From NCBI RefSeq assembly GCF_000715015.1, contig NZ_JMIW01000001.1, forward strand, positions 186,001 through 250,000: a stretch of 64,000 bases of DNA. The letters are read 5' to 3'. The notes under the pieces are model-generated. The model worked only from the letters and a program-made list of their open reading frames with translations. It searched no databases and was not told the origin of the DNA. The stretch comes from Erythrobacter longus. GTDB taxonomy: Bacteria; Pseudomonadota; Alphaproteobacteria; Sphingomonadales; Sphingomonadaceae. Both the position numbers and the translations under genes were made by a program. Each line of letters opens with the position of its first letter. Position 1 is the first letter of the stretch. This document shows positions 1-64,000 of the stretch, piece by piece.

Positions 1-82
1 TTGGCGCGCATTGATTTTTTACAAGAAGTGCGCGTTTCAACCAAGCGACTGCGCTTCGCCATTTTTCGAAAGCATTGATCTC

Positions 83-646
83 ATGAAAATCAGCGGCGTC
101 GACATCCGTCCCGGCAATATCATTGAGTATGAAAAAGGCATCTGGAAGGTTGCCAAAATCCAGCATACCCAGCCCGGCAAAGGCGGCGCGTATATGCAGG
201 TCGAGATGAAGAACCTTCAGGATGGCCGCAAAACCAATGTGCGCTTCCGCAGCGCCGATACGGTCGAGAAGGTGCGCCTCGATACGCAGGAATACCAATT
301 CCTTTATGAAGACGGCGATATGCTCGTCTTCATGGACACGAACACCTATGAGCAGATCAATCTGCCCAACGATCTTTTGGGCGATGCGCGTGCGTTCTTG
401 CAGGACGGGATGCAGGTCATGCTTGAGCTGTGGGAAGAAAAACCCATCAGCTTGGCTTTGCCGCCGCAAATCGAGGCTGAAATCGTCGAAGCAGACGCAG
501 TGGTCAAAGGCCAGACCGCCTCGTCCAGCTACAAGCCTGCCGTGCTCGACAATGGCGTTCGCATCATGGTTCCGCCGCATATCGAAAGCGGCACGCGCAT
601 CATCGTTGATGTGTATGAGCAAACCTACGTCGGCAAAGCGAGCTAA
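83..646 (+). CDS. efp: Elongation factor P
   Basis: Translation factor that binds between the P and E sites of the ribosome and relieves stalling at polyproline stretches. The 187-residue length is normal for the family. The N-terminal KOW-like domain begins [11 protein letters not shown] and carries the tip loop QPGKGGAY, with Lys33 at the position that is post-translationally modified in other bacteria; two OB-fold domains follow. The reading frame extends upstream to position 11, but family alignment supports the ATG at 83. A SuhB-like gene starts 5 bp downstream, so the two are probably co-transcribed. No EpmA/EpmB-type modification enzyme is visible in the window. Confidence 0.97.
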
Positions 647-651
647 CCACT

Positions 652-1470
652 ATGTCGATGTTTTCAGGCCTTATCCGCGTGATGGAGCGCGCCGCTCGCA
701 AAGCGGGTGGGCGTTTGCGCCGCGATTTTGGCGAAGTTGAACACTTGCAGGTGAGCCGCAAGGGCCCTGCGGATTTCGTCTCCAAAGCCGATATGCGTGC
801 AGAACGCGCGATCTATGATGAGCTTCTCCATGCACGCCCTGACTGGGGCTTTGTGATGGAAGAAGCGGGCGTGATCGAAGGGGCACCAGACAAGCCGCGC
901 TGGATCGTCGATCCGTTGGACGGCACCTCCAATTTCCTCCACGGCATCCCGCATTTCGCGATCAGCATCGCAGTGCAGGAACCGCGCATTGACGGCAAAG
1001 GTTGGGGCGAGGTGACTGCCGGCCTCATCTACAACCCTATCAATGATCAAACCTATTGGGCAGAAAAAACCCGTGGTGCATGGCTTCAGGATGCGCGTCT
1101 TCGCGTTTCTGCCCGCCGCCATTTGTCTGACGCACTGATCGCCACCGGCATCCCGTTTCAGGGCCATGGAGACTTCGCTGAATGGAGCCGCATTTACGGT
1201 GCCATCGGTCAGGAAGTGGCTGGCATTCGCCGCTTTGGCGCAGCGTCGCTTGATCTGGCGTATGTTGCGCAAGGGCGATTTGACGGCTTTTGGGAAAGCG
1301 ATCTCAACGATTGGGACACGGCTGCTGGGTGTTTGCTGGTGCGCGAGGCTGGCGGATTTGTGTCCGACTATCGCGGGCGTTCTGAACAGATCCATTCAAA
1401 GCAGGTTCTGGCGGCGAACGATGCGCTGCACTCCAAACTGCACAAAATTCTAGCGGGAGCCTTGCGATAA
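652..1470 (+). CDS. suhB: Inositol monophosphatase family protein (SuhB-like)
   Basis: Mg2+-dependent phosphatase of the IMPase/FIG superfamily, 272 residues. The metal-binding signatures are all present: the acidic pair E70-E71, then WIVDPLDGTSNF (Asp87, Asp90, residues about 84-95), and the C-terminal WDTAAGCLLVREAGG around residue 220. In proteobacteria SuhB dephosphorylates inositol-1-phosphate and can also act as an rRNA transcription factor; which role applies here cannot be read from sequence. It follows efp by 5 bp, as in many alphaproteobacteria. A second start codon (ATG at 658) lies two codons inside. Confidence 0.93.
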   Translation: MSMFSGLIRVMERAARKAGGRLRRDFGEVEHLQVSRKGPADFVSKADMRAERAIYDELLHARPDWGFVMEEAGVIEGAPDKPRWIVDPLDGTSNFLHGIPHFAISIAVQEPRIDGKGWGEVTAGLIYNPINDQTYWAEKTRGAWLQDARLRVSARRHLSDALIATGIPFQGHGDFAEWSRIYGAIGQEVAGIRRFGAASLDLAYVAQGRFDGFWESDLNDWDTAAGCLLVREAGGFVSDYRGRSEQIHSKQVLAANDALHSKLHKILAGALR

Positions 1471-1515
1471 GGTCCAAGCCTCGCTAACAGCGCGCTTCTG
1501 CGTTCTCGCAGGCGT

Positions 1516-1600
1516 GCCCCTGTGGTGGAATTGGTAGACGCGTTCGACTCAAAATCGAATTCCTAACGGAGTGCCCGTTCGAGTCGGGCCAGGGGCACCA
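1516..1600 (+). tRNA. tRNA-Leu (anticodon CAA)
   Basis: An 85-nt class II tRNA. The acceptor stem GCCCCTG pairs with CAGGGGC, and the 3' CCA is encoded at 1598-1600. The anticodon stem TTCGA/TCGAA encloses the loop CTCAAAA, giving anticodon CAA (reads UUG). A long variable arm lies before the T-arm GTTCGAGTC. A T-rich run follows directly and may end transcription. Confidence 0.96.
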
Positions 1601-1812
1601 TTTTTCTTTCTCACGGCAACTTGGCCAAATTGGATCAGGGTTCGCGTCTCCGACGGTTCGGCTTGCTGTCTGACGCGCCAGCGCGCGCACAAACTCTCGC
1701 ACGAAATCTCGGGAGGTCGATTGGTTCGTTCTTGGTGGCTTAACCTTGATGCTTAGCAAAAACACTTGCCAAGGCTCACGCAAATTGAGACATCTGCGAC
1801 CAGACGCTCAAT

Positions 1813-3612
1813 ATGATCGAAGCCCCCTCCTATCACGCAATGGCCGCAATGGCCGTCACGGTCTTGATGTTTATCGAGTTCGTACGCGCGCGCCTGTCGA
1901 TTGAGATCGTTTCGCTTCTCACCATCGCCGTGATTGCGGTGGGGCTTTATTTCTTCCCGCTTCCTGAAAATCGGCCAATTGACGGGCTCGCTCTCGCATT
2001 TGGCGGCTTTGGGCATTACGCGCTCATCACGATCTGCGCGCTGATGATTATGGGCAGGGGGCTGGTGGTTACCGGCGCATTGGAGCCAGCCGCGCGCGTT
2101 TTGGAGCGGTTGTTCAAGTTCAACCTTCAACTGGGTCTGCTCATATCGCTGGTGATTACGCTGGTGCTTTCCATGTTCGTCAACAACACGCCGGTTCTGG
2201 TGTTGATGATCCCGATCTTTGCAGCGCTCGCCAGCAGAGGCGCGCTGCCCACCTCCAAAACACTCATGCCACTTAACGCGGCCAGCCTTATCGGCGGGCT
2301 TGCCACCACCATTGGTACATCGACCAACATTCTCGTTGTCTCGATCGCCGTGGACCTGGGGATGCGCGAGATTGGCGTGTTTGACTTTACCCCGATTGTC
2401 CTTGGCGCAGCGCTTGTCGCCATACCCTATATGTGGCTCGTCATGCCGCGCCTTCTTAAGGACAACAGCGTTGCAGCGGCGGCGGGTGCGCGCATGTTCC
2501 ACACCCGGCTTCGCGTGGGCACTCAATCCATGCTGACAGGCAAAGAGCTTTCAGAAATCGCGGATAAGCTTCCTTCGGGCATTACCTTCCACGGAGAGCA
2601 GTCTGGTCCGTTTCAACCGCAGCAGCGCGTCCATATCTCGGGCACGCACGAGGCATTGGAAGACGCAACGCGCGAACTTCGCGGAGAGCTTGCCCCGTCA
2701 TGGGTGCTTGACCGGATCAAGCGTACAGCATCCGCCAAAAGCATGGATCAAATGGTGGTCGAGATGACCGTCACTGCAGATTCGCGCCTCATCACCCGCA
2801 CGCTTCCCTCATCCGGCATCGCAGACCTCTACGGTGTCGCGGTTCTGGGTATCCACCGGCCAGATCGGCTGATGGGGGAGCGCGACAAATATTCCGATGG
2901 CGGCGATCTTCGCATCAAAGAGGGCGATGTGCTCCTCGTGATGGGGATCGAACCTGACTTGCAAGAATTTGCCCGCGCCGACAGCCTCTTGATGCTGGAA
3001 GGTGGGCGCGAACTGCCTCGCCGGTCCAAAGCTGTGCTCTCGACCGTGATTATGGGCTTTTCGGTTGTGATGGCCGCTTTTGGTATCCTGCCGATTGCGA
3101 TCAGCGCGCTCGTTGGTGCGATCCTGATGTTTGTGACGGGCTGTGTGAAGTTTGACCGGGTGGGAAGGGCGCTTTCGGGCCAGGTCATCGTGCTGGTCGC
3201 CGCATCCATCACCATAGGCCGATTTATCGACGAAAGCGGCGCTGCGGCGTGGCTGGGAGAGACATTGTCGCTTGGCCTCGTGTTCTTGCCGCCAGCGCTG
3301 GTTCTGGCCGCGATCATGGCGTTTGTGACCGTGCTCACCAACTTTGCCTCTAATGCGACCGCCGCGACCGTGGGAACACCAATTGCGTTCAGCATCGCCT
3401 CCACCCTTGGCCTGCCCGCAGAGCCGCTGGTTCTCGCCGTGCTGTTTGGCTGCAACTTGTGTTACGCAACGCCGATTGCGTATCAAACCAATATGCTGAT
3501 CATGGCAGAGGGCAAATACGAGTTCGCCGACTATATCCGAACAGGTGTGCCGCTGGTGGTGATTATGGTGGCGACACTCTCGGTGCTGCTGGTGATGAGC
3601 TACGGGCTTTGA
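1813..3612 (+). CDS. SLC13/CitT-family permease with TrkA-C (RCK_C) domain
   Basis: Inner-membrane ion or anion transporter of 599 residues. The N-terminal half has several hydrophobic segments and the SLC13-type signature FVNNTPVLVLMIP (about residues 117-129), followed by the SLIGGLATTIGTSTNILV loop. A cytosolic insert of about residues 230-400 contains at least one RCK_C-like unit ending in IKEGDVLLVMG. The C-terminal half repeats the transport domain, with TNFASNATAATVGTPIAF as the second signature. This architecture is shared by uncharacterised sulfate, dicarboxylate and similar permeases; the substrate cannot be deduced. The ATG at 1813 fits the first membrane helix. Confidence 0.85.
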   Translation: MIEAPSYHAMAAMAVTVLMFIEFVRARLSIEIVSLLTIAVIAVGLYFFPLPENRPIDGLALAFGGFGHYALITICALMIMGRGLVVTGALEPAARVLERLFKFNLQLGLLISLVITLVLSMFVNNTPVLVLMIPIFAALASRGALPTSKTLMPLNAASLIGGLATTIGTSTNILVVSIAVDLGMREIGVFDFTPIVLGAALVAIPYMWLVMPRLLKDNSVAAAAGARMFHTRLRVGTQSMLTGKELSEIADKLPSGITFHGEQSGPFQPQQRVHISGTHEALEDATRELRGELAPSWVLDRIKRTASAKSMDQMVVEMTVTADSRLITRTLPSSGIADLYGVAVLGIHRPDRLMGERDKYSDGGDLRIKEGDVLLVMGIEPDLQEFARADSLLMLEGGRELPRRSKAVLSTVIMGFSVVMAAFGILPIAISALVGAILMFVTGCVKFDRVGRALSGQVIVLVAASITIGRFIDESGAAAWLGETLSLGLVFLPPALVLAAIMAFVTVLTNFASNATAATVGTPIAFSIASTLGLPAEPLVLAVLFGCNLCYATPIAYQTNMLIMAEGKYEFADYIRTGVPLVVIMVATLSVLLVMSYGL

Positions 3613-3676
3613 TGGCGGCGAAGAGGCCGGAGAGAATCTTTTTCCGGCGGATAGCGGCATTACCTCGCCGCACGCT

Positions 3677-3916
3677 GTGCTGTTGGCCGGAGCGATAAGT
3701 CAGCTGTTCGGGTGGATCATGCCCTTCGGCTTACTCTATTGGAGCAGCCCGATCATCACGCTTGGGGTTGCGACCACGATCTGCCTCTATGTCGCCCGGT
3801 TAGTTTGGGACCGGTCCATCAAGTTCCAAAGCATCGCGTGGAAGCTTTCATTTGCGATCAGTTCAATCGGCAATTTGTTGCTCCCGTTTCTGATAGTGTG
3901 GTTGCTTGAGAAATGA
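3677..3916 (+). CDS. Hypothetical small membrane protein
   Basis: A 79-residue reading frame starting with GTG, containing two or three hydrophobic stretches (FGWIMPFGLLYW, IITLGVATTICLYVA, ISSIGNLLLPFLIVWLL). It lies 64 bp after the permease in the same direction and could be co-transcribed. No family is recognised. An alternative ATG start lies at 3719. The call rests only on hydrophobic composition and position, so it is tentative. Confidence 0.45.
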   Translation: MLLAGAISQLFGWIMPFGLLYWSSPIITLGVATTICLYVARLVWDRSIKFQSIAWKLSFAISSIGNLLLPFLIVWLLEK

Positions 3917-4251
3917 GCCCTTCAATCTGCCTTGAGCGATGAATACGGCCCGCCGAGTTTTCCTACAGTCAACCAATCTGCGATGCTCGGTTCATGGTCG
4001 TTGCACAGCTAACAATTCAATCGATTCAGGCGATCATAGGGCGAATGATTGATCGATTGGTTTTTTGGCCCTGGACAGTGTGTCAAGTGTGTCAAAACTC
4101 CCCGATTAAGACGCAAAGACAGTGCTTTACGGATTTGGGCCAAAAGTTAACGGCCCCCAAACAGTTACGGCCACCAAACAGGGCGAAAACCCCGCTTGGC
4201 GGCCGTGTTCTCCTCCCCAGGAGAATTTGGTGATGGAAAGCGCCCTACGCT
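3917..4251. other. Intergenic region with dispersed repeat
   Basis: About 335 bp with no convincing gene. It holds copy 1 of a dispersed repeat (4068-4099), a nearby palindromic stretch (gatcgatt/aatcgatt around 4015-4060) and a 6-bp inverted repeat TTCTCC/GGAGAA at 4208-4225. The last could act as a weak transcription stop between the two converging transcripts. Confidence 0.5.
4068..4099 (-). repeat. Dispersed intergenic repeat, copy 1
   Basis: The 32 bp match 44133-44164 in the opposite orientation at 30 of 32 positions, by hand alignment. The core reads GTGTGTCAAGTGTGTCAA, itself a tandem of a 9-mer. Weaker similarity continues into the flanking A-rich/ATCGAT sequence on one side, so the full unit is probably about 55-60 bp. 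Confidence 0.7.
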
Positions 4252-4431
4252 TTAGCTTGGCACATATGTGCCTAGGCGGTGATGCAGGGCGTTGATCTTC
4301 GCCAGCTCCTCGCGGTCTTCGGTTCCGCGTGCATGACTCTCAAGCGCGCGGCGCAGGAGTTTCATGTCAGCAGTCGAAAGAAGCGCACGGGCGCGGGCTG
4401 GTTCTGTGTTCGGGGTATCTGTGTCGCTCAT
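4252..4431 (-). CDS. Small conserved-looking hypothetical protein downstream of aceA
   Basis: A 59-residue protein beginning MSDTDTPNTEPARARALLST and ending HHRLGTYVPS. The start ATG is preceded by a purine-rich AGAGAGAA. It is hydrophilic and Arg/Glu-rich, with a predicted amphipathic helix over about residues 20-50 (ADMKLLRRALESHARGTEDR). It lies 129 bp downstream of isocitrate lyase on the same strand and is probably co-transcribed. Function unknown. The coding call rests on start/RBS quality, codon usage like its neighbours and position. Confidence 0.6.
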   Translation of the reverse strand: MSDTDTPNTEPARARALLSTADMKLLRRALESHARGTEDREELAKINALHHRLGTYVPS

Positions 4432-4560
4432 CGGTTCTCTCTTTTATGGTCCCTTTTGGGCCGAATGATGAGTTAAGCTAATGACGGGTTGGTTCGGTTC
4501 CCGCAAGGCCAGTCTTTCGATGACCTTGCGGGTCCCCTCTCCAGCTCGTTGGCTGTTCGA

Positions 4561-6159
4561 TTACGCAGCGGCGAACTGATTCATCGTGTTGTCTTTGCCG
4601 CCAGCCTTGAGGGCTGCTTCACCAGCGAAGTACTCCTTGTGGTCATCGCCAATGTCAGAGCCAGCCATGTTCTGGTGCTTGACGCAGGCAATACCCTGAC
4701 GGATTTCCTCGCGCTGGACGTTCTTGACGTAGCCAAGCATGGCCTGCTCACCGAAGTACTCTTTCGCGAGGTTGTCGGTGCTCAGAGCCGCCGTGTGATA
4801 GGTCGGCAGAGTGATGAGGTGGTGGAAGATACCGGCGCGCTTTGCAGCGTCAGACTGGAAGGTGCGGATCTTCTCATCGGCTTCAACGGCCAGATCGGTC
4901 GTGTCGTAGTCGATGCTCATCAAACGGTCACGCTCGTATGCGGAGACGTCTTTGCCTGCTTCTGCCCACGCATCATACACTTGCTGGCGGAAGTTGAGGG
5001 TCCAGTTGAACGAAGGAGAGTTGTTGTAAACCAGCTTTGCGTTCGGGACGACTTCGCGAACCCGGTCAACCATGCTGGCGATCTGTTCGACGTGGGGCTT
5101 CTCGGTCTCGATCCACAGGAGGTCCGCACCGTTCTGAAGCGACGTAATGCAATCAAGCACGCAGCGGTCTTCGCCGGTGCCAGCGCGGAAGCTGTAGAGG
5201 TTCGAGGGAAGGCGCTTGGGAGCCAGAAGCTTGCCATCACGGCTGATGAAGACCTGACCGTTGGTGATGTCCGCCGGGTCCACTTCGTCGCAATCGAGGA
5301 AAGCGTTATACTGGTCGCCAAGGTCGCCCGGCTCTTTCGAGTAGGCAATCTGTTTGGTGAGACCAGCGCCGAGCGAGTCGGTCCGGGCAACGATCACGCC
5401 GTCTTCAACGCCCATTTCAAGGAAGGCATGGCGACAAGCACGGATCTTCTGGAGGAAGTCTTCGTGAGGAACGGTAACCTTGCCGTCCTGGTGACCGCAC
5501 TGCTTTTCGTCAGAAACCTGATTTTCGATCTGCAAAGCGCACGCGCCCGCTTCGATCATCTTCTTGGCGAGGAGGTAGGTCGCCTCTGCGTTACCAAAGC
5601 CTGCGTCAATGTCTGCAATGATCGGAACAACGTGTGTTTCGTAATTGTCGATATCGTTCTGAAGCTGCTTGGCCTTCACCTCGTCCCCAGCATCGCGCGC
5701 CGCGTCGAGTTCGCGGAACATACCGCCAAGCTCACGGGCGTCGGCTTGTTTGAGGAAGGTGTAGAGCTCTTCGATCAATGCTGGAACAGATGTCTTCTCG
5801 TGCATGCTCTGGTCGGGAAGAGGGCCAAACTCGCTGCGAAGGGCAGCCACCATCCAGCCAGAAAGGTAGAGGTACCGCTGTTTGGTGGTACCGAAGTGCT
5901 TCTTGATAGAGATCATCTTCTGCTGAGCGATAAACCCGTGCCAGCAGCCCAGCGATTGGGTGTAGTGGCTGGTGTCGTTGTCATAGGCTTCCATGTCGGC
6001 ACGCATGATCTTTGCAGTGTATTTCGCAATGTCGAGACCGGTCGGGAAGCGGTTCTGGATCGCCATGCGAGCGGTCGCCTCAGGGTCGATCGCGCCCCAG
6101 CTTGGGCCGTTGGCGGCGATTGTTTTGCCCATTGCGTCGATAGTGTTCTGATATGTCAT
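4561..6159 (-). CDS. aceA: Isocitrate lyase
   Basis: First enzyme of the glyoxylate shunt, cleaving isocitrate to glyoxylate and succinate during growth on acetate or fatty acids. The 532-residue length matches the longer ICL clade (about 530 residues, compared with about 434 in E. coli). The catalytic KxCGH motif is present as KQCGHQDGK with Cys221. The metal/substrate segment IIADIDAGFGNAEAT (about 180-194) and the C-terminal NNSPSFNW segment are also intact. It is divergently transcribed from a RamB/ScfR-like regulator at 6310, which suggests direct control. No malate synthase gene is in the window. Confidence 0.97.
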   Translation of the reverse strand: MTYQNTIDAMGKTIAANGPSWGAIDPEATARMAIQNRFPTGLDIAKYTAKIMRADMEAYDNDTSHYTQSLGCWHGFIAQQKMISIKKHFGTTKQRYLYLSGWMVAALRSEFGPLPDQSMHEKTSVPALIEELYTFLKQADARELGGMFRELDAARDAGDEVKAKQLQNDIDNYETHVVPIIADIDAGFGNAEATYLLAKKMIEAGACALQIENQVSDEKQCGHQDGKVTVPHEDFLQKIRACRHAFLEMGVEDGVIVARTDSLGAGLTKQIAYSKEPGDLGDQYNAFLDCDEVDPADITNGQVFISRDGKLLAPKRLPSNLYSFRAGTGEDRCVLDCITSLQNGADLLWIETEKPHVEQIASMVDRVREVVPNAKLVYNNSPSFNWTLNFRQQVYDAWAEAGKDVSAYERDRLMSIDYDTTDLAVEADEKIRTFQSDAAKRAGIFHHLITLPTYHTAALSTDNLAKEYFGEQAMLGYVKNVQREEIRQGIACVKHQNMAGSDIGDDHKEYFAGEAALKAGGKDNTMNQFAAA

Positions 6160-6233
6160 GGGGAGGTCCTTATTGGGAGAGAATGTGTATGACGCCTAAA
6201 TGCCATGGTGCAGCGCAGCACAACAGGAAAACT

Positions 6234-6253
6234 TACAGACTTTATTGTCTGTA
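6234..6253. promoter_or_regulatory. Inverted repeat in the aceA/regulator intergenic region
   Basis: Perfect 7-bp arms TACAGAC and GTCTGTA separated by the 6-bp spacer TTTATT. It lies 75 bp before aceA and 57 bp before the divergent regulator, a natural operator position. Binding by the neighbouring regulator is inferred, not shown. Confidence 0.5.
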
Positions 6254-6285
6254 TGGCCGCGATTTCGGTAATTCTTGTGTAATGA

Positions 6286-6301
6286 TGTAAAGATATTTAC
6301 A
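6286..6301. promoter_or_regulatory. Palindrome immediately upstream of the RamB-like regulator
   Basis: Perfect arms TGTAAA and TTTACA around GATA, ending 8 bp before the regulator start codon. The position suits negative autoregulation, which is common for XRE-family regulators. It differs from the TTTGCAAA-type core described for actinobacterial RamB. Confidence 0.5.
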
Positions 6302-6309
6302 ACGGCCTT

Positions 6310-7644
6310 ATGACCGACTCCTCACTCCTCGCCGGACCGTCCCTTCGCCGTCTTCGCAAGCGCGAAGGGCTCACCCAGGCCACAATGGCCGCGTCACTTG
6401 GCATCTCGCCAAGCTATCTCAACCTCATCGAACGCAACCAGCGCCCGCTGTCGGCGCGGGTTCTGGTTCAGGTCATCGAGCGATTCGACTTCGACCCGCG
6501 AGATCTTCGCGAAGATGAAGCCATCGGCGGGATCGATGGCCTTGCAAGGCGCATGGCAGACAAACGTTTTGCCGATCTCAATATCGACCGCGAGGAATTG
6601 CAGGAGTTCCTCTCTGCCGCCCCGCAAGCTGCCGCTGCATTCGCGCGTCTCTATGACAATTCGGATGAACGCGAAGGTGGAGGCGAGGACCCGGTGGACG
6701 AGGTGCGCCGCGCGATAGAGCGCTGGCAAAACCACTTTGCCGACCTCGATCAATCCGCAGAGGCGCTGGCAGATGAGCTGCGCCTTTCGCGCGGCGATAT
6801 CAGTGCAGGGCTGATCGAGCGGCTGCGCGAAAAACACCGGCTTTCGGTCCGCGTCCTTCCCGCAGAGGTCGTGCCAGGCCTTGTTCACCGGCTTGATCTG
6901 CATGCGCGTCAATTGCAGCTTTCCGAAATGCTTGGCGGGGCGGCGCGGCGTTTCCAGATCGCCCGACAGATAGCGAGCCTTGAACAACGCGAGAACATTG
7001 AGTTGGTGGTCGAAGGAGCAAACTTGTCCTCAGCCGAAGCGCGCGAAAGGATGCGCGAACACGTGACGGACTATGTCGCCTCAGCATTGCTCATGCCTTA
7101 CGGCCGGTTTTTAAGGGCTTGCGAGAAGACGGGCTATGACTTGCCGATTCTCTCACGCCGATTTGCGGTGAGTTTTGACCAATTGGCCCAGCGCCTGACA
7201 ACGCTGCAACGCTTGGGCGAGCGGGGCTTGCCTTTCTTCACGGCGTGGTTTGGACGCACGGGGCGCATGGTGCATTTCAGCGCCGGGGCGAGCGGTGCGA
7301 TCTATCCTCTCGACGGCGCGCGCTGGCCTGCTTGGGCGCCTTATGCTTCGTTTGAGAGCCGGGGGACCATGCACACACAGGCCGTGACCTTTGGCGAAGG
7401 CGAGGCCGCTCCCAAACACTGGTTCACGATTGCGCGTACGATTGAGGTCGATGGGGCGGCCTGTTCTGCGCGCCGGTCAATCGTGCTGGGGCTGGAGGCT
7501 CGCTTTGCAGGAGAGCTTGCGCAGGCTCGCGGGGTATCGCTTGACCCCCAAGACGCGGTGCCATTGGGGGCAGGGTGCCCGCGCTGTGGCCGGATGGAAT
7601 GCCTGACGCCTGCGCCCGCCCGCCTCGCGATGCAGCAGGAGTGA
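6310..7644 (+). CDS. XRE-family regulator with IrrE-like and DUF2083 domains (RamB/ScfR-like)
   Basis: A 444-residue regulator. An XRE helix-turn-helix occupies about residues 10-66 (RRLRKREGLTQATMAASLGI, SYLNLIERNQRPLSA). A central ImmA/IrrE-like region and a C-terminal DUF2083-type region follow, with the cysteine cluster CPRCGRMEC near residue 428. Proteins of this architecture respond to short-chain acyl-CoA or acetate status (RamB in corynebacteria). The position divergent from aceA supports control of the glyoxylate shunt by analogy. The classical HExxH metalloprotease motif is not evident, so the IrrE-like part is probably a ligand-sensing remnant. Confidence 0.87.
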   Translation: MTDSSLLAGPSLRRLRKREGLTQATMAASLGISPSYLNLIERNQRPLSARVLVQVIERFDFDPRDLREDEAIGGIDGLARRMADKRFADLNIDREELQEFLSAAPQAAAAFARLYDNSDEREGGGEDPVDEVRRAIERWQNHFADLDQSAEALADELRLSRGDISAGLIERLREKHRLSVRVLPAEVVPGLVHRLDLHARQLQLSEMLGGAARRFQIARQIASLEQRENIELVVEGANLSSAEARERMREHVTDYVASALLMPYGRFLRACEKTGYDLPILSRRFAVSFDQLAQRLTTLQRLGERGLPFFTAWFGRTGRMVHFSAGASGAIYPLDGARWPAWAPYASFESRGTMHTQAVTFGEGEAAPKHWFTIARTIEVDGAACSARRSIVLGLEARFAGELAQARGVSLDPQDAVPLGAGCPRCGRMECLTPAPARLAMQQE

Positions 7645-7793
7645 TCGCAAGGGTAAGGCTTATTGCGGTGTTAACTCCTGTCAGGCCAGCATTCCTGCGG
7701 GGTTCAAAAGACAGTGTAAAGTTTACCGACACTTAAACTCTCGTAGCTAAAGCGGAGCGGAATAGTCCCTCAAGCCCAAGGCTTTGCGCTGCA

Positions 7794-9179
7794 ATGATCC
7801 GTTTGTTTAAGCACTATATTCCCCATGCCGTGTTGCTTCTCGGCATGCTCGATTTTGCGCTTTTGGTGATCGCCAGCGAAAGTGCATGGCAGCTAAGGGC
7901 AAATCAGATCGGGATGGATCCCGGCCCTATCGAAGGGCGTTGGGTCCCGCTGGTTGGATCGGCGAGCGTGGTGTGGCTCGCGATGATTGCAGTGGGAGTT
8001 TACGGGCCTTACGCATTGAGATCGCTTCGTTTTGCGAGCGCACGCCTGCTTGTCGCAATCAGCCTTGGCATTATCGCGCTTGCGGCGATTGACTGGATTT
8101 TGCCGGGTGAGACATTCTGGCGCTCAACCCTGCTTTACGCCATGGGATTGTCGATCCTCGTGCTGATTGCTGACCGGTTATTGTTGAACAGTTTTCTTGG
8201 GTCTTCTGCCTTTAGAAGACGCGTCATGGTGTTGGGCGCAGGGGACCGCGCACAGCGTTTGCGAGTGCTTGGCGACCGGCCCGAATCCGGTTTTGCCATT
8301 GTCTCCTACATCTCCATGGGCGAAGCGGACCGCGTGGTTGAGGAAGCGATTGCCCGCGATGCGATCCATGATCTGGGCCGCTTTGTCGAAAACCTGGGCG
8401 TGACCGAAGTGGTGCTTGCGCTCGAAGAGCGGCGCAATTCGCTGCCCTTGAGCGACCTTTTGCGGATCAAGACCAAGGGCGTTCACGTCAATGATTTCTC
8501 CAGCTTTATCGAGCGGGAGACGGGCCGGGTTGATCTTGATACGGTCAATCCCAGCTGGCTCATTTTCTCCGACGGGTTTTCGAGCAGCCGTATCTTGTCG
8601 AGCGCAGCAAAGCGTGTGTTTGACATTATTGCGAGCCTCATTTTGCTCCTGCTGACATTCCCGATCATCGCCATTTTTGCGGTGCTGGTGAAGCTCGACA
8701 GCAAGGGGCCTGCTTTCTTCCGGCAGAAGCGTGTCGGTCTGTATGGTGAGCCGTTCTACCTCGTCAAACTGCGGTCTATGCGGGTTGATGCGGAAAAGGA
8801 CGGTGTGAAATGGGCGTCTGAAAATGATGACAGGATCACCCGCGTCGGCCGCTTCATTCGCAAAGTGCGCATTGATGAGCTGCCTCAGACATGGAGCGTG
8901 CTCAAAGGCGAAATGAGCTTTGTCGGACCGCGCCCCGAGGTGCCCAAGTTCGTGGATGATCTGCAGGAAGAAATTCGCTTTTACGGCGAGCGCCATATGG
9001 TCAAGCCGGGCATCACCGGGTGGGCGCAGATCAACTATCCATACGGCGCATCGATTGAGGATGGCCGTAAAAAGCTCGAATATGATCTGTATTACGCGAA
9101 GAATTACACTCCCTTCCTCGATTTCGTGATCCTGTTGCAGACGGTTCGCGTTGTCCTTTGGCCGGAAGGAGCGCGATAG
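7794..9179 (+). CDS. Polyprenyl-phosphate sugar transferase, PEP-CTERM/EpsB type
   Basis: Membrane glycosyl-1-phosphate transferase of 461 residues that would start exopolysaccharide assembly on undecaprenyl phosphate. Four N-terminal membrane helices and a CoA-binding-like domain (VMVLGAGDRAQRL, about 142-154) precede the catalytic domain. That domain has the expected motifs: KRVFDIIASLILL helix, FFRQKRVGLYGEPFYLVKLRSM, DELPQTWSVLKGEMSFVGPRPE and the KPGITGWAQIN loop. The following PrsK, PrsR and TPR lipoprotein genes identify it as the sugar transferase of an exosortase-associated locus. The downstream start is only a few bases away, indicating translational coupling. Confidence 0.9.
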   Translation: MIRLFKHYIPHAVLLLGMLDFALLVIASESAWQLRANQIGMDPGPIEGRWVPLVGSASVVWLAMIAVGVYGPYALRSLRFASARLLVAISLGIIALAAIDWILPGETFWRSTLLYAMGLSILVLIADRLLLNSFLGSSAFRRRVMVLGAGDRAQRLRVLGDRPESGFAIVSYISMGEADRVVEEAIARDAIHDLGRFVENLGVTEVVLALEERRNSLPLSDLLRIKTKGVHVNDFSSFIERETGRVDLDTVNPSWLIFSDGFSSSRILSSAAKRVFDIIASLILLLLTFPIIAIFAVLVKLDSKGPAFFRQKRVGLYGEPFYLVKLRSMRVDAEKDGVKWASENDDRITRVGRFIRKVRIDELPQTWSVLKGEMSFVGPRPEVPKFVDDLQEEIRFYGERHMVKPGITGWAQINYPYGASIEDGRKKLEYDLYYAKNYTPFLDFVILLQTVRVVLWPEGAR

Positions 9180-9181
9180 AC

Positions 9182-11356
9182 GTGCCGATTGTCACCGATC
9201 TTGCTCCCATGATTGCGCTGGTTTGCTACCTGATCGGCGGTATCGCTGCTGCAGGTGCGGGTGTGTGGATCGCGCGCGCAGGCGACGACCATCGTCCGGA
9301 CCGCGAAGCTGTGCTGATCGCATTGGGCGCAATCGTGATTTGGTGCAGCCTTTCGATTGCAGCGCAGCCCGGCTCAATCCTGATCGCTATCGCAGAAGTG
9401 GCGCGCAACCTTGCGCTTCTGGCGGTGATCTTTCAGCTTTTTGCTGCTGATGGTCGCGATGAAAGCTTAAAGCCCACAAGGCCAGTGATTGTCACATTGG
9501 TGCTGGTTCAGCTGTTTCAGCTTTTGGTGATTCTGATCGAAACACAGGCGGTCGGATATCCGCAGGTGATCCAACTCGCCCATGAAATCAGCGAGCTTTT
9601 CAGCATGATGATTGCCATTGGCGCGCTTGTCTTGCTGCACAATCTGTATGCGGGCGCAGCAACCGCATCGCGCCGGATCATCTTGTGGAGCGGGATCGGT
9701 CTAGGCGCCTTTTTCGCCTATGATCTTAACCTCCATACGCTTGCCTATCTGGGCGAGACTAATCCGGTGGTGCTCGGATCGCTCCACGGGATTGTGGCAG
9801 GGGTCATGGCAGTCATGATGGCTGTGGGTGCCAATTCGAGCAGTGCAGGCCTTGAATTTCGTCCATCGCGCGCCGTGACTTTCCAAACGCTTTCGCTACT
9901 GGTCATTGGGTCATATCTGATCGTCATGGTGCTGGTCACGCGCAGCCTTGCGTTGCTGGGCGGTGATGTGGGCAGGGCGAGCCAGATTGCTTTTCTGGTG
10001 TTCGCGATTGCAGCTGCGATCATATGGCTTCCATCACAGCGCATCCGCCGTTCCTTGCGCGTGATGGCGGCAAAACACCTGTTTCAGCACCGCTATGACT
10101 ACCGCGAAGAATGGTTGCGATTTACCCGCACCATCGGTCATGCCTCAAGCTCTGGCAGCAGTTTCAAAGAGCGCGCGGTAAAGGCGATTGCGGACATCAC
10201 TGAGAGCCCGGCGGGCCTGCTGCTGATGCCCAATGAAGAGGCGCAGCTTGAGCTGAATGCGCGCTGGAATTGGGCGACGCTCGACGTGCCAGCCATCGCC
10301 AGCGATTTCAAATTGCCCAGCACACTTGAACAGAACAACCACATCCTTGCGCTGGATGAAGCGCGTTCGGGTGTAGAGTATTTTGGTGAGCTGGAACAGA
10401 TACCTGCCTGGCTCATCGAGGCAGAAGACGCGTGGGCCCTGGTGCCGCTTTTGCATTTTGACCGATTGGTTGGCGTAATCGTCCTCGCGCGCCCGAGGAT
10501 TGAGCGCAAGCTTGACTGGGAAGACTTCGATTTGCTGCGCGTCGTGGGCCAACAATTGGCGAGTTACCTTGCTGAACAAGCGGGTCAACAAGCCTTGATG
10601 GATGCAAGCCGATTTGACGAGTTTAACCGCCGCATGGCCTTCGTGATGCACGACATCAAGAACATCGCAAGCCAGCTCTCTTTGCTGTCCAGGAACGCGC
10701 AAAAGCATGCGGACAACCCCGATTTTCGCGCAGATATGCTTGTCACATTGCGCAATTCGTCTGACAAATTGAATGCGCTGCTAGATAGGCTTGGGCGATA
10801 TGGCGCGGGGCAATCGCAAGCGGCGCATGAATTCGATCTTCGCGATCTTGCTGCAAAGGTGTGTGAGCGGTTCAAAGGTGTGCACCCGGTTTCCTTGGCG
10901 CGCACCGAAAGGGTCACCGTACTCGCAAACGCGGAAGCTGCCGAACAGGCGATCCTCCATCTTGTCCAGAATGCCGTTGATGCAAGCGAGCCGGGCGAAC
11001 CGGTCACAATCAATACGCACCGCGAAGGGCCTTCAGGGATGCTTGAGGTTGTCGATTCGGGCACTGGCATGTCCCCTGAATTCATGCGTACTGGTCTGTT
11101 CAAGCCCTTCGTCTCATCCAAGCAGGGCGGCTTTGGCATTGGCGCATTTGAGGCGCGCGAATTGGTCAAGGCGATGGGCGGTCGGCTTACGGTCGAATCG
11201 CGCGAAAACATTGGCACGCGTTTTTCCGTAAGCCTTCCAGTGCCCGAGGCAGTGCGCATAGCCGATGCAAGGGTGGCTGGTGGGCCACCAAAGCGCGCGT
11301 CGGGTAACTCAACAACAAAGCAATCGACAATCGAAGAAAGCGAAGAGGTCGCCTGA
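9182..11356 (+). CDS. prsK: PEP-CTERM-system sensor histidine kinase PrsK
   Basis: A 724-residue membrane kinase. Eight to ten N-terminal hydrophobic segments span about residues 1-290, followed by a GAF-like region (about 325-470). The kinase core has the H-box FVMHDIKNIASQLSLL and the ATPase motifs LVQNAVDAS, DSGTGMS and GGFGIGAFEARELV. The DIKN H-box and the long membrane domain are characteristic of PrsK. The reading frame extends to 9158, but GTG 9182 has an AAGGAG about 10 bp upstream and is preferred. The stop overlaps the prsR start by one base, so kinase and regulator are made together. Confidence 0.9.
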   Translation: MPIVTDLAPMIALVCYLIGGIAAAGAGVWIARAGDDHRPDREAVLIALGAIVIWCSLSIAAQPGSILIAIAEVARNLALLAVIFQLFAADGRDESLKPTRPVIVTLVLVQLFQLLVILIETQAVGYPQVIQLAHEISELFSMMIAIGALVLLHNLYAGAATASRRIILWSGIGLGAFFAYDLNLHTLAYLGETNPVVLGSLHGIVAGVMAVMMAVGANSSSAGLEFRPSRAVTFQTLSLLVIGSYLIVMVLVTRSLALLGGDVGRASQIAFLVFAIAAAIIWLPSQRIRRSLRVMAAKHLFQHRYDYREEWLRFTRTIGHASSSGSSFKERAVKAIADITESPAGLLLMPNEEAQLELNARWNWATLDVPAIASDFKLPSTLEQNNHILALDEARSGVEYFGELEQIPAWLIEAEDAWALVPLLHFDRLVGVIVLARPRIERKLDWEDFDLLRVVGQQLASYLAEQAGQQALMDASRFDEFNRRMAFVMHDIKNIASQLSLLSRNAQKHADNPDFRADMLVTLRNSSDKLNALLDRLGRYGAGQSQAAHEFDLRDLAAKVCERFKGVHPVSLARTERVTVLANAEAAEQAILHLVQNAVDASEPGEPVTINTHREGPSGMLEVVDSGTGMSPEFMRTGLFKPFVSSKQGGFGIGAFEARELVKAMGGRLTVESRENIGTRFSVSLPVPEAVRIADARVAGGPPKRASGNSTTKQSTIEESEEVA

Positions 11357-12720
11357 TGGCTGACAAGAAACCCGTATTGCTCGTCATCGAGGATGATGAA
11401 GGTCTGCAGGCTCAATTGAAATGGGCCTATGAGGATTTCGAAGTCGTGATCGCTGGCGACCGCGACAGCGCGGTTGCGGCCTTGCGAAGCGAGATGCCTG
11501 CGGTTGTCACGCTTGATCTCGGGCTTCCGCCTGACCCCGATGGCACGACCGAAGGGTTCGCTGTGCTCGATGCCATCATGGCGTTGAAGCCAGACACCAA
11601 GGTGATCGTTGCCAGCGGCCATGTCGCACGGGAAAGCGCGCTTCAGGCGATTGAGCGGGGCGCGTATGATTTTTATCAAAAACCGGTTGATATTGAACAG
11701 CTTGGGCTGATCGTGCGACGCGCGTTCAACCTTCATAAAATCGAGCAGGAGAACCGCCGCCTTGTCGCCAATGCGAGCGAGGATAAGACCGTCCTTGGCC
11801 GCCTGATTACGGGCGCACCCGAAATGGTCAAAGTTGCCCGCACGATTGAGCGCGTGGCATCCACCAATGTGTCCGTCATGCTTTTGGGAGCAAGCGGCAC
11901 GGGTAAGGAATTGCTCGCCCAAGGTCTGCACGATGCCAGCAATCGCTGTGACAAACCGTTTGTTGCGATCAACTGTGCAGCGATCCCTGAAAGTCTTTTG
12001 GAAAGCGAGCTGTTCGGCCACGAAAAGGGCGCATTTACGGGCGCTGTCAAAACGACCGAAGGCAAGATTGAAAGCGCCAATGGCGGCACGCTCTTCCTTG
12101 ACGAGGTCGGCGATATTCCACTGCCGCTTCAGGTGAAACTGCTGCGGTTCCTGCAAGAACGCACGATTGAACGCATTGGCGGGCGCAAAACCATCGAAGT
12201 GGACACGCGCATCGTTTGCGCCACACACCAAAACCTTGAAGGCATGATCGCAGCAGGCACGTTTCGCGAAGATCTGTTCTATCGCCTTGCTGAAATCGTG
12301 GTGCGTATTCCTGGCCTTGCCGAACGGCACGGCGATGCAATCCTGCTGGCCAAGGCTTTCCTCAAACGCTTTGCCAAAGAGATGAACCCTGCGGTCACCG
12401 GCTTTGCGCCCGACGCGCTTAAGGCCATCGACGGGCATGAATGGCCAGGTAACGTGCGCGAGCTGGAAAACCGGGTGAAGCGCGCCGTCATCATGGCCGA
12501 TGGCAAATTGGTGGGCGCTGGCGATCTCGACTTTGAAAGCAGCGATGACGAGGATGAGGAAGTCCTCAACCTTAAATCGGCGCGCGAACAATCGGACCGC
12601 CGGGTTATCCGTCATGCGCTCGCCCGAAGCGAAGGCAACATCTCCAGCACAGCCAAACTTCTGGGAATCAGCCGCCCCACTTTGTACGATTTGCTCAAGC
12701 AGTATGATCTCCATGTTTAA
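11356..12720 (+). CDS. prsR: PEP-CTERM-box sigma-54 response regulator PrsR
   Basis: A 454-residue NtrC-type activator. The receiver domain (about 1-125) has the phosphoacceptor Asp54 in VTLDLGLPP. The AAA+ domain carries Walker A GASGTGKE, the sigma-54 contact loop GAFTGA and Walker B GGTLFLDEVGD. A Fis-type helix-turn-helix ends the protein (SSTAKLLGISRPTLYDLLKQY). It is expected to activate sigma-54 promoters of PEP-CTERM genes after phosphorylation by PrsK. No PEP-CTERM target and no convincing TGGCAC-N5-TTGC promoter was found in the window. Confidence 0.93.
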   Translation: MADKKPVLLVIEDDEGLQAQLKWAYEDFEVVIAGDRDSAVAALRSEMPAVVTLDLGLPPDPDGTTEGFAVLDAIMALKPDTKVIVASGHVARESALQAIERGAYDFYQKPVDIEQLGLIVRRAFNLHKIEQENRRLVANASEDKTVLGRLITGAPEMVKVARTIERVASTNVSVMLLGASGTGKELLAQGLHDASNRCDKPFVAINCAAIPESLLESELFGHEKGAFTGAVKTTEGKIESANGGTLFLDEVGDIPLPLQVKLLRFLQERTIERIGGRKTIEVDTRIVCATHQNLEGMIAAGTFREDLFYRLAEIVVRIPGLAERHGDAILLAKAFLKRFAKEMNPAVTGFAPDALKAIDGHEWPGNVRELENRVKRAVIMADGKLVGAGDLDFESSDDEDEEVLNLKSAREQSDRRVIRHALARSEGNISSTAKLLGISRPTLYDLLKQYDLHV

Positions 12721-14188
12721 GCGCGGTTTGATCATCTCCTCGCTGGCTTTGACCAGCCTTGGCGTTACCGGCTGCTCAAGTGACCCGGCCCCGGTTGAGG
12801 CGACGCAGCTTAGCGGAAGCAAGGAATTCCTCAGTCTCATCGAAGATGCGCGCCGCTATGTCCGGCAAGGCGACCTTGTGGAAGCTGGCAAAGCCTATGA
12901 TGAGGCACGCAAGATCGAGCCTGAAAACCCTGGATTGTGGGTCGATATTGCCCGGCTTCGGTTCCTTGGCGGGGAAAACCTGACCGCGATCGAAGCGGCG
13001 GACTACGCGCTCGAATTGCAACCAACCTATGGCCCCGCACTCTTGTTGCGCGCGCAGATGGTGCGCGATGCGAACGGGATGGAAGAAGCGCTGGCGTGGT
13101 TTGAGTCTGCAAATCTGGCCGCCCCTAACAATCCAGAAGTGCTTGGCGAATATGCCGCCACTCTGGGCGATCTTGGCTACAATCGCGATATGCTTTTGGC
13201 GGTGCGTGATTTGACACAGTTTGCTCCTGATAACGGACAAGCGTTGTTCCTTCAGGCCGTCCTGGCGGCGCGCGGCGATAAACCTGCTGTCGCGGCAAGA
13301 CTGCTTGAACGAAGCCGCTATCTTCAAAACGAAGTGCCTGCGGCAAGGATGCTCAATGCGATCATCAATCTTCAGCAAGGCAATTACGATACCGCTGCCA
13401 ATATCCTCGACGTGCTAGCCGAGGAGCAACCCGCCAAAATGCGTGCACAAGAGCTTTTGGCCAAGGCATGGTGGCTTGGTGGGCGCGATGATTTGATTGC
13501 GCAGCGCTTTGGTGAAACGGCAAAAAGGCCCGGTGCTTCATCGTATCTCGTCATGCTGGTCGGGCGTTCGCTCGAACGGGCTGGCAACCGCGTGGCGGCA
13601 ATCCCGTTCATCGAAAGGGCCAATTCATTGAGCAATGGTTCAAGCTTTGTCCTGACCAGCGAAGGCGATCTTCCCGCGCCGACAAGCCAATTGCGTAGCC
13701 TTGTCGCTGCAGGCAATCTGGGCGGCGCTCGCTCTGTCGCAGCGGGCGTGGTCCGCCAGTTTCCGCAATCGGGCGATGCCTATTCGCTTGCTGGCGATGT
13801 TGCGCTTGCAAGTGGGCAGCCACTGGAGGCGATCGAGGCCTATCGAGTGTCAGCGCAGGTGCGCCGATCCTGGCCTTTGACGCGTAAACTTGTTGCCGCA
13901 ATGCTTGAAGCGGGCGAGGGCGATGCTGCAAAAGCGCTCCTTTCGAGGTATATTAAAGGCGACCCGCAAAACCTTGACGCCTTGATGGTGCTGGCAAGGA
14001 TCAGCGCGCAAGATGCCGATTGGCTTCGTGTTGCGGTGCTGCTCGATACAGCCATTGCCCAAGGCGCAGGGAGCGACCCCACGGCTTTGGCATTAAGAGC
14101 AAAAGCGGCGCGCGAATTGGGCAATGAAGAGGACGCGGCCCAGGCGGATGCCTTGTTCGGGAACCTTGTCCCCAAACCGTTCCTGTAG
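12713..14188 (+). CDS. TPR-repeat lipoprotein of the PEP-CTERM/EPS cluster (PrsT-like)
   Basis: A 491-residue predicted outer-membrane or periplasmic lipoprotein. The signal peptide ends in the lipobox VTGC (Cys21). The rest is helical tetratricopeptide-type repeats, for example VEAGKAYDEARKIEPENPGLWVDIARL. The start overlaps the last 8 bp of prsR; an ATG at 12704 is an alternative. Its place directly after PrsK/PrsR matches the TPR lipoprotein of exosortase loci, although it is shorter than the largest known members (about 900 residues). Confidence 0.8.
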   Translation: MFKRGLIISSLALTSLGVTGCSSDPAPVEATQLSGSKEFLSLIEDARRYVRQGDLVEAGKAYDEARKIEPENPGLWVDIARLRFLGGENLTAIEAADYALELQPTYGPALLLRAQMVRDANGMEEALAWFESANLAAPNNPEVLGEYAATLGDLGYNRDMLLAVRDLTQFAPDNGQALFLQAVLAARGDKPAVAARLLERSRYLQNEVPAARMLNAIINLQQGNYDTAANILDVLAEEQPAKMRAQELLAKAWWLGGRDDLIAQRFGETAKRPGASSYLVMLVGRSLERAGNRVAAIPFIERANSLSNGSSFVLTSEGDLPAPTSQLRSLVAAGNLGGARSVAAGVVRQFPQSGDAYSLAGDVALASGQPLEAIEAYRVSAQVRRSWPLTRKLVAAMLEAGEGDAAKALLSRYIKGDPQNLDALMVLARISAQDADWLRVAVLLDTAIAQGAGSDPTALALRAKAARELGNEEDAAQADALFGNLVPKPFL

Positions 14189-14244
14189 ATAGCCGTGTAG
14201 CGATCTCGACAATCACACGATGAGCGGGCAGGGGCCTTTGGCAA

Positions 14245-15210
14245 ATGCTGTCCCGCTTTTCAATCCTTGCCGATCCGATGATCGTGGTTCTGCTTACCGC
14301 GACGCTTTTGGCGATTGTTGTGCCAGCGGCGGGCGAGGCTCGCGGTATCGCTCAGGCCATTTCCAATATTGCGATTTTCCTCCTTTTCCTGGTCAACGGA
14401 ATGCGTATTGCGCGCGGTGAAATTGCTAAAGGGCTGGCGAACTGGCGGTTCTTCTTACCGCTCTTTGCGTGGGTGTTTGGCGCGATGCCGCTTATCGGCT
14501 TTGGCTTGTCTAGCGCTGCTTCAAATGTCCTTCCGCCGTTAGTGGCCCTTGGCTTCCTGTTCCTTGGCGCGCTGCCATCCACCATCCAGTCTGCGACCTC
14601 TTACACCAGCCTTGCGGGCGGCAATGTCGCACTGTCCGTCGTTGGCGCAGCTCTGATCAATATCGCTGGCGTCTTCATCACCGCGCCGCTGTTTGCGCTT
14701 CTTGCGGGGAGCGAGGCGGCGGATATTGGCACTGAGACTATCCTTCGCATTGGCGTTATCCTGATCCTGCCCTTTATGATTGGCCAAGCGGTTCAGGGGT
14801 GGACGATTGACTGGCTGAAAGAGCGCAAGTCCGATGTCGCATGGCTCGACCGGGTCGTGATCGGCATCGCGGTTTACGTCGCTTTTTCAGGCGCGGTCGA
14901 ACAAGGGCTGGGTCAGATGTTTACTCTCCTTGGTTGGGCCTCTCTCATTGGTCTTATCATCGTCTATCTTATCGCCGCTTCAGGAGGCGCCTGGCTCACG
15001 GGCGGCCTTCTCAACATCGCCCGGGAAGACCGGATCGCCTTCCTCTTTGCAGGCGCGCAAAAGAGCGTTGCTATCGGAGCGCCGCTCGCTGCCATTTTGT
15101 TTGCGCCTGATGTTGCAGGCTTCGTCATCGCGCCGCTGCTCTTGTATCACCTGCTCCAGCTGGTGATTGCAGCGCCGCTGGCGAACCATCTGGCAAAACT
15201 CACGCCTTAG
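14245..15210 (+). CDS. Bile acid:sodium symporter-family transporter (YfeH/SLC10A7-like)
   Basis: A 321-residue integral membrane protein with nine or ten hydrophobic segments. The YfeH/SLC10A7 subfamily signatures are visible: [20 protein letters not shown] (about 112-131) and [14 protein letters not shown] (about 270-283). Substrate unknown; this subfamily is distinct from true bile-acid carriers. Its last 11 bp overlap the 3' end of panB on the opposite strand. It follows the EPS/Prs cluster by 56 bp but has no obvious functional link to it. Confidence 0.88.
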
Positions 15211-16072
15211 GCTGGTACGTCTGCTCTTCGGTTGGGAAGGTACGCTCGCGCACTTCCTCGGCATAGTGGGCGACCGTCTTTTCAATGACGCTGGCGATGT
15301 CTTCGTATTTCTTCACAAAGCGCGGCACGCGTTCAAACATGCCCAGCATATCTTCGGTCACCAGCACCTGTCCATCGCACTGGTTTGACGCGCCGATACC
15401 GATAGTGGGGCAGGACACGGCCTTGGTCGCCTTGATCGCAATGGGTTCAAGCACCCCTTCGAGCACAATCGCAAACGCGCCCGCCTGATCCAATGCAATC
15501 GCATCGTTCACGATCTTCTCTGCCTCTGCATCAGAGCGCCCACGCGCCATATATCCGCCAAGCACATTTACCGCCTGCGGGGTAAGGCCAACGTGACCCA
15601 TCACCGGAATGCCGCGCTGGTTCAGGAATTCGACGGTTTCAGCCATGGCCTCGCCGCCTTCAAGTTTTACCGCAGCCGCGCCCGTTTGTTTCAGGAGGTA
15701 AGCCGCGCTTTCAAACGCCTGTTCTTTTGACGCCTCGTAAGAGCCAAACGGCATATCGACGACCACCACCGAATGGTAACTTCCGCGCACAACTGCGGCA
15801 CCGTGATTGGCCATCATCTCCAATGTCACAGGCACCGTTGTCGGCAGCCCGTAAATGACCTGTGCAAGAGAATCTCCGACCAGCAACAGATCGCAATGCG
15901 CATCCAGAAGCTGGGCCTGACGTGCGGTGTATGCGGTCAGCATCACCAAGGGTTCTTGCGTCACCCCATCTGCTTTGCGCGACCGGATGCGCGGCACGGT
16001 CAGCCGCTTCATTGGCTGAGGGGTGGGATTGGCTCTGCTGGTGCTCGTATCGAGCTGGAATGTTGTGGACAT
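15200..16072 (-). CDS. panB: 3-methyl-2-oxobutanoate hydroxymethyltransferase
   Basis: First committed enzyme of pantothenate (coenzyme A precursor) synthesis: it adds a hydroxymethyl group from methylene-THF to 2-oxoisovalerate. With the ATG at 16072 the protein has 290 residues. Family motifs are present: [51 protein letters not shown] and [16 protein letters not shown]. The reading frame extends to 16108, but the extra 12 residues look non-native. Its substrate comes from the IlvBNC pathway encoded at 52-55 kb. Confidence 0.95.
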
Positions 16073-16172
16073 GGGGACTTCTTTAAAAGGGGACTTTGCA
16101 AAACGCAAAGCACTTGGAAACGGGCAAATTTGCGGTCAGCCATGGCGCGGCAGGGTGGGACTGCTTAATCCG

Positions 16173-16198
16173 CCTATGAGACACCACTGTCTCATAGG
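16173..16198. promoter_or_regulatory. Perfect 11-bp inverted repeat, candidate operator
   Basis: CCTATGAGACA and TGTCTCATAGG are exact reverse complements separated by CCAC. The 26-bp length and dyad symmetry suit a dimeric regulator of the TetR, GntR or MarR type, but a short RNA hairpin is also possible. It lies 100 bp before panB. Confidence 0.6.
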
Positions 16199-16250
16199 AT
16201 GGTCACTGCTTTCCTACTTTATTCATAAATTCAGTACCTTGCTTGTTAAC

Positions 16251-16262
16251 CCTATGAGACAC
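16251..16262 (+). promoter_or_regulatory. Third copy of the CCTATGAGACAC half-site
   Basis: Twelve bases identical to 16173-16184, 78 bp downstream in the same orientation and without a second arm. It may be a half-site for the same regulator. Confidence 0.5.
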
Positions 16263-16521
16263 TTTTGCGCTGGAAATTTGGCTATCTGCCAAAATTGTAC
16301 GGTGGCTCAGCCAGTTTGACGAGAGATACCGATGTAGGAAAGCGCTCGCTTGCGGCGCGTGCCTGGTTGGAGCTTTGGCCCAAAGCGCAGGTCAAAGCGG
16401 GCATCATGCACGAAAACCCGCAAAGTGGCCCTTGGCCTCGCGCGCGAAACATTGCACAAAGGCGCGCATAAATGAGGGATAGCGCCAATAAGGGGCGCGC
16501 ATAAAAGGGAACTACCACAAG

Positions 16522-17934
16522 ATGGCAGCAGCAGGTTCGGGCGCAAGAGCCGGTCACGAGAACTGGTCATCGCGCAGCGCGTTTATTCTTGCAGCCGTCG
16601 GATCAGCCGTCGGCCTTGGCAATATGTGGCGCTTTCCGGCAGAGGCGGGCGAAAATGGGGGAGGGGCCTTTGTCCTGTTCTACATTTTCTGCGTATTGCT
16701 GATCGGCTTGCCGGTTCTTTTGTCAGAGGTTCTTATCGGCCGTCACGGTCAGGCCAACGCGCCTGAAAGTGTGCGGCGGCTGGCGCGCGATTCCAAAGCA
16801 TCGGAAGGGTGGAGCGTGCTCGCCTCGATGGGTGTTTTTGCAGCCTTCCTGATCCTCAGCTTTTACTGTGTCGTGGGGGGCTGGGTTGTTTATTACATTG
16901 GTGTGTTTGCCAGTGACCTGTTCCAGACTGGCCTTTCCGGCGGGGCGTTTCAGGGGCGCGATCCGGAAGAGATCAAGGCGTTGATGCCGGGTCTGTTTGC
17001 TGATGGCACTTTGATGGCCGGGCTCAATCTTGGATTTCTTGGCGTCACCATGTTCTTTGTAGCGCGCGGCGTATCAAGCGGCATTGAATGGGTGGCGGTG
17101 TATTTGATGCCGCTGTTCTTCGTCCTTTTCCTTGCGATCACGATCTATGGCGCGTTCACCGGTAATTTCGCTGAGGCGGTCGCTTACCTGTTCACTTTCG
17201 ACTTCTCGAAGTTGACGGGCGAAGTGATGCTGGCAGCGGTTGGTCAGGCCTTCTTCTCGCTCTCATTGGGTGTGGCAGGCATGATGACATATGGCGCATA
17301 TGCCAATCGTGACACCAATCTGGGCGAAACCTCCGGCATTATTGCAGGCGCGGATACAGCGGTTGCGCTGCTCGCTGGCTTGGCCATTTTTCCGATTGTA
17401 TTTGCAGCAGGCCTTTCGACCAATGCAGGTCCGGGATTGATGTTTGAATCGCTTCCGATCGCGTTCCAGCAAATGCCATTTGGCTCAGCTATCGGGCTTG
17501 CGTTCTTCGTGATGATCTTCTTCGCGGCGCTTACCAGCTCGGTTTCGCTGCTGGAGGCTCCAACTGCTTACGTTTTTGAAAAATTCAAACTGGCGCGGCC
17601 TGTGGCGACGATCATCGTTGGCGCGGGCGCTGCGGTGCTGGGGGTTTTGTCTGCGCTGTCGTTCAACGATCTGGCAGAGTTTTATCCGCTCGGTTTCATC
17701 CCGCTGTTTGCAGAGACCAATTTCTTCGACACGCTGGACGGGGTGACGGCCAAGCTGTTTATGCCCATCGGTGCGATTTTGACTTGCATCTTTGTCGGTT
17801 GGATCGCCGATGCGCGGCTGATCGACAGTGAGAACGGCCTTGATGGCGCTTTGCACAAGCTGTGGCGGGCGTTGGTGCGCTTTGTGTGCCCGATTGTTCT
17901 TGCCGTGATCCTGTTTGTGGGCCTGACCAGCTAG
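16522..17934 (+). CDS. Sodium-dependent transporter, neurotransmitter:sodium symporter (SNF) family
   Basis: A 470-residue LeuT-fold transporter. The first helix has the family signature SRSAFILAAVGSAVGLGNMWRFP, including the unwound GSAVGLGN sodium and substrate site, followed by ENGGGAFVLFYIF. About 11 to 12 membrane segments are visible. Bacterial members import amino acids with sodium, but the substrate cannot be assigned here. The start has a good AAAAGGGA upstream. A strong terminator lies just after the stop codon. Confidence 0.93.
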   Translation: MAAAGSGARAGHENWSSRSAFILAAVGSAVGLGNMWRFPAEAGENGGGAFVLFYIFCVLLIGLPVLLSEVLIGRHGQANAPESVRRLARDSKASEGWSVLASMGVFAAFLILSFYCVVGGWVVYYIGVFASDLFQTGLSGGAFQGRDPEEIKALMPGLFADGTLMAGLNLGFLGVTMFFVARGVSSGIEWVAVYLMPLFFVLFLAITIYGAFTGNFAEAVAYLFTFDFSKLTGEVMLAAVGQAFFSLSLGVAGMMTYGAYANRDTNLGETSGIIAGADTAVALLAGLAIFPIVFAAGLSTNAGPGLMFESLPIAFQQMPFGSAIGLAFFVMIFFAALTSSVSLLEAPTAYVFEKFKLARPVATIIVGAGAAVLGVLSALSFNDLAEFYPLGFIPLFAETNFFDTLDGVTAKLFMPIGAILTCIFVGWIADARLIDSENGLDGALHKLWRALVRFVCPIVLAVILFVGLTS

Positions 17935-17946
17935 GGAAAAATAGGG

Positions 17947-17979
17947 AGGAGCGCGGGACTTGCGCTCCTCTGTTTTTTG
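17947..17979 (+). terminator. Rho-independent terminator after the NSS transporter
   Basis: Stem AGGAGCGC/GCGCTCCT (8 bp), loop GGGACTT, followed by CTGTTTTTT. It separates the transporter from the LexA box of imuA, which begins 3 bp further on. Confidence 0.85.
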
Positions 17980-17981
17980 TG

Positions 17982-17996
17982 GAACATAATAGGAAC
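17982..17996 (+). promoter_or_regulatory. LexA (SOS) box upstream of imuA
   Basis: GAAC-N7-GAAC (spacer ATAATAG) is the reverse complement of the alphaproteobacterial LexA consensus GTTC-N7-GTTC. It lies 35 bp before the imuA start, inside the expected promoter. Confidence 0.88.
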
Positions 17997-18031
17997 AAAG
18001 GGTCTCTCTATGAGTCTCTTGATATGTTCCT

Positions 18032-18916
18032 ATGACCAAACCCGATCCTCTTTCCCGGCCTAAAGTGCCGCCCCTTGCGCACCTCTCGGGTGTGGATGTC
18101 GCCGCTCTGTCAAAACAGCGTGAGGCGCGCTGGCGGCCGGGGCTTACCGATCAACCGCTGCACAGCGAGATTTTTGCAAGTGCCCGTGATGCAAGCGGGG
18201 CGGGGCTGGCACTGGCTTTGGCGCGCGATGGCTTAAGCGTTTGCGAGGGGGTTCGGGAACAAGGTGCGCTGGCCGAAGCAGAGGACCGGCGGCAGATTTT
18301 GTGGGTGCAGGATAAACGCGCGGTCGAACTCAGCGGGCGACCTTACATCCACGGCCTTCCCGAAGAATGGCGCGAACGGGTGATCTGTGTCGAGGCGGGC
18401 AAACCCGAAGATGCTCTGTTTGCGCTGGAGGAGGGGCTGAAATGCCGGGACTTGGCTTGCGTGATCGGGGAGATTGCGGGGAATCCGCGCGCGCTCGACT
18501 TTACGGCTTCGCGGCGGCTTAGTCTGGCAGCAGAAAAGCATGGCGTGGCCTTGTGGCTGGTGCGGCTTGAGGCGCAGAGCGATTTGTCTTCGGCAAGGAT
18601 GCGGTGGCGCGCGCGCCCTGCGGTTTCACCTGAGCCGCGCTGGGATGCGAAGGGGCCAGGTGTACCCACTTGGCAAGCGGAGCTTTTCCGGGCGCGCTCT
18701 CATGCTCCGGGGGAGTGGAAGCTTGCCCAGGACGCGAAGCGATTGTGTGTTTCCAAATCGCCCAAGCCACCCGCCAAAGAAACTGAACGCCCCCTCGAGC
18801 ACACCCCAGATGTCCCTTTCAAATCCTCCAGAAAATCCCGGCATAAACCGGCGCATAATGGCAATCTGGTGCGCGCAACTTTCGGTCGATCGATGGCGGC
18901 TGTCTCAAGGGGATAG
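18032..18916 (+). CDS. imuA: ImuA, SOS mutagenesis protein
   Basis: A 294-residue RecA/SulA-like partner of the ImuB-DnaE2 mutasome. The alphaproteobacterial ImuA core is recognisable: LEEGLKCRDLACVIGEIAGNPRALD, followed by FTASRRLSLAAEKHGVALWLVRLE, SSARMRWRARPA and the C-terminal AELFRARSHAPGEW. It is likely required for error-prone translesion synthesis after DNA damage. A LexA box precedes it. It overlaps the imuB start, so the two are translationally coupled. Unlike the classical imuA-imuB-dnaE2 operon, dnaE2 here lies about 4 kb further on in a second SOS unit. Confidence 0.88.
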   Translation: MTKPDPLSRPKVPPLAHLSGVDVAALSKQREARWRPGLTDQPLHSEIFASARDASGAGLALALARDGLSVCEGVREQGALAEAEDRRQILWVQDKRAVELSGRPYIHGLPEEWRERVICVEAGKPEDALFALEEGLKCRDLACVIGEIAGNPRALDFTASRRLSLAAEKHGVALWLVRLEAQSDLSSARMRWRARPAVSPEPRWDAKGPGVPTWQAELFRARSHAPGEWKLAQDAKRLCVSKSPKPPAKETERPLEHTPDVPFKSSRKSRHKPAHNGNLVRATFGRSMAAVSRG

Positions 18917-20504
18917 GGCGCGCGAGGCTGAGTCTGCGGGGGCTAGGGCGCAAGGGGATAAGGGCGAGAGTGAGGGGGAAGAAGAGCTTCCCACCGCCCT
19001 CATCACCGAAACCGCCCATGGTCCGCGCATTGATGCGGTGAATGCGGCGGGGCATGCAGCGGGCGCTCGCACAGGACAGATGCTGGCGGATGCACGCGCG
19101 CTTTATCCGGGGCTCAAGACCGCGCCGTCTGACCCTGCGGGCGATCTTGCCTTCCTCGAAAAGCTTGCCCTTTGGGCCCAGCGTTGGGGGCCGTGGAGCG
19201 CGCTTGATCCGCCCGATGGTGTGATCGTCGATGTGACGGCGGTCGCGCATTTGTTCGGTGGGGAGGGCAGGCTTCTCGCCGATGTGGAACGTGCCTTTGC
19301 GAAGCGGCATCTGGCTGTGCGTGCGGCAATCGCTCCCACAGCAGGTGCTGCCTGGGCATTGGCACATTTCGGACCGCGCCTTGGCGGTGGGAGCAGCATC
19401 CTTGCACCTTCCAGCGAAGAGGCGATGATGCGCCAGCTTGCGGACCTTCCCGCAGCAGCGCTCAGGCTCGACACCGACGTTCTTACCGTCCTTCGCCGCC
19501 TTGGTCTGAAGCGCCTCGGCGATCTTGCCGATATCACGCGGGGGGCGATCAACCGGACAGAAGCGGCTGCGCGTGATGCGCTCCACCGCCGGTTCCGGGG
19601 CCGCAAGTCGCCATCGGCCAACCCGCTCATCCGGCTCGACCAATTGCTCGGCCGCGTGCCCGAACCGCTGCTTCCTGTGGTCCCGCAGCATATGCCCCTG
19701 GTACAGCGCCGCTTGATGGAGCCGCTGCGCCACCGTTCGCTGCTTGACCAGGTGCTGGAGGATTTGGCGCAGGATATGGCGCGCGAACTTGAGGCACAGG
19801 GGCAGGGCGCACGGCGGCTTGAACTGGGTATGTGGCGGGTCGATGGAGAGGTGATTGTGCGCCGCCTTGAACTGGCCGCGGCGACAAGGGACGCAGCTCA
19901 CATCACCCGCCTGTTTGCAGAAAAGCTCGAAGGGATCGAGGCAGGCTTTGGAATAGAAACCGTGCGTTTGCGGGTCAGCTGGGCAGAACCCTTCGCCGCC
20001 TCCCAAAGCGATGTCGAGGAAGCCGCGGCCCGTCATGGCACTTCGCTGTCTGCATGTATCGACCGGTTGAGCGTGCGCCTTGGCCCTCAAGCGGTGCGCC
20101 GCCCGGTTGCCCATGCCAGCCACCTGCCTGAACGCGGCGTTATCTGGCAGCCTGCGCTTTCCTCTTTTACGGCCCCTTTAACGGCCCCCAATACGCTCAA
20201 TATCCCCCTTGCCAGACCGCTCAAACTGCTCGACCGGCCAGAGAAAATCGCCGTGCTTTACGCCTCACCCGATGGCTACCCCCAGCGTTTTCGATGGCGC
20301 GCGCGGGTGCATGAGGTTGCCCGTGTCCAGGGCCCGGAACGCATTGCCCCTGAGTGGTGGCGAGAGCGCTCCACCACGCGTCTGCGCGATTATTACCGCA
20401 TCGAGGACAAGCAGGGCGCGCGTTATTGGATTTATCGTTCAGGGATCACAGGCGATGGCCGTGGCGGTACTCCGGATTGGTTCCTGCACGGGATCGACGC
20501 GTAA
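18810..20504 (+). CDS. imuB: ImuB, Y-family DNA polymerase-like mutasome protein
   Basis: Catalytically inactive Y-family polymerase relative that links ImuA and DnaE2 to the beta clamp. The N-terminus (NRRIMAIWCAQLSVDRW) matches the family start. The palm/fingers region includes LADARALYPGL and the DPPDGVIVDVTAVAHLFGGE segment, then a little-finger domain. The C-terminus has the ImuB-specific GPERIAPEWWRERS and YWIYRSG patterns. With ATG 18810 the length is 564 residues; ATG 18858 is an alternative (548 residues). The start lies inside imuA. Confidence 0.88.
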   Translation: MSLSNPPENPGINRRIMAIWCAQLSVDRWRLSQGDRAREAESAGARAQGDKGESEGEEELPTALITETAHGPRIDAVNAAGHAAGARTGQMLADARALYPGLKTAPSDPAGDLAFLEKLALWAQRWGPWSALDPPDGVIVDVTAVAHLFGGEGRLLADVERAFAKRHLAVRAAIAPTAGAAWALAHFGPRLGGGSSILAPSSEEAMMRQLADLPAAALRLDTDVLTVLRRLGLKRLGDLADITRGAINRTEAAARDALHRRFRGRKSPSANPLIRLDQLLGRVPEPLLPVVPQHMPLVQRRLMEPLRHRSLLDQVLEDLAQDMARELEAQGQGARRLELGMWRVDGEVIVRRLELAAATRDAAHITRLFAEKLEGIEAGFGIETVRLRVSWAEPFAASQSDVEEAAARHGTSLSACIDRLSVRLGPQAVRRPVAHASHLPERGVIWQPALSSFTAPLTAPNTLNIPLARPLKLLDRPEKIAVLYASPDGYPQRFRWRARVHEVARVQGPERIAPEWWRERSTTRLRDYYRIEDKQGARYWIYRSGITGDGRGGTPDWFLHGIDA

Positions 20505-20566
20505 ATTTTCGCAAAATCCAAAGACATGGTTATCCTTTGTTTACGTGTTTCTGCGATAATCATACC

Positions 20567-20914
20567 ATGATGACGCAACAACAACCGCAACAACCACCGC
20601 GCGGATCTGACAGGCGTCCTCTTCACCTGATGGTCAAGGGGCGCGTACAGTCGCGTACAATCTTTGCTGATCTGGTCGATATCTCCGAAGGTGGCTGCAA
20701 GCTTCGCGCAAGCTCAGGCTTTGCCAACGAAGGCGACCGCGTAACCATTCGCATAAACGGCATCAACGCGCCCTTGGGCAAGGTCGTATGGGTCGAAGGC
20801 AAGGTCGCAGGGGTCGCCTTTGAAAGCGCCATGCACGTCGCGGTTCTGGATCACCTGTGTCAAGCTGTAGAGACTGCAAGCTTCCAAGATAAGCTGCGGA
20901 TGCACCGCGTCTGA
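20567..20914 (+). CDS. PilZ-domain protein
   Basis: A 115-residue single-domain protein. The PilZ cyclic-di-GMP binding pattern is present as RxxxR upstream (RGSDRRPLHLMVKGR) and DxSxxG as DISEGGCKL, followed by the beta-strand section RVTIRINGINAPLGKVVWVEGKVAGVAFE. It presumably acts as a cytoplasmic c-di-GMP effector; the partner is unknown. It is separated from imuB by 62 bp and ends before a terminator, so it is probably not functionally part of the SOS unit. An alternative ATG lies at 20570. Confidence 0.82.
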   Translation: MMTQQQPQQPPRGSDRRPLHLMVKGRVQSRTIFADLVDISEGGCKLRASSGFANEGDRVTIRINGINAPLGKVVWVEGKVAGVAFESAMHVAVLDHLCQAVETASFQDKLRMHRV

Positions 20915-20950
20915 TCCGCGCCGGACTTACAGATATTCCAGACACAGAAA

Positions 20951-20985
20951 AAAGGGGCCGGGAGGAACATCCGACCCCTTTCTCT
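20951..20985. terminator. Bidirectional-type terminator between the PilZ gene and the secreted protein
   Basis: Stem AAAGGGG/CCCCTTT with an inner CGG/CCG after one mismatch, loop of about 9 nt, followed by CTCTTTT and preceded by an A-run. It can serve the PilZ gene on the plus strand and possibly the converging gene on the minus strand. Confidence 0.75.
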
Positions 20986-21013
20986 TTTCGGCAGGTTCGC
21001 CGAACAATCCAAA

Positions 21014-21092
21014 TTCTTAGCTTGGCCAAATTCTTGGCTTGGTCAAACCATTAGCTTGGCCAAACCATTAGCTTGGCCAATGTTTAGCTTGG
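21014..21092. repeat. 17-bp tandem repeat overlapping the end of a secreted-protein gene
   Basis: About 4.6 units of 17 bp with core TTAGCTTGGCCAA. The unit at 21082-21092 contains the stop codon and last two codons (Pro-Ser-stop) of the minus-strand gene, so each further unit carries a copy of CCAAGCTAA. This is the pattern expected from replication slippage at the gene's 3' end. Confidence 0.85.
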
Positions 21093-21731
21093 ATTGTATG
21101 GAATCGTCGATTTGTGCACGGTCATTTTCAAATCACCCTCGGCATCGCGGATATAGCCGATGGTGTATTCGACCTTCACCTCATCCCCGCCATTTGCAGG
21201 CGTGAAGTAATAATTGCCCATCGCAACAGCCATATTGCAGATGTTGTTCGTGATGCCAGCGTTCTGCCAGCGCACCTTTGACCATGGGGTGATCGCAAAG
21301 CCCTTGTCTTCTGGGTAAGACGGGTTGCCACCTACGAAATAGGATAGTGCGCCATCAAATGATGGGCGAAACTGTTCTGCCGAAGCAAGCGTTGGTTTAA
21401 ACAGGACCAGGCTTTCATCATAGGCGTAAAACTGGTCGATGTGATCAATCGCGGCTTGGCGGTAATCGCCGCCAGATGAATATACGCCGCCGATTTTTAC
21501 GATACCATTGCCCCAGGCTTCCTGCGCGGCAATCACTTCCTTTTCGGTGATGCACTGCAATTGTGCCTCGGTGGGCGCGCGAGGCTGACCGGCGCCGATT
21601 GGCGTTGTATTGTCAGTTTGCGCGCCCGCAGCAGTGGCGAGCACTGCAGTGACCGCGGCTGTTACTGCGGTGGTGGCTGCAAGGCGGATCTTTGCAAGGC
21701 CTGTTAGACTGCCTGTTGTATTATTTGTCAT
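21084..21731 (-). CDS. Secreted NTF2/SnoaL-like protein of unknown function
   Basis: A 215-residue protein with an N-terminal signal peptide (hydrophobic AAVTAVLATAAGAQ, cleavage after about residue 38). The mature part has the helical-then-beta pattern of SnoaL/NTF2-like proteins: EVIAAQEAWGNGIVKIG, HIDQFYAYDESLVLFKPTLA, and VEYTIGYIRDAEGDLKMTVHKS. Homologues are often labelled phosphoribosyl-AMP cyclohydrolase in databases; nothing here supports that function. An AAGGAG before ATG 21731 decides the start; the frame runs on to 21758. The 3' end lies in a 17-bp tandem repeat. Confidence 0.72.
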   Translation of the reverse strand: MTNNTTGSLTGLAKIRLAATTAVTAAVTAVLATAAGAQTDNTTPIGAGQPRAPTEAQLQCITEKEVIAAQEAWGNGIVKIGGVYSSGGDYRQAAIDHIDQFYAYDESLVLFKPTLASAEQFRPSFDGALSYFVGGNPSYPEDKGFAITPWSKVRWQNAGITNNICNMAVAMGNYYFTPANGGDEVKVEYTIGYIRDAEGDLKMTVHKSTIPYNPS

Positions 21732-21893
21732 CTCACACTCCTTGGTGGGTATTTCCACTCGTGTTGACAGTGAGATATGCCGAAACGCAGCGCCGCGAAA
21801 TTGCCCGATAAGCCTAAGTCAAACTGTGTAGGCTGTATGGCTTATGCCTTTCTGGATCAGTTGCACACTTTGCATTTGCGGCCATGGATGTTG

Positions 21894-21908
21894 GAACATA
21901 TAAGGAAC
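21894..21908 (+). promoter_or_regulatory. LexA (SOS) box of the radical SAM-udgX-dnaE2 unit
   Basis: GAAC-N7-GAAC (spacer ATATAAG), same orientation and spacing as the imuA box. It ends 2 bp before the start codon and overlaps the ribosome-binding site, so LexA would block both promoter escape and leader synthesis. Confidence 0.88.
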
Positions 21909-21910
21909 AT

Positions 21911-23164
21911 ATGCCCCAAGCCATCCTAAAACAGCAATCTTTACGCGAACGCCTCGAAATCCTCGCCGATGCGGCGAAATACGATGCGTCCTGCGCGTCT
22001 TCGGGCACGGCGAAGAAGAATTCGATTGGCGGTAAAGGGGTTGGCTCAACCGAAGGGATGGGTATCTGCCACGCTTATGCCCCCGATGGGCGGTGCATCT
22101 CGCTGCTGAAGGTGCTTTTGACCAATCACTGCATCTTTGATTGCCACTATTGTATCAATCGGAAGAGCTCGAACACGCCGCGCGCGCGGTTTACACCGCA
22201 AGAGGTCGCTGACCTCACGATCAATTTCTACAAGCGCAATTATATCGAGGGGCTGTTCCTCTCCTCCGGCATTATCAAAAGCTCCAATCACACGATGGAG
22301 CAGTTGATGGAGACAGCGCGGATCCTGCGCGAGGAATATGATTTTCGCGGTTATATCCATCTCAAAACCATTCCAGAGGCCGATCCTGAACTGATCGAGC
22401 AGGCGGGGATGTATGCGGACCGGGTGTCGATCAATGTGGAACTGCCAACACGCGCAGGGCTTACCCGGCTTGCACCTGACAAGGACGAGGCGGAGATCGA
22501 AGGCGCTCTGGCGAAGACAAGCGCGCGGATTATTCAGGCAAAGGATGAAAGGAAACGCTTTCGCCATGCGCCGCGCTTTGCCCCGGCGGGCCAATCGACG
22601 CAGATGATCGTGGGCGCAGATGATGCGAATGACACCGCGATCGTGAGCCGTGCGGCGGGCCTCTACGGCAATTTTGGCCTTCGCCGCGTCTATTACAGCG
22701 CCTTTTCACCGATCCCTGATGCAAGCGCGGTGCTGCCTTTGAAACGACCTCCGCTGATGCGCGAACACCGCTTGTATCAATCCGATTGGCTGATGCGGTT
22801 TTATGGCTTTGGCGCAAATGATGTGGCCGATGCGACGGAGGATGATGGGAACCTCCCGCTTGATATTGATCCCAAGCTTGCCTGGGCTTTGAAGTTTCGT
22901 GGGGAATTCCCGGTCGATGTAAACCGCGCGTCCAAAGAACAGCTTTTGCGTGTGCCGGGGTTGGGAACAACGGCGGTGGGGCGGATTTTGAAAGCGCGGC
23001 GATACAGGCGTTTGCGGCTTGAGGATGTGGGCAGGCTCACCCAGTCAATTGCAAAGGTTCGGCCCTTTCTGGTCGCGGCTGATTGGCGACCAACGCAGCT
23101 TACGGACAGGGCAGATTTGCGCTCAATGCTTGCGCCTAAGCTGGAACAGTTGGAGCTGTTTTGA
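21911..23164 (+). CDS. Putative DNA modification/repair radical SAM protein (SplB-like)
   Basis: A 417-residue radical S-adenosylmethionine enzyme. The cluster motif CxxxCxxC is CIFDCHYC (Cys74, Cys78, Cys81). The C-terminus has a helix-hairpin-helix, VPGLGTTAVGRILKARRY, typical of DNA-binding repair proteins. This is the family that occurs next to UdgX-type genes; its chemistry is not established. I chose ATG 21911 because the longer frame (21884) would place the LexA box inside the gene. The stop overlaps the next start by one base. Confidence 0.88.
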   Translation: MPQAILKQQSLRERLEILADAAKYDASCASSGTAKKNSIGGKGVGSTEGMGICHAYAPDGRCISLLKVLLTNHCIFDCHYCINRKSSNTPRARFTPQEVADLTINFYKRNYIEGLFLSSGIIKSSNHTMEQLMETARILREEYDFRGYIHLKTIPEADPELIEQAGMYADRVSINVELPTRAGLTRLAPDKDEAEIEGALAKTSARIIQAKDERKRFRHAPRFAPAGQSTQMIVGADDANDTAIVSRAAGLYGNFGLRRVYYSAFSPIPDASAVLPLKRPPLMREHRLYQSDWLMRFYGFGANDVADATEDDGNLPLDIDPKLAWALKFRGEFPVDVNRASKEQLLRVPGLGTTAVGRILKARRYRRLRLEDVGRLTQSIAKVRPFLVAADWRPTQLTDRADLRSMLAPKLEQLELF

Positions 23165-24609
23165 TGACCGCTCTCCAGCACGTCTCCCTCGGCGCCCATT
23201 ATGTCGTCCATCTCCCGCGCCCCGATGACTTTGCCTTTTGGCGTGAGCGGGCGCGCCAGCTTATCCAGTGCGATGTGCCCCCTGACCGGGTGAGCTGGGT
23301 GGAGCCGGGGGGTACGGGTGATCTGTTCGCTTTTGAAGGGCCTTCTCGGGGTGAAAAACGCCTGCCTGTGCCGGAGGTGGACGCTCCTCAAGTGCGCGCT
23401 TCCAAGCGGTTTATGCGCCTTGCCCGCAATGTTTGTGTCCATTCTGAGCCAGAGCGGTTCAGCCTCCTCTACCGCACCTTATGGCGCCTCCAATCGCAGC
23501 CCGGCTTTATGCAGGACAGCGCGGATACGGACGTGCGCCGGATCGAGGAACTCGACAAAGAGGTTCGCCGCGACGCGCACAAGATGCACGCCTTCGTCCG
23601 CTTTCGCGAGGTGACAAGTGAAGAGGGCGATCACTATGTCGCCTGGTTTGAACCAGACCACCACATTGTGCGCGCGCAGGCGGGCTTTTTCATGCGCCGT
23701 TTTGCCAATATGCGCTGGTCGATCCTCACGCCCAGAGGCTGTATCCATTGGGATGGCAAGACGATGCGCGAAGGTCCCCCGGCGCGGCGCGAGGATGCTC
23801 CCACAGGCGATCCGGTGGAGGCGCTTTGGAAGTCCTATTACGCCTCAATCTTCAACCCCGCGCGGCTCAAAGTGGGCGCGATGCTGTCGGAGATGCCCAA
23901 GAAATATTGGAAGAATATGCCAGAGGCCGAGCTTATTCCTCAGCTGATCGCAGGCGCACAGGCGCGCGAGGCGGGCATGGTGGCAGCAGGCGCGCGTGAG
24001 GTGCGCGAGGTGCCTTCGAGCCTGGAGGCGATTGCTGAGGGGATCAGCGCTTGTAGTGATTGCCCCATCGCTGAATGCGGCACCCGCGCCGTGATGGGCG
24101 AAGGCGCACCGGGCGCGCCATTGATGATCGTTGGCGAACAACCGGGCGATTCTGAGGATTTAGCGGGCAAACCTTTTGTGGGACCGGCGGGCCAATTGCT
24201 CGATGTGTATCTGGGCAAAGCCGGGATTGACCGGAGCGAGGCCTACGTCACCAATGCGGTCAAGCATTTCAAGTTCGTCGCGCGCGGCAAACGCCGCATC
24301 CACCAGACCCCGCAGGCCAAGGAAATCGACACCTGCCGCTTCTGGCTTGAGGCAGAGCGTAAGGTGGTGGCCCCGCGTGTGGTGCTGGCGCTTGGTGCGA
24401 GCGCTGCAAGAGCAATGCTTGGCCGCACGGTAAGCCTTGCCAAAGAGCGCGGGGCGCCGGTGCCCTTGGAGGACGGCAGCGAGCTTTGGATCACCGCGCA
24501 CCCGTCCTATCTCCTGCGCCTCGATGGCGAGGCTAGGGCGGCGCAGGAGGAGCTTTTCGCGCGGGACTTGGCAGCGGTGAGAGGGCGTTTGCTCGAGGTC
24601 ACCTCGTGA
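23164..24609 (+). CDS. udgX: DUF4130-UdgX fusion, uracil-DNA binding/repair protein
   Basis: A 481-residue two-domain protein. Residues about 1-270 are a DUF4130-type domain (DRVSWVEPGG, HKMHAFVRFREV, WFEPDHHIVRAQAGFF, MPKKYWKNMPE). Residues about 285-481 are a family-4/UdgX uracil-DNA glycosylase-like domain. Iron-sulfur ligands are visible at Cys297, Cys300 and Cys391, motif A is GEQPGDSED, and the UdgX-specific loop KRRIH has His380. In characterised UdgX that histidine forms a covalent bond with the abasic DNA after uracil removal. It is translationally coupled to the radical SAM gene and ends 1 bp before dnaE2. Confidence 0.9.
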   Translation: MTALQHVSLGAHYVVHLPRPDDFAFWRERARQLIQCDVPPDRVSWVEPGGTGDLFAFEGPSRGEKRLPVPEVDAPQVRASKRFMRLARNVCVHSEPERFSLLYRTLWRLQSQPGFMQDSADTDVRRIEELDKEVRRDAHKMHAFVRFREVTSEEGDHYVAWFEPDHHIVRAQAGFFMRRFANMRWSILTPRGCIHWDGKTMREGPPARREDAPTGDPVEALWKSYYASIFNPARLKVGAMLSEMPKKYWKNMPEAELIPQLIAGAQAREAGMVAAGAREVREVPSSLEAIAEGISACSDCPIAECGTRAVMGEGAPGAPLMIVGEQPGDSEDLAGKPFVGPAGQLLDVYLGKAGIDRSEAYVTNAVKHFKFVARGKRRIHQTPQAKEIDTCRFWLEAERKVVAPRVVLALGASAARAMLGRTVSLAKERGAPVPLEDGSELWITAHPSYLLRLDGEARAAQEELFARDLAAVRGRLLEVTS

Positions 24610-24610
24610 C

Positions 24611-27600
24611 ATGCCCGAGGCTCCGCTCACCCCTGACAAACGCACGATTGCGCTTGATCCTGACCTGATCGAGCCGCCATCCAAAGCGCCCTTTGTGGAG
24701 CTGGGGCTGGTGAGTTGTTTCAGCTTCCTTCGCGGCGCGTCTGATGCGGTGGACCTTGCGATGACCGCTCGGGCGCTGGGATATGATGCGCTGGGGATTG
24801 CAGATAGCAACAGCTTGGCCGGGGTCGTGCGGCTCCACACGGAAGCCAAAACCCTCAAACTACGGCCCGTGATCGGCACACGCATTGAAACGGTCGAGGG
24901 GCTCCATTTCCTCGCCTACCCGAAGGACCGCGCTGCCTATGGCCGCCTCTCGCGCCTGATCAGCCAGGGGCGGATGCAGACGCTTGACGGGGAGTGGCAG
25001 GAAAAAGGCGTGTGCGAGATCAGCCTTGCGATGCTCGCGGAGCATTCGGAAGGCGTGCAGCTGATCCTTCTCCCGCCGGGTGATCTGGAGGCCGCAATCA
25101 CCATCGAGGTTGAAAGCAATGTCGTTCCCCTTCGACCTGAAGATGGGGTGGCGGAGAAGGTGAAACTCACCGCGCCTTTCCCCAAACTGCTCCCTGATCT
25201 CACCCGGCAACTGCCAACCCTTCGTCACCTCGCTGCAAGCTATCTCTACCGCGGAGATGATGTCGCGCGCATTGATCGGTTGGACGCGCTTGCTCGCGAC
25301 AATGGCCTCACCCTGCTCGCCACCAACGATGTGCATTACCACGCCCCCTCGCGTCGCCCTTTGCAGGACGTGATGACAGCGATTGCGAACAAGACCACGG
25401 TGGCAGAGGCAGGGCATCTGCTCCACGCCAATGCCGAACGGCACCTCAAATCGCCTGAGCAAATGCTGCGCCTGTTCGCGCGCTGGCCCCATGCGATCCG
25501 TGCTGCGCGCGAAGTGGCGGACAATTGCGACTTTTCGCTCGACGAACTCTCATATGAATATCCAGAGGAAATTTACCCTGATGGGATGACCCCGCAGGAA
25601 TATCTTGAGGTGGAGACATGGGCGGGGGCTCTCCGGCGTTATCCTGAAGGCGTGCCGGACAGTGTCCACGATACGTTGGAGCGCGAACTGGCGTTGATCG
25701 CCAAGCTCGACCTTGCGCGATATTTTCTCACCATCAAGGACATCGTCGATTTCGCGCGCAGCGTCGACCCGCCGATCCTGTGTCAGGGCAGGGGGTCTGC
25801 GGCCAATTCTGCCGTCTGTTATTGTCTTGAAATCACCAGTGTAGACCCTGCCAAGCATCAACTCCTCTTCGACCGCTTCATCTCTGAAGAACGTAAAGAA
25901 CCACCCGACATCGACGTCGATTTCGAGCATGAACGGCGCGAGGAGGTGATCCAGTATATCTATGCCAAATATGGGCGAGCACGTGCCGGGCTGACGGCAA
26001 CGGTCATCCACTATCGTCCCCGAATGGCTATCCGCGAAGTGGGCAAGGCGATGGGGCTGTCTGAGGACGTGACGGCGCGCCTTGCCAAAAGCGTTTGGGG
26101 GTCATGGGGCCGCGAGATTAGCGAGAAACACGCAGGCGAAAGCGGTCTGGACGTGAGCGACCCGCATCTTCGCCGCGTGCTTGCATTGACCGAACAGATG
26201 ATCGGCATGCCGCGCCATTTGTCTCAGCATGTGGGCGGGTTTATCCTCACCGACGGGCCGCTCACTGAAACCGTGCCGATTGGCAATGGCGCCATGCCCG
26301 ACCGCAGCTTCATCGAGTGGGACAAGGACGATATTGAGGCTCTGGGTATCCTCAAGGTCGATGTGCTGGCGCTGGGGATGCTCACTTGCATCAAGAAATG
26401 CCTTGATCTGCTCACCGCGCACCACGACCGCACTCTCACGCTTGCCACCGTCCCGCGCGAGGATCCGGAGACTTATGCGATGCTGCGAAAGGGAGATTCG
26501 CTGGGTGTTTTCCAGGTGGAGAGCCGCGCGCAGATGAACATGCTCCCGCGCCTTCGTCCGCGTGAGTTTTATGATCTGGTGATTCAGGTCGCGATTGTGC
26601 GCCCGGGGCCGATCCAAGGGGATATGGTGCACCCCTATCTCAAACGCCGCCGGGGCGCAGAGCAGGTGATGATCCCCAAGCCATCACCAGCGCACGGTCC
26701 TCCTGATGAGCTTTCCAGCATCTTGGCGCGCACTTTGGGTGTGCCGATTTTTCAGGAGCAGGCGATGAAAATCGCTCTTGATGCCGCCAAATTCTCGTCG
26801 CTTGAGGCCAACCGTTTGCGTAAAGCCATGGCGACGTTCCGGTCGCGCGGGATGGTGGATGAACTGCAAGACATGATGGTCGAGCGGATGGTCACGCGCG
26901 GCTATGAACGCGACTTTGCTCAGCGGTGCTTCAACCAGATCAGGGGATTTGGCGAATACGGTTTTCCCGAAAGCCACGCGGCGTCTTTTGCGCATCTGGT
27001 GTATGTTTCAAGCTGGCTCAAATGCCATTTCCCGGCGGCCTTTGCAGCAGCTTTGCTGAACTCTCAGCCGATGGGCTTTTATGCGCCCGCTCAGATTGTG
27101 CGCGATGCAAGGGAGCACGGCGTGGAGGTGTTGCCAGTGGATGTGAATGCAAGCGAGTGGGATTGTACGCTGGAGATTGCGCAGGCCCACCCCGCTGCGA
27201 CTAGCGCCGACGATGTCGACGCCAGTCTCACTGCCCCTCCCGCAAGCGGGAGGGGAGCGAAGCTTGGCAGCTTGCTGCCTAGCGAAGCGGGGTGGGCAGG
27301 GCGCAATCAGGGCCGCCAAGACCGGCACATCGCCCTGCGCCTGGGCCTGCGCCAAATTGACGGTTTGCATGAACATATCGCCGCGCAGCTTGTCGCAGAG
27401 CGTACAGAGAATGGCCCGTATCGCGATGTGGCTGAACTGCGTGAGCGCGCCGGGCTCTCGCCGCCGCATATCGAGCGGCTTGCGAGCGCGGACGCTTTCA
27501 CCTCTCTGAACCTGTCTCGCCGCCAAGCCCTTTGGGATGCGCGCAGCCTTATTGCAGGGCCTGACCTGCCGCTGTTCCGGGCTGCTGAGGAGCGCGATGA

Positions 27601-28213
27601 AGGGGCGGAGAAATCGCCCACGAAGCTTCCCACAATGCCGATGTCCGAAGAGGTGGTGAACGATTATCAGACCACGCGGTTGAGCCTGAAAGCGCATCCG
27701 ATGGCTTTCCTGCGGCCGCGTCTTGCCGAGCGCGGATTTGTGCGCGCCTGTGACCTCAGGAACCGCAAATATCGCTCCATGGTACAGGTTGCAGGCGTTG
27801 TCCTCATCCGTCAGCGCCCCGGCAGCGCCAAGGGCGTGTGTTTTATCACGCTGGAGGATGAGACCGGGGTGGTGAACCTTGTGGTGTGGCCTGACCTGAA
27901 AGAGAAACAGCGCGGCGTGGTCATGGGCGCGCGGCTGATGGAGGTGCGGGGGCGCGTTGAATATGACGATGAAGTCATCCACGTGATCGCGCAAAATATG
28001 GTCGATGCCAGCGACCAACTTTACGCGCTGTCTGATGATATGCTGACCGCCCCGCTCGCCCGGGCAGACCATGTGAACACGCCGCTTCAGGGACGAAAAG
28101 CGCCAGCGACGCGCGAAGCGATACATCCGCGCGACATGATCGATGAGCTACCAGCCTCACGAGGGCACCCGCGCAATCACCGGATCATTCCTAAATCGCG
28201 GGACTTTCACTAA
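24611..28213 (+). CDS. dnaE2: Error-prone DNA polymerase DnaE2
   Basis: C-family polymerase of the SOS mutasome, 1200 residues, longer than most DnaE2. The PHP domain starts at about residue 29 (FVELGLVSCFSFLRGASDAVDLA). The polymerase core has the catalytic aspartates in PDIDVDF (Asp433, Asp435), CQGRGSAANSAVCY and HVGGFILTDGPL. The C-terminus has the helix-hairpin-helix and OB domains (VQVAGVVLIRQRPGSAKGVCFITLEDETG). Residues about 859-896 are encoded by a 113-bp nested palindromic element that appears to have been inserted without breaking the frame. ImuB should recruit it to the clamp. Confidence 0.95.
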   Translation: MPEAPLTPDKRTIALDPDLIEPPSKAPFVELGLVSCFSFLRGASDAVDLAMTARALGYDALGIADSNSLAGVVRLHTEAKTLKLRPVIGTRIETVEGLHFLAYPKDRAAYGRLSRLISQGRMQTLDGEWQEKGVCEISLAMLAEHSEGVQLILLPPGDLEAAITIEVESNVVPLRPEDGVAEKVKLTAPFPKLLPDLTRQLPTLRHLAASYLYRGDDVARIDRLDALARDNGLTLLATNDVHYHAPSRRPLQDVMTAIANKTTVAEAGHLLHANAERHLKSPEQMLRLFARWPHAIRAAREVADNCDFSLDELSYEYPEEIYPDGMTPQEYLEVETWAGALRRYPEGVPDSVHDTLERELALIAKLDLARYFLTIKDIVDFARSVDPPILCQGRGSAANSAVCYCLEITSVDPAKHQLLFDRFISEERKEPPDIDVDFEHERREEVIQYIYAKYGRARAGLTATVIHYRPRMAIREVGKAMGLSEDVTARLAKSVWGSWGREISEKHAGESGLDVSDPHLRRVLALTEQMIGMPRHLSQHVGGFILTDGPLTETVPIGNGAMPDRSFIEWDKDDIEALGILKVDVLALGMLTCIKKCLDLLTAHHDRTLTLATVPREDPETYAMLRKGDSLGVFQVESRAQMNMLPRLRPREFYDLVIQVAIVRPGPIQGDMVHPYLKRRRGAEQVMIPKPSPAHGPPDELSSILARTLGVPIFQEQAMKIALDAAKFSSLEANRLRKAMATFRSRGMVDELQDMMVERMVTRGYERDFAQRCFNQIRGFGEYGFPESHAASFAHLVYVSSWLKCHFPAAFAAALLNSQPMGFYAPAQIVRDAREHGVEVLPVDVNASEWDCTLEIAQAHPAATSADDVDASLTAPPASGRGAKLGSLLPSEAGWAGRNQGRQDRHIALRLGLRQIDGLHEHIAAQLVAERTENGPYRDVAELRERAGLSPPHIERLASADAFTSLNLSRRQALWDARSLIAGPDLPLFRAAEERDEGAEKSPTKLPTMPMSEEVVNDYQTTRLSLKAHPMAFLRPRLAERGFVRACDLRNRKYRSMVQVAGVVLIRQRPGSAKGVCFITLEDETGVVNLVVWPDLKEKQRGVVMGARLMEVRGRVEYDDEVIHVIAQNMVDASDQLYALSDDMLTAPLARADHVNTPLQGRKAPATREAIHPRDMIDELPASRGHPRNHRIIPKSRDFH
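27185..27297. repeat. Nested palindromic element inside dnaE2
   Basis: Terminal arms GCCCACCCCGCT and AGCGGGGTGGGC are perfect 12-bp inverted repeats. Inside lie CCCCTCCCGC-AA-GCGGGAGGGG (10-bp arms, 27234-27255) and GGCAGC-TT-GCTGCC (27266-27279). The translated segment is rich in Ala, Gly and Ser and does not resemble DnaE2 sequence. The element looks like a sphingomonad-type REP/palindromic repeat that normally sits between genes. Confidence 0.75.
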
Positions 28214-28222
28214 AGGAAACGC

Positions 28223-28966
28223 ATGGCACGAAAACCTCGATCAAAGTCGAGACAGCGCAAGCGCACAGGCGGTAAGCGGCCTTTTCTGAGCGTGGCCTTG
28301 GTCTGTATCGGCGCGCTTGCGGGGTTTGCGGGGTGGAACTGGCTAGAGCGTCACCCGCAACACAACCCGCTTGCACCGCTCGATTTGCGCCATCCCATTG
28401 GCCTTGCAACCACCACGAAACTTGTCGCTCTACGCGATGATATCCCGGCTTGCAGGGCCGTCCTTGATCGCAGTGAGATCGCGTACAGTGCACTGCCTGA
28501 GACGGGCGAAGGGCCATGTGCGCGGCCTGACCGAACTGAGCTTACCTCCTTTCCGCTTCGCCCCAGCGTGCCTGCGACAACATGCCCTGTGGCTGCGGCT
28601 TTGGAAGTATGGCGCGCGAAAAGCGTTGCCCCTGCCGCGCGCGAAATACTGGGAAGCGAGCTTTCCCATTTTGAACATATGGGGGTCTATAATTGCCGCC
28701 GGATGCGCGGGGGCAGCTCCAATGCGTGGAGCGAGCATTCAACCGGAAACGCGATTGATATCAGCGCAGTGGTACTGAAAGATGGACGGCGCATCAGCCT
28801 GATCGATGATTGGGATGGTGATGCGGACCGGGCGCGTTTCCTGCGCCAAATTCGCGATGATGCCTGCGGTGTTTTTGCAGTGGTGCTCTCACCCGATTAC
28901 AACGCGGCGCACGCTGATCATTTTCACTTTGACCAGGGCGGTACCTGGGTCGGAGCCTGCCGTTAA
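28223..28966 (+). CDS. Extensin-like family protein (membrane-anchored)
   Basis: A 247-residue protein with a very basic N-terminus (MARKPRSKSRQRKR), one membrane helix (FLSVALVCIGALAGFAGW) and an extracytoplasmic extensin-like C-terminal domain. The conserved cysteines and the EHSTGNAIDISAV and HADHFHFD metal-type motifs are present, as in D-Ala-D-Ala carboxypeptidase-like folds, suggesting a cell-wall peptidase role. It starts 9 bp after dnaE2 and could be transcribed with the SOS unit by read-through. Its 3' end overlaps phoB on the other strand by 4 bp. Confidence 0.85.
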   Translation: MARKPRSKSRQRKRTGGKRPFLSVALVCIGALAGFAGWNWLERHPQHNPLAPLDLRHPIGLATTTKLVALRDDIPACRAVLDRSEIAYSALPETGEGPCARPDRTELTSFPLRPSVPATTCPVAAALEVWRAKSVAPAAREILGSELSHFEHMGVYNCRRMRGGSSNAWSEHSTGNAIDISAVVLKDGRRISLIDDWDGDADRARFLRQIRDDACGVFAVVLSPDYNAAHADHFHFDQGGTWVGACR

Positions 28967-29652
28967 GCCGGTTCGAGCGCGTATCCGGCAGAGCGCACCG
29001 TCCGGATCGGGTCTTTGACGCCTTCCATCTCAATCGCTTTGCGCAGGCGGCGGATGTGCACATCGACGGTGCGCAATTCGATATCGCTTCCCGTGCCCCA
29101 GACACCATCCAGCAATTGACCACGGCTGAAAACCCGGCCCGGGCTTTCCATGAAGAATTTCAGCAGCCGATATTCGGTTGGGCCCAGCTTCAGAGCCTCA
29201 CCGCGCCGTTGAACCCTATGGGCGACCGGGTCCAGTTTGATGTCACCGACCTCGATGCTCTCACCGGCAAGCGCCGGGCGAATGCGGCGCATTACCGCAG
29301 CGACACGGGCCAGCAATTCTCGCGGGGAAAAGGGTTTGGTCAGATAGTCATCAGCGCCCATTTCAAGCCCGCGCACCCGGTCGTCTTCGGTCTCACGCGC
29401 GGTGAGCATGATGATAGGCACGTGCGCGGTCGCCTTGTCGCGGCGCAATTGGCGGCACACTTCGATGCCGCTGGTGCCTTCGATCATCCAGTCGAGGATG
29501 ACAAGGTCCGGCACATCTTCGCGGGCAAGGACAAGCGCATCATCGCCGTCCTTGGTGCATCGCACGTTATACCCCTCATTCTGGAACCGATATTCCAGCA
29601 ATTCAGAAAGGGCAGGATCGTCTTCAACCAGTAGCAATTTGGCGGCAAACAT
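28963..29652 (-). CDS. phoB: Phosphate regulon response regulator PhoB
   Basis: A 229-residue OmpR-type regulator. The receiver domain has Glu10-Asp11-Asp12, phosphoacceptor Asp54 (VILDWMI) and Lys in YLTKPFSP. The winged-helix DNA-binding domain ends RTVDVHIRRLRKAIE and IRTVRSAGYAL. It is the last gene of the minus-strand pho locus and is separated from phoU by 43 bp. It should bind the tandem Pho box at 36427-36466. Confidence 0.96.
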   Translation of the reverse strand: MFAAKLLLVEDDPALSELLEYRFQNEGYNVRCTKDGDDALVLAREDVPDLVILDWMIEGTSGIEVCRQLRRDKATAHVPIIMLTARETEDDRVRGLEMGADDYLTKPFSPRELLARVAAVMRRIRPALAGESIEVGDIKLDPVAHRVQRRGEALKLGPTEYRLLKFFMESPGRVFSRGQLLDGVWGTGSDIELRTVDVHIRRLRKAIEMEGVKDPIRTVRSAGYALEPA

Positions 29653-29695
29653 CGGCTTGGCATCCTATGGTTTCGACAGGTACTAAAAAACTACC

Positions 29696-30364
29696 TCAGC
29701 GGTCATCCTCTGGCGGGTAAACACCTGTTGCAGCGAAGTGGACCATTTCTGCGACATTGGTCGCGTGGTCGCCAATCCGTTCCAGATTGCGCGCAACGAA
29801 AAGCAGCTGCGCCGCGCTTGAAATGGTGGCAGGGTTTTCCATCATGTGGCTGACAAGATTGCGGAAAATGCTGTTGTAAAAAGCATCGACCTTATTGTCG
29901 GTGGCGATCACTTCGCGCGCCAGATCCGGGTCGCGCGCGGCATAGGCGGTAAGCACATCGTGCACCATTTCGGCGGCCACTTCGCCCATTGCGGGCAGCA
30001 AAGTGAGAGGCTCAAATCGGTCCTTGCCGTCAATCTCGCCCACGCGTTTCGCGATGTTCTTGGAATAGTCGCCAATGCGTTCAACCACGCCTGCGATTTT
30101 GAGCGCTGCGATCACTTCGCGAAGGTCATCGGCCATCGGCGCGCGAAGGGCGATCACCCGGATCGCCAGCTTGTCGACCTGCATTTCGAGCTCGTCGAGC
30201 TTCTTGTCGCTTTCAACGACCTTTTTTGCGCGCTCCTTATCGCCCGTGACAAGCGAGGCGAGTGCCTCTTCGATTGCCACTTCGGCCAAGCCGCCCATCT
30301 CTCCGATGAGGCCGCGAAGCCGGGTGATGTCCTCGTCGAACGCCTTTACTGTATGGTCTGTCAT
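29696..30364 (-). CDS. phoU: Phosphate transport regulator PhoU
   Basis: A 222-residue all-helical protein with two PhoU repeats (FDEDITRLRGLIGEMGGLAE; LVSHMMENPATISSAAQLLF). Metal-binding signatures such as NLERIGDHATNVAE and VVERIGDYSKNIAK are intact. It mediates inhibition of PhoR by the Pst transporter when phosphate is plentiful. Its start overlaps the pstB stop by one base. Confidence 0.95.
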   Translation of the reverse strand: MTDHTVKAFDEDITRLRGLIGEMGGLAEVAIEEALASLVTGDKERAKKVVESDKKLDELEMQVDKLAIRVIALRAPMADDLREVIAALKIAGVVERIGDYSKNIAKRVGEIDGKDRFEPLTLLPAMGEVAAEMVHDVLTAYAARDPDLAREVIATDNKVDAFYNSIFRNLVSHMMENPATISSAAQLLFVARNLERIGDHATNVAEMVHFAATGVYPPEDDR

Positions 30365-31152
30365 TAGCCGTATCGCCCAGTGATATAGTCTTTGGTGCGT
30401 TGCTCGATGGGGTTGGTGAAGATATCGGACGTACGCCCGTATTCAACAATCTCACCAAGGTGGAAGAACGCCGTTCGATCAGAAACACGCGCCGCTTGTT
30501 GCATGGAGTGGGTGACGATGACGATAGCATATCGGCTCGAAAGCTCTGCAATAAGTTCTTCGATCTTCGCTGTCGCAATCGGGTCAAGCGCGGAGCAAGG
30601 CTCGTCCATAAGGATGACTTCCGGGTCCACCGCAATCGCGCGCGCAATGCACAAACGCTGTTGCTGACCGCCCGATAGCGCCGTGCCCGGATCGTTCAGG
30701 CGATCTTTGACTTCATCCCAAAGGCCAGCGCGCCTCAGCGAGCTTTCAACGATCCCGTCAAGGTCGCCCTTTTGTTCAAAAATACCGTGGATGCGCGGGC
30801 CATAGGCGATGTTGTCATAAATCGACTTGGGGAAGGGATTGGGTTTTTGAAACACCATCCCGACACGGGCACGCAATTGCACCACGTCCATTTTGTTTGA
30901 ATAGATGTCTTCGCCATCCAGCTCGATCTGACCTTCGACACGGGCGGATGGGATCGTATCATTCATGCGGTTCAATGCCCGCAGGAATGTCGATTTGCCG
31001 CAGCCTGATGGGCCGATAAAGGCCGTCACATATTTCGCAGGGATCGCGATAGAGACGTCTTTGATGGCTTGCTTGTCGCCGTAATACACAGAGACGCCTT
31101 CGGCGCTCATCTTTGGGTCGACGGCTTCAAGATTGGGATGAATTACAGTCAC
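30364..31152 (-). CDS. pstB: Phosphate ABC transporter ATP-binding protein PstB
   Basis: A 262-residue ATPase. Walker [10 protein letters not shown], signature [14 protein letters not shown], Walker [14 protein letters not shown] and the switch His in IVTHSMQQA are present. The start is GTG, overlapping the pstA stop by 4 bp (GTGA), which indicates coupled translation in the order pstS-pstC-pstA-pstB-phoU. Confidence 0.96.
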
Positions 31153-32426
31153 CAGGATTTCTCAAACTTGTTGCGCAGATAAATGGCGAGGCCATTCATC
31201 ATCAGGAGGACGATCAGAAGCACGATAATAGCGGCACTTGTCCGCTCGACAAAGCCGCGGTCGATTTCATCGGACCACAGGAAGATTTGCACCGGCAGAA
31301 CGGTGGCGGCTGAGGTAAATCCGTCGGGCGGCGATGCGACAAAAGCGCGCAAACCAATCAGAATGAGCGGCGCCGTTTCACCCAACGCACGCGCCATGCC
31401 GATAATTGTACCGGTCAGCATTCCGGGGAGCGCGAGGGGCAGGACGTGGTGGAACACGACTTGAACAGGCGATGCGCCCACGGCAAGCGCGCCATCACGG
31501 ATGGACGGGGGCACTGCCTTGATCGCGTTACGCCCGGAAATAACGATCACCGGCATCGTCATCAGCGCAAGCGTGACCCCGGCAATGATCGGAGTGGAGC
31601 GCAGGGTTGGAAAGGCCGTCATCAGAAAGAACAGGCCCAAAAGACCAAAGATGATCGATGGGACAGCGGCCAAATTGTTGATCGACACCTCAAGAAAATC
31701 AGACCAGCGGTTCTTTGGCGCGTATTCCTCAAGGTAAAGCGCAGCCATAATTCCGATCGGGAAGGCCAGCATAAAGGTCACCAGCATGGTGAGCACCGAC
31801 CCTTTGAGCGCGCCCCAGATACCGGCAAGTTGTGGATCGGTTGCGTCCGACCTTTCAAGGAAACCGAAGTCGAAATTCTTGTCCAACAAACCTTTGGCAG
31901 AAAGGTCGCTAGCAAGCTCCTGCATTTGTGTGGAGCCTTCGCCGGAATACCCCGCCGAAAGGTTTGCGGATGCGGGAAGTTCAAGCAATTCCTTGCGCGT
32001 CAACATCGACGGGTTGGCATGGATCATCGCCGCCACTTCGCGCCAGGCTTCGCTGTTAAGCTCTTCGGCCCCTTCATTTCCAAGACTAGCCTGAGCCGCG
32101 CCATAGACCACAGAGCGGAGGCCCTGATTATCAAGGCTGCGCATGGTTTCAGCCGGTGTCGCGCCTTGCTCGGGCGCGGTAAGGCCGCTTTGCACAAAGT
32201 CGATTTCGACGGACAATTCAGCGCGCTGGAAACCGCCAAGGCCGTTGAACGCCATGTTCGCAAGCAGCACGATCAGCACGATCACCGAGAAGGAAATCGC
32301 GGCAAGACCAAGCATCTTGAAGCGACGCTCCTGTGCGTAGCGGACTTTCAAACGCTGCGCGAACCGTTCGGTATCGTGAGCATTTACGGGCGCGTTGCCG
32401 GCGGTGGGGGCGAGAGTATCACTCAT
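31149..32426 (-). CDS. pstA: Phosphate ABC transporter permease PstA
   Basis: A 425-residue inner-membrane permease. One N-terminal helix is followed by a long periplasmic insert (about residues 60-205), then the conserved six-helix permease domain. The EAA-type cytoplasmic loop is visible as [21 protein letters not shown]. The periplasmic insert makes it longer than E. coli PstA (about 296 residues), as is usual in alphaproteobacteria. It overlaps pstC by 8 bp. Confidence 0.93.
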
Positions 32427-33795
32427 AAGCTTCGCGATACCTTTTAACGACGCTCAAGGCGACGAAGTTGAGGGCCAAGGTCACAAGGAACAGGATGAAG
32501 CCAAGCGCAAAGGCGCTAAGCGTTGCTGGGTGATCAAAGCTGCCTTCACCGGTTAGCATCGCAACGATCTGCACCGTGACGGTGGTCATGGAATCGAGCG
32601 GGTTGGCAGACAGATTGGCAGCGGTCGAGGCCGCCATCACCACGATCATCGTTTCACCGATCGCGCGGCTGATCGCCAGCATCACCCCGCCGACAATACC
32701 GGGAAGGGCGGCAGGAACGAGAACCTGCTTGATCGTTTCGGACGTGGTCGCGCCCATCGCAAGGCTGCCATCGCGCATCGCCTGGGGCACGGCAGCGATG
32801 CTGTCATCGGCCATGGAAGAAACGAACGGGATAATCATCACGCCCATCACAAGCCCTGCGGCAAGCGCGCTTTCAGATGAGGCGTTGGCAATACCCACCG
32901 ACATGGCGATGTCGCGGATCATCGGTGCAACGGTCAGCGCAGCGAAATAGCCGTACACAACCGTTGGAACCCCTGCGAGGATTTCGAGTGCGGGCTTTGC
33001 CCAGGCGCGGAAGCGCGGGTGGGCGTATTGGGTGAGGTAAATCGCGCTCATCATGCCGACGGGGATCGCAACAATCATCGCAATCACCGCGCCGATCAAA
33101 AGCGTGCCCCAGAACAGCGGAATTGCACCGTAACGTGTGGGGTCGGGATTGTCGGGGTTCGCCATCGGGTCAGGCGACCAGAATGTGCCGAACAGGAAGT
33201 CAATCGGCGACACCATCTCAAAGAACCGGAAGGTTTCAAAGATAAGGCTCGCCAGAATGCCAAAGGTGCTGAACACAGCGACGAGCGAGGCAAGGATCAG
33301 CATGGCCATAATGACCCGCTCAACCCGCGTGCGTGCGCCAAAATCAGGTTTTACCCGAAGGTAGGACCAAGCGCCCGCAGCGCCTGCAATAATCACGGTC
33401 AGGGCAATCCCGATCCAGCGATATTGCGACAGCGCATCGCTAAACGGTGCAACCATAGGAAGGGCGTCGGGATTGGTCGTCGAGGCAAGCGCCCCGGACG
33501 CAACCGCGCGCGCTTCTCTCAACGCGTCCAGCCGAGCGCTGTCGATCGCTGGCAGGCCATCGGCTGCTGGACTGGCCAACACCGACTGGATCACGAGATT
33601 TGGTGAAATCGCGTCCCAGATGAACACAAAAATAATGGTTGGTACGAAGATCCAAAGACCCACGTACCAACCGTGATAGTTGGGAAGGCTGGCCAACCTG
33701 CTGCCGGAATTGGCACGCAGCGCCCATGCGCGGCTGCGTGCTGACAGCCATCCGGCAAGGGCCAGGCCCAGAACCAAAAGGAAGGAAGCAGTCAG
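32419..33795 (-). CDS. pstC: Phosphate ABC transporter permease PstC
   Basis: Inner-membrane permease of about 458 residues, with a long N-terminal extension before the core. The EAA loop is present as MRDGSLAMGATTSETIKQVLVPAALPG near the C-terminus, and the core has six helices. No ATG or GTG lies near the expected start. A CTG at 33795 has AGGA seven bases upstream and is the best-placed initiation codon. A TTG at 33777 lacks a ribosome-binding site. The start is therefore provisional; the rest is certain. Confidence 0.88.
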   Translation of the reverse strand: MTASFLLVLGLALAGWLSARSRAWALRANSGSRLASLPNYHGWYVGLWIFVPTIIFVFIWDAISPNLVIQSVLASPAADGLPAIDSARLDALREARAVASGALASTTNPDALPMVAPFSDALSQYRWIGIALTVIIAGAAGAWSYLRVKPDFGARTRVERVIMAMLILASLVAVFSTFGILASLIFETFRFFEMVSPIDFLFGTFWSPDPMANPDNPDPTRYGAIPLFWGTLLIGAVIAMIVAIPVGMMSAIYLTQYAHPRFRAWAKPALEILAGVPTVVYGYFAALTVAPMIRDIAMSVGIANASSESALAAGLVMGVMIIPFVSSMADDSIAAVPQAMRDGSLAMGATTSETIKQVLVPAALPGIVGGVMLAISRAIGETMIVVMAASTAANLSANPLDSMTTVTVQIVAMLTGEGSFDHPATLSAFALGFILFLVTLALNFVALSVVKRYREAYE

Positions 33796-33821
33796 CGTCT
33801 TATCCTAACTTACAAATTGCC

Positions 33822-34868
33822 TTACTTAAGCTGCGACCCGTCGAGGGTCGTGTACTTAGTAGCGGCCGAGAGATTCGCAGCCATTACCTCGTCTGGCGAT
33901 GCCACTAGTCCAATGGCAGCCAGAGGACCACCGCGTTCCCACATTTTTGTCCACTCCATCAGATATTCGGCCAAACCGGGGACTTCACCGATGTGCGCTT
34001 TCTTGACGTAAACATACAGCGGACGTGCGCCAGGGTATTTAAAACTAGAGATATTTTCGTAGGTTGGATCAACCCCGTTCATCGGAAGACCTTGAACTTT
34101 GTCGCCGTTTTCTTCGAGGTATGAGTACCCAAAAACGCCCACAGCATTCTCATTGCCTTCGATCTTTTGCACAATGAGGTTATCCTGCTCGCCCTGATCG
34201 ACATAAAGGCCATCGGCGCGCACTTCGGTGCAAACCTGGTCGTATTTGTCTTCGTCCTGCTCTTTCAATGCTTCCATTTCAGGATTGCTCTCACAACCCA
34301 CTTCAAGGATCAGCTCTTTAAGAGCATCGCGCGTGCCCGATGTGGTGGGCGGACCGTAAACGAGGATGGGCAGGGCAGGGAGCGATGGATCAACATCGGC
34401 CCATGTCTTGGTTGTCTGCTCACCGCCGTAAGGCGATGCTGCCAGCGCTTCGTAAACGATCTTTGGTGTGAGGTTCAGCGTGATACCGCCTTGTGCCGAA
34501 GCAAATGCGATCCCGTCGAGACCCACTTGCATTTCGATCACTTCGGTAACGCCGTTTTCCTGACAATCGGCAAATTCCGATGCCTTCATGCGGCGCGATG
34601 CGTTGGTGGCTGATGGGGTGTTAAGCCCTGCGCCTGAACAAAACAGCTTCATGCCGCCGCCGGTACCGGTCGATTCGATAACCACAGCAGGCAGTTCCGG
34701 GTTTGAACGCGCCAACGATTCCGAAACCGCTTTCGCAAATGGAAAGACCGTGGATGAGCCAACCGAGCGGATAGTGTCACGGCTTGTCGCGGTGCCCAGA
34801 TCGTCACCACACGCAGTGAGCGCGAGAGCCGATGCAGCCAGCAGAATGGCAGATTGTGCGAGTTTCAT
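33822..34868 (-). CDS. pstS: Phosphate ABC transporter substrate-binding lipoprotein PstS
   Basis: A 348-residue periplasmic phosphate receptor. The signal peptide ends in lipobox LTAC (Cys20), so it is membrane-anchored. Phosphate-site motifs are present: SVGSSTVFPF, ESTGTGGGMKLFC and the PPTTSGTRDAL loop. It belongs to the PstS/SphX-like branch with NASRRM in place of the DASRR seen elsewhere. It is the first gene of the pstSCAB-phoU-phoB run and follows the porin by 83 bp. Confidence 0.94.
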   Translation of the reverse strand: MKLAQSAILLAASALALTACGDDLGTATSRDTIRSVGSSTVFPFAKAVSESLARSNPELPAVVIESTGTGGGMKLFCSGAGLNTPSATNASRRMKASEFADCQENGVTEVIEMQVGLDGIAFASAQGGITLNLTPKIVYEALAASPYGGEQTTKTWADVDPSLPALPILVYGPPTTSGTRDALKELILEVGCESNPEMEALKEQDEDKYDQVCTEVRADGLYVDQGEQDNLIVQKIEGNENAVGVFGYSYLEENGDKVQGLPMNGVDPTYENISSFKYPGARPLYVYVKKAHIGEVPGLAEYLMEWTKMWERGGPLAAIGLVASPDEVMAANLSAATKYTTLDGSQLK

Positions 34869-34951
34869 ATGCGTATTCCTATTGTTTGCCTAAAAGGCCT
34901 GTAGGGATTGATGTTACGGTTTGGAGACATTTGGTGCTGGTAATGCAGCGC

Positions 34952-36361
34952 TTAGAAATCGATTTGTGCCCGCGCACCGATGACATGGGCGTTGTATGAC
35001 GTATCGCCGGTGTCTGTTGGGAGAGCGGAATTATCATATCCCATCAAAGCGTAGTTCAGCAAAAGCCGGGTGTAATCTGTCGGAGTCCAGATGAGCGAGG
35101 CTTGCAGACTATCCTGCGTACCGCCGATGATACCTTCTGAGTTCAGGTCGAGATAATCATAGCGAAAGTTCACCTGAACCGCGCCAATGCCGCCTTCGCT
35201 CACTTCGCTAACCGGTTTTACCCTGTCATACTCGCCAAGCTTGTATCCGCGGGTGTCGCCTTTCGTCAGGAAATATCCGACCTCCGCTGATGCGCCAAGG
35301 AAGCTGGGATTGCCAAGCGCGCCGGGGCGATAGACCTTCTGGTTGTAGCCTTCGAGCGAGACGTGGAATGGCCCCGCAATTGCTGCGGCCTCAAGGCCGA
35401 TGCCAAGCTCGCTTGTCGCAGAAAAGTTGCCGGTGTCGATGAAACGGTCGTCGGTCGTGCGCACAAGCGGACCTTGACGATACCGAATCTCGCTGCCCTC
35501 TGCGAGCATATTGTAGTGCATGGACCCGCCAAAGTGGAGCTGGGTCGAGCCGGACTTTGGCGCATAGACAACGCGGCTATCGAAGCTTGTATTGTCATTG
35601 GGAAGATCTTCGCTGTTGTCGCTGAAAACGCCGCCCTGAATCATGAAATCGCCGGTTTCGTAGGCAGCAGACGCACCAACGCGGCGCTCAAGCGGAAAGA
35701 CATCTGTCCACGCCGAGCGTTCGATAAACGATGTGTGCAGGCTGCTGGAAATCTCTTCAAGGCCCCAGAACGGGTTGAACTGTCCTGCCTGAAGCGTGAG
35801 GCCGCCATCGCTATAGCTGACGATGGCATCGGTCAGGACGGCTTCGTTGCCTGCAAAGTCCACCTCGATCTTATAGCCAAAGCCGCCGGGCACCTCGCCG
35901 GTCGCGCCAAGGCGGATACGGCGCGCAATCGCATTGATGCTTTGATCTGCGCCGGTTGAAGAAGGTGAGCTGACAAGGCCTGCGTCGATGTTGATGCGCC
36001 CGCGCGGTTTGAAGGTAAAGCCGCGGTTGTCTTTGACCTCGGGCGCACCTTTCAATGTAACCTGCGTTGCAGAGTTAACCGCAAGGCTTGCTGCCTCTGC
36101 GTCCTTCGAGGCGGATTGTGCAATGCTGGTCGCTTGGGCCGCAGCGTTTTGCGCGATCTCAGTATCCTGAGCATTCTTTGCGATGCTGCTTTCAAGTTGT
36201 TGAATGCGTTGTGACAAGCGGATGAGCTCTGCGCGAAGCGATTCGATGTCATCTTCGCTTGATTGGGATTCCTGTGCCGCAGCCTGCTGCGCCATTGCCT
36301 GGCTCGACACGCAGCTACTTAGAATCGCGGCAAAAATTGCGACCTTCGTTCGGGTTCTCAT
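34952..36361 (-). CDS. OprP/OprO-type phosphate-selective porin
   Basis: A 469-residue outer-membrane porin. A signal peptide (cleavage after AMA, about residue 24) is followed by a coiled coil (DIESLRAELIRLSQRIQQLESSIAKN) that would trimerise or bind the cell wall, then a beta-barrel ending in aromatic QIDF. GRINIDAGLVSS and the RRIRLGATGEV section fit the OprP family. A four-half-site Pho box lies 65 bp upstream, so it should be induced by phosphate starvation. Confidence 0.88.
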   Translation of the reverse strand: MRTRTKVAIFAAILSSCVSSQAMAQQAAAQESQSSEDDIESLRAELIRLSQRIQQLESSIAKNAQDTEIAQNAAAQATSIAQSASKDAEAASLAVNSATQVTLKGAPEVKDNRGFTFKPRGRINIDAGLVSSPSSTGADQSINAIARRIRLGATGEVPGGFGYKIEVDFAGNEAVLTDAIVSYSDGGLTLQAGQFNPFWGLEEISSSLHTSFIERSAWTDVFPLERRVGASAAYETGDFMIQGGVFSDNSEDLPNDNTSFDSRVVYAPKSGSTQLHFGGSMHYNMLAEGSEIRYRQGPLVRTTDDRFIDTGNFSATSELGIGLEAAAIAGPFHVSLEGYNQKVYRPGALGNPSFLGASAEVGYFLTKGDTRGYKLGEYDRVKPVSEVSEGGIGAVQVNFRYDYLDLNSEGIIGGTQDSLQASLIWTPTDYTRLLLNYALMGYDNSALPTDTGDTSYNAHVIGARAQIDF

Positions 36362-36426
36362 TGTTCTTGTTCCTCTTTGATCAGCCGGAAACCTCGACTG
36401 ACAAGAGGGGCAAGTATGACCACGAT

Positions 36427-36466
36427 GTGACGTGAAAATGACTCTAGTGTTTCAGAAAAATGACAG
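36427..36466 (-). promoter_or_regulatory. Tandem Pho box (four PhoB half-sites)
   Basis: On the minus strand the half-sites CTGTCAT, CTGAAAC, GAGTCAT and ACGTCAC occur at exact 11-bp spacing (starts at 36466, 36455, 36444 and 36433). The first pair fits the PhoB consensus closely; the second pair matches at about 5 of 7 positions each. It drives the porin and possibly the pst genes. Confidence 0.85.
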
Positions 36467-36491
36467 TCGTGGATAACCCAGTACGACCCGC

Positions 36492-37691
36492 TCAAGCCTT
36501 TGCCCCGTGAGTGGGTTCATCGACCATCGGCAAGCGCACGATCACCCTTGTGCCAACACCCTCCTGGCTTTCGATGTCAAGCCGCCCGCGGTGACGCTCG
36601 ACAATGTGCTTTACGATTGCAAGGCCAAGGCCGGTTCCACCTGATGCGCGGCTGCGTCCGGGATCGGTGCGATAGAACCGCCTTGTGAGATGCGGCACGT
36701 GCTCTGGTGCAATGCCTTCGCCCTGATCGCTGACCGTGATGCGCGCTTCGCCAAGGCGCGAATGATCGATGCGGATGCCTACCGGTGTGCCAGGCTTACC
36801 GTATTTGAGCGCATTATCGACCAGATTACGGATAACCTGCTCGATCTGAGGCTCATCCCCTTGAACGATGGGCGTTTCGGCAAGCTGAATGTTCAGCCTG
36901 TCAAACCGCTCAGATCCAGCAGCATCTTTGGCCGCGCGTTCGACCACTGATGCAAGTTCCAAGGTCTTTTGCGGCACATCGTGCTTTTCCGCCTCGACCC
37001 GCGACAGGCTCATCAGATCGCTGATGAGGCTTTGCATCCTGCTCGCTTCGCGCTGAATGGTGTTCAGAAACTTTTGCGAAGTGGGCGTGTCAAAATCAGC
37101 GCCGCTTTCGCTCAAGGTTTCGACGTATCCAAGAATCGAGGCGAGGGGGGTGCGCAGTTCGTGGCTGGCATTTGCGACAAAATCGGTGTGAGCGCGGCTG
37201 ATGTCTGCCTCCGCGCTCTGGTTGATAAGCTCCAGCACGGCGAGATCATCGTCAATCGACTGACGACTGAGCCGCCAGATATCCTGACGCCGGGCAAGGC
37301 CGCGAACGATTGCCTGACCGCCCGGCTCTTGATCCAATAACGCAATCGCCGCCGGTTGGCGGAAAACAAGCCGCGCATCTTGTCCCACAATATGCTTGCC
37401 AAGCAACTTGCGGGCCGCACGATTGGCGATCGCAATCGTGTTTCTCTCTGTCACAATGACGGGCGTTGATGAGTTTTCGAGCAATTCTTGCATGGAAGAA
37501 AGGCTGAGTGACTTCTTATCCTTTTTCACCCGCGATTCGGGCGGCGTGCCGGTCACCAGGAAAAGCGAGCCGATCCAAAGCCCAGCGACGGCAATAACAA
37601 GCACCGGGTCAAGGCCAAAAAGCAGCATTGCCCCGCTCGTGACTATCGCGAGCCAAATGCCTGTTTGAGGAATCGCGCGGCGGTTTTCCAT
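36492..37691 (-). CDS. phoR: Phosphate regulon sensor kinase PhoR
   Basis: A 399-residue inner-membrane kinase. Two short N-terminal helices (about 12-45) are followed by a PAS-like domain (about 65-165). The H-box is FVANASHELRTPLASILGYVETL. ATP-binding motifs NLVDNALKYGKPG, VSDQGEGIAPEH and GGTGLGLAIVKHIV complete the kinase. Placed upstream of the porin on the same strand, it controls PhoB from the other end of the locus. Confidence 0.93.
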   Translation of the reverse strand: MENRRAIPQTGIWLAIVTSGAMLLFGLDPVLVIAVAGLWIGSLFLVTGTPPESRVKKDKKSLSLSSMQELLENSSTPVIVTERNTIAIANRAARKLLGKHIVGQDARLVFRQPAAIALLDQEPGGQAIVRGLARRQDIWRLSRQSIDDDLAVLELINQSAEADISRAHTDFVANASHELRTPLASILGYVETLSESGADFDTPTSQKFLNTIQREASRMQSLISDLMSLSRVEAEKHDVPQKTLELASVVERAAKDAAGSERFDRLNIQLAETPIVQGDEPQIEQVIRNLVDNALKYGKPGTPVGIRIDHSRLGEARITVSDQGEGIAPEHVPHLTRRFYRTDPGRSRASGGTGLGLAIVKHIVERHRGRLDIESQEGVGTRVIVRLPMVDEPTHGAKA

Positions 37692-37817
37692 GGCTCAAGC
37701 CTCTACCGGCAAGGAAGCTCAGATCAAACGCGAATTTTGGGAATGTCACCGGTTTGTCAAAAACCGTGTCGCAAACCCTTGGAAGCAAGGGCCCCTGCAC
37801 AAAATGCGAGGGGGAGG

Positions 37818-37892
37818 TGGTGACCCGTACGGGAATCGAACCCGTGTTTCAGCCGTGAAAGGGCCGCGTCCTAACCGCTAGACGAACGGGCC
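37818..37892 (-). tRNA. tRNA-Glu (anticodon TTC)
   Basis: A 75-nt tRNA including an encoded CCA. The acceptor stem is GGCCCGT/ACGGGTC (one G-U pair). The anticodon stem CGGCC/GGCTG encloses the loop CTTTCAC, giving anticodon TTC. The T-arm GGGTTCGATTCCC is canonical. Confidence 0.96.
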
Positions 37893-38022
37893 ACGCTCGT
37901 TGCGGAAGCGCGCAGATACGAGGGCTCATGGTACGGGTCAAGCCCTCATATTGCGAAGTTTCGAGAAAAATTGCCTAAAGGCGTGGGTAATCGCTCTTTT
38001 GCCCCATTTTTCAGCCCTTTTT

Positions 38023-39816
38023 TCAGTCCGCAAATGCCGCATCTTCGAGGTGAAGCTCCGCTGCGGGGAGGGGGCCCCAGTCGTCAATCTTTACCCGGCC
38101 TGCCAAATGGAACCGGCGAGAGGCGCTGCGATGGAGCAGAGTTTGCGCCATTTCGGTGTCAGCCGCGCGAAAAGCGATGGCCTTAAAGCTTTTGCCGTCG
38201 GCGCCAGCTGCAATAATGCGCAAATGATCCTTACCCACAATATCGGCCTTGATAATGCGAACAGGGCCCACCGCAACGCGTGGGGCCGGCCAGCCGACAC
38301 CGTACGGTCCAGCCTTTTCCAGCGTCGTCACCAATTCAGGCGTCAATCCACCGGGCGAAAGCGACAGATCCAGCTGCATCGATTGTGAAAGGCGCGCGCG
38401 GTCCACATCCCGTGCAAGGCGCGTGTCGAGGAACTCGCTGAATTCGCCAAGTTTGTCGCTTGCAATGGTGAGCCCGGCTGCCATGGCATGGCCTCCACCT
38501 GCGACAAGCAAGCCTTGTTCGCGCGCGGCGATGATGGCTGCGCCCAGATCAACCCCGCTGATTGAGCGGCCTGACCCTTTGCCTGTGCCAATGCCCTCTT
38601 CGCCGTCCAGCGCGATGACAATAGAGGGCTTTCCGGTTTTCTCTTTGATTCGCCCTGCAACAATGCCGATCACGCCCGGATGCCAACCGGTGCCCGAAAG
38701 GATTTGCACAGCCATATTGTGCTGTCCGTCAAGCTGCGCTTCTGCGGCCTCTTGCACCTCGGCCTCAACCGCGCGGCGCTCTTCGTTAAGCGCCGACAAT
38801 TGCTCGGCAATCTCGCGCGCTTCTTCCGGATCGTTGGTTGTCAGAAGCCTGACGCCCAGAGTTGATTCGCCGATCCTTCCGCCTGCATTGATGCGCGGAC
38901 CCAAGGCAAAGCCAAGATCAGAGGCAATCGGTGCGCGTTTTAACCGGCTTGCATCAAGCAAGGCCGCCATTCCGATCCGTTCCCGGCGGGCGAGCACTTT
39001 AAGCCCTTGCGAAACAAAAGCGCGGTTCAGGCCGTGCAACGCCGCCACATCGGCCACTGTGCCAAGCGCAACGAGATCAAGCAGCCCCATCAGATCAGGT
39101 TCTTTGCGATCCTTGAAATAACCCTTTGCCCGCAGCGTGCGCACCAATGAAATCGCCAACAGGAAGGCGACGCCGACCGCTGCCAAATGCCCGTGTGAGG
39201 CGGCAAGGTCGCTTTCATCCAGGCGGTTGGGATTGACGAGAGCAGCCGTTGGGGGAAGCTCGCTTGCGCATTTGTGGTGATCGACCACGATCACATCGAC
39301 CCCTGCATCGCGCGCCATCGTAAGCGCCTCGTATGCCATTGCCCCGCAATCAACGGTGACAATCAGGCTCGAGCCATCGTTTGCAAGGCGCACCAACGCC
39401 TCTCCGCTTGGCCCATACCCTTCGAGCAATCGGTCCGGGATGTAATAGCCCGCCTTGACCCCAAGCGATGCAAGAAGGTCGATCAGCAAAGCCGCGCTTG
39501 TGGCTCCATCGACGTCATAATCACCATAGACGGTGATCTGTTCTGCGTTAATCACCGCGCTAGCGATGCGTTCTGCTGCCTTTTCCATGTCGCGAAATTC
39601 GGACGGATCTGGCAGAAATTCGCGCATCGTGGGTGCAGCGTGTTTGGCAATCTCATCGCGGGCAACGCCGCGTGAGAGGAGCAATTGCTCCAGAATGTTG
39701 CTGCTGAGCCCGAAGGTCTCGTCGCCGCAATCCATCGTGCCTCCGCGCCAGAGCCACTCACGCCCGCCAAGCGATTGTGAGACACCCAGCACGTTTGAAA
39801 GTGATCGTGTTGCCAT
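38023..39816 (-). CDS. recJ: Single-stranded-DNA-specific exonuclease RecJ
   Basis: 5'-to-3' ssDNA exonuclease for recombination and mismatch or base-excision repair, 597 residues. DHH-family motifs are intact: VYGDYDVDGATSAAL (motif I), IVTVDCGAMAYE, VIVVDHHKCA (DHH) and the LGPRINAGGRIGE region. The DHHA1 domain ends with GGGHAMAAGLTI, and an OB-type domain follows. The first 25 residues look non-conserved, so a later start (for example the ATG near residue 28) is possible. Confidence 0.94.
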   Translation of the reverse strand: MATRSLSNVLGVSQSLGGREWLWRGGTMDCGDETFGLSSNILEQLLLSRGVARDEIAKHAAPTMREFLPDPSEFRDMEKAAERIASAVINAEQITVYGDYDVDGATSAALLIDLLASLGVKAGYYIPDRLLEGYGPSGEALVRLANDGSSLIVTVDCGAMAYEALTMARDAGVDVIVVDHHKCASELPPTAALVNPNRLDESDLAASHGHLAAVGVAFLLAISLVRTLRAKGYFKDRKEPDLMGLLDLVALGTVADVAALHGLNRAFVSQGLKVLARRERIGMAALLDASRLKRAPIASDLGFALGPRINAGGRIGESTLGVRLLTTNDPEEAREIAEQLSALNEERRAVEAEVQEAAEAQLDGQHNMAVQILSGTGWHPGVIGIVAGRIKEKTGKPSIVIALDGEEGIGTGKGSGRSISGVDLGAAIIAAREQGLLVAGGGHAMAAGLTIASDKLGEFSEFLDTRLARDVDRARLSQSMQLDLSLSPGGLTPELVTTLEKAGPYGVGWPAPRVAVGPVRIIKADIVGKDHLRIIAAGADGKSFKAIAFRAADTEMAQTLLHRSASRRFHLAGRVKIDDWGPLPAAELHLEDAAFAD

Positions 39817-39896
39817 TCATCTCATTTAACGCATCTATCGCCATGACAACAGGCGCTAAGGATTGACAATCGACAGTCTGCTGGGATTGATGGGCC

Positions 39897-40379
39897 ATGG
39901 GCGAGGATAAGACGGTTCTGATAATCTGGCATAGCCGCACGGGGGCAAGCGAACACATGGCGAAGGCTGCTGCGGGCCATGACAGTGCGCGTTTGATGCA
40001 AGCCCGGGATGTCCGTGCGCGCGACATCCTCGATGCATCGGCCTACATCTTTGTATGTCCTGAAAACCTTGCTTCGATGAGCGGCGAAATGAAGGAAATG
40101 TTCGATACGCTCTATTACGATATTCTCGGAAAAGTCGAAGGGCGCCCCTTTGCATCGATCATTGCCGCAGGCTCCGATGGAACCGGCGCTCAGCGGCAGC
40201 TTGATCGTATTTGTACAGGCTGGAGATTGAAACGCGTGGCGGAGCCAATGATCGTTAGTTTCGCCGCACAAACAGCCGAGAAGATTTGGGCAAAAAAGAC
40301 TGTACCAGATTCTGTAAAAAGGGATTGTGAGGAGCTTGGGTTGTCAATGGCGGAAGGCATTGGTCTGGGCGTATTCTGA
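39897..40379 (+). CDS. Flavodoxin-like NAD(P)H-dependent oxidoreductase family protein
   Basis: A 160-residue alpha/beta protein. The N-terminus VLIIWHSRTGASEHMAKA is a flavodoxin-type FMN phosphate loop, and PENLASMSGEMKEMFDTLYYDI resembles the FMN-binding segment of WrbA-like and flavodoxin_2-like proteins. It has no iron-sulfur motif. It is divergent from recJ, with 80 bp between the starts. The redox partner is unknown. Confidence 0.75.
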   Translation: MGEDKTVLIIWHSRTGASEHMAKAAAGHDSARLMQARDVRARDILDASAYIFVCPENLASMSGEMKEMFDTLYYDILGKVEGRPFASIIAAGSDGTGAQRQLDRICTGWRLKRVAEPMIVSFAAQTAEKIWAKKTVPDSVKRDCEELGLSMAEGIGLGVF

Positions 40380-40513
40380 ATTGCGGTGGAGAAAGATTGG
40401 GATGACGCACATTTTGGGAACAATCAGGGCTGGCAATTCTGGCCCATTTGCCTTTTTTGAGTTTTTGATAAATAACCAGCGAAGCCGTGAAAATGCCCGC
40501 CGGAAATTGAAAG

Positions 40514-41350
40514 TTGGGGGGATTTGCTATTTCTGATCACAGTCCCCCGGGCCCACAAGGGCTCTTCCTACTGTTCTCTCGCGGGAAGCGACCTGATCGC
40601 CATGCAATTCGCGAGTTCGCTGCGTGCCGGCCCAATGTGTCCATTAGCCATGACCCTCTGGATGAAGCCTCCTTGGACTTGGTTACTCCCGATGGCGGGG
40701 GGGCAGATCAACTCGGCGAAATTCTTGCCAGTGTCCGGCAAAAACGGGTCTGGGTCGAATTCGTTCGGGATGGTTTGACATTCGACCTTACTGGTCTTGC
40801 GCCAGGTCTTACAGCTGACTTTCCTCAGGTTTTCCATCGCTTCGATCTCAAGCAATTGCCAGAGCAAGCCGACTATGAAGTGCTTCACCTGACGCCAGGA
40901 CATCACCTTGCAGGAGGCGAGAGGCTTATCCCGATCGCCCAAGGTCTTCTTGGGTTGGCTCGTGATTTGGTTGATCATTTCGATGAATTGGACTGCGTTG
41001 TCTGGCCACCATCAGCCAGCGCAATCGGGCACCAATTCTTTGAATCTGTTGTGACCGCTTGGCTTGAGGGCGGGCCATTCCCGGCGCTTGGTCTCACGGC
41101 ATTTCGCGAGACAGTCGACGGCGCTTTGCAAAGCGAGGGGCTCGATTACTGGATTGGTCAGGAAGTGCGGATCGAACCGCCGCTGTCAGCTGACAAGGTT
41201 ACGGCTACCAGACTTGGTGTCCGGCTTATCAACCAATTGGTATTGGTTGGCGGTATAGAGCAGAGCGAACGAGTGGTTGCACCCGACGGCACTAACCTGG
41301 TGATGCGGACCTCTCGGAATGGAAAATTCGTAAGAGTATGGCGAGAATGA
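40514..41350 (+). CDS. Uncharacterised protein upstream of an AHH nuclease
   Basis: A 278-residue soluble protein with no family that I can assign confidently. The fold looks mixed alpha/beta (GLFLLFSRGKRPDRHAIREF, LDCVVWPPSASAIGHQFFESVV, ATRLGVRLINQLVLVGG). A DUF4261-type resemblance of the central part is possible but weak. The initiation codon is unclear: TTG 40514 is the first in frame and no ATG occurs near the N-terminus. The stop codon is followed, in the same frame, by the AHH nuclease ORF, so the two are adjacent and probably co-transcribed. It could be the immunity partner, but the order is atypical. Confidence 0.6.
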   Translation: MGGFAISDHSPPGPQGLFLLFSRGKRPDRHAIREFAACRPNVSISHDPLDEASLDLVTPDGGGADQLGEILASVRQKRVWVEFVRDGLTFDLTGLAPGLTADFPQVFHRFDLKQLPEQADYEVLHLTPGHHLAGGERLIPIAQGLLGLARDLVDHFDELDCVVWPPSASAIGHQFFESVVTAWLEGGPFPALGLTAFRETVDGALQSEGLDYWIGQEVRIEPPLSADKVTATRLGVRLINQLVLVGGIEQSERVVAPDGTNLVMRTSRNGKFVRVWRE

Positions 41351-41374
41351 TCGCCGCTGACGACGAGGGATCGG

Positions 41375-41959
41375 TTGTCTGGGATCAATGCGCACAGAAA
41401 AGCGCGCAAGAAAACTGCAATACGACCGCGTGCGACCGGGAAGATCGCAAGCACCCGTAGTGCTGCTCGGGTAACAATCCCTTTCCGGGCCATAAATCGC
41501 TGCGGATCCCCCAATTATCACCCCGGACTTCAACGCCACCACCTGTTGCCTATGCAACTGCTCACCAAACGCTATTTTGGCCGAATGTTCGAAAGCATAG
41601 GGCGTGCGCGCGTTGGCCTTGACGATTTCCGGTTCAATGGGCTTTTGCTGCCCTCGACAGAGCAAGCCTCTGTCCAGACCGGTCTTCCGCTCCACCGCGG
41701 ACCGCATCCCGTTTACAATGAGCTTGTGATTGAGCGGGTCGCATCAATCGAGAGCCGCTGGGAATTGGTCCAGAAGAAGGACCCGGAGACAGCGCGCAGG
41801 GAAGCCCTTGACCGGATGCGCCTGCTGCAAAGAGCGCTGCGCATCCGATTGATAAATGCAGACAAAGGGTTCGTGCTAAATCGCAAGGACCCGCTGGGAA
41901 CAGGGTTCAACTTTGACACTTTGGACGCAATGGCCGAACAAATCTGGTCTTCGACCTAG
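41375..41959 (+). CDS. AHH-type HNH/endonuclease VII-fold nuclease
   Basis: A 194-residue basic protein. The nuclease core is YHPGLQRHHLLPMQLL (about residues 49-64), matching the AHH variant of the endonuclease VII/HNH fold, followed by GLPLHRGPHPVYNELV, a likely metal/catalytic region. AHH domains occur as toxins in polymorphic toxin systems. Here no long delivery domain is attached, so it may act inside the cell. TTG 41375 has GAGG upstream; ATG-initiated frames nearby are short and in other frames. Confidence 0.65.
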   Translation: MSGINAHRKARKKTAIRPRATGKIASTRSAARVTIPFRAINRCGSPNYHPGLQRHHLLPMQLLTKRYFGRMFESIGRARVGLDDFRFNGLLLPSTEQASVQTGLPLHRGPHPVYNELVIERVASIESRWELVQKKDPETARREALDRMRLLQRALRIRLINADKGFVLNRKDPLGTGFNFDTLDAMAEQIWSST

Positions 41960-41971
41960 CTCCAGGAGTAT

Positions 41972-42955
41972 CTAATTCCAGGAAGTGTAGTCGGAAACCT
42001 CAAGCATCCGCGCTTTGGCATCGTGATATTCACGCTCAAAACGCGATACCATGTCCTCCACCGTGCCAACCGATTTGATCGCGCCAATACCCTGGCCGGA
42101 GCCCCAGATGTCTTTCCACGCCTTGGCCTTGGTGTTGCCGCCTGATCCAAAGTTCATTTTGGATGGGTCACTTGTCGGAAGGTTGTCGGGGTCCATGCCA
42201 GCGTTTTCGATAGACGAGCGCAGGTAATTGCCGTGCACGCCGGTAAACAGGTTGGAATAGACGATGCCCTCGGCTGATCCTTCGACAATGCCTTGCTTAT
42301 AGCCCTGGTCAGCGTTCGCTTCTTCGGTGGCGATAAATGCGCTTCCGGCATAGCCGAAGTCTGCGCCAACCGCTTGCGCTGCAAGGATGGATGCACCGTG
42401 TCCGATGGAACCGGAAAGCGCGATAAGACCATCGAACCACTCACGAATTTCGCGAACGAGCGCGAAAGGTGATTGCGTGCCTGCGTGACCGCCGGCCCCT
42501 GCTGCTACCGGGATAAGACCGTCTGCGCCTTTCTCGATGGCCTTTTTGGCAAAGCGGTTGTTGATGACGTCATGCATCGTGATGCCGCCCCAATTGCGCA
42601 CTGCGTCGAAAATCTCGGTGCGCGCGCCAAGCGAGGTGATGACCAACGGAACCTGCCATTTTTCGCAAGTTGCCATGTCCTGCATCACCCGGTCGTTCGA
42701 CTTGTGAACGATCTGGTTGACGGCAAATGGAGCGGCGGGGCGGTCCGGGTTTTCGCGGTTGTGCTTGGCCAGTTCTTCCGTGATCTGGTGCAGCCATTCA
42801 TCAAGCAGGCTTTGCGGGCGCGCATTGAGCGCCGGAAAGCTTCCGATGATCCCGGCCTTGCACTGTGCAATCACCAGCTCTGGGCCGGAAACAATGAACA
42901 GCGGTGAACCGATAAGCGGCAAACGCAGACGGTCAAACGGGGCGGGAAGGGCCAT
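41972..42955 (-). CDS. Nitronate monooxygenase family flavoprotein
   Basis: A 327-residue FMN-dependent TIM-barrel enzyme (2-nitropropane dioxygenase-like). The glycine-rich phosphate-binding segments are LIPVAAGAGGHAGTQSPFALV (about 153-173) and SGSIGHGASILAAQAVGADFGYAGSAFIA. Family members oxidise nitronates or reduce unsaturated quinones; the substrate is not defined. I start at ATG 42955 with an AGGAGAGAA upstream; the longer frame to 43015 adds 20 unconserved residues. It lies 66 bp downstream of the amidohydrolase gene on the same strand. Confidence 0.85.
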   Translation of the reverse strand: MALPAPFDRLRLPLIGSPLFIVSGPELVIAQCKAGIIGSFPALNARPQSLLDEWLHQITEELAKHNRENPDRPAAPFAVNQIVHKSNDRVMQDMATCEKWQVPLVITSLGARTEIFDAVRNWGGITMHDVINNRFAKKAIEKGADGLIPVAAGAGGHAGTQSPFALVREIREWFDGLIALSGSIGHGASILAAQAVGADFGYAGSAFIATEEANADQGYKQGIVEGSAEGIVYSNLFTGVHGNYLRSSIENAGMDPDNLPTSDPSKMNFGSGGNTKAKAWKDIWGSGQGIGAIKSVGTVEDMVSRFEREYHDAKARMLEVSDYTSWN

Positions 42956-43021
42956 CAAATTCTCTCCTGAATCACAATTTTCGCCTGAGTTAGGTTGCAA
43001 ATCGCAATCCGACAAGCATTC

Positions 43022-44068
43022 TCAGGCCAGCAGGTCCTCTAACCCATAGAAACCCTTCGCGTTCCCGGCATAGAGCGCAGCTTTCTCATCATCGCTGGCA
43101 TCGGCTGTGATGCGCTTGAATGTGTTCCAGAGCACCGAATAGCTCGCGCCCCAGCGATCCACTGGATAATTGCTTTCAAACATGGCGCGGTTTGTGCCGA
43201 ACGCCTCAATGCAGGTTTCGATGTAAGGCTTCCAAAGAGGGGCGAGCTTTTCAGAAGTCCAGCCCGCAGCAGGTCCCTCTGGTGGCAAATCGCAATTGTG
43301 CATCGCAAGCCCGCCAAGCTTCACCATGACATTCTCGCACTTGCCCAGCTCCATGATTGCCTCGCGCCAGATCGGAAAGCGCTCTTCAAGCTTGCCGGAA
43401 TAGCTCGCATTGCCAAGCGGTGTTCCGCAGTGGTCAAGGCAGATCGGCGTGTCAGGAAAGGCGCGGGCGAGGTCGATGACGTCGCCGATTTGCGGCTCCA
43501 ATATCCACGCATCAAAGGTCATGCCGCGCCTGCCCAATTCAGCGAACCCTTCGCGGAATGTCGCATCACGGTAAAGCTCTGGCGGCGCATGGAAGGGAGG
43601 GCCCAGCACTTCCGGGTCGGCGTCCCATGCTCCCTGATGACGAATACCCTTGAAGCGGGATGGGGCGGCGGCCTTCAACGCATCGAGCACTTCGCCCGCC
43701 TTTGCGCCCAGCATCAAATCCGCAAGGCCTACAATGCCAGCACAAAGCCGCGCATCGCCATAAAGGCCGCTTGCGCTCTGCGCGGCAACGCCGTTCACAT
43801 ATTCAACCTCGCCAACAGGTTTCAGCGCGTCGCCATAGGCCCCGTTGTAGAACGCGCCGCACTCCATAAAGACGGTGCCGATGACATTGTGACCGCTGCC
43901 GGAAACCTCTGCGTTGAACTGGTCGAAAGTGTAATGCGCGACCGGGACCAGCGTTTCGATAAAGCGGTGGTGAGGTTCCGGAAACATCGGCATCATCGGG
44001 CGCAGGTCCCACAGGTGATGATGCGGGTCGATGATCGGCAGGTCAGCTTCCAGAATGGCTTCGGTCAT
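43022..44068 (-). CDS. Amidohydrolase family protein (LigI/TIM-barrel lactonase-like)
   Basis: A 348-residue metal-dependent hydrolase. The N-terminal metal motif is IIDPHHHLWDL (HxH), and downstream ligands include FKGIRHQGAW, ICLDHCGTPLG and the FESNYPVDRWG aspartate. This matches the 2-pyrone-4,6-dicarboxylate lactonase/sulfolactone lactonase-type amidohydrolase group. It lies upstream of, and probably in an operon with, the nitronate monooxygenase. Exact substrate unknown. Confidence 0.85.
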   Translation of the reverse strand: MTEAILEADLPIIDPHHHLWDLRPMMPMFPEPHHRFIETLVPVAHYTFDQFNAEVSGSGHNVIGTVFMECGAFYNGAYGDALKPVGEVEYVNGVAAQSASGLYGDARLCAGIVGLADLMLGAKAGEVLDALKAAAPSRFKGIRHQGAWDADPEVLGPPFHAPPELYRDATFREGFAELGRRGMTFDAWILEPQIGDVIDLARAFPDTPICLDHCGTPLGNASYSGKLEERFPIWREAIMELGKCENVMVKLGGLAMHNCDLPPEGPAAGWTSEKLAPLWKPYIETCIEAFGTNRAMFESNYPVDRWGASYSVLWNTFKRITADASDDEKAALYAGNAKGFYGLEDLLA

Positions 44069-44132
44069 ATGCGGTCTCTCTTCCCGGAGTTATGAAGTGG
44101 GCTATAGCCTTGTTTTAATGACATTATACGGC

Positions 44133-44164
44133 AGTTTTGACACACTTGGGACACTGTCCAGGGC
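44133..44164 (+). repeat. Dispersed intergenic repeat, copy 2
   Basis: Reverse-complement partner of 4068-4099, 30 of 32 bases identical. It sits in the 228-bp gap between the amidohydrolase start and the serine hydrolase end. Confidence 0.7.
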
Positions 44165-44296
44165 GTGAAAAACTATTGATGCAATCAGGGCATGAAAAAG
44201 GCAACAAAGGCGAAGCAAAACAAGCATGCGCGAGACGTTAGACGGTGGCTCAAGTGTAGGAAACTACCAACTGCGCGGTTTTGCGAAACGGAGTTT

Positions 44297-45484
44297 TCAA
44301 AGCGGGTTCAGGCCGTAAACCACTGCTTTGTTGAGCAGGGCGGCGCTGGGCGTGTTGCCTATGGAAACGACAACCCTCGCCGCCGTATTTGCTGTTGCCG
44401 GTCGCGCCAGAAAGTGGCTTCTGTAGCCTGCATTTGCGCCGGTGTGTGATATACCCACCACAGCACCTTCTTTATCCAGTTTCAGCATTGTGCCCAAACC
44501 ATAGTGTGTCGGGCCTTCGCCGGTTTTCCAACCTGTTTCCATCTGCGGTGTTACCATTACTTTGGCCACAGTCGAAGGGATAGGAGATTCCAGCCCCTCC
44601 GATGCTATGAGCAACGCCAACGCAAAGCGCGCATAGTCCTCAGATGTGCTCCAGAGGCCTGCGGCGGCTTGCTCGGGATAATTGTGCCAGGAATCTGTGA
44701 GTGAGGAGAAAAGACCCTGTGTCGGAGCAACGGGCGCGTCTGCACCAGTGATCTTGCCCGGTCCGTTATGCGTGTCGTCAATCGGCTGTGCAAAGGTGCT
44801 GTGTTCCATGCCCAGAGGTTTCAACAGAAGTTCATCTGCAAGCTGGGTGAAATCTTTACCGGACACATCCTGAGCCCATAATTGCGCAATGCTATATCCC
44901 CCACCTGAATAGCGAAACCTGCCGGGCACCCCATCGAACGCCAGAGCTGACTCAAAGAAACGCGGCGGTGAAGAGATCACTTCCAGAAGGCCAGGAACAT
45001 CTTGCTCTCGCGGGTAGCCAGCATAGCCGGATTGGGAGGCGCCAGTAGTATGCGACAGAAGCTGTCGAAGCGTGATAACTCTGTCACCCCCTTCAAGGGA
45101 GGTGATGTCAAACGATGAAATCTGCGACCTGATATCATCGTCAAGGCCAACACCCGATAGCTCTGCCTGGATCATGATAACTGCGGCTGCGACGGTTTTG
45201 GAAAGGCTTGCGGCTTGCATCATAGCGCCTTCTTCGGAACGTCCGAAATGAAGAGTATGGGCACGCTCGCCGGAATCAATAGATGTGATGGCCAAAGCAG
45301 TAACCTGAAGATTTTCAGCCTCTAGAGCGATCAGTGATACAACCTGGTGTTTTTGAGCTTTGCCAAGCTTCTGGGCGAAGGCTGGACTTATTTCGGGAGC
45401 CGGAAAGCCGGTCACATAGGCCGCGCCGCCAAGCAGCAGTAAGCCTGACACTACGAACACAGCAATTGCTCTGCGGATTATCAT
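44297..45484 (-). CDS. Beta-lactamase-family serine hydrolase (class C/esterase type)
   Basis: A 395-residue exported protein with an N-terminal membrane/signal helix (AIAVFVVSGLLLLGGAAYVTG). The nucleophile motif SxxK is SLSK (in AASLSKTV), the second motif is the tyrosine in YSGGGYS, and the third is HTGANAG, as in penicillin-binding-protein-like esterases. Function ranges from D-aminopeptidase to esterase. ATG 45484 with AAGGG upstream is preferred; the longer frame would overlap leuA by 11 bp. Confidence 0.85.
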   Translation of the reverse strand: MIIRRAIAVFVVSGLLLLGGAAYVTGFPAPEISPAFAQKLGKAQKHQVVSLIALEAENLQVTALAITSIDSGERAHTLHFGRSEEGAMMQAASLSKTVAAAVIMIQAELSGVGLDDDIRSQISSFDITSLEGGDRVITLRQLLSHTTGASQSGYAGYPREQDVPGLLEVISSPPRFFESALAFDGVPGRFRYSGGGYSIAQLWAQDVSGKDFTQLADELLLKPLGMEHSTFAQPIDDTHNGPGKITGADAPVAPTQGLFSSLTDSWHNYPEQAAAGLWSTSEDYARFALALLIASEGLESPIPSTVAKVMVTPQMETGWKTGEGPTHYGLGTMLKLDKEGAVVGISHTGANAGYRSHFLARPATANTAARVVVSIGNTPSAALLNKAVVYGLNPL

Positions 45485-45503
45485 TCGCGCAGCCCTTACA
45501 TCG

Positions 45504-47174
45504 TTAGTCAGCAACCGCCGAGTTTGCCGCGCTTAGAACGGCGCGCACGCTGGCGGTTGCGACGTCTTCGTCTATGCCGCAGCCCCAGATAATGCGGTCG
45601 CCAGATTGGCACATGAGATAGGCCGCTGCCTTCGCATCACGCCCTGTGCCAAGCGCGTGCTCGGTGTAGTCGAGCACCTTCAAATCCAGGTCGAACGCAT
45701 CTTCCAGAGTGGTGACGACGCTCGAGATGAGGCCGTTGCCTCTGCCCGATACGCTTTGCGTGCCGCCATCAACCGCGATCTTGCCAGCAAACAGGCGCGT
45801 CCCGTCAGAGGCCCGGCTTTCTTCATAATCTTCCAGTTGGAATTTTTGCTCCTGCGTGTCGACGTGGTAAGCGCCCTTGAACGCGTCCCAAATGTCGGCA
45901 GCGTTCAATTCGCGACCAATATCGTCTGCCATATGCTGGACATGGCGGGAAAAGTCCGCCTGCATCTTCTTGGGCAGTTTGAGGCCCTGATCCTGTTCCA
46001 ATACCCATGCAAATCCGCCTTTGCCGCTTTGTGAATTGACGCGGATGACCGCCTCGTAGTCGCGGCCCAAGTCTGCTGGGTCGATTGGCAGATAAGGGAC
46101 ACGCCAAAGTTCGTCATTCTGCATATCGTGGGCTTCAAAGCCCTTTTTAATGGCGTCTTGGTGGCTGCCGGAAAATGCTGTGAAAACGAGTTCGCCGCCA
46201 TAAGGGTGGCGTTGATGGACGGGCAGGTCGTTGCAATATTCGACTGTCTCGATCACGCGGTCGATGTCGGAGAAATCAAGCTGCGGATCGACGCCTTGCG
46301 TGTACAAATTGAGCGCCATCGTCACGAGGCAGCAATTGCCGGTGCGTTCGCCATTTCCAAACAGGCACCCCTCAACCCGGTCTGCGCCCGCCATCAGGCC
46401 AAGTTCCGCCGCAGCCACACCCGTGCCGCGATCATTGTGGGTGTGAAGCGAGATGACCGCGCTCTCACGATTGGGCAGGTGCTTGCAGAAATACTCGATC
46501 TGATCGGCGTAAATATTGGGGGTCGCTGCCTCAACCGTTGCGGGCAGGTTCAAGATGATCGGCTTGTCCGGCGTGGGCTGGAGCACTTCCATCACGGCCG
46601 CACACACTTCGATGGAGAAGTCGATTTCGGCGGTCGAAAAAGTTTCTGGCGAATATTGGAAATGCCAATCGGTGTCAGGCTGCGCGGCGGCGCAATCGCG
46701 CATAACCTTGGCGCCCGTCATGGCAATCTCGCGCACTTCGTCCTTGGACATGCGAAATACAATATCGCGCCACGCAGGGCTGACCGCGTTATAGAGGTGG
46801 ACGATGGCCGCGCGTGCGCCGCGAAGGCTTTCAAAAGAGGTGCGGATCAGATCTTCGCGTGACTGGGTGAGCACTTGGATAGTTACATCCTCGGGCACCG
46901 CACCAGACTGAACCAGCCCTGAGATAAAATCGAACTCAGTCGCGCCAGCGCTGGGAAAGCCAACCTCGATCTCTTTCACGCCCACTTCGACCAGAAGATC
47001 GAAGAAACGCCGTTTTTTGACCCCATCCATGGGATCGATAATCGACTGATTGCCGTCGCGAAGATCGGTGGAGAGCCAGCGCGGCGCTTTATCAATGATG
47101 CGCGAGGGCCATTGGCGGTCCGGCAAATTGATTTGCGGGAAGGGGCGGTATTTGTGCGATGGATTTTTCAACAT
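45504..47174 (-). CDS. leuA: 2-isopropylmalate synthase
   Basis: First dedicated enzyme of leucine synthesis: condenses 2-oxoisovalerate with acetyl-CoA. The 556 residues match the LeuA type 2 clade. HMGL-like barrel motifs are LSTDLRDGNQS, EVGFPSAGATEFDF, SLHTHNDRGTGVAAAELGLMAGADRVEG and the GNGERTGN loop. A C-terminal regulatory domain (about 425-556) should give leucine feedback inhibition. The Leu-rich leader ORF at 47297-47365 upstream suggests attenuation. Confidence 0.95.
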   Translation of the reverse strand: MLKNPSHKYRPFPQINLPDRQWPSRIIDKAPRWLSTDLRDGNQSIIDPMDGVKKRRFFDLLVEVGVKEIEVGFPSAGATEFDFISGLVQSGAVPEDVTIQVLTQSREDLIRTSFESLRGARAAIVHLYNAVSPAWRDIVFRMSKDEVREIAMTGAKVMRDCAAAQPDTDWHFQYSPETFSTAEIDFSIEVCAAVMEVLQPTPDKPIILNLPATVEAATPNIYADQIEYFCKHLPNRESAVISLHTHNDRGTGVAAAELGLMAGADRVEGCLFGNGERTGNCCLVTMALNLYTQGVDPQLDFSDIDRVIETVEYCNDLPVHQRHPYGGELVFTAFSGSHQDAIKKGFEAHDMQNDELWRVPYLPIDPADLGRDYEAVIRVNSQSGKGGFAWVLEQDQGLKLPKKMQADFSRHVQHMADDIGRELNAADIWDAFKGAYHVDTQEQKFQLEDYEESRASDGTRLFAGKIAVDGGTQSVSGRGNGLISSVVTTLEDAFDLDLKVLDYTEHALGTGRDAKAAAYLMCQSGDRIIWGCGIDEDVATASVRAVLSAANSAVAD

Positions 47175-47212
47175 GGCTTAGACTTACTCGGTGGGACTTG
47201 CTCATTGGGGCT

Positions 47213-47235
47213 GATCACTTGTGATGAAAGTGATC
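47213..47235 (-). promoter_or_regulatory. leuA: Hairpin between the leuA leader ORF and leuA
   Basis: Perfect 8-bp stem GATCACTT/AAGTGATC with a 7-nt loop. No T-tract follows on the leuA strand, so it is not a classical terminator; it could be a pause or alternative structure. Confidence 0.45.
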
Positions 47236-47296
47236 GCGTGATGGCTTTAACTGGACCCTTGAACGGTGGGCCGCGCCATTGTCCTGCGCAAACGCC

Positions 47297-47365
47297 CTAT
47301 GCCGCCCAAGGGCGCATAAGTCGTAGTAGGAGAGCTTTCCCGAAAGTGGCGGGGCCGTAAGTCAT
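47297..47365 (-). CDS. Candidate leuA leader peptide
   Basis: A 22-residue ORF, MTYGPATFGKALLLRLMRPW plus two alanines. Codons 12-14 and 16 are Leu CTC, CTA, CTA and CTT, a run that includes CTA, a rare codon at this GC content. It starts 191 bp before leuA. The upstream ribosome-binding site is weak. The Leu cluster in a short upstream ORF is the hallmark of ribosome-mediated attenuation. Confidence 0.55.
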   Translation of the reverse strand: MTYGPATFGKALLLRLMRPWAA

Positions 47366-47563
47366 GCGCACAGTCTTTGCCCAATTGTGCGATCAGCGCA
47401 AGCCGCTCAGCGCCGTAAAACAGCCAATTTCAAACCAATTTGACAATTTTTCTGACGAAAGGTGTTTTTTCTGTAACCATCGTGAGTGGACTGGCGAAAA
47501 GGCAAGTGACCCAGCAATCAGGCTGCTGGGATATTTGAAGTTACTCTAACGGAGGATACCCCG

Positions 47564-48136
47564 ATGAAGAAATCACTTTTTACTCTCGCCCTTTTGGCCA
47601 CTGTTGCTGCTTGCAGTGCGCCCGCTGAAAACGCTGCTGAAGGCGCCAATAACGAAGACAGCATGGTGGCCGCTGAAGGCGCAGCTTTAGAAGGCCCAGC
47701 GCTTTTCGCTGATCTGGGCGGTGAAGCGCAAAACCCGATCTACACCGAAAACATTGGCGATACGCTTGCCGTGCGCGGCTATGACGTTGTCAGCTATTTC
47801 GTAGGCGATGGCACACCGACCGTTGGCAATGAAGATCTCACCGTTCGCTATGACGGTTTTGATTATCGCTTTGCGAATGAAGACAATGCGAAAGCCTTTG
47901 TCGAAAATCCTGCAAAATACGCACCCGCATATGGCGGTTACTGCGCATGGGCCATCGGCGCGAACGATGCTCTTGCACCGGGCGATCCAGAAGTCTTCGA
48001 AATCGTCGACGGCAAGCTCTACCTGAACTTTAACAAGGATGTTCAGGCGAACTGGGAAAAAGACATCCCCGGCTTCATCGAGAAGGGTGATGTGAACTAT
48101 CCAACCCACTCAGCCGATGAGCACTTCAAAAGCTAA
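47564..48136 (+). CDS. YHS-domain lipoprotein
   Basis: A 190-residue secreted protein. The signal peptide ends in the lipobox VAAC (Cys17). The C-terminal half is a YHS-type domain: VRGYDVVSYFVGDGTP, YRFANEDNAKAFVENPAKYAPAYGGYCAWAI. YHS domains bind metals (often copper) or heme-like ligands in exported proteins. A paralogue with the same core lies at 50169. Confidence 0.85.
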   Translation: MKKSLFTLALLATVAACSAPAENAAEGANNEDSMVAAEGAALEGPALFADLGGEAQNPIYTENIGDTLAVRGYDVVSYFVGDGTPTVGNEDLTVRYDGFDYRFANEDNAKAFVENPAKYAPAYGGYCAWAIGANDALAPGDPEVFEIVDGKLYLNFNKDVQANWEKDIPGFIEKGDVNYPTHSADEHFKS

Positions 48137-48154
48137 TCGCTGAACCTGAAAAAC

Positions 48155-48199
48155 AAGAAGCCCGGTGCTGATCGCGAAGATTGGCGCCGGGCTTTCTTG
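48155..48199. terminator. Terminator between the YHS gene and the converging lipoprotein gene
   Basis: An 11-bp stem (AAGCCCGGTGC with GCGCCGGGCTT, one G-U pair) and a 15-nt loop, followed by TCTTGT; AACAAG on the other side lets it work in both directions. Confidence 0.75.
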
Positions 48200-48212
48200 T
48201 ACGCTTTGCGGT

Positions 48213-48665
48213 TCAACCGCAGCGTGCGTCGCGGATAATGTTCAGATTGTCGATCATAATGCTGAGGCGAGCGCTAGTGGGGTCAGGATTGACCACCGCG
48301 CTCCCCGGCATAACAAAGCGCACCGATTCTGCACCCGTTGCTGCCTCGAGAATGGCATTACGCGTGGCCTCATCGGCAGGTTGACCGATAAAAGGCTCCA
48401 TCAGATTGGCAGCGCAAATGGAACTGTTCGGATCGGTCATTGTGCCGGGCACATAAGGGCCAGGAACTGCGCCGGGCAGAGGCGCTGCAACAGTTGGAGC
48501 GGTCAACGGCTCGTTTACCGGAGTGGCTGCGGGTGCCGCAGGTTTGGCGCCATTGATGCGAGCTGCAAAATCGTCCGCATTGTTCGACCCGCTGTCAGGG
48601 CTGGCATTGCAGGCCGACAGGGTTAGCAACAACGAAGTGGCGAGGAAGATTGCGGGCGTTCTCAT
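48213..48665 (-). CDS. I78-type peptidase-inhibitor-like lipoprotein
   Basis: A 150-residue secreted protein. Lipobox LSAC (Cys19) is followed by a low-complexity Ala/Pro linker (about 45-85). The C-terminal 60 residues resemble the inhibitor I78 fold: EPFIGQPADEATRNAILEA, VRFVMPGSAV, RLSIMIDNLNII ending in CG. I78 proteins inhibit serine proteases in other genera. I start at ATG 48665 (AGGGAT upstream) instead of 48686. Confidence 0.65.
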   Translation of the reverse strand: MRTPAIFLATSLLLTLSACNASPDSGSNNADDFAARINGAKPAAPAATPVNEPLTAPTVAAPLPGAVPGPYVPGTMTDPNSSICAANLMEPFIGQPADEATRNAILEAATGAESVRFVMPGSAVVNPDPTSARLSIMIDNLNIIRDARCG

Positions 48666-48699
48666 GGCCGATATCCCTAGGCTCATTGCTTTGACAATT

Positions 48700-49857
48700 T
48701 CAAGACATACGCCGTGATCGAAGGCGCTCCGATGTGAGTTGGTCCACCGACGTCACTCCCATCAAACGCATCCCGCGCTCGATTTCATCTTTAAGGATGG
48801 AAAGCGCACGTTCGACACCGTCCTGACCCGCAGCAGCGAGCGCGTAGAGGTAAAGCCTCCCGCCTGACGCAGCCGTTGCTCCGGTGCACAAGGCCTTCAA
48901 AGCGTGAGTGCCGCGCCTCACACCGCCATCACAGATGATTTCAATTTCGCCGCCGACTTCTGAAACGATTTCTGGCAGTTGATCGAACGGTGCACGGCTC
49001 CCGTCCAATTGGCGCCCACCGTGGTTGGAGATCATGATCGCATCCGCGCCGATCTCAACCGCGCGCCGTGCATCGCCTGCGCTCATCACGCCCTTGAGGA
49101 CAAAAGTGCCGCCCCATTGTTCGCGGATGCTAGCAGCGGTGCGCCAGTCCATCGAGGTGTCGAGCATGGTGTTGAAATATTCCGCTATACTGACAGCCTC
49201 GCGCGAGCCCTCGCTCACATGGGTGTCGAGATTGGGCAGGCGGAATTCCTCACGCAAAAGGTAATCCAGCGTCCAACGTGGCCGGGTGGCATAGCTCCAA
49301 ATGCTTGCCGGGGTAAAACGGGGCGGGGTGGTAAAGCCGCTGCGCAAACACCGCTCCCGCTTGCCCGAAACTATAGTGTCGACGGTGAGGGCGAGCGCAT
49401 CGAATTTGGCCGCCTGACACCGCTCGATCATATGGGTGTTTAGGCCCTTGTCCTTGTGGACGTAGAGCTGGAACATCTTCGGACCATTGGTAAGCGCTGC
49501 AATCTCTTCGATGGAACGGGTGGCAAGGCTGGAAATCCCGAACCACAGGCCGAATTTTTCAGCCGCCTTGGCAACCGCCGTCTCTCCCTGCCAATGAAAG
49601 GCGCGTTGGACGGCGGTAGGCGACAGGATGAGGGGAAGGGCGCTTTTACGGCCAAGGATGGTGCAAGAGGTGTCAATCGTCTCCACCCCGGCCAGCACAT
49701 CGGGCACCAGGTCCACTGCATCAAAGCTTTGCGTATTGCGCGCTTTTGTCAGCTCATCGTCCGCCGCCCCGTCGATATAATCGAAAACAGGGAAGGGCAG
49801 CCGCGCCCGTGCAAGCTTTCTGAAGTCGTCGATATTGTGACAGTCGGTAAGACGCAT
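48700..49857 (-). CDS. FMN-dependent alpha-hydroxy-acid oxidase/dehydrogenase (LldD-like)
   Basis: A 385-residue TIM-barrel flavoprotein. Motifs: LPFPVFDYIDGAADDE, the FMN/substrate segment LALTVDT, the active-site ISNHGGRQLDGSRAPFDQLP (catalytic His) and CDGGVRRGTHALKAL. It probably oxidises L-lactate or another 2-hydroxy acid, feeding the respiratory chain. ATG 49857 preceded by GAGGG is preferred over the 46-residue longer frame. Confidence 0.87.
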   Translation of the reverse strand: MRLTDCHNIDDFRKLARARLPFPVFDYIDGAADDELTKARNTQSFDAVDLVPDVLAGVETIDTSCTILGRKSALPLILSPTAVQRAFHWQGETAVAKAAEKFGLWFGISSLATRSIEEIAALTNGPKMFQLYVHKDKGLNTHMIERCQAAKFDALALTVDTIVSGKRERCLRSGFTTPPRFTPASIWSYATRPRWTLDYLLREEFRLPNLDTHVSEGSREAVSIAEYFNTMLDTSMDWRTAASIREQWGGTFVLKGVMSAGDARRAVEIGADAIMISNHGGRQLDGSRAPFDQLPEIVSEVGGEIEIICDGGVRRGTHALKALCTGATAASGGRLYLYALAAAGQDGVERALSILKDEIERGMRLMGVTSVDQLTSERLRSRRMS

Positions 49858-50168
49858 AACCCTCGCTCTGAATATCCTCTCTGCCTCTGGCGCATAGTCT
49901 TGCCCCTGTCGAGGCGGTGAACGCAAATCGCCTACGCTGGGGGCAAAGCGGGGGCGAGATTGAGAATCTGAAAATTTTTTGTGCAGCACTGTCACCTTTT
50001 GCGCGGTGCCGGCGAAACAATAGATGTGCGCGGCTGCAAGGCGCTAATCAGGTTCTCGCCGGGTCCCCCCAAATACCGGCGTTCCCCCCTAGCACCCTTG
50101 CCCGAACAGCTCTTGCAGTCGCCGCACAACGCTTCTCCCCTAAGAAGCGGAATAAAAGGAGATTACAC
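49858..50168. other. Intergenic region upstream of the second YHS gene
   Basis: 311 bp separating the divergent oxidase and YHS genes. No gene, repeat or hairpin stands out. Confidence 0.5.
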
Positions 50169-50651
50169 ATGAAACTCAGGTATTTGGTGGCCGCTGCTGC
50201 CGCTATGCTCACCGCCCCTGTCGCAGTGAGCGCCCCCGCAATGGCCGATGGCGGCGTGTTTGTTGGAGTAGAAGGCGGCAATGTCGCCGTCAGCGGATAT
50301 GACACGGTCAGCTATTTCCAAGGTAACGGCAAACCCGTCCTTGGCAGCGCAAATTTCAAAGTTAAGCACGAAGGCGCGGTCTTCCATTTTTCAAGCCAGG
50401 CCAACGCAGACACGTTCAAAGCGAACCCCGACGCTTATGCCCCGCAATATGGCGGACACTGCGCATGGGCGATGAGCCGTGGCTCCCTCGCACCGGGCGA
50501 CCCCACGCTCTACAAAATTCACGGTGGCAAGCTCTATCTGAACTTCAACCGCGATGTTCAAACCACATGGCTTGGCGATATCGACGGCTTCATTTCCAAG
50601 TCTGACCCAGCCTGGGCGAAGGTGCCCGAGGGCAAGAAGTTCGGCGACTGA
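50169..50651 (+). CDS. Secreted YHS-domain protein
   Basis: A 160-residue protein with a cleavable signal peptide (AAAMLTAPVAVSAPAMA, cleavage about residue 26). The core VSGYDTVSYFQGNGKP and YAPQYGGHCAWAMSRG matches the lipoprotein YHS paralogue at 47564, and both end in a KLYLNFN-type segment. An AAAGGAG precedes the ATG at 8 bp. It is followed by the Cys-repeat gene, 110 bp downstream. Confidence 0.87.
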   Translation: MKLRYLVAAAAAMLTAPVAVSAPAMADGGVFVGVEGGNVAVSGYDTVSYFQGNGKPVLGSANFKVKHEGAVFHFSSQANADTFKANPDAYAPQYGGHCAWAMSRGSLAPGDPTLYKIHGGKLYLNFNRDVQTTWLGDIDGFISKSDPAWAKVPEGKKFGD

Positions 50652-50761
50652 TCCAAGTGATACCCCCTTGTGTGGCGGCTGCGTGCTTACCCTTCCTGCC
50701 TCCCCTGTGCAGGAGCAGCCGTCCACAATCCTACGACGTGTTTATTTGAGAGGAATACCCC

Positions 50762-51163
50762 ATGACTACTAAGACAAGTTTTGCAAAAATGTTGATGGTT
50801 GCAGGCGGCCTTGCTGCGGCAACGGCAGGCGCTCCAGCAATGGCTGATGTGCCTTGCGGCCCAAGCGGATTTTCAAACAGCAGTTCAGCGTCAAACGGTG
50901 GCTATTCAGAGCGCCGTGCAAATCGCGAAGCACGCCGTCAGGCGAAGGCTGATCGCAAGGCGGCTTGCGCTGCTGCTGCGTGCGCTGCGTCGGCCTGTGC
51001 TGGATCGGCGTGTGCTGCGTCTGCGTGCGCCGCATCGGCGTGTGCAGCATCAGCGTGCGCCGCATCGGCGTGTGCTGCGTCTGCCTGCGCCGCCTCTGCT
51101 TGTGAAGCTTCGGCCTGCGCTGCCTCTGGTTGCGCCGCCTCAGGGTGTGCGCCTGCTGCCTGA
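50762..51163 (+). CDS. Secreted cysteine-pentapeptide-repeat protein
   Basis: A 133-residue exported protein. The signal peptide (KMLMVAGGLAAATAGAPAMA) ends near residue 28. A short basic linker (ERRANREARRQAKADRK) leads to 13 cysteines spaced exactly every five residues (codons from 50966 to 51148), mostly CAASA, with CAGSA, CEASA and CAASG variants. Codons vary between units, so it is not just a recent DNA expansion. Good GAGAGGAA ribosome-binding site. No known family. It could be a metal-binding protein or a precursor peptide; see findings. Confidence 0.75.
   Translation: MTTKTSFAKMLMVAGGLAAATAGAPAMADVPCGPSGFSNSSSASNGGYSERRANREARRQAKADRKAACAAAACAASACAGSACAASACAASACAASACAASACAASACAASACEASACAASGCAASGCAPAA
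50966..51148 (+). repeat. 15-bp coding repeats (Cys-Ala-Ala-Ser-Ala)
   Basis: About 12 units of 15 bp; thirteen Cys codons lie at an exact 15-nt period. Synonymous variation (TGC/TGT, GCG/GCC/GCT/GCA) occurs between units. Confidence 0.85.
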
Positions 51164-51176
51164 CGGGCGCATGCGT

Positions 51177-51228
51177 GAGTGTGGTCGGGAGGACACTCCT
51201 CCTAGCTTCTTCCGGCCACACTCTTTCA
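51177..51228 (+). terminator. Possible terminator after the cysteine-repeat gene
   Basis: GAGTGTGG pairs with CCACACTC across about 33 nt that contain an inner GGAGG/CCTCC hairpin; TTTC follows. Only a short T-run, so moderate confidence. Confidence 0.55.
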
Positions 51229-51244
51229 CCTGTTACAAAGGTGC

Positions 51245-51841
51245 CTAACAGCTGGGAGAAGGGCCGCTAAACCTGTCGGCCAATTGCGATATTGTAAACC
51301 GGTCCGGGATGACATCGTCCTCGCAAGGTTCGTATCGCGCATCCTGGATCATGCAATTGGGGCCGCACACAAGGTTTGCGACCTGCGCCTCGTGGTCAAT
51401 ATGCCAAAGCCGCCCGCCTGGTGTTGAAACATACCCATCAAACCCGCTTTCTATATCGCTTTGGATATCGGTGAGAGACGGCACTTCGGTGTCGTAATCG
51501 CGGCTAAAGCGGCCATGGGTGTGAAAACTGGCAACCGGGACCATGCCGGGCTCATCAAAATAGGACAGGTCGCAGGTGCTTTCGTCCCCGCCAATCTTGC
51601 GCGATGCGCCAAGTTCACCTTCGCTCGTTTCGAAAATGATCCCGCAAAGCTCGATATTCTCGGCAAAACTGCGGGTTTGCAGAGCGTCCAACTGCTCTTT
51701 TGCAAAGGCTTGCACCTGTGACTGAGGGAGCGTTGGCTGAAGCGCGTCGGTGCCTTTTACATTCATGTAAGCGCGCGCAATAATCACCACAAAGGCAAGG
51801 GCGCACAGACCATAAATAAGGCGGGTGGTGGACTGGGTCAT
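51245..51841 (-). CDS. DUF4329-like JAB/MPN-fold membrane-anchored protein
   Basis: A 198-residue protein with one N-terminal membrane helix (LIYGLCALAFVVIIARAYM) and an extracytoplasmic domain. The pattern ELCGIIFE then FHTHGRFSRDYDTEVPSLTDIQSD resembles the JAMM/MPN metal site (Glu, HxH, Ser, Asp) as found in DUF4329, with a longer spacing than classical HxHx7SxxD. STPGGRLWHID follows. It might be a metallopeptidase. It lies 18 bp after ilvC and is probably transcribed with ilvBNC. Confidence 0.72.
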   Translation of the reverse strand: MTQSTTRLIYGLCALAFVVIIARAYMNVKGTDALQPTLPQSQVQAFAKEQLDALQTRSFAENIELCGIIFETSEGELGASRKIGGDESTCDLSYFDEPGMVPVASFHTHGRFSRDYDTEVPSLTDIQSDIESGFDGYVSTPGGRLWHIDHEAQVANLVCGPNCMIQDARYEPCEDDVIPDRFTISQLADRFSGPSPSC

Positions 51842-51859
51842 CGCCCACCACCCTTGAAG

Positions 51860-52894
<1,035 letters not shown>

Positions 52895-52941
52895 TTATTC
52901 GAATAAATGGTCAAGAAAAGAGGTAATAAAGCGCGCGTGGC

Positions 52942-53457
52942 TCAAGTGTCGCCAAGCCCGCGCATCATGCCAACGACGCCTGAGCGGCCGACCGATTGAA
53001 GACCGATACCGCGCATCAAGGCGATAAAGCTGTCGATCTTGTCAGGCGCACCGGTGAGTTCAAAGACGAAGCTTTCGGTGGTGGTGTCGACGACCTTGGC
53101 GCGAAAGACATCTGCAATACGCAGGGCCTCGACCCGTTTGTCACCAGTGCCAGCCACTTTCACAAGCGCCAATTCGCGCTCTACATGGGGGCCGGCAGCT
53201 GTAAGGTCGGTGACCTTGTGAACCGGCACAAGCCGTTCCAATTGCGCCTCGATCTGGTCGATCACCTGAGGGGGCCCGTTGGTTGCAATTGTGATCCGGC
53301 TGACCGCGTGGTCATCGGAGATATCGGCCACGGTCAGGCTGTCGATATTGTACCCGCGCGCGGTGAACAGGCCGGTGATCTTGGCCAGAATACCCGGCTC
53401 ATTGTCGACGGTGACGGTGAGAACGTGTCGCTCGCTTTGTGCGTTTTTGATTTTCAT
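52942..53457 (-). CDS. ilvN: Acetolactate synthase small (regulatory) subunit
   Basis: A 171-residue regulatory subunit. The N-terminal ACT domain reads LTVTVDNEPGILAKITGLFTARGYNIDSLTV, the valine-sensing site, and a C-terminal ALS_ss_C domain follows. It activates and gives feedback control to IlvB. It lies 24 bp from ilvB. Confidence 0.95.
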   Translation of the reverse strand: MKIKNAQSERHVLTVTVDNEPGILAKITGLFTARGYNIDSLTVADISDDHAVSRITIATNGPPQVIDQIEAQLERLVPVHKVTDLTAAGPHVERELALVKVAGTGDKRVEALRIADVFRAKVVDTTTESFVFELTGAPDKIDSFIALMRGIGLQSVGRSGVVGMMRGLGDT

Positions 53458-53481
53458 TTTGCGTGCCCTTAACCAGTGCCC

Positions 53482-55239
53482 TTAGACCAAAGCCTTGGCT
53501 TCATCATCCATCGTGCCCTCGTGCGTATCGCCGTAAAGCAGCATGTCGGTGTGAGCGGCGCCTGATGGGATCATGGGCAAGCAATTGGCATCCTTTGCAA
53601 CGCAGCAATCGACAATCACCGGACCATCATAGTCAAGCATCGCCTGAATGCCGGCGTCCAAATCTTCCCTTTCGGTGATGCGAATGCCTTTCCATCCGTA
53701 TGCCTCACCCAAAGCCACAAAGTCGGGCAGGCTGTCGGAATAGGAGTTGGAATAGCGGCTTTCATAGGTCAGCTCCTGCCACTGGCGGACCATGCCCATA
53801 TATTCGTTGTTGAGGATGAAAATCTTGACCGGGAGGCGGTATTGCGAGGCTGTGCCAAGCTCTTGAATATTCATCTGAATGCTGGCTTCGCCTGCGACAT
53901 CAATGACTAGCGCATCGGGGTTCCCCAATTGCGCGCCAATCGCCGCAGGAAGGCCGTAGCCCATAGTGCCAAGCCCGCCAGAGGTCAGCCATTTGTTGGG
54001 CTTATCAAACCCGAAATATTGCGCTGCCCACATCTGGTGCTGGCCCACTTCGGTGGTGATGATGGGGGAGCGTTCGTGGGTGAGGGCATAGAGCCGCTCG
54101 ATTGCCTTTTGCGGCATGATCGCCTTCGCATCGGCCTTCGAGACTTCTGGATAGGCGAGACATTCACGCGCGCGCCAACCGGCGATGCGTGCTTTCCACT
54201 CGCCAAGATCCTGTGGCTTGCGGGTCCCCCATGCCTCGATCAATTGCTCCAGAACGGTCGCGCAATCGCCAACAATGCCAAGGTCCACTGGCACGGTTTT
54301 GTTGATCGAGCTGCGGTCGATATCGATGTGGATTTTCTTGGAGTCGGGTGAAAAGGCATCGAGACGGCCCGTCACACGGTCATCAAACCGCGCGCCGATA
54401 CACACCATCACATCGGCCTTGTTCATCGCCAGATTGGCTTCGTAAGTGCCGTGCATTCCCAGCATACCGAGCCAATCAGGGTGCGTGTTGGGAAAGCACC
54501 CCAGACCCATCAATGTCGATGTTGTGGGCGCGCCGGTCATGTCTTGAAACTGGCGCAGCAGCTCTGTTGCCCGTGGCCCTGAGTTGATCACTCCGCCCCC
54601 GGTGTAGAAAATCGGCGCCTTTGCCCCGGCGATCATCTCAATCGCCTCGGCAATCTGGTCAGCTGGTGCGACCGTTTGTGGATTGTATCGGTGCGAGCCA
54701 TGATGCGCGACATGATCGCGGCTTTCAGAAGGCACGGCGATCTGCACGTCTTTGGGGATATCGACCACAACCGGGCCGGGGCGACCCGTGGTTGCAATGC
54801 GAAAGGCTTCTTCAAGTGTCGCGACCAGTTCCGCTGGGTCTTTTACCAGATAATTGTGCTTGGTGCAGTGGCGGGTGATGCCAACGGTGTCCGCTTCTTG
54901 AAAGGCGTCAGTGCCAATCAGGCCAGAGGGAACCTGCCCGGTAATCACAACCATGGGGATCGAATCCATCCACGCATCGGCAATGCCGGTCACCGCATTG
55001 GTCGCGCCGGGGCCAGATGTGACCAGCACAACGCCCGGCTTGCCGGTGGCGCGTGCGTATCCTTCTGCTGCGTGCGCCGCGCCTGCTTCGTGCCGCACGA
55101 GGATGTGGCGAATGCGTTCATCGCCAAAAAGCTCGTCGTAAATGGGGAGCACCGCACCGCCGGGATAGCCGAAGACATACTCGACCCCCTGTTCGACAAG
55201 GCATTCCATCAAAAGGGCCGCTCCTGAGCGCTGTCCCAC
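53482..55239 (-). CDS. ilvB: Acetolactate synthase large (catalytic) subunit
   Basis: A 585-residue ThDP enzyme joining two pyruvates (or pyruvate and 2-oxobutyrate). The ThDP glutamate is in [15 protein letters not shown] and [21 protein letters not shown]. The ThDP/Mg2+ motif GDxxx...NN appears in the C-terminal [18 protein letters not shown] and [15 protein letters not shown] chose GTG 55239, eight bases after GGGAG; the frame extends 15 residues further into the attenuator. Regulated by the leader peptide and terminator at 55265-55353. Confidence 0.95.
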
Positions 55240-55258
55240 GATTACTACTCCCACATAT

Positions 55259-55290
55259 AAAAAAGGCCCGGTGCATGATCGCATCGGGCC
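55259..55290 (-). terminator. Transcription attenuator terminator before ilvB
   Basis: On the minus strand GGCCCG pairs with CGGGCC, with TGC/GCA continuing the stem after one mismatch, loop GATCAT, followed by six T. It lies between the leader ORF and ilvB. The leader's own CGGGC (end of the ORF) can pair with the GCCCG of the 5' arm, giving an alternative antiterminator. Confidence 0.82.
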
Positions 55291-55317
55291 GGTCAGGTCA
55301 TCTATGATAGATCCCGA

Positions 55318-55353
55318 TCAGCCCGTTTTCTCAATAAGAATGACACGCAACAT
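55318..55353 (-). CDS. ilvBNC leader peptide
   Basis: An 11-residue ORF reading MLRVILIEKTG. It contains two Leu, one Val and two Ile codons in the first seven (TTG, GTC, ATT, CTT, ATT), the three amino acids made by the operon's pathway. Positioned 28 bp before the terminator, it fits classical ribosome-mediated multivalent attenuation. Confidence 0.8.
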   Translation of the reverse strand: MLRVILIEKTG

Positions 55354-55543
55354 GACCGTTTGGACCCTATACAATTGTTTCCATTCACACCGCTTGCGAA
55401 CCGTATCAAAGAACCAAGCCCGTGAATGGCGCAGGTTATAGCGGCTTAAAGATTGAGAGCCAAGCTATTGCTCAGCCGTTGTTTGACGGCGCTATCGATT
55501 AGAATCTAATAAGTCAAGCATAAATTGCGCAATTTTATTCCAT

Positions 55544-56482
55544 TTAGGGCAATACCGTTGAAACATCCTCAGGCTTGATGCGCGGCCATTCGGGCGGGCA
55601 TTGGTTGCGAAGCCAGGTGAATTGGCGCTTTGCATATTGCCTTGTGGATTGACCGCCAGCCGCAATAACTTCCTCGCGGGTTTTCTCGCCCCTAAAAAGC
55701 GCCGCGATTTCAGGAACGCCAATAGCCCGCATTACAGGCAGGTCAGGGGAAAGGTCGCGGGCGAGCAGCGCTTCAACCTCTGCGACCGCGCCATCGTCCA
55801 TCATTTTCGCAAAGCGCGCATCACAAGCGTCATAAACCCATTGACGTTCGGGCATAAGGACAAGCGGGTGCAAGGTGACTTCTTCCCCGATCCCGCCGGA
55901 TTTGGCCTGCTGCCAATCGGCCAAGGTGACCCCTGTGGAGCGCTTAACCTCTAATGCGCGCGCGATCCGCTGGCTGTCGCCCGGTTCCAGCACGTCGGCA
56001 CGAAGCGGGTCTTCGATCTGTAAGGCGGCATAGGCATCGGCGGTTTCCAGGCTGCGCACTTGCTCGCGCACTTCAGGGTCGATCTCGGGGATGGGGGCAA
56101 TCCCTTCGATCAGGATTTTGAGATACATCCCCGTGCCGCCCACAAGGATCGGGACTTTGCCAGCATCATGCGCTTCTTCGATCTCAGCTTTGGCGCACGC
56201 CGCCCAATCGGCTGCGGAACAGGCTTTCGCCCCGTCCCATGCACCATAAAGCCGGTGTTCGCATTGTGCGCGTTCGTCTGCATCGGGCGCAGCGGACAAT
56301 ATCGGGATATCGGCATAGACCTGCATGCTGTCTGCGTTGATAATCACGCCTGTCTGATCTTTGTCAGAAAGCGCTTTTGCCAATTGAAGCGCAGATGCGC
56401 TCTTGCCGCTCGCGGTTGGCCCTGCAATGAGCCAGACCGGCCGTGTGGATGCGGCAACTGAAGGAGAATTATTCGTGCTCAT
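55544..56482 (-). CDS. miaA: tRNA dimethylallyltransferase
   Basis: Adds a dimethylallyl group to A37 of tRNAs reading UNN codons. With ATG 56482 it has 312 residues. The P-loop is LIAGPTASGKSA, the substrate motif NADSMQVY and the VGGTGMYLKIL segment are present, and RQYAKRQFTWLRNQ ends the core. The frame extends upstream through the divergent serB gene, which is spurious. Start codons of miaA and serB overlap by 8 bp. Confidence 0.93.
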   Translation of the reverse strand: MSTNNSPSVAASTRPVWLIAGPTASGKSASALQLAKALSDKDQTGVIINADSMQVYADIPILSAAPDADERAQCEHRLYGAWDGAKACSAADWAACAKAEIEEAHDAGKVPILVGGTGMYLKILIEGIAPIPEIDPEVREQVRSLETADAYAALQIEDPLRADVLEPGDSQRIARALEVKRSTGVTLADWQQAKSGGIGEEVTLHPLVLMPERQWVYDACDARFAKMMDDGAVAEVEALLARDLSPDLPVMRAIGVPEIAALFRGEKTREEVIAAGGQSTRQYAKRQFTWLRNQCPPEWPRIKPEDVSTVLP

Positions 56483-57374
56483 CGCGCGTCTGATAGCAGA
56501 CAATCTGGATTGGGAAACACGTCTTGACGAGATGATGCGCGCACTTGCGCCCACTTCGAAAGTCAGCGCGGACTTGCGGCCGATTGCCGCTGCGCCGCTT
56601 CGTACTGTCCCGAATGTTCTCGAAATGCACTTCAAGACGAAAGAGGCGCAGCTGGTTTCGAACATCCTGGACACGCATTTCCCGCAGTATGATCGTCTGG
56701 TCGCAAGCCAAGAAGTCCAACTTCCCCGTTTGTTCATCTCCGACATGGATTCGACCATGATTGAGCAGGAATGCATTGATGAACTTGCCGATTTCGCGGG
56801 GCTGAAAGCAAGGATTTCAGACATTACCGAACGCGCGATGCAAGGTGAGCTCGACTTTGAAACTGCTCTGCTTGAACGGGTAGGGCTGCTGAAAGACTTA
56901 GGCGAAAGCGCAATAGATCAGTGTTTGGCTGAGCGGATCACGCCGACGCCGGGGGCAAAGACCCTGACGCAGACACTCAAAGCGCATGGAGCGCGCACTG
57001 TGCTCGTGACCGGGGGTTTCCACCATTTTGCGGACCAGGTGGCGGATTGGCTCGGCTTTGACCGGGTGGTTGGCAATCGTCTTGGCGTGGCAGATGGCAA
57101 GCTAACCGGGCTTCTTGACGGGCCGATTTCCGATGCGAGCACGAAGCTGACAACCTTGCGCGAGGAAGCGGCAAGGCTGGGCGATGATGCACATTTGCTG
57201 GCATCGGGAGATGGAGCGAACGACATTCCCATGCTTGAGGCGGCGCATTACGGATTTGCATACCGAGCCAAGCCCAAGGCGCGTGAGAACGCAAATTGCC
57301 GGGTTGATCAAGGTGATCTGACTGCGATTCTTTCGCTGCTTGGCATTCCCGAAGAAGAGTGGGTGACAGGTTAA
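56475..57374 (+). CDS. serB: Phosphoserine phosphatase
   Basis: Last step of serine synthesis. The 299-residue HAD enzyme starts at GTG 56475, eight bases after AAGGAG (56460-56465). HAD motif I is DMDSTMIEQECIDELA, motif II is TGGFHHFADQVAD and motif III/IV is ASGDGANDIPML. It has an N-terminal ACT-like region of about 75 residues. Divergent from miaA with overlapping start codons. Confidence 0.95.
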   Translation: MLIARLIADNLDWETRLDEMMRALAPTSKVSADLRPIAAAPLRTVPNVLEMHFKTKEAQLVSNILDTHFPQYDRLVASQEVQLPRLFISDMDSTMIEQECIDELADFAGLKARISDITERAMQGELDFETALLERVGLLKDLGESAIDQCLAERITPTPGAKTLTQTLKAHGARTVLVTGGFHHFADQVADWLGFDRVVGNRLGVADGKLTGLLDGPISDASTKLTTLREEAARLGDDAHLLASGDGANDIPMLEAAHYGFAYRAKPKARENANCRVDQGDLTAILSLLGIPEEEWVTG

Positions 57375-57505
57375 ACCGTGAAGTGAATGCGGAGAGTTGC
57401 GGAAATTAGGGTTGCAAAAGGGAACCTATATCGCTATTAACACCAATGTAAGTAACACACTTTACAGCGACCTTTCACCCAATCTTTCGCGAAGAGCAGC
57501 CCATT

Positions 57506-58333
57506 ATGACCACGCCATATTCTCAATCATTCGCAGCCGATGGAACCGTCCTTCGTCACCCGGAGCGTCCTGAGCCGCGCTATTCCATGCCGCGCGCGGT
57601 CAAGAACTTCCGCCTGCTGATGAAGGATAAGGAAGACACCAGCCTGGTCTTCAAGATTTACGAATCGCTTCCCTCCAAAAACTTCATGCCGCGTGTGAGA
57701 GATCTGGCGTTGTCTGAGCGCGGTGAGTTTCTGCGCCGGACAGAACCAAGCCTGCCCGAAATCCTCGACGATCACGCCGCGCTTCGCAAAACGCCAAAGG
57801 GCAGCTTGGGGCACGCCTATTGCGATTTCATGGAAACCGAAGGGCTGACGGCTGCTGGCCTCGTTGCCGAAAGTGACCGTCTGGGCCGTCCCAAATATGA
57901 CGATCTTGTTCAATGGTTCGGCGATCGTTCGCGCGATACACATGATCTCTTCCACGTCCTCACCGGTTATGGCCGCGACGCGCTGGGTGAGCAGTGCGTG
58001 TTGCTGTTCACGCATGGCCAATCGCCAACGCAAGGCCACTTGCTGATCGGTTATGCGGGCGCTGCCAACATCAAGAAGATGGTTTGGGGGTCGAAGGCGC
58101 CTGTCATGGGTGCTGTTCGCGAAGCCAAGGCAACCGGCCGCGGCGCGCCGCCGATGATCGAACAGCCGATCCGTGAGCTGTTGAAGCAACCGGTGGATGA
58201 GGTGCGCAAAGCGCTCAATATCCCTGAACCAACGCAATACCGCGAATGCCACCGCATTTGGGCAGAGGAGGGCATCGACCCCTACAATCTGCTTGCAAGC
58301 GAAAATACGCCTAAAGAGCTCGCCTCAGCTTAA
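57506..58333 (+). CDS. coq4: Coq4-family ubiquinone biosynthesis protein (paralogue 1)
   Basis: A 275-residue Coq4 homologue. The conserved zinc motif HDxxH-x11-E is HDLFH (His146, Asp147, His150) with Glu162, followed by LLIGYAGAANIKKMV. Recent work assigns Coq4 an oxidative decarboxylation/hydroxylation step at C1 in ubiquinone synthesis. A second copy lies at 59128, with a nitroreductase between on the opposite strand. The stop overlaps the nitroreductase stop by 4 bp. Confidence 0.9.
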   Translation: MTTPYSQSFAADGTVLRHPERPEPRYSMPRAVKNFRLLMKDKEDTSLVFKIYESLPSKNFMPRVRDLALSERGEFLRRTEPSLPEILDDHAALRKTPKGSLGHAYCDFMETEGLTAAGLVAESDRLGRPKYDDLVQWFGDRSRDTHDLFHVLTGYGRDALGEQCVLLFTHGQSPTQGHLLIGYAGAANIKKMVWGSKAPVMGAVREAKATGRGAPPMIEQPIRELLKQPVDEVRKALNIPEPTQYRECHRIWAEEGIDPYNLLASENTPKELASA

Positions 58334-59016
58334 AGCCAGCTGGTGATCTGGCTTAACGGCTTTTTGTTGAGAGCATGGGTGGGTACGCTGGCATCTTCCG
58401 CTGGCCGGCCCACCACGACAATCATAAGCGGCTTTTCCCAATCTGGCCGCCCGCACGCATCGCGCAGGAAACCCATGGGTGAGGGCGTGTGGGTGAGGGT
58501 GGCGAGGCCTGCTTCGTGCAGGCACGCGATCAGCATGCCGCAAGCAATCCCAACGCTTTCATTGACGTAGTAGTTTTGCGTGTTTCCGTCTTCTTCAATC
58601 CCGCCTTTGCGCTGAGCAAAGACGACGATGAGGTAGGGGGCTGTCTCCAAAAAGGGCTTATCCGCATCCGTCCCAAGGTCTTTGAGCGCCCCAAGCCATT
58701 CATCGCTCGCTTTGGGATCATCGCCATCTTCGCCATAAAACCGGCGCTCTTCCGCCTCAGCAGCCTCGCGGATCGCGCGCTTTTTATCAGGCGATGAGAC
58801 GACCGCGAAATGCCAAGGTTGGTGATTGGCCCCGTTGGGCGCAGTGCCCGCCGCCTCAATCGCGGCCTCGATTGCCTCGCGCGGCACAGCTTCATCCGAG
58901 AAATACCGGCAAGTGCGCCGCTCTTTCAAACGGTCACGCAGCGAACGCGCGCGCGCAATGCTTTCCTCATCGGACAGTTTTTCAAGCGAATAGGGTACGG
59001 TTTCATGGTCACGCAT
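58330..59016 (-). CDS. Nitroreductase family protein
   Basis: A 228-residue FMN oxidoreductase. RRTCRYFSDEAVPREAIEAAIEAAGTAPNGANHQPWHFAVV is the typical N-terminal FMN-binding segment, split here for clarity as RRTCRYFSDEAVP and GTAPNGANHQPWHF. The C-terminal LATLTHTPSPMGFLRD and VVVGRPAED also fit. It resembles the iodotyrosine-deiodinase/BluB side of the family; substrate unknown. It sits between the two coq4 genes on the opposite strand. Confidence 0.87.
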   Translation of the reverse strand: MRDHETVPYSLEKLSDEESIARARSLRDRLKERRTCRYFSDEAVPREAIEAAIEAAGTAPNGANHQPWHFAVVSSPDKKRAIREAAEAEERRFYGEDGDDPKASDEWLGALKDLGTDADKPFLETAPYLIVVFAQRKGGIEEDGNTQNYYVNESVGIACGMLIACLHEAGLATLTHTPSPMGFLRDACGRPDWEKPLMIVVVGRPAEDASVPTHALNKKPLSQITSWL

Positions 59017-59127
59017 AGGGCTCTCTATCGTAAGTTTCGCGTGCGAAGGCTAGGGGCTAATGGGTCCTGACCCTAGTGGACTTTTAATTGACACAGTTGT
59101 AAGTTTCACGCCCTCAGGAGGAGCAAA

Positions 59128-59934
59128 ATGGCTGTGTTGGATCTACCCTTGGTTTCGCCAGAGCGCGTTGTGTCAGGCTTTCACCCGCTCAAAGTGCTCC
59201 ACCATTTCGGCAAATTGGTCGAAGACAAGGAAGACACAGAACAGGTCTTTCACATCATCGAGGCCACCAAAGGCAAGAAAGCCCACCGCCAGGCTTGGGA
59301 TTTCATCCAATCGAAGGACGGGCAACGCTTCCTTCGCGAAGGCGTGAGTATTCCCGCGATGCTTGATGCCCACGAAAATTGGGCTGATTTGCCAGAGAAC
59401 AGCGTCGCCAAAAACTACATCGCTTTCATGAAGCGCGAAGGGTTAAGCGCGCAAGGTCTGGTCGACGAAAGCCACAAATGGGCACCGCCCGAGGCGCTCC
59501 CCCAAGATCAGACGCAGTGGTATTTCGACCGTCTGCGTGACACCCATGACCTTTTCCATGTCCTCACCGGCTATGGCCGCGATGCGCTGGGTGAGGCGTC
59601 ATTGCTTGGCTTTAGCTATTCGCAAAACCACAATAATGGCATTTTCTTCATCGCCTATGCCGCCGCGCGGCAGATCAAGAAAGTAACCGGGACCAAAGCC
59701 CCGCTTTACAGCGCCGTGCGAGAAGGTCAGCGTCTGGGCAAAGCCGCTGCAAAGCTTGCCCATCAGGACGTCGCGGCATTGATGCGCGAAGACATTGGCG
59801 AAGCGCGCAATCGGCTCGGCATTGGCAAGCCGGTGATTTATCGCGAGTGCCTCGATATCCTGCACAGAGAAGGGTTCTCAAGAGAAGAGCTTGGCCTGAC
59901 AACAGATGAAAGCGCACAAGCTCAGGCGGCCTGA
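59128..59934 (+). CDS. coq4: Coq4-family ubiquinone biosynthesis protein (paralogue 2)
   Basis: A 268-residue Coq4 homologue with intact HDxxH-x11-E (His140, Asp141, His144, Glu156). The segment DTHDLFHVLTGYGRDALGE is identical to that of paralogue 1, but the N-terminus and C-terminus differ, so the duplication is old. RBS AGGAGGAGC. Its 3' end overlaps the MFS gene by 13 bp. Confidence 0.9.
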   Translation: MAVLDLPLVSPERVVSGFHPLKVLHHFGKLVEDKEDTEQVFHIIEATKGKKAHRQAWDFIQSKDGQRFLREGVSIPAMLDAHENWADLPENSVAKNYIAFMKREGLSAQGLVDESHKWAPPEALPQDQTQWYFDRLRDTHDLFHVLTGYGRDALGEASLLGFSYSQNHNNGIFFIAYAAARQIKKVTGTKAPLYSAVREGQRLGKAAAKLAHQDVAALMREDIGEARNRLGIGKPVIYRECLDILHREGFSREELGLTTDESAQAQAA

Positions 59935-61172
59935 ACTTTCCAGCCACCGCTGCGCTTGATGTTCCATAAGGCGATTGCCATGGCCGTCGCACCGCACAGG
60001 AATGCGATGAAGTAAGGCGCCCCTGGGAAAAACAGTCCCTCGGCATCGGCAAAGGTGCTGAAGGCATTGGTCATTATCAATGGGCCGATGATCGCGGTGA
60101 TACTCATCGTGCTGGCGATGGCCCCTTGCAATTCGCCTTGCGCGTCCTCTGAGATTTTCGCGCTCATCATTTGCTGCATCGCTGGGAACGTCATCCCGCC
60201 AATGGCCCCGATGACAATGCCGATAATCATGAAATAGCCAGCCGGTGCGAAGGCGAAAAAGAGGTTTGCGGGCAGGGACAAGGCAAAACCCAACAGGATC
60301 GTGCGCGCAGGACCAATGCGTTCAATCACTTTGCCAGTGACGCCGCCCTGAACGACGACAAGCATGACGCCGAAAAGGGCTACACTGAGCCCGATCTGGA
60401 GCGCGTTCCAGTCAAACAGCAATTCGGTATGATAGGCCCAAACCGTCTGGTGCGATTGCGCGCCCAATTGCGAGAAGAAGATCACTGCAAGAAATCCCAC
60501 AACAAGTGGCCCCTGCCGCATCTGAATGAGAGTACCCAGAGGGTTTGCACGTTTTATGCTGAACGCGCGGCGGCGATCCTTGGGAAGCGTTTCTTTGAGA
60601 AGCCAAAAGCCCGCAATCGCGCCGGTTATCGCAAGGACTGACGCAGCGACAAAGGGAAAGCGCACATCGACCGTACCCAGCAGCCCGCCAAGCCCTGGAC
60701 CAATGACAAATCCGGCTGCGCCTGCTGCTCCCATGATCCCAAAATATTTGCCCCGCGTCTCTGGTCCGGCAACATCGGCAATGCAGGAATTGGACGCAGC
60801 CCAGCTTGCTCCCATGATTCCTGAAAGGATGCGTCCAATAAACAGCCAGAACAGCGTCGGAGCCCACGCCATAATCGCGTAATCAATGCCAAGCATAAAG
60901 AGCGTGGCGAGCAGTACCGGCCGACGGCCAAATCGGTCCGAGAGCCCGCCTATGATCGGCGCAAACACAAACTGCATCATCGCATAGGCAAACAGCAGCC
61001 ACCCGCCGATCTTCGCCGTTTCATCAAGGCCAAGTCCCGTGACCTGTTCTAGGAGGCCAGGCAGGACCGGAATGATAAGGCCAATCCCAAGCATATCGAT
61101 GAAGACGATCAGCGCGACGATGAAGAGAGTGGCTGGGGTGGCTTTCGCCAAGGGTGCTGAGGTCTCGCTCAT
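59922..61172 (-). CDS. MFS transporter, TCR/Tet-like (drug:H+ antiporter-1) family
   Basis: A 416-residue 12-helix transporter. The motif GGLSDRFGRRPVLL (loop 2-3) and LGIGLIIPVLPGLL are DHA1/TetA signatures. Probably exports small hydrophobic compounds; the substrate is not known. The start overlaps the upstream DUF6122-like gene (ATGA). Confidence 0.87.
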   Translation of the reverse strand: MSETSAPLAKATPATLFIVALIVFIDMLGIGLIIPVLPGLLEQVTGLGLDETAKIGGWLLFAYAMMQFVFAPIIGGLSDRFGRRPVLLATLFMLGIDYAIMAWAPTLFWLFIGRILSGIMGASWAASNSCIADVAGPETRGKYFGIMGAAGAAGFVIGPGLGGLLGTVDVRFPFVAASVLAITGAIAGFWLLKETLPKDRRRAFSIKRANPLGTLIQMRQGPLVVGFLAVIFFSQLGAQSHQTVWAYHTELLFDWNALQIGLSVALFGVMLVVVQGGVTGKVIERIGPARTILLGFALSLPANLFFAFAPAGYFMIIGIVIGAIGGMTFPAMQQMMSAKISEDAQGELQGAIASTMSITAIIGPLIMTNAFSTFADAEGLFFPGAPYFIAFLCGATAMAIALWNIKRSGGWKVQAA

Positions 61173-61504
61173 AAGGTCAACGTAGTCATCGCGATACAAT
61201 CGCCTGCGTCAACAATAAGATGCCACAAAGCGCCAGCGCCAAACGCCCGCGCCCACCAGCGAGGGACGAAGAGTAGGGCGCAATAGCAAAGCGCCGCCTC
61301 CCATCCGTGGAAGGTGTGAAACCCGATGGAACAGCGCCCCGGATCAAAGATCGGTATTGCCCAAAGGTGGTCAATGTCGATCATGTTTGCCGCCACCATG
61401 ACCGCACCAAACCGCTTCCATTCGCCGCGCGATAAAGCCCAGGCAATCAGAAAAGGCGCTATGAAATGGCCACCGTAGTGCAGGATCGGTTGGAGCAACT
61501 CCAC
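61169..61504 (-). CDS. DUF6122-like small integral membrane protein
   Basis: A 111-residue membrane protein with three or four helices and a histidine/aspartate-rich centre (MIDIDHLWAIPIFDPGRCSIGFHTFHGWE and WHLIVDAGDC in separate stretches), suggestive of a YdjM-like membrane metal site. It lies 11 bp after purL and overlaps the MFS start by 4 bp, forming a purL operon. Confidence 0.68.
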   Translation of the reverse strand: MELLQPILHYGGHFIAPFLIAWALSRGEWKRFGAVMVAANMIDIDHLWAIPIFDPGRCSIGFHTFHGWEAALCYCALLFVPRWWARAFGAGALWHLIVDAGDCIAMTTLTL

Positions 61505-61515
61505 CCCGGTCCCTT

Positions 61516-63771
<2,256 letters not shown>

Positions 63772-63786
63772 GAGCGACCCCATAAG

Positions 63787-63999
63787 CTACACGCTCGCCG
63801 CCGCCAAGCCGCCAGCTTGCGTAAAATAGCGATTCTTCCCCACCCACATGGCCAGAAGTGTCAAAACGCCAAAGGCAAAGAGCGATTGGATATAGAGAAA
63901 CAGGCTCGCCTCTGTCGGGTGAGGGGCAAACCAGTTGATCGCCTGCATCGCGAACAAGACAAGCAGCAGCACGAGGGGTTGCACAATCGGCCCGCGCGA
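63787..63999 (-). CDS. Partial hypothetical membrane protein
   Basis: At least 65 residues, open to the window edge. Two hydrophobic stretches (LVLLLVLFAMQAINWFA, SLFLYIQSLFAFGVLTLLAMWVG). A GTG at 63984 might be the start, but the frame continues upstream without a stop. No family assigned. Confidence 0.5.
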   Translation of the reverse strand, partial: SRGPIVQPLVLLLVLFAMQAINWFAPHPTEASLFLYIQSLFAFGVLTLLAMWVGKNRYFTQAGGLAAASV

Positions 64000-64000
64000 T

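Follow-up and report, generated by a model that had tools for sequence, protein, structure and literature searches.

In the 64,000-nucleotide stretch of the Erythrobacter longus genome analysed here (the window), three genes lie end to end on the forward strand, as do all features described below. These encode a 417-residue radical SAM / HhH protein (rSAM; 21911..23164), a 481-residue protein assigned by family profiles as a DUF4130-UdgX fusion (23164..24609), and DnaE2 (ImuC), an error-prone Pol III alpha subunit (24611..28213). The first two genes overlap by 1 bp and the last two are separated by 1 bp, which bears out the tight coupling claimed in a preliminary description of this DNA, and the three are probably cotranscribed. 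The dnaE2 product scored 1390.4 bits against PRK05672 (cut-off 939), placing it in the DnaE2/ImuC family, and the proposed link to DnaE2 mutagenesis, with dnaE2 in the operon, holds at the level of sequence.

The preliminary description had missed a second LexA box (17982..17996) and the two genes behind it, imuA (18032..18916; a weak assignment, at 31.3 bits against an NCBIfam cut-off of 150) and imuB (18858..20504). The imuB product, scanned from 18861, exceeded the Pfam cut-offs for IMS, IMS_C and DUF6504, and the library profile search gave no NCBIfam match for this reading frame. An imuA-imuB/dnaE2 mutagenesis cassette is thus split here, with the trio lying within it. The arrangement is like that of the imuA-imuB-dnaE2 mutasome in having imuB and dnaE2 within the window and a LexA box before imuA, but here the cassette is interrupted by the rSAM and DUF4130-UdgX genes with a LexA box of their own. 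Known ImuB works via a motif for the beta clamp, which in mycobacteria reads QLPLWG (PMC10421592).

This LexA-type box, GAACATATAAGGAAC, was read directly at 21894..21908, 2 bp 5' of the rSAM start codon, where a GAAC-N7-GAAC box had been said to abut the first gene. As the exact pattern was observed 5 times in the window versus 1.59 expected by chance, the bare pattern is weak evidence; conservation across relatives, unlike the bare pattern, is strong evidence. A perfect GAAC- or GTTC-N7 box was found between -250 and +30 of the rSAM start at 22/23 loci from the class, compared to 1.7% of random 280-bp stretches, and a box was also present at the rSAM start of 39/40 loci from the family (those at L137 and L140 being T-rich matches that could be due to chance) and 78/80 loci from Sphingomonadales. 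The lexA gene of the same genome carries a box approximately 145 bp upstream. A conserved GTTC/GAAC-N7 direct repeat at the promoter is the mark of the Alphaproteobacterial LexA regulon (motif as described in PMC8565304), and the claim of SOS control stands on this conservation; LexA would be expected to bind the box, and DNA damage to induce the operon. A further 21 boxes were seen in 17 stretches of the same genome, whose neighbouring genes were inspected by eye only.

The rSAM protein matched TIGR03916 at 567 bits (cut-off 343.5), and its matches at E <= 0.001 were to this family and to generic Pfam radical SAM, HhH and Fer4_12 models, with no spore-lyase family among them, in libraries that may lack a model for it. 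We take COG4277 to be the same family. The radical SAM motif C74-x3-C78-x2-C81 (22130..22153) was present in 169/169 aligned rows and three further cysteines, C28, C53 and C62 (spanning 21992..22096), in 168/169; with all six cysteines near-invariant, an additional metal site is suggested. That rSAM performs radical chemistry is an assumption drawn from its family. Spore photoproduct lyase (SplB) is a radical SAM enzyme acting on DNA, and rSAM is like it in enzyme class, but differs in its HhH motif and in the additional near-invariant cysteines C28, C53 and C62. No sequence relative of rSAM was found in the PDB at E 0.01. In the predicted model, pLDDT was under 50 at residues 25-71 and 73-86, where the cysteines lie, and the best fold matches were lipoyl synthases (8trw; Z 12.8, rmsd 3.7, 212 aligned), a likeness of the model that we read as shared fold only.

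The fusion protein scored 230 bits against TIGR03915 (cut-off 112.25), with its DUF4130 domain at residues 96-254 (23449..23925; Pfam 143.3, cut-off 27). A PDB profile search for DUF4130 with six sequences returned two chance-level matches, and fold matches to the whole fusion were to UdgX and other UDGs, spanning residues 277-481 and barely covering DUF4130. When the fusion was compared with a viral library, the named rows were mostly UDGs and DNA polymerases and many rows were nameless; a scan of viral contigs gave 2 loci and was of little use. None of the three proteins had a PADLOC match at E 0.001, and an anti-phage defence reading was rejected on this ground.

Across 385 genomes of the class, rSAM and DUF4130 were both over cut-off in 24, one alone in 2 and neither in 359. 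The two genes were adjacent at 23/23 class loci (23 of the 25 over cut-off, the window itself and the partial G045 being excluded) and at 20/20 loci of other classes in the same phylum (taken from 29 over cut-off), and the pairing also occurred in Fusobacterium, Subdoligranulum and Acinetobacter records. In Caulobacter vibrioides, TIGR03915 was over cut-off and TIGR03916 was matched.

The UdgX domain (residues 257-472; 23932..24579) was identified both by TIGR03914 (301.2 bits, cut-off 189.95) and by its fold, which is like that of family-4 UDGs (6l6s; Z 28.8, rmsd 1.8, 198 aligned). Its signature residues are E325 and Q326 (GEQPG, motif A), R378 and H380 of the R-loop, and R452 (motif B), in accordance with the signature and His nucleophile described in PMC10359453. 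The expected crosslinking histidine of the KRRIH loop (24289..24303) is residue 380, as previously proposed, and was kept in 55/55 aligned UdgX sequences, with the motif A Gln in 54/55; the active-site signature is intact. Compared to Mycobacterium smegmatis UdgX (6ail, 6l6s), the domain shares the fold (Z 28), 42-45% identity, GEQPG and KRRIH, but is fused behind DUF4130 and has HPSYLLR rather than HPS(S/A) as motif B.

The preliminary description had emphasised this domain, suggesting that the cell may use UdgX to mark uracil or abasic sites covalently, with radical SAM chemistry on DNA, in damage-induced mutagenesis or lesion removal; on that view UdgX marking would be the core function, served by rSAM and DnaE2 in induced mutagenesis. 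The intact signature with its invariant histidine, and the position of UdgX in the same operon, are in keeping with that proposal, but UdgX, present at 16/23 class loci, was not found at 7/23 class and 12/20 other-class loci that keep rSAM and DUF4130 (no tblastn match >45 bits in the stretch, up to 18 kb, or 6.9 kb at L267), and 5 of those 7 class genomes had no UdgX over cut-off anywhere. We therefore consider it improbable that UdgX is the core. The idea that rSAM releases or repairs the UdgX-DNA crosslink draws only on the operon neighbourhood and is very improbable; it was rejected because the rSAM-DUF4130 pair persists without UdgX. The conserved core is rSAM with DUF4130, to which UdgX is optional and dnaE2 adjacency a lineage-bound addition.

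The rSAM protein ends in QLELF (residues 413-417; 23147..23161), a predicted beta-clamp-binding motif that the preliminary description had overlooked. DinB-type polymerases are clients of the beta clamp, translesion polymerases use clamp-like tails, and clamp clients carry a QLxLF-type consensus peptide near the C-terminus, as rSAM does; the DinB-like polymerase of the same genome ends AQLSLL. A loose form of the motif was present at the C-terminus of 162/168 rSAM homologues and a strict form in 147/168, from overlapping sets that share kinship, so that these counts are not independent, compared to 3/673 loose and 0 strict at the ends of other reading frames and 4/847 loose and 0 strict in windows from protein bodies. 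Against clamp docking stand the shortness of the peptide and the 6/168 homologues outside the loose pattern, which had variants at the same place. In an alignment of 45 rows, Q413 was kept in 45/45 and L416 and F417 in 44/45 each, while most of residues 405-412 were variable, with the exception of P409 (41/45). Among four outgroup tails outside the 168, one fitted the loose pattern (QLSMF) and the other three were the variants QLSLGF, QLSFF and QLRFDF. The TIGR03916 profile covers residues 11-408 and the clamp-like tail lies beyond it. The model draws a short helix at residues 412-417 with pLDDT under 50, a low-confidence tail that would neither show nor exclude a docking peptide. A literature search covering few subscription journals found no report of a clamp-like tail on a radical SAM protein, and this conserved C-terminal motif looks to be new; we infer from it that the tail may bind the beta clamp.

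Adjacency to dnaE2 was patchy. The dnaE2 gene directly follows in 30/100 family genomes with rSAM (40 loci from these 100 forming the family set above) and in 2/23 class stretches, and lies in a divergent imuA-imuB-dnaE2 neighbour at one more, the distant locus L065. DnaE2 was not over cut-off in 4 of the family genomes with rSAM, one of which, G396, holds a fragment, and, with adjacency at 30/100, the coupling of rSAM to dnaE2 is not obligatory. The trio was accordingly rejected as a conserved unit, with dnaE2 as patchy as this, and UdgX marking together with DnaE2 as a working trio was not borne out. Rows with dnaE2 linked group together on the tree, where the state needs 15 changes versus approximately 34 in shuffles (40/132 rows linked), and imuB lies upstream in 21/22 dnaE2-linked loci with enough flank (linkage counts leave out 19/80 Sphingomonadales loci short of flank). 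This low, clustered adjacency would be expected if rSAM-DUF4130-UdgX were a separate SOS base-repair unit, acting on different lesions and merely sharing the dnaE2 operon in one lineage. We regard such hitchhiking as rather unlikely: in the family, DnaE2 was over cut-off in 96/100 genomes with rSAM versus 36/49 without (p 1.2e-4, kinship not corrected), a divergent imuA-imuB-dnaE2 neighbour is present even at the distant locus L065, and the clamp-like tail is of the sort used by translesion polymerases and ImuB.

We lean modestly towards an SOS-induced, clamp-tethered lesion-processing pair, rSAM with DUF4130, to which UdgX is an add-on AP-site trap and which is co-expressed with DnaE2 in this lineage. 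From the families, the gene order, the conserved box, the near-perfect rSAM-DUF4130 pairing, the UdgX signature and the clamp-like tail, the chemistry and order of events might run as follows. LexA would be released from the box next to the start codon of rSAM, and a single mRNA would carry all three genes. The rSAM protein would hold DNA by its HhH domain and the beta sliding clamp by its C-terminal QLELF, and with its obligate partner DUF4130 would act by radical chemistry at forks or gaps where the DNA is damaged. Uracil would be excised by the fused UdgX domain, which would trap the AP site on His380 and shield it, and DnaE2 with ImuA and ImuB would then copy past the remainder.

Parts of this were already known. 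The NCBIfam families TIGR03914, TIGR03915 and TIGR03916 (UdgX, DUF4130 and rSAM_link_UDG) link the domains in their names (rSAM_link_UDG, SAM_7_link_chp) and all three are over cut-off here, but in an operon with dnaE2 within a split imuAB cassette and with a clamp-like tail beyond the profile match. An operon of COG1573 and COG4277 under SOS control in Bacteroidetes, Verrucomicrobia and Alphaproteobacteria has been described and interpreted as base-excision repair (PMC8565304); it is like this locus in pairing a UDG with a COG4277 gene under LexA, if COG4277 is equated with TIGR03916, but the available text mentions no DUF4130 or clamp motif. The remark on DUF4130 by Aravind et al. 2013 (PMC3765255), in the text available, differs in including no survey of the pairing and in describing no motif for the clamp on the radical SAM partner. 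The literature search, again covering few subscription journals, found no paper on radical SAM together with UdgX.

The docking-like C-terminal peptide is kept in Pseudomonadota and is present in the one record examined from each of Bacillota, Fusobacteriota and Gemmatimonadota. A broader proposal, which we hold tentatively and as no more than possible, is that TIGR03916 enzymes are replication-fork radical SAM proteins, held on the clamp by their tail and, with an extra metal site and obligate DUF4130, repairing or modifying lesions at stalled synthesis, where they would compete with or precede translesion polymerases on the clamp, UdgX being a later add-on sealing AP sites. An SOS gene pair found across several phyla thereby gains a concrete test, the docking of rSAM on the sliding clamp. 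If it docks, the fork would be a site of radical-based DNA processing, next to translesion polymerases; DUF4130 would be the obligate partner to assay with the enzyme, and UdgX would have a natural context in shielding AP sites in association with the clamp.

In Erythrobacter longus, the radical SAM (rSAM) gene (21911..23164, + strand; 417 aa, TIGR03916) is the first of an operon-like row, and is followed directly, with a 1-bp overlap, by the DUF4130-UdgX fusion gene (23164..24609; 481 aa) and, after a 1-bp gap, by dnaE2 (24611..28213). A LexA-type box, GAACATATAAGGAAC (21894-21908), lies 2 bp before the rSAM ATG. As a second box (17982), after which a putative imuA and imuB come, was found ~3.9 kb upstream of the first, the locus is an imuA-imuB-dnaE2 mutagenesis cassette, split by the inserted rSAM and DUF4130-UdgX genes. 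The start of imuB also lies ~1.6 to 4.3 kb before rSAM in dnaE2-linked relatives. By eye, a PilZ-like ORF (20354-20914) and an opposite-strand, secreted-looking ORF (21084-21758) were seen between imuB and the rSAM operon. The closest rSAM relative is from an uncultured Erythrobacter (95% identity). An alternative rSAM start at 21884 would give a longer frame, placing the box within coding sequence. The distance from box to first in-frame ATG was exactly 2 bp at 29/40 family and 60/80 Sphingomonadales loci, with only 5/23 at class level; because this spacing is kept in relatives, 21911 appears the likelier start, and the rSAM mRNA could possibly be leaderless.

The bare box pattern counts for little, with 5 occurrences in the window against 1.59 expected (a mild excess) and 85 genome-wide, fewer than for the reversed control (209). 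The box is taken as real because it is conserved across relatives, a perfect copy being present at 22/23 class loci (compared to 1.7% of random stretches), 39/40 family loci and 78/80 Sphingomonadales loci, which bears out the LexA box proposed in the preliminary description. The lexA gene of the same genome has a box ~145 bp upstream, and the alphaproteobacterial LexA motif is published as GTTC-N7-GTTC (PMC8565304). In the 20 loci that come from elsewhere in the phylum, outside the class, no GAAC/GTTC-N7 box was found, as would be expected if LexA there recognises another motif. Elsewhere in this genome, the genes of two regulator-like proteins (L088:1059-1724 and L098:2340-2972; N-termini alike by eye) are candidates for additional SOS genes, with GAAC/GTTC-N7 boxes 86 and 69 bp, respectively, away from their starts.

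Parts of this association have been described. NCBIfam family names tie UdgX, DUF4130 and rSAM together, and COG4277 is, we assume, the TIGR03916 rSAM family. In Aravind et al. 2013 (PMC3765255), DUF4130 is a predicted mutagenesis-related enzyme linked to radical SAM and UDG genes; PMC8565304 infers LexA control of a COG1573-COG4277 pair in Bacteroidetes from comparative genomics, and notes earlier reports of such control in Verrucomicrobia and Alphaproteobacteria. The preliminary description was correct as written but partly known already, and its emphasis was off. Within the scope of our searches, what is new is a conserved rSAM tail that resembles a clamp-binding motif, a pairing with DUF4130 that is near-perfect when scored genome by genome, the three additional cysteines of rSAM, and the way in which the cassette is split.

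Across 385 class genomes, rSAM and DUF4130 both exceeded the curated cut-off in 24 and neither did in 359, with one genome holding rSAM alone (G045, an assembly 85% complete, with a partial match) and one DUF4130 alone (G182, where a short sub-cut-off rSAM match adjoins it). DUF4130 adjoined rSAM at 23/23 class loci and 20/20 loci from other classes, and stood beside it as a stand-alone gene in Fusobacterium, Subdoligranulum and Acinetobacter records. It was absent from the fetched stretch at 3/80 Sphingomonadales loci (one, L224, with only 697 bp downstream), and in two family genomes (G389, G410) the fusion sits elsewhere, away from rSAM. UdgX was fused at 16/23 class loci and found at 8/20 other-class loci; in 5 of the 7 class genomes with DUF4130 lacking an adjoining UdgX, none exceeded the cut-off anywhere in the genome. 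Given this near-perfect pairing and the many loci missing UdgX, the core is rSAM plus DUF4130, with UdgX an optional domain. At L118, L125, L127, L172, L188 and other loci (Sphingomonas, Novosphingobium and related), ~350 to 2,800 bp separate rSAM and DUF4130, roomy enough for one extra gene.

Of the proposed trio, then, the rSAM-DUF4130 pairing held but neither the constancy of UdgX nor general adjacency to dnaE2 did, rSAM and dnaE2 being adjacent on the same strand in 30/100 rSAM-positive family genomes. The coupling to DnaE2 is nonetheless real, yet lineage-bound. DnaE2 exceeded the cut-off in 96/100 rSAM-positive versus 36/49 rSAM-negative family genomes (p 1.2e-4, n=149, kinship left in; sub-cut-off fragments scored absent on either side, in G396 and G478 respectively). 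Flanks were long enough to score linkage at 61 Sphingomonadales loci; dnaE2 comes after the unit at 22 of them, 21 of which also have imuB upstream. On a quick rSAM tree (132 rows, 40 linked) the linked state required 15 changes versus ~34 in shuffles. At L065, a distant class locus, imuA-imuB-dnaE2 lies divergently beside the rSAM unit.

Within dnaE2 itself lies an in-frame palindromic element (27226-27305; core CCCTCCCGC-N2-GCGGGAGGG), resembling the palindromic elements that sit within genes in Rickettsia. Its core occurs at ~28 places in the genome (55 two-strand matches; control 0). The closest relative, L151, has a diverged copy, judged from protein, whereas the remaining six DnaE2 proteins in the comparison lack the insert (7 found at 11 loci).

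The UdgX active-site signature was confirmed in 55 aligned domains (motif A Gln 54/55; R-loop Arg and His 55/55; motif B Arg 55/55), and the fold resembles M. smegmatis UdgX (6l6s, Z 28.8, rmsd 1.8, 198 aligned). The R-loop His acts as nucleophile and UdgX is proposed to shield AP sites (PMC10359453); the DUF4130-UdgX protein would be expected to crosslink to DNA.

The rSAM CX3CX2C motif was present in 169/169 rows, including that of the window, and C28, C53 and C62 in 168/169, the exception being a Gemmatirosa relative. These three might plausibly form an additional metal site, holding either an iron-sulphur cluster or zinc. The top fold match was lipoyl synthase, an enzyme that itself carries an additional cluster (8trw, Z 12.8, rmsd 3.7, 212 aligned), the model being poor in the cysteine stretch. 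A helix-hairpin-helix motif suggests that rSAM may bind DNA. The Gemmatirosa protein (L278, 36% identity), lacking the three extra cysteines, with QLSLW kept near its C-terminus and no adjoining DUF4130 found, is perhaps a sister subfamily.

The rSAM protein ends in QLELF. Peptides of this kind at the C-terminus (consensus QLxLF) attach DinB and Pol II to the beta clamp, and the DinB-like polymerase of this genome ends in AQLSLL. Mycobacterial ImuB docks via QLPLWG (PMC10421592). Q[LMF]x[LM][FWLIAY] occurred within the last 60 residues of 162/168 rSAM homologues (strict F/W form 147), compared to 3/673 ends of other stop-to-stop frames (at least 300 aa, taken from the class and other-class loci with any spurious ones counted too) and 4/847 windows of rSAM bodies, with no strict match in either control. 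By set, it was found in 21/23 class, 40/40 family, 80/80 Sphingomonadales, 16/20 other-class and 5/5 plasmid records; these sets are related and overlapping, the last two being the most independent. Two records filed as plasmids, L282 (NZ_CP077849.1, 3.66 Mb) and L277 (NZ_CP084075.1, 2.1 Mb), are chromosome-like by size alone. In the six non-matching homologues the corresponding position holds a variant (QLGFGF, QLALPLF, QASLF in three, QGSLF), and the motif precedes extra residues in Subdoligranulum (QLSLF), Fusobacterium (QLKLF) and Gemmatirosa. Among four further outgroup tails, QLSMF fits, and QLSLGF, QLSFF and QLRFDF are looser variants. In a 45-row alignment, Q413 was invariant (45/45) and L416 and F417 nearly so (44/45), most of residues 405-412 being variable; residues 412-417 have pLDDT <50 in the predicted model. 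Our searches, with most subscription journals outside their reach, found no literature report of a clamp-like tail on any radical SAM protein. Such a tail assigns the rSAM unit, whose radical chemistry might on a bold reading take place on the sliding clamp, a testable workplace.
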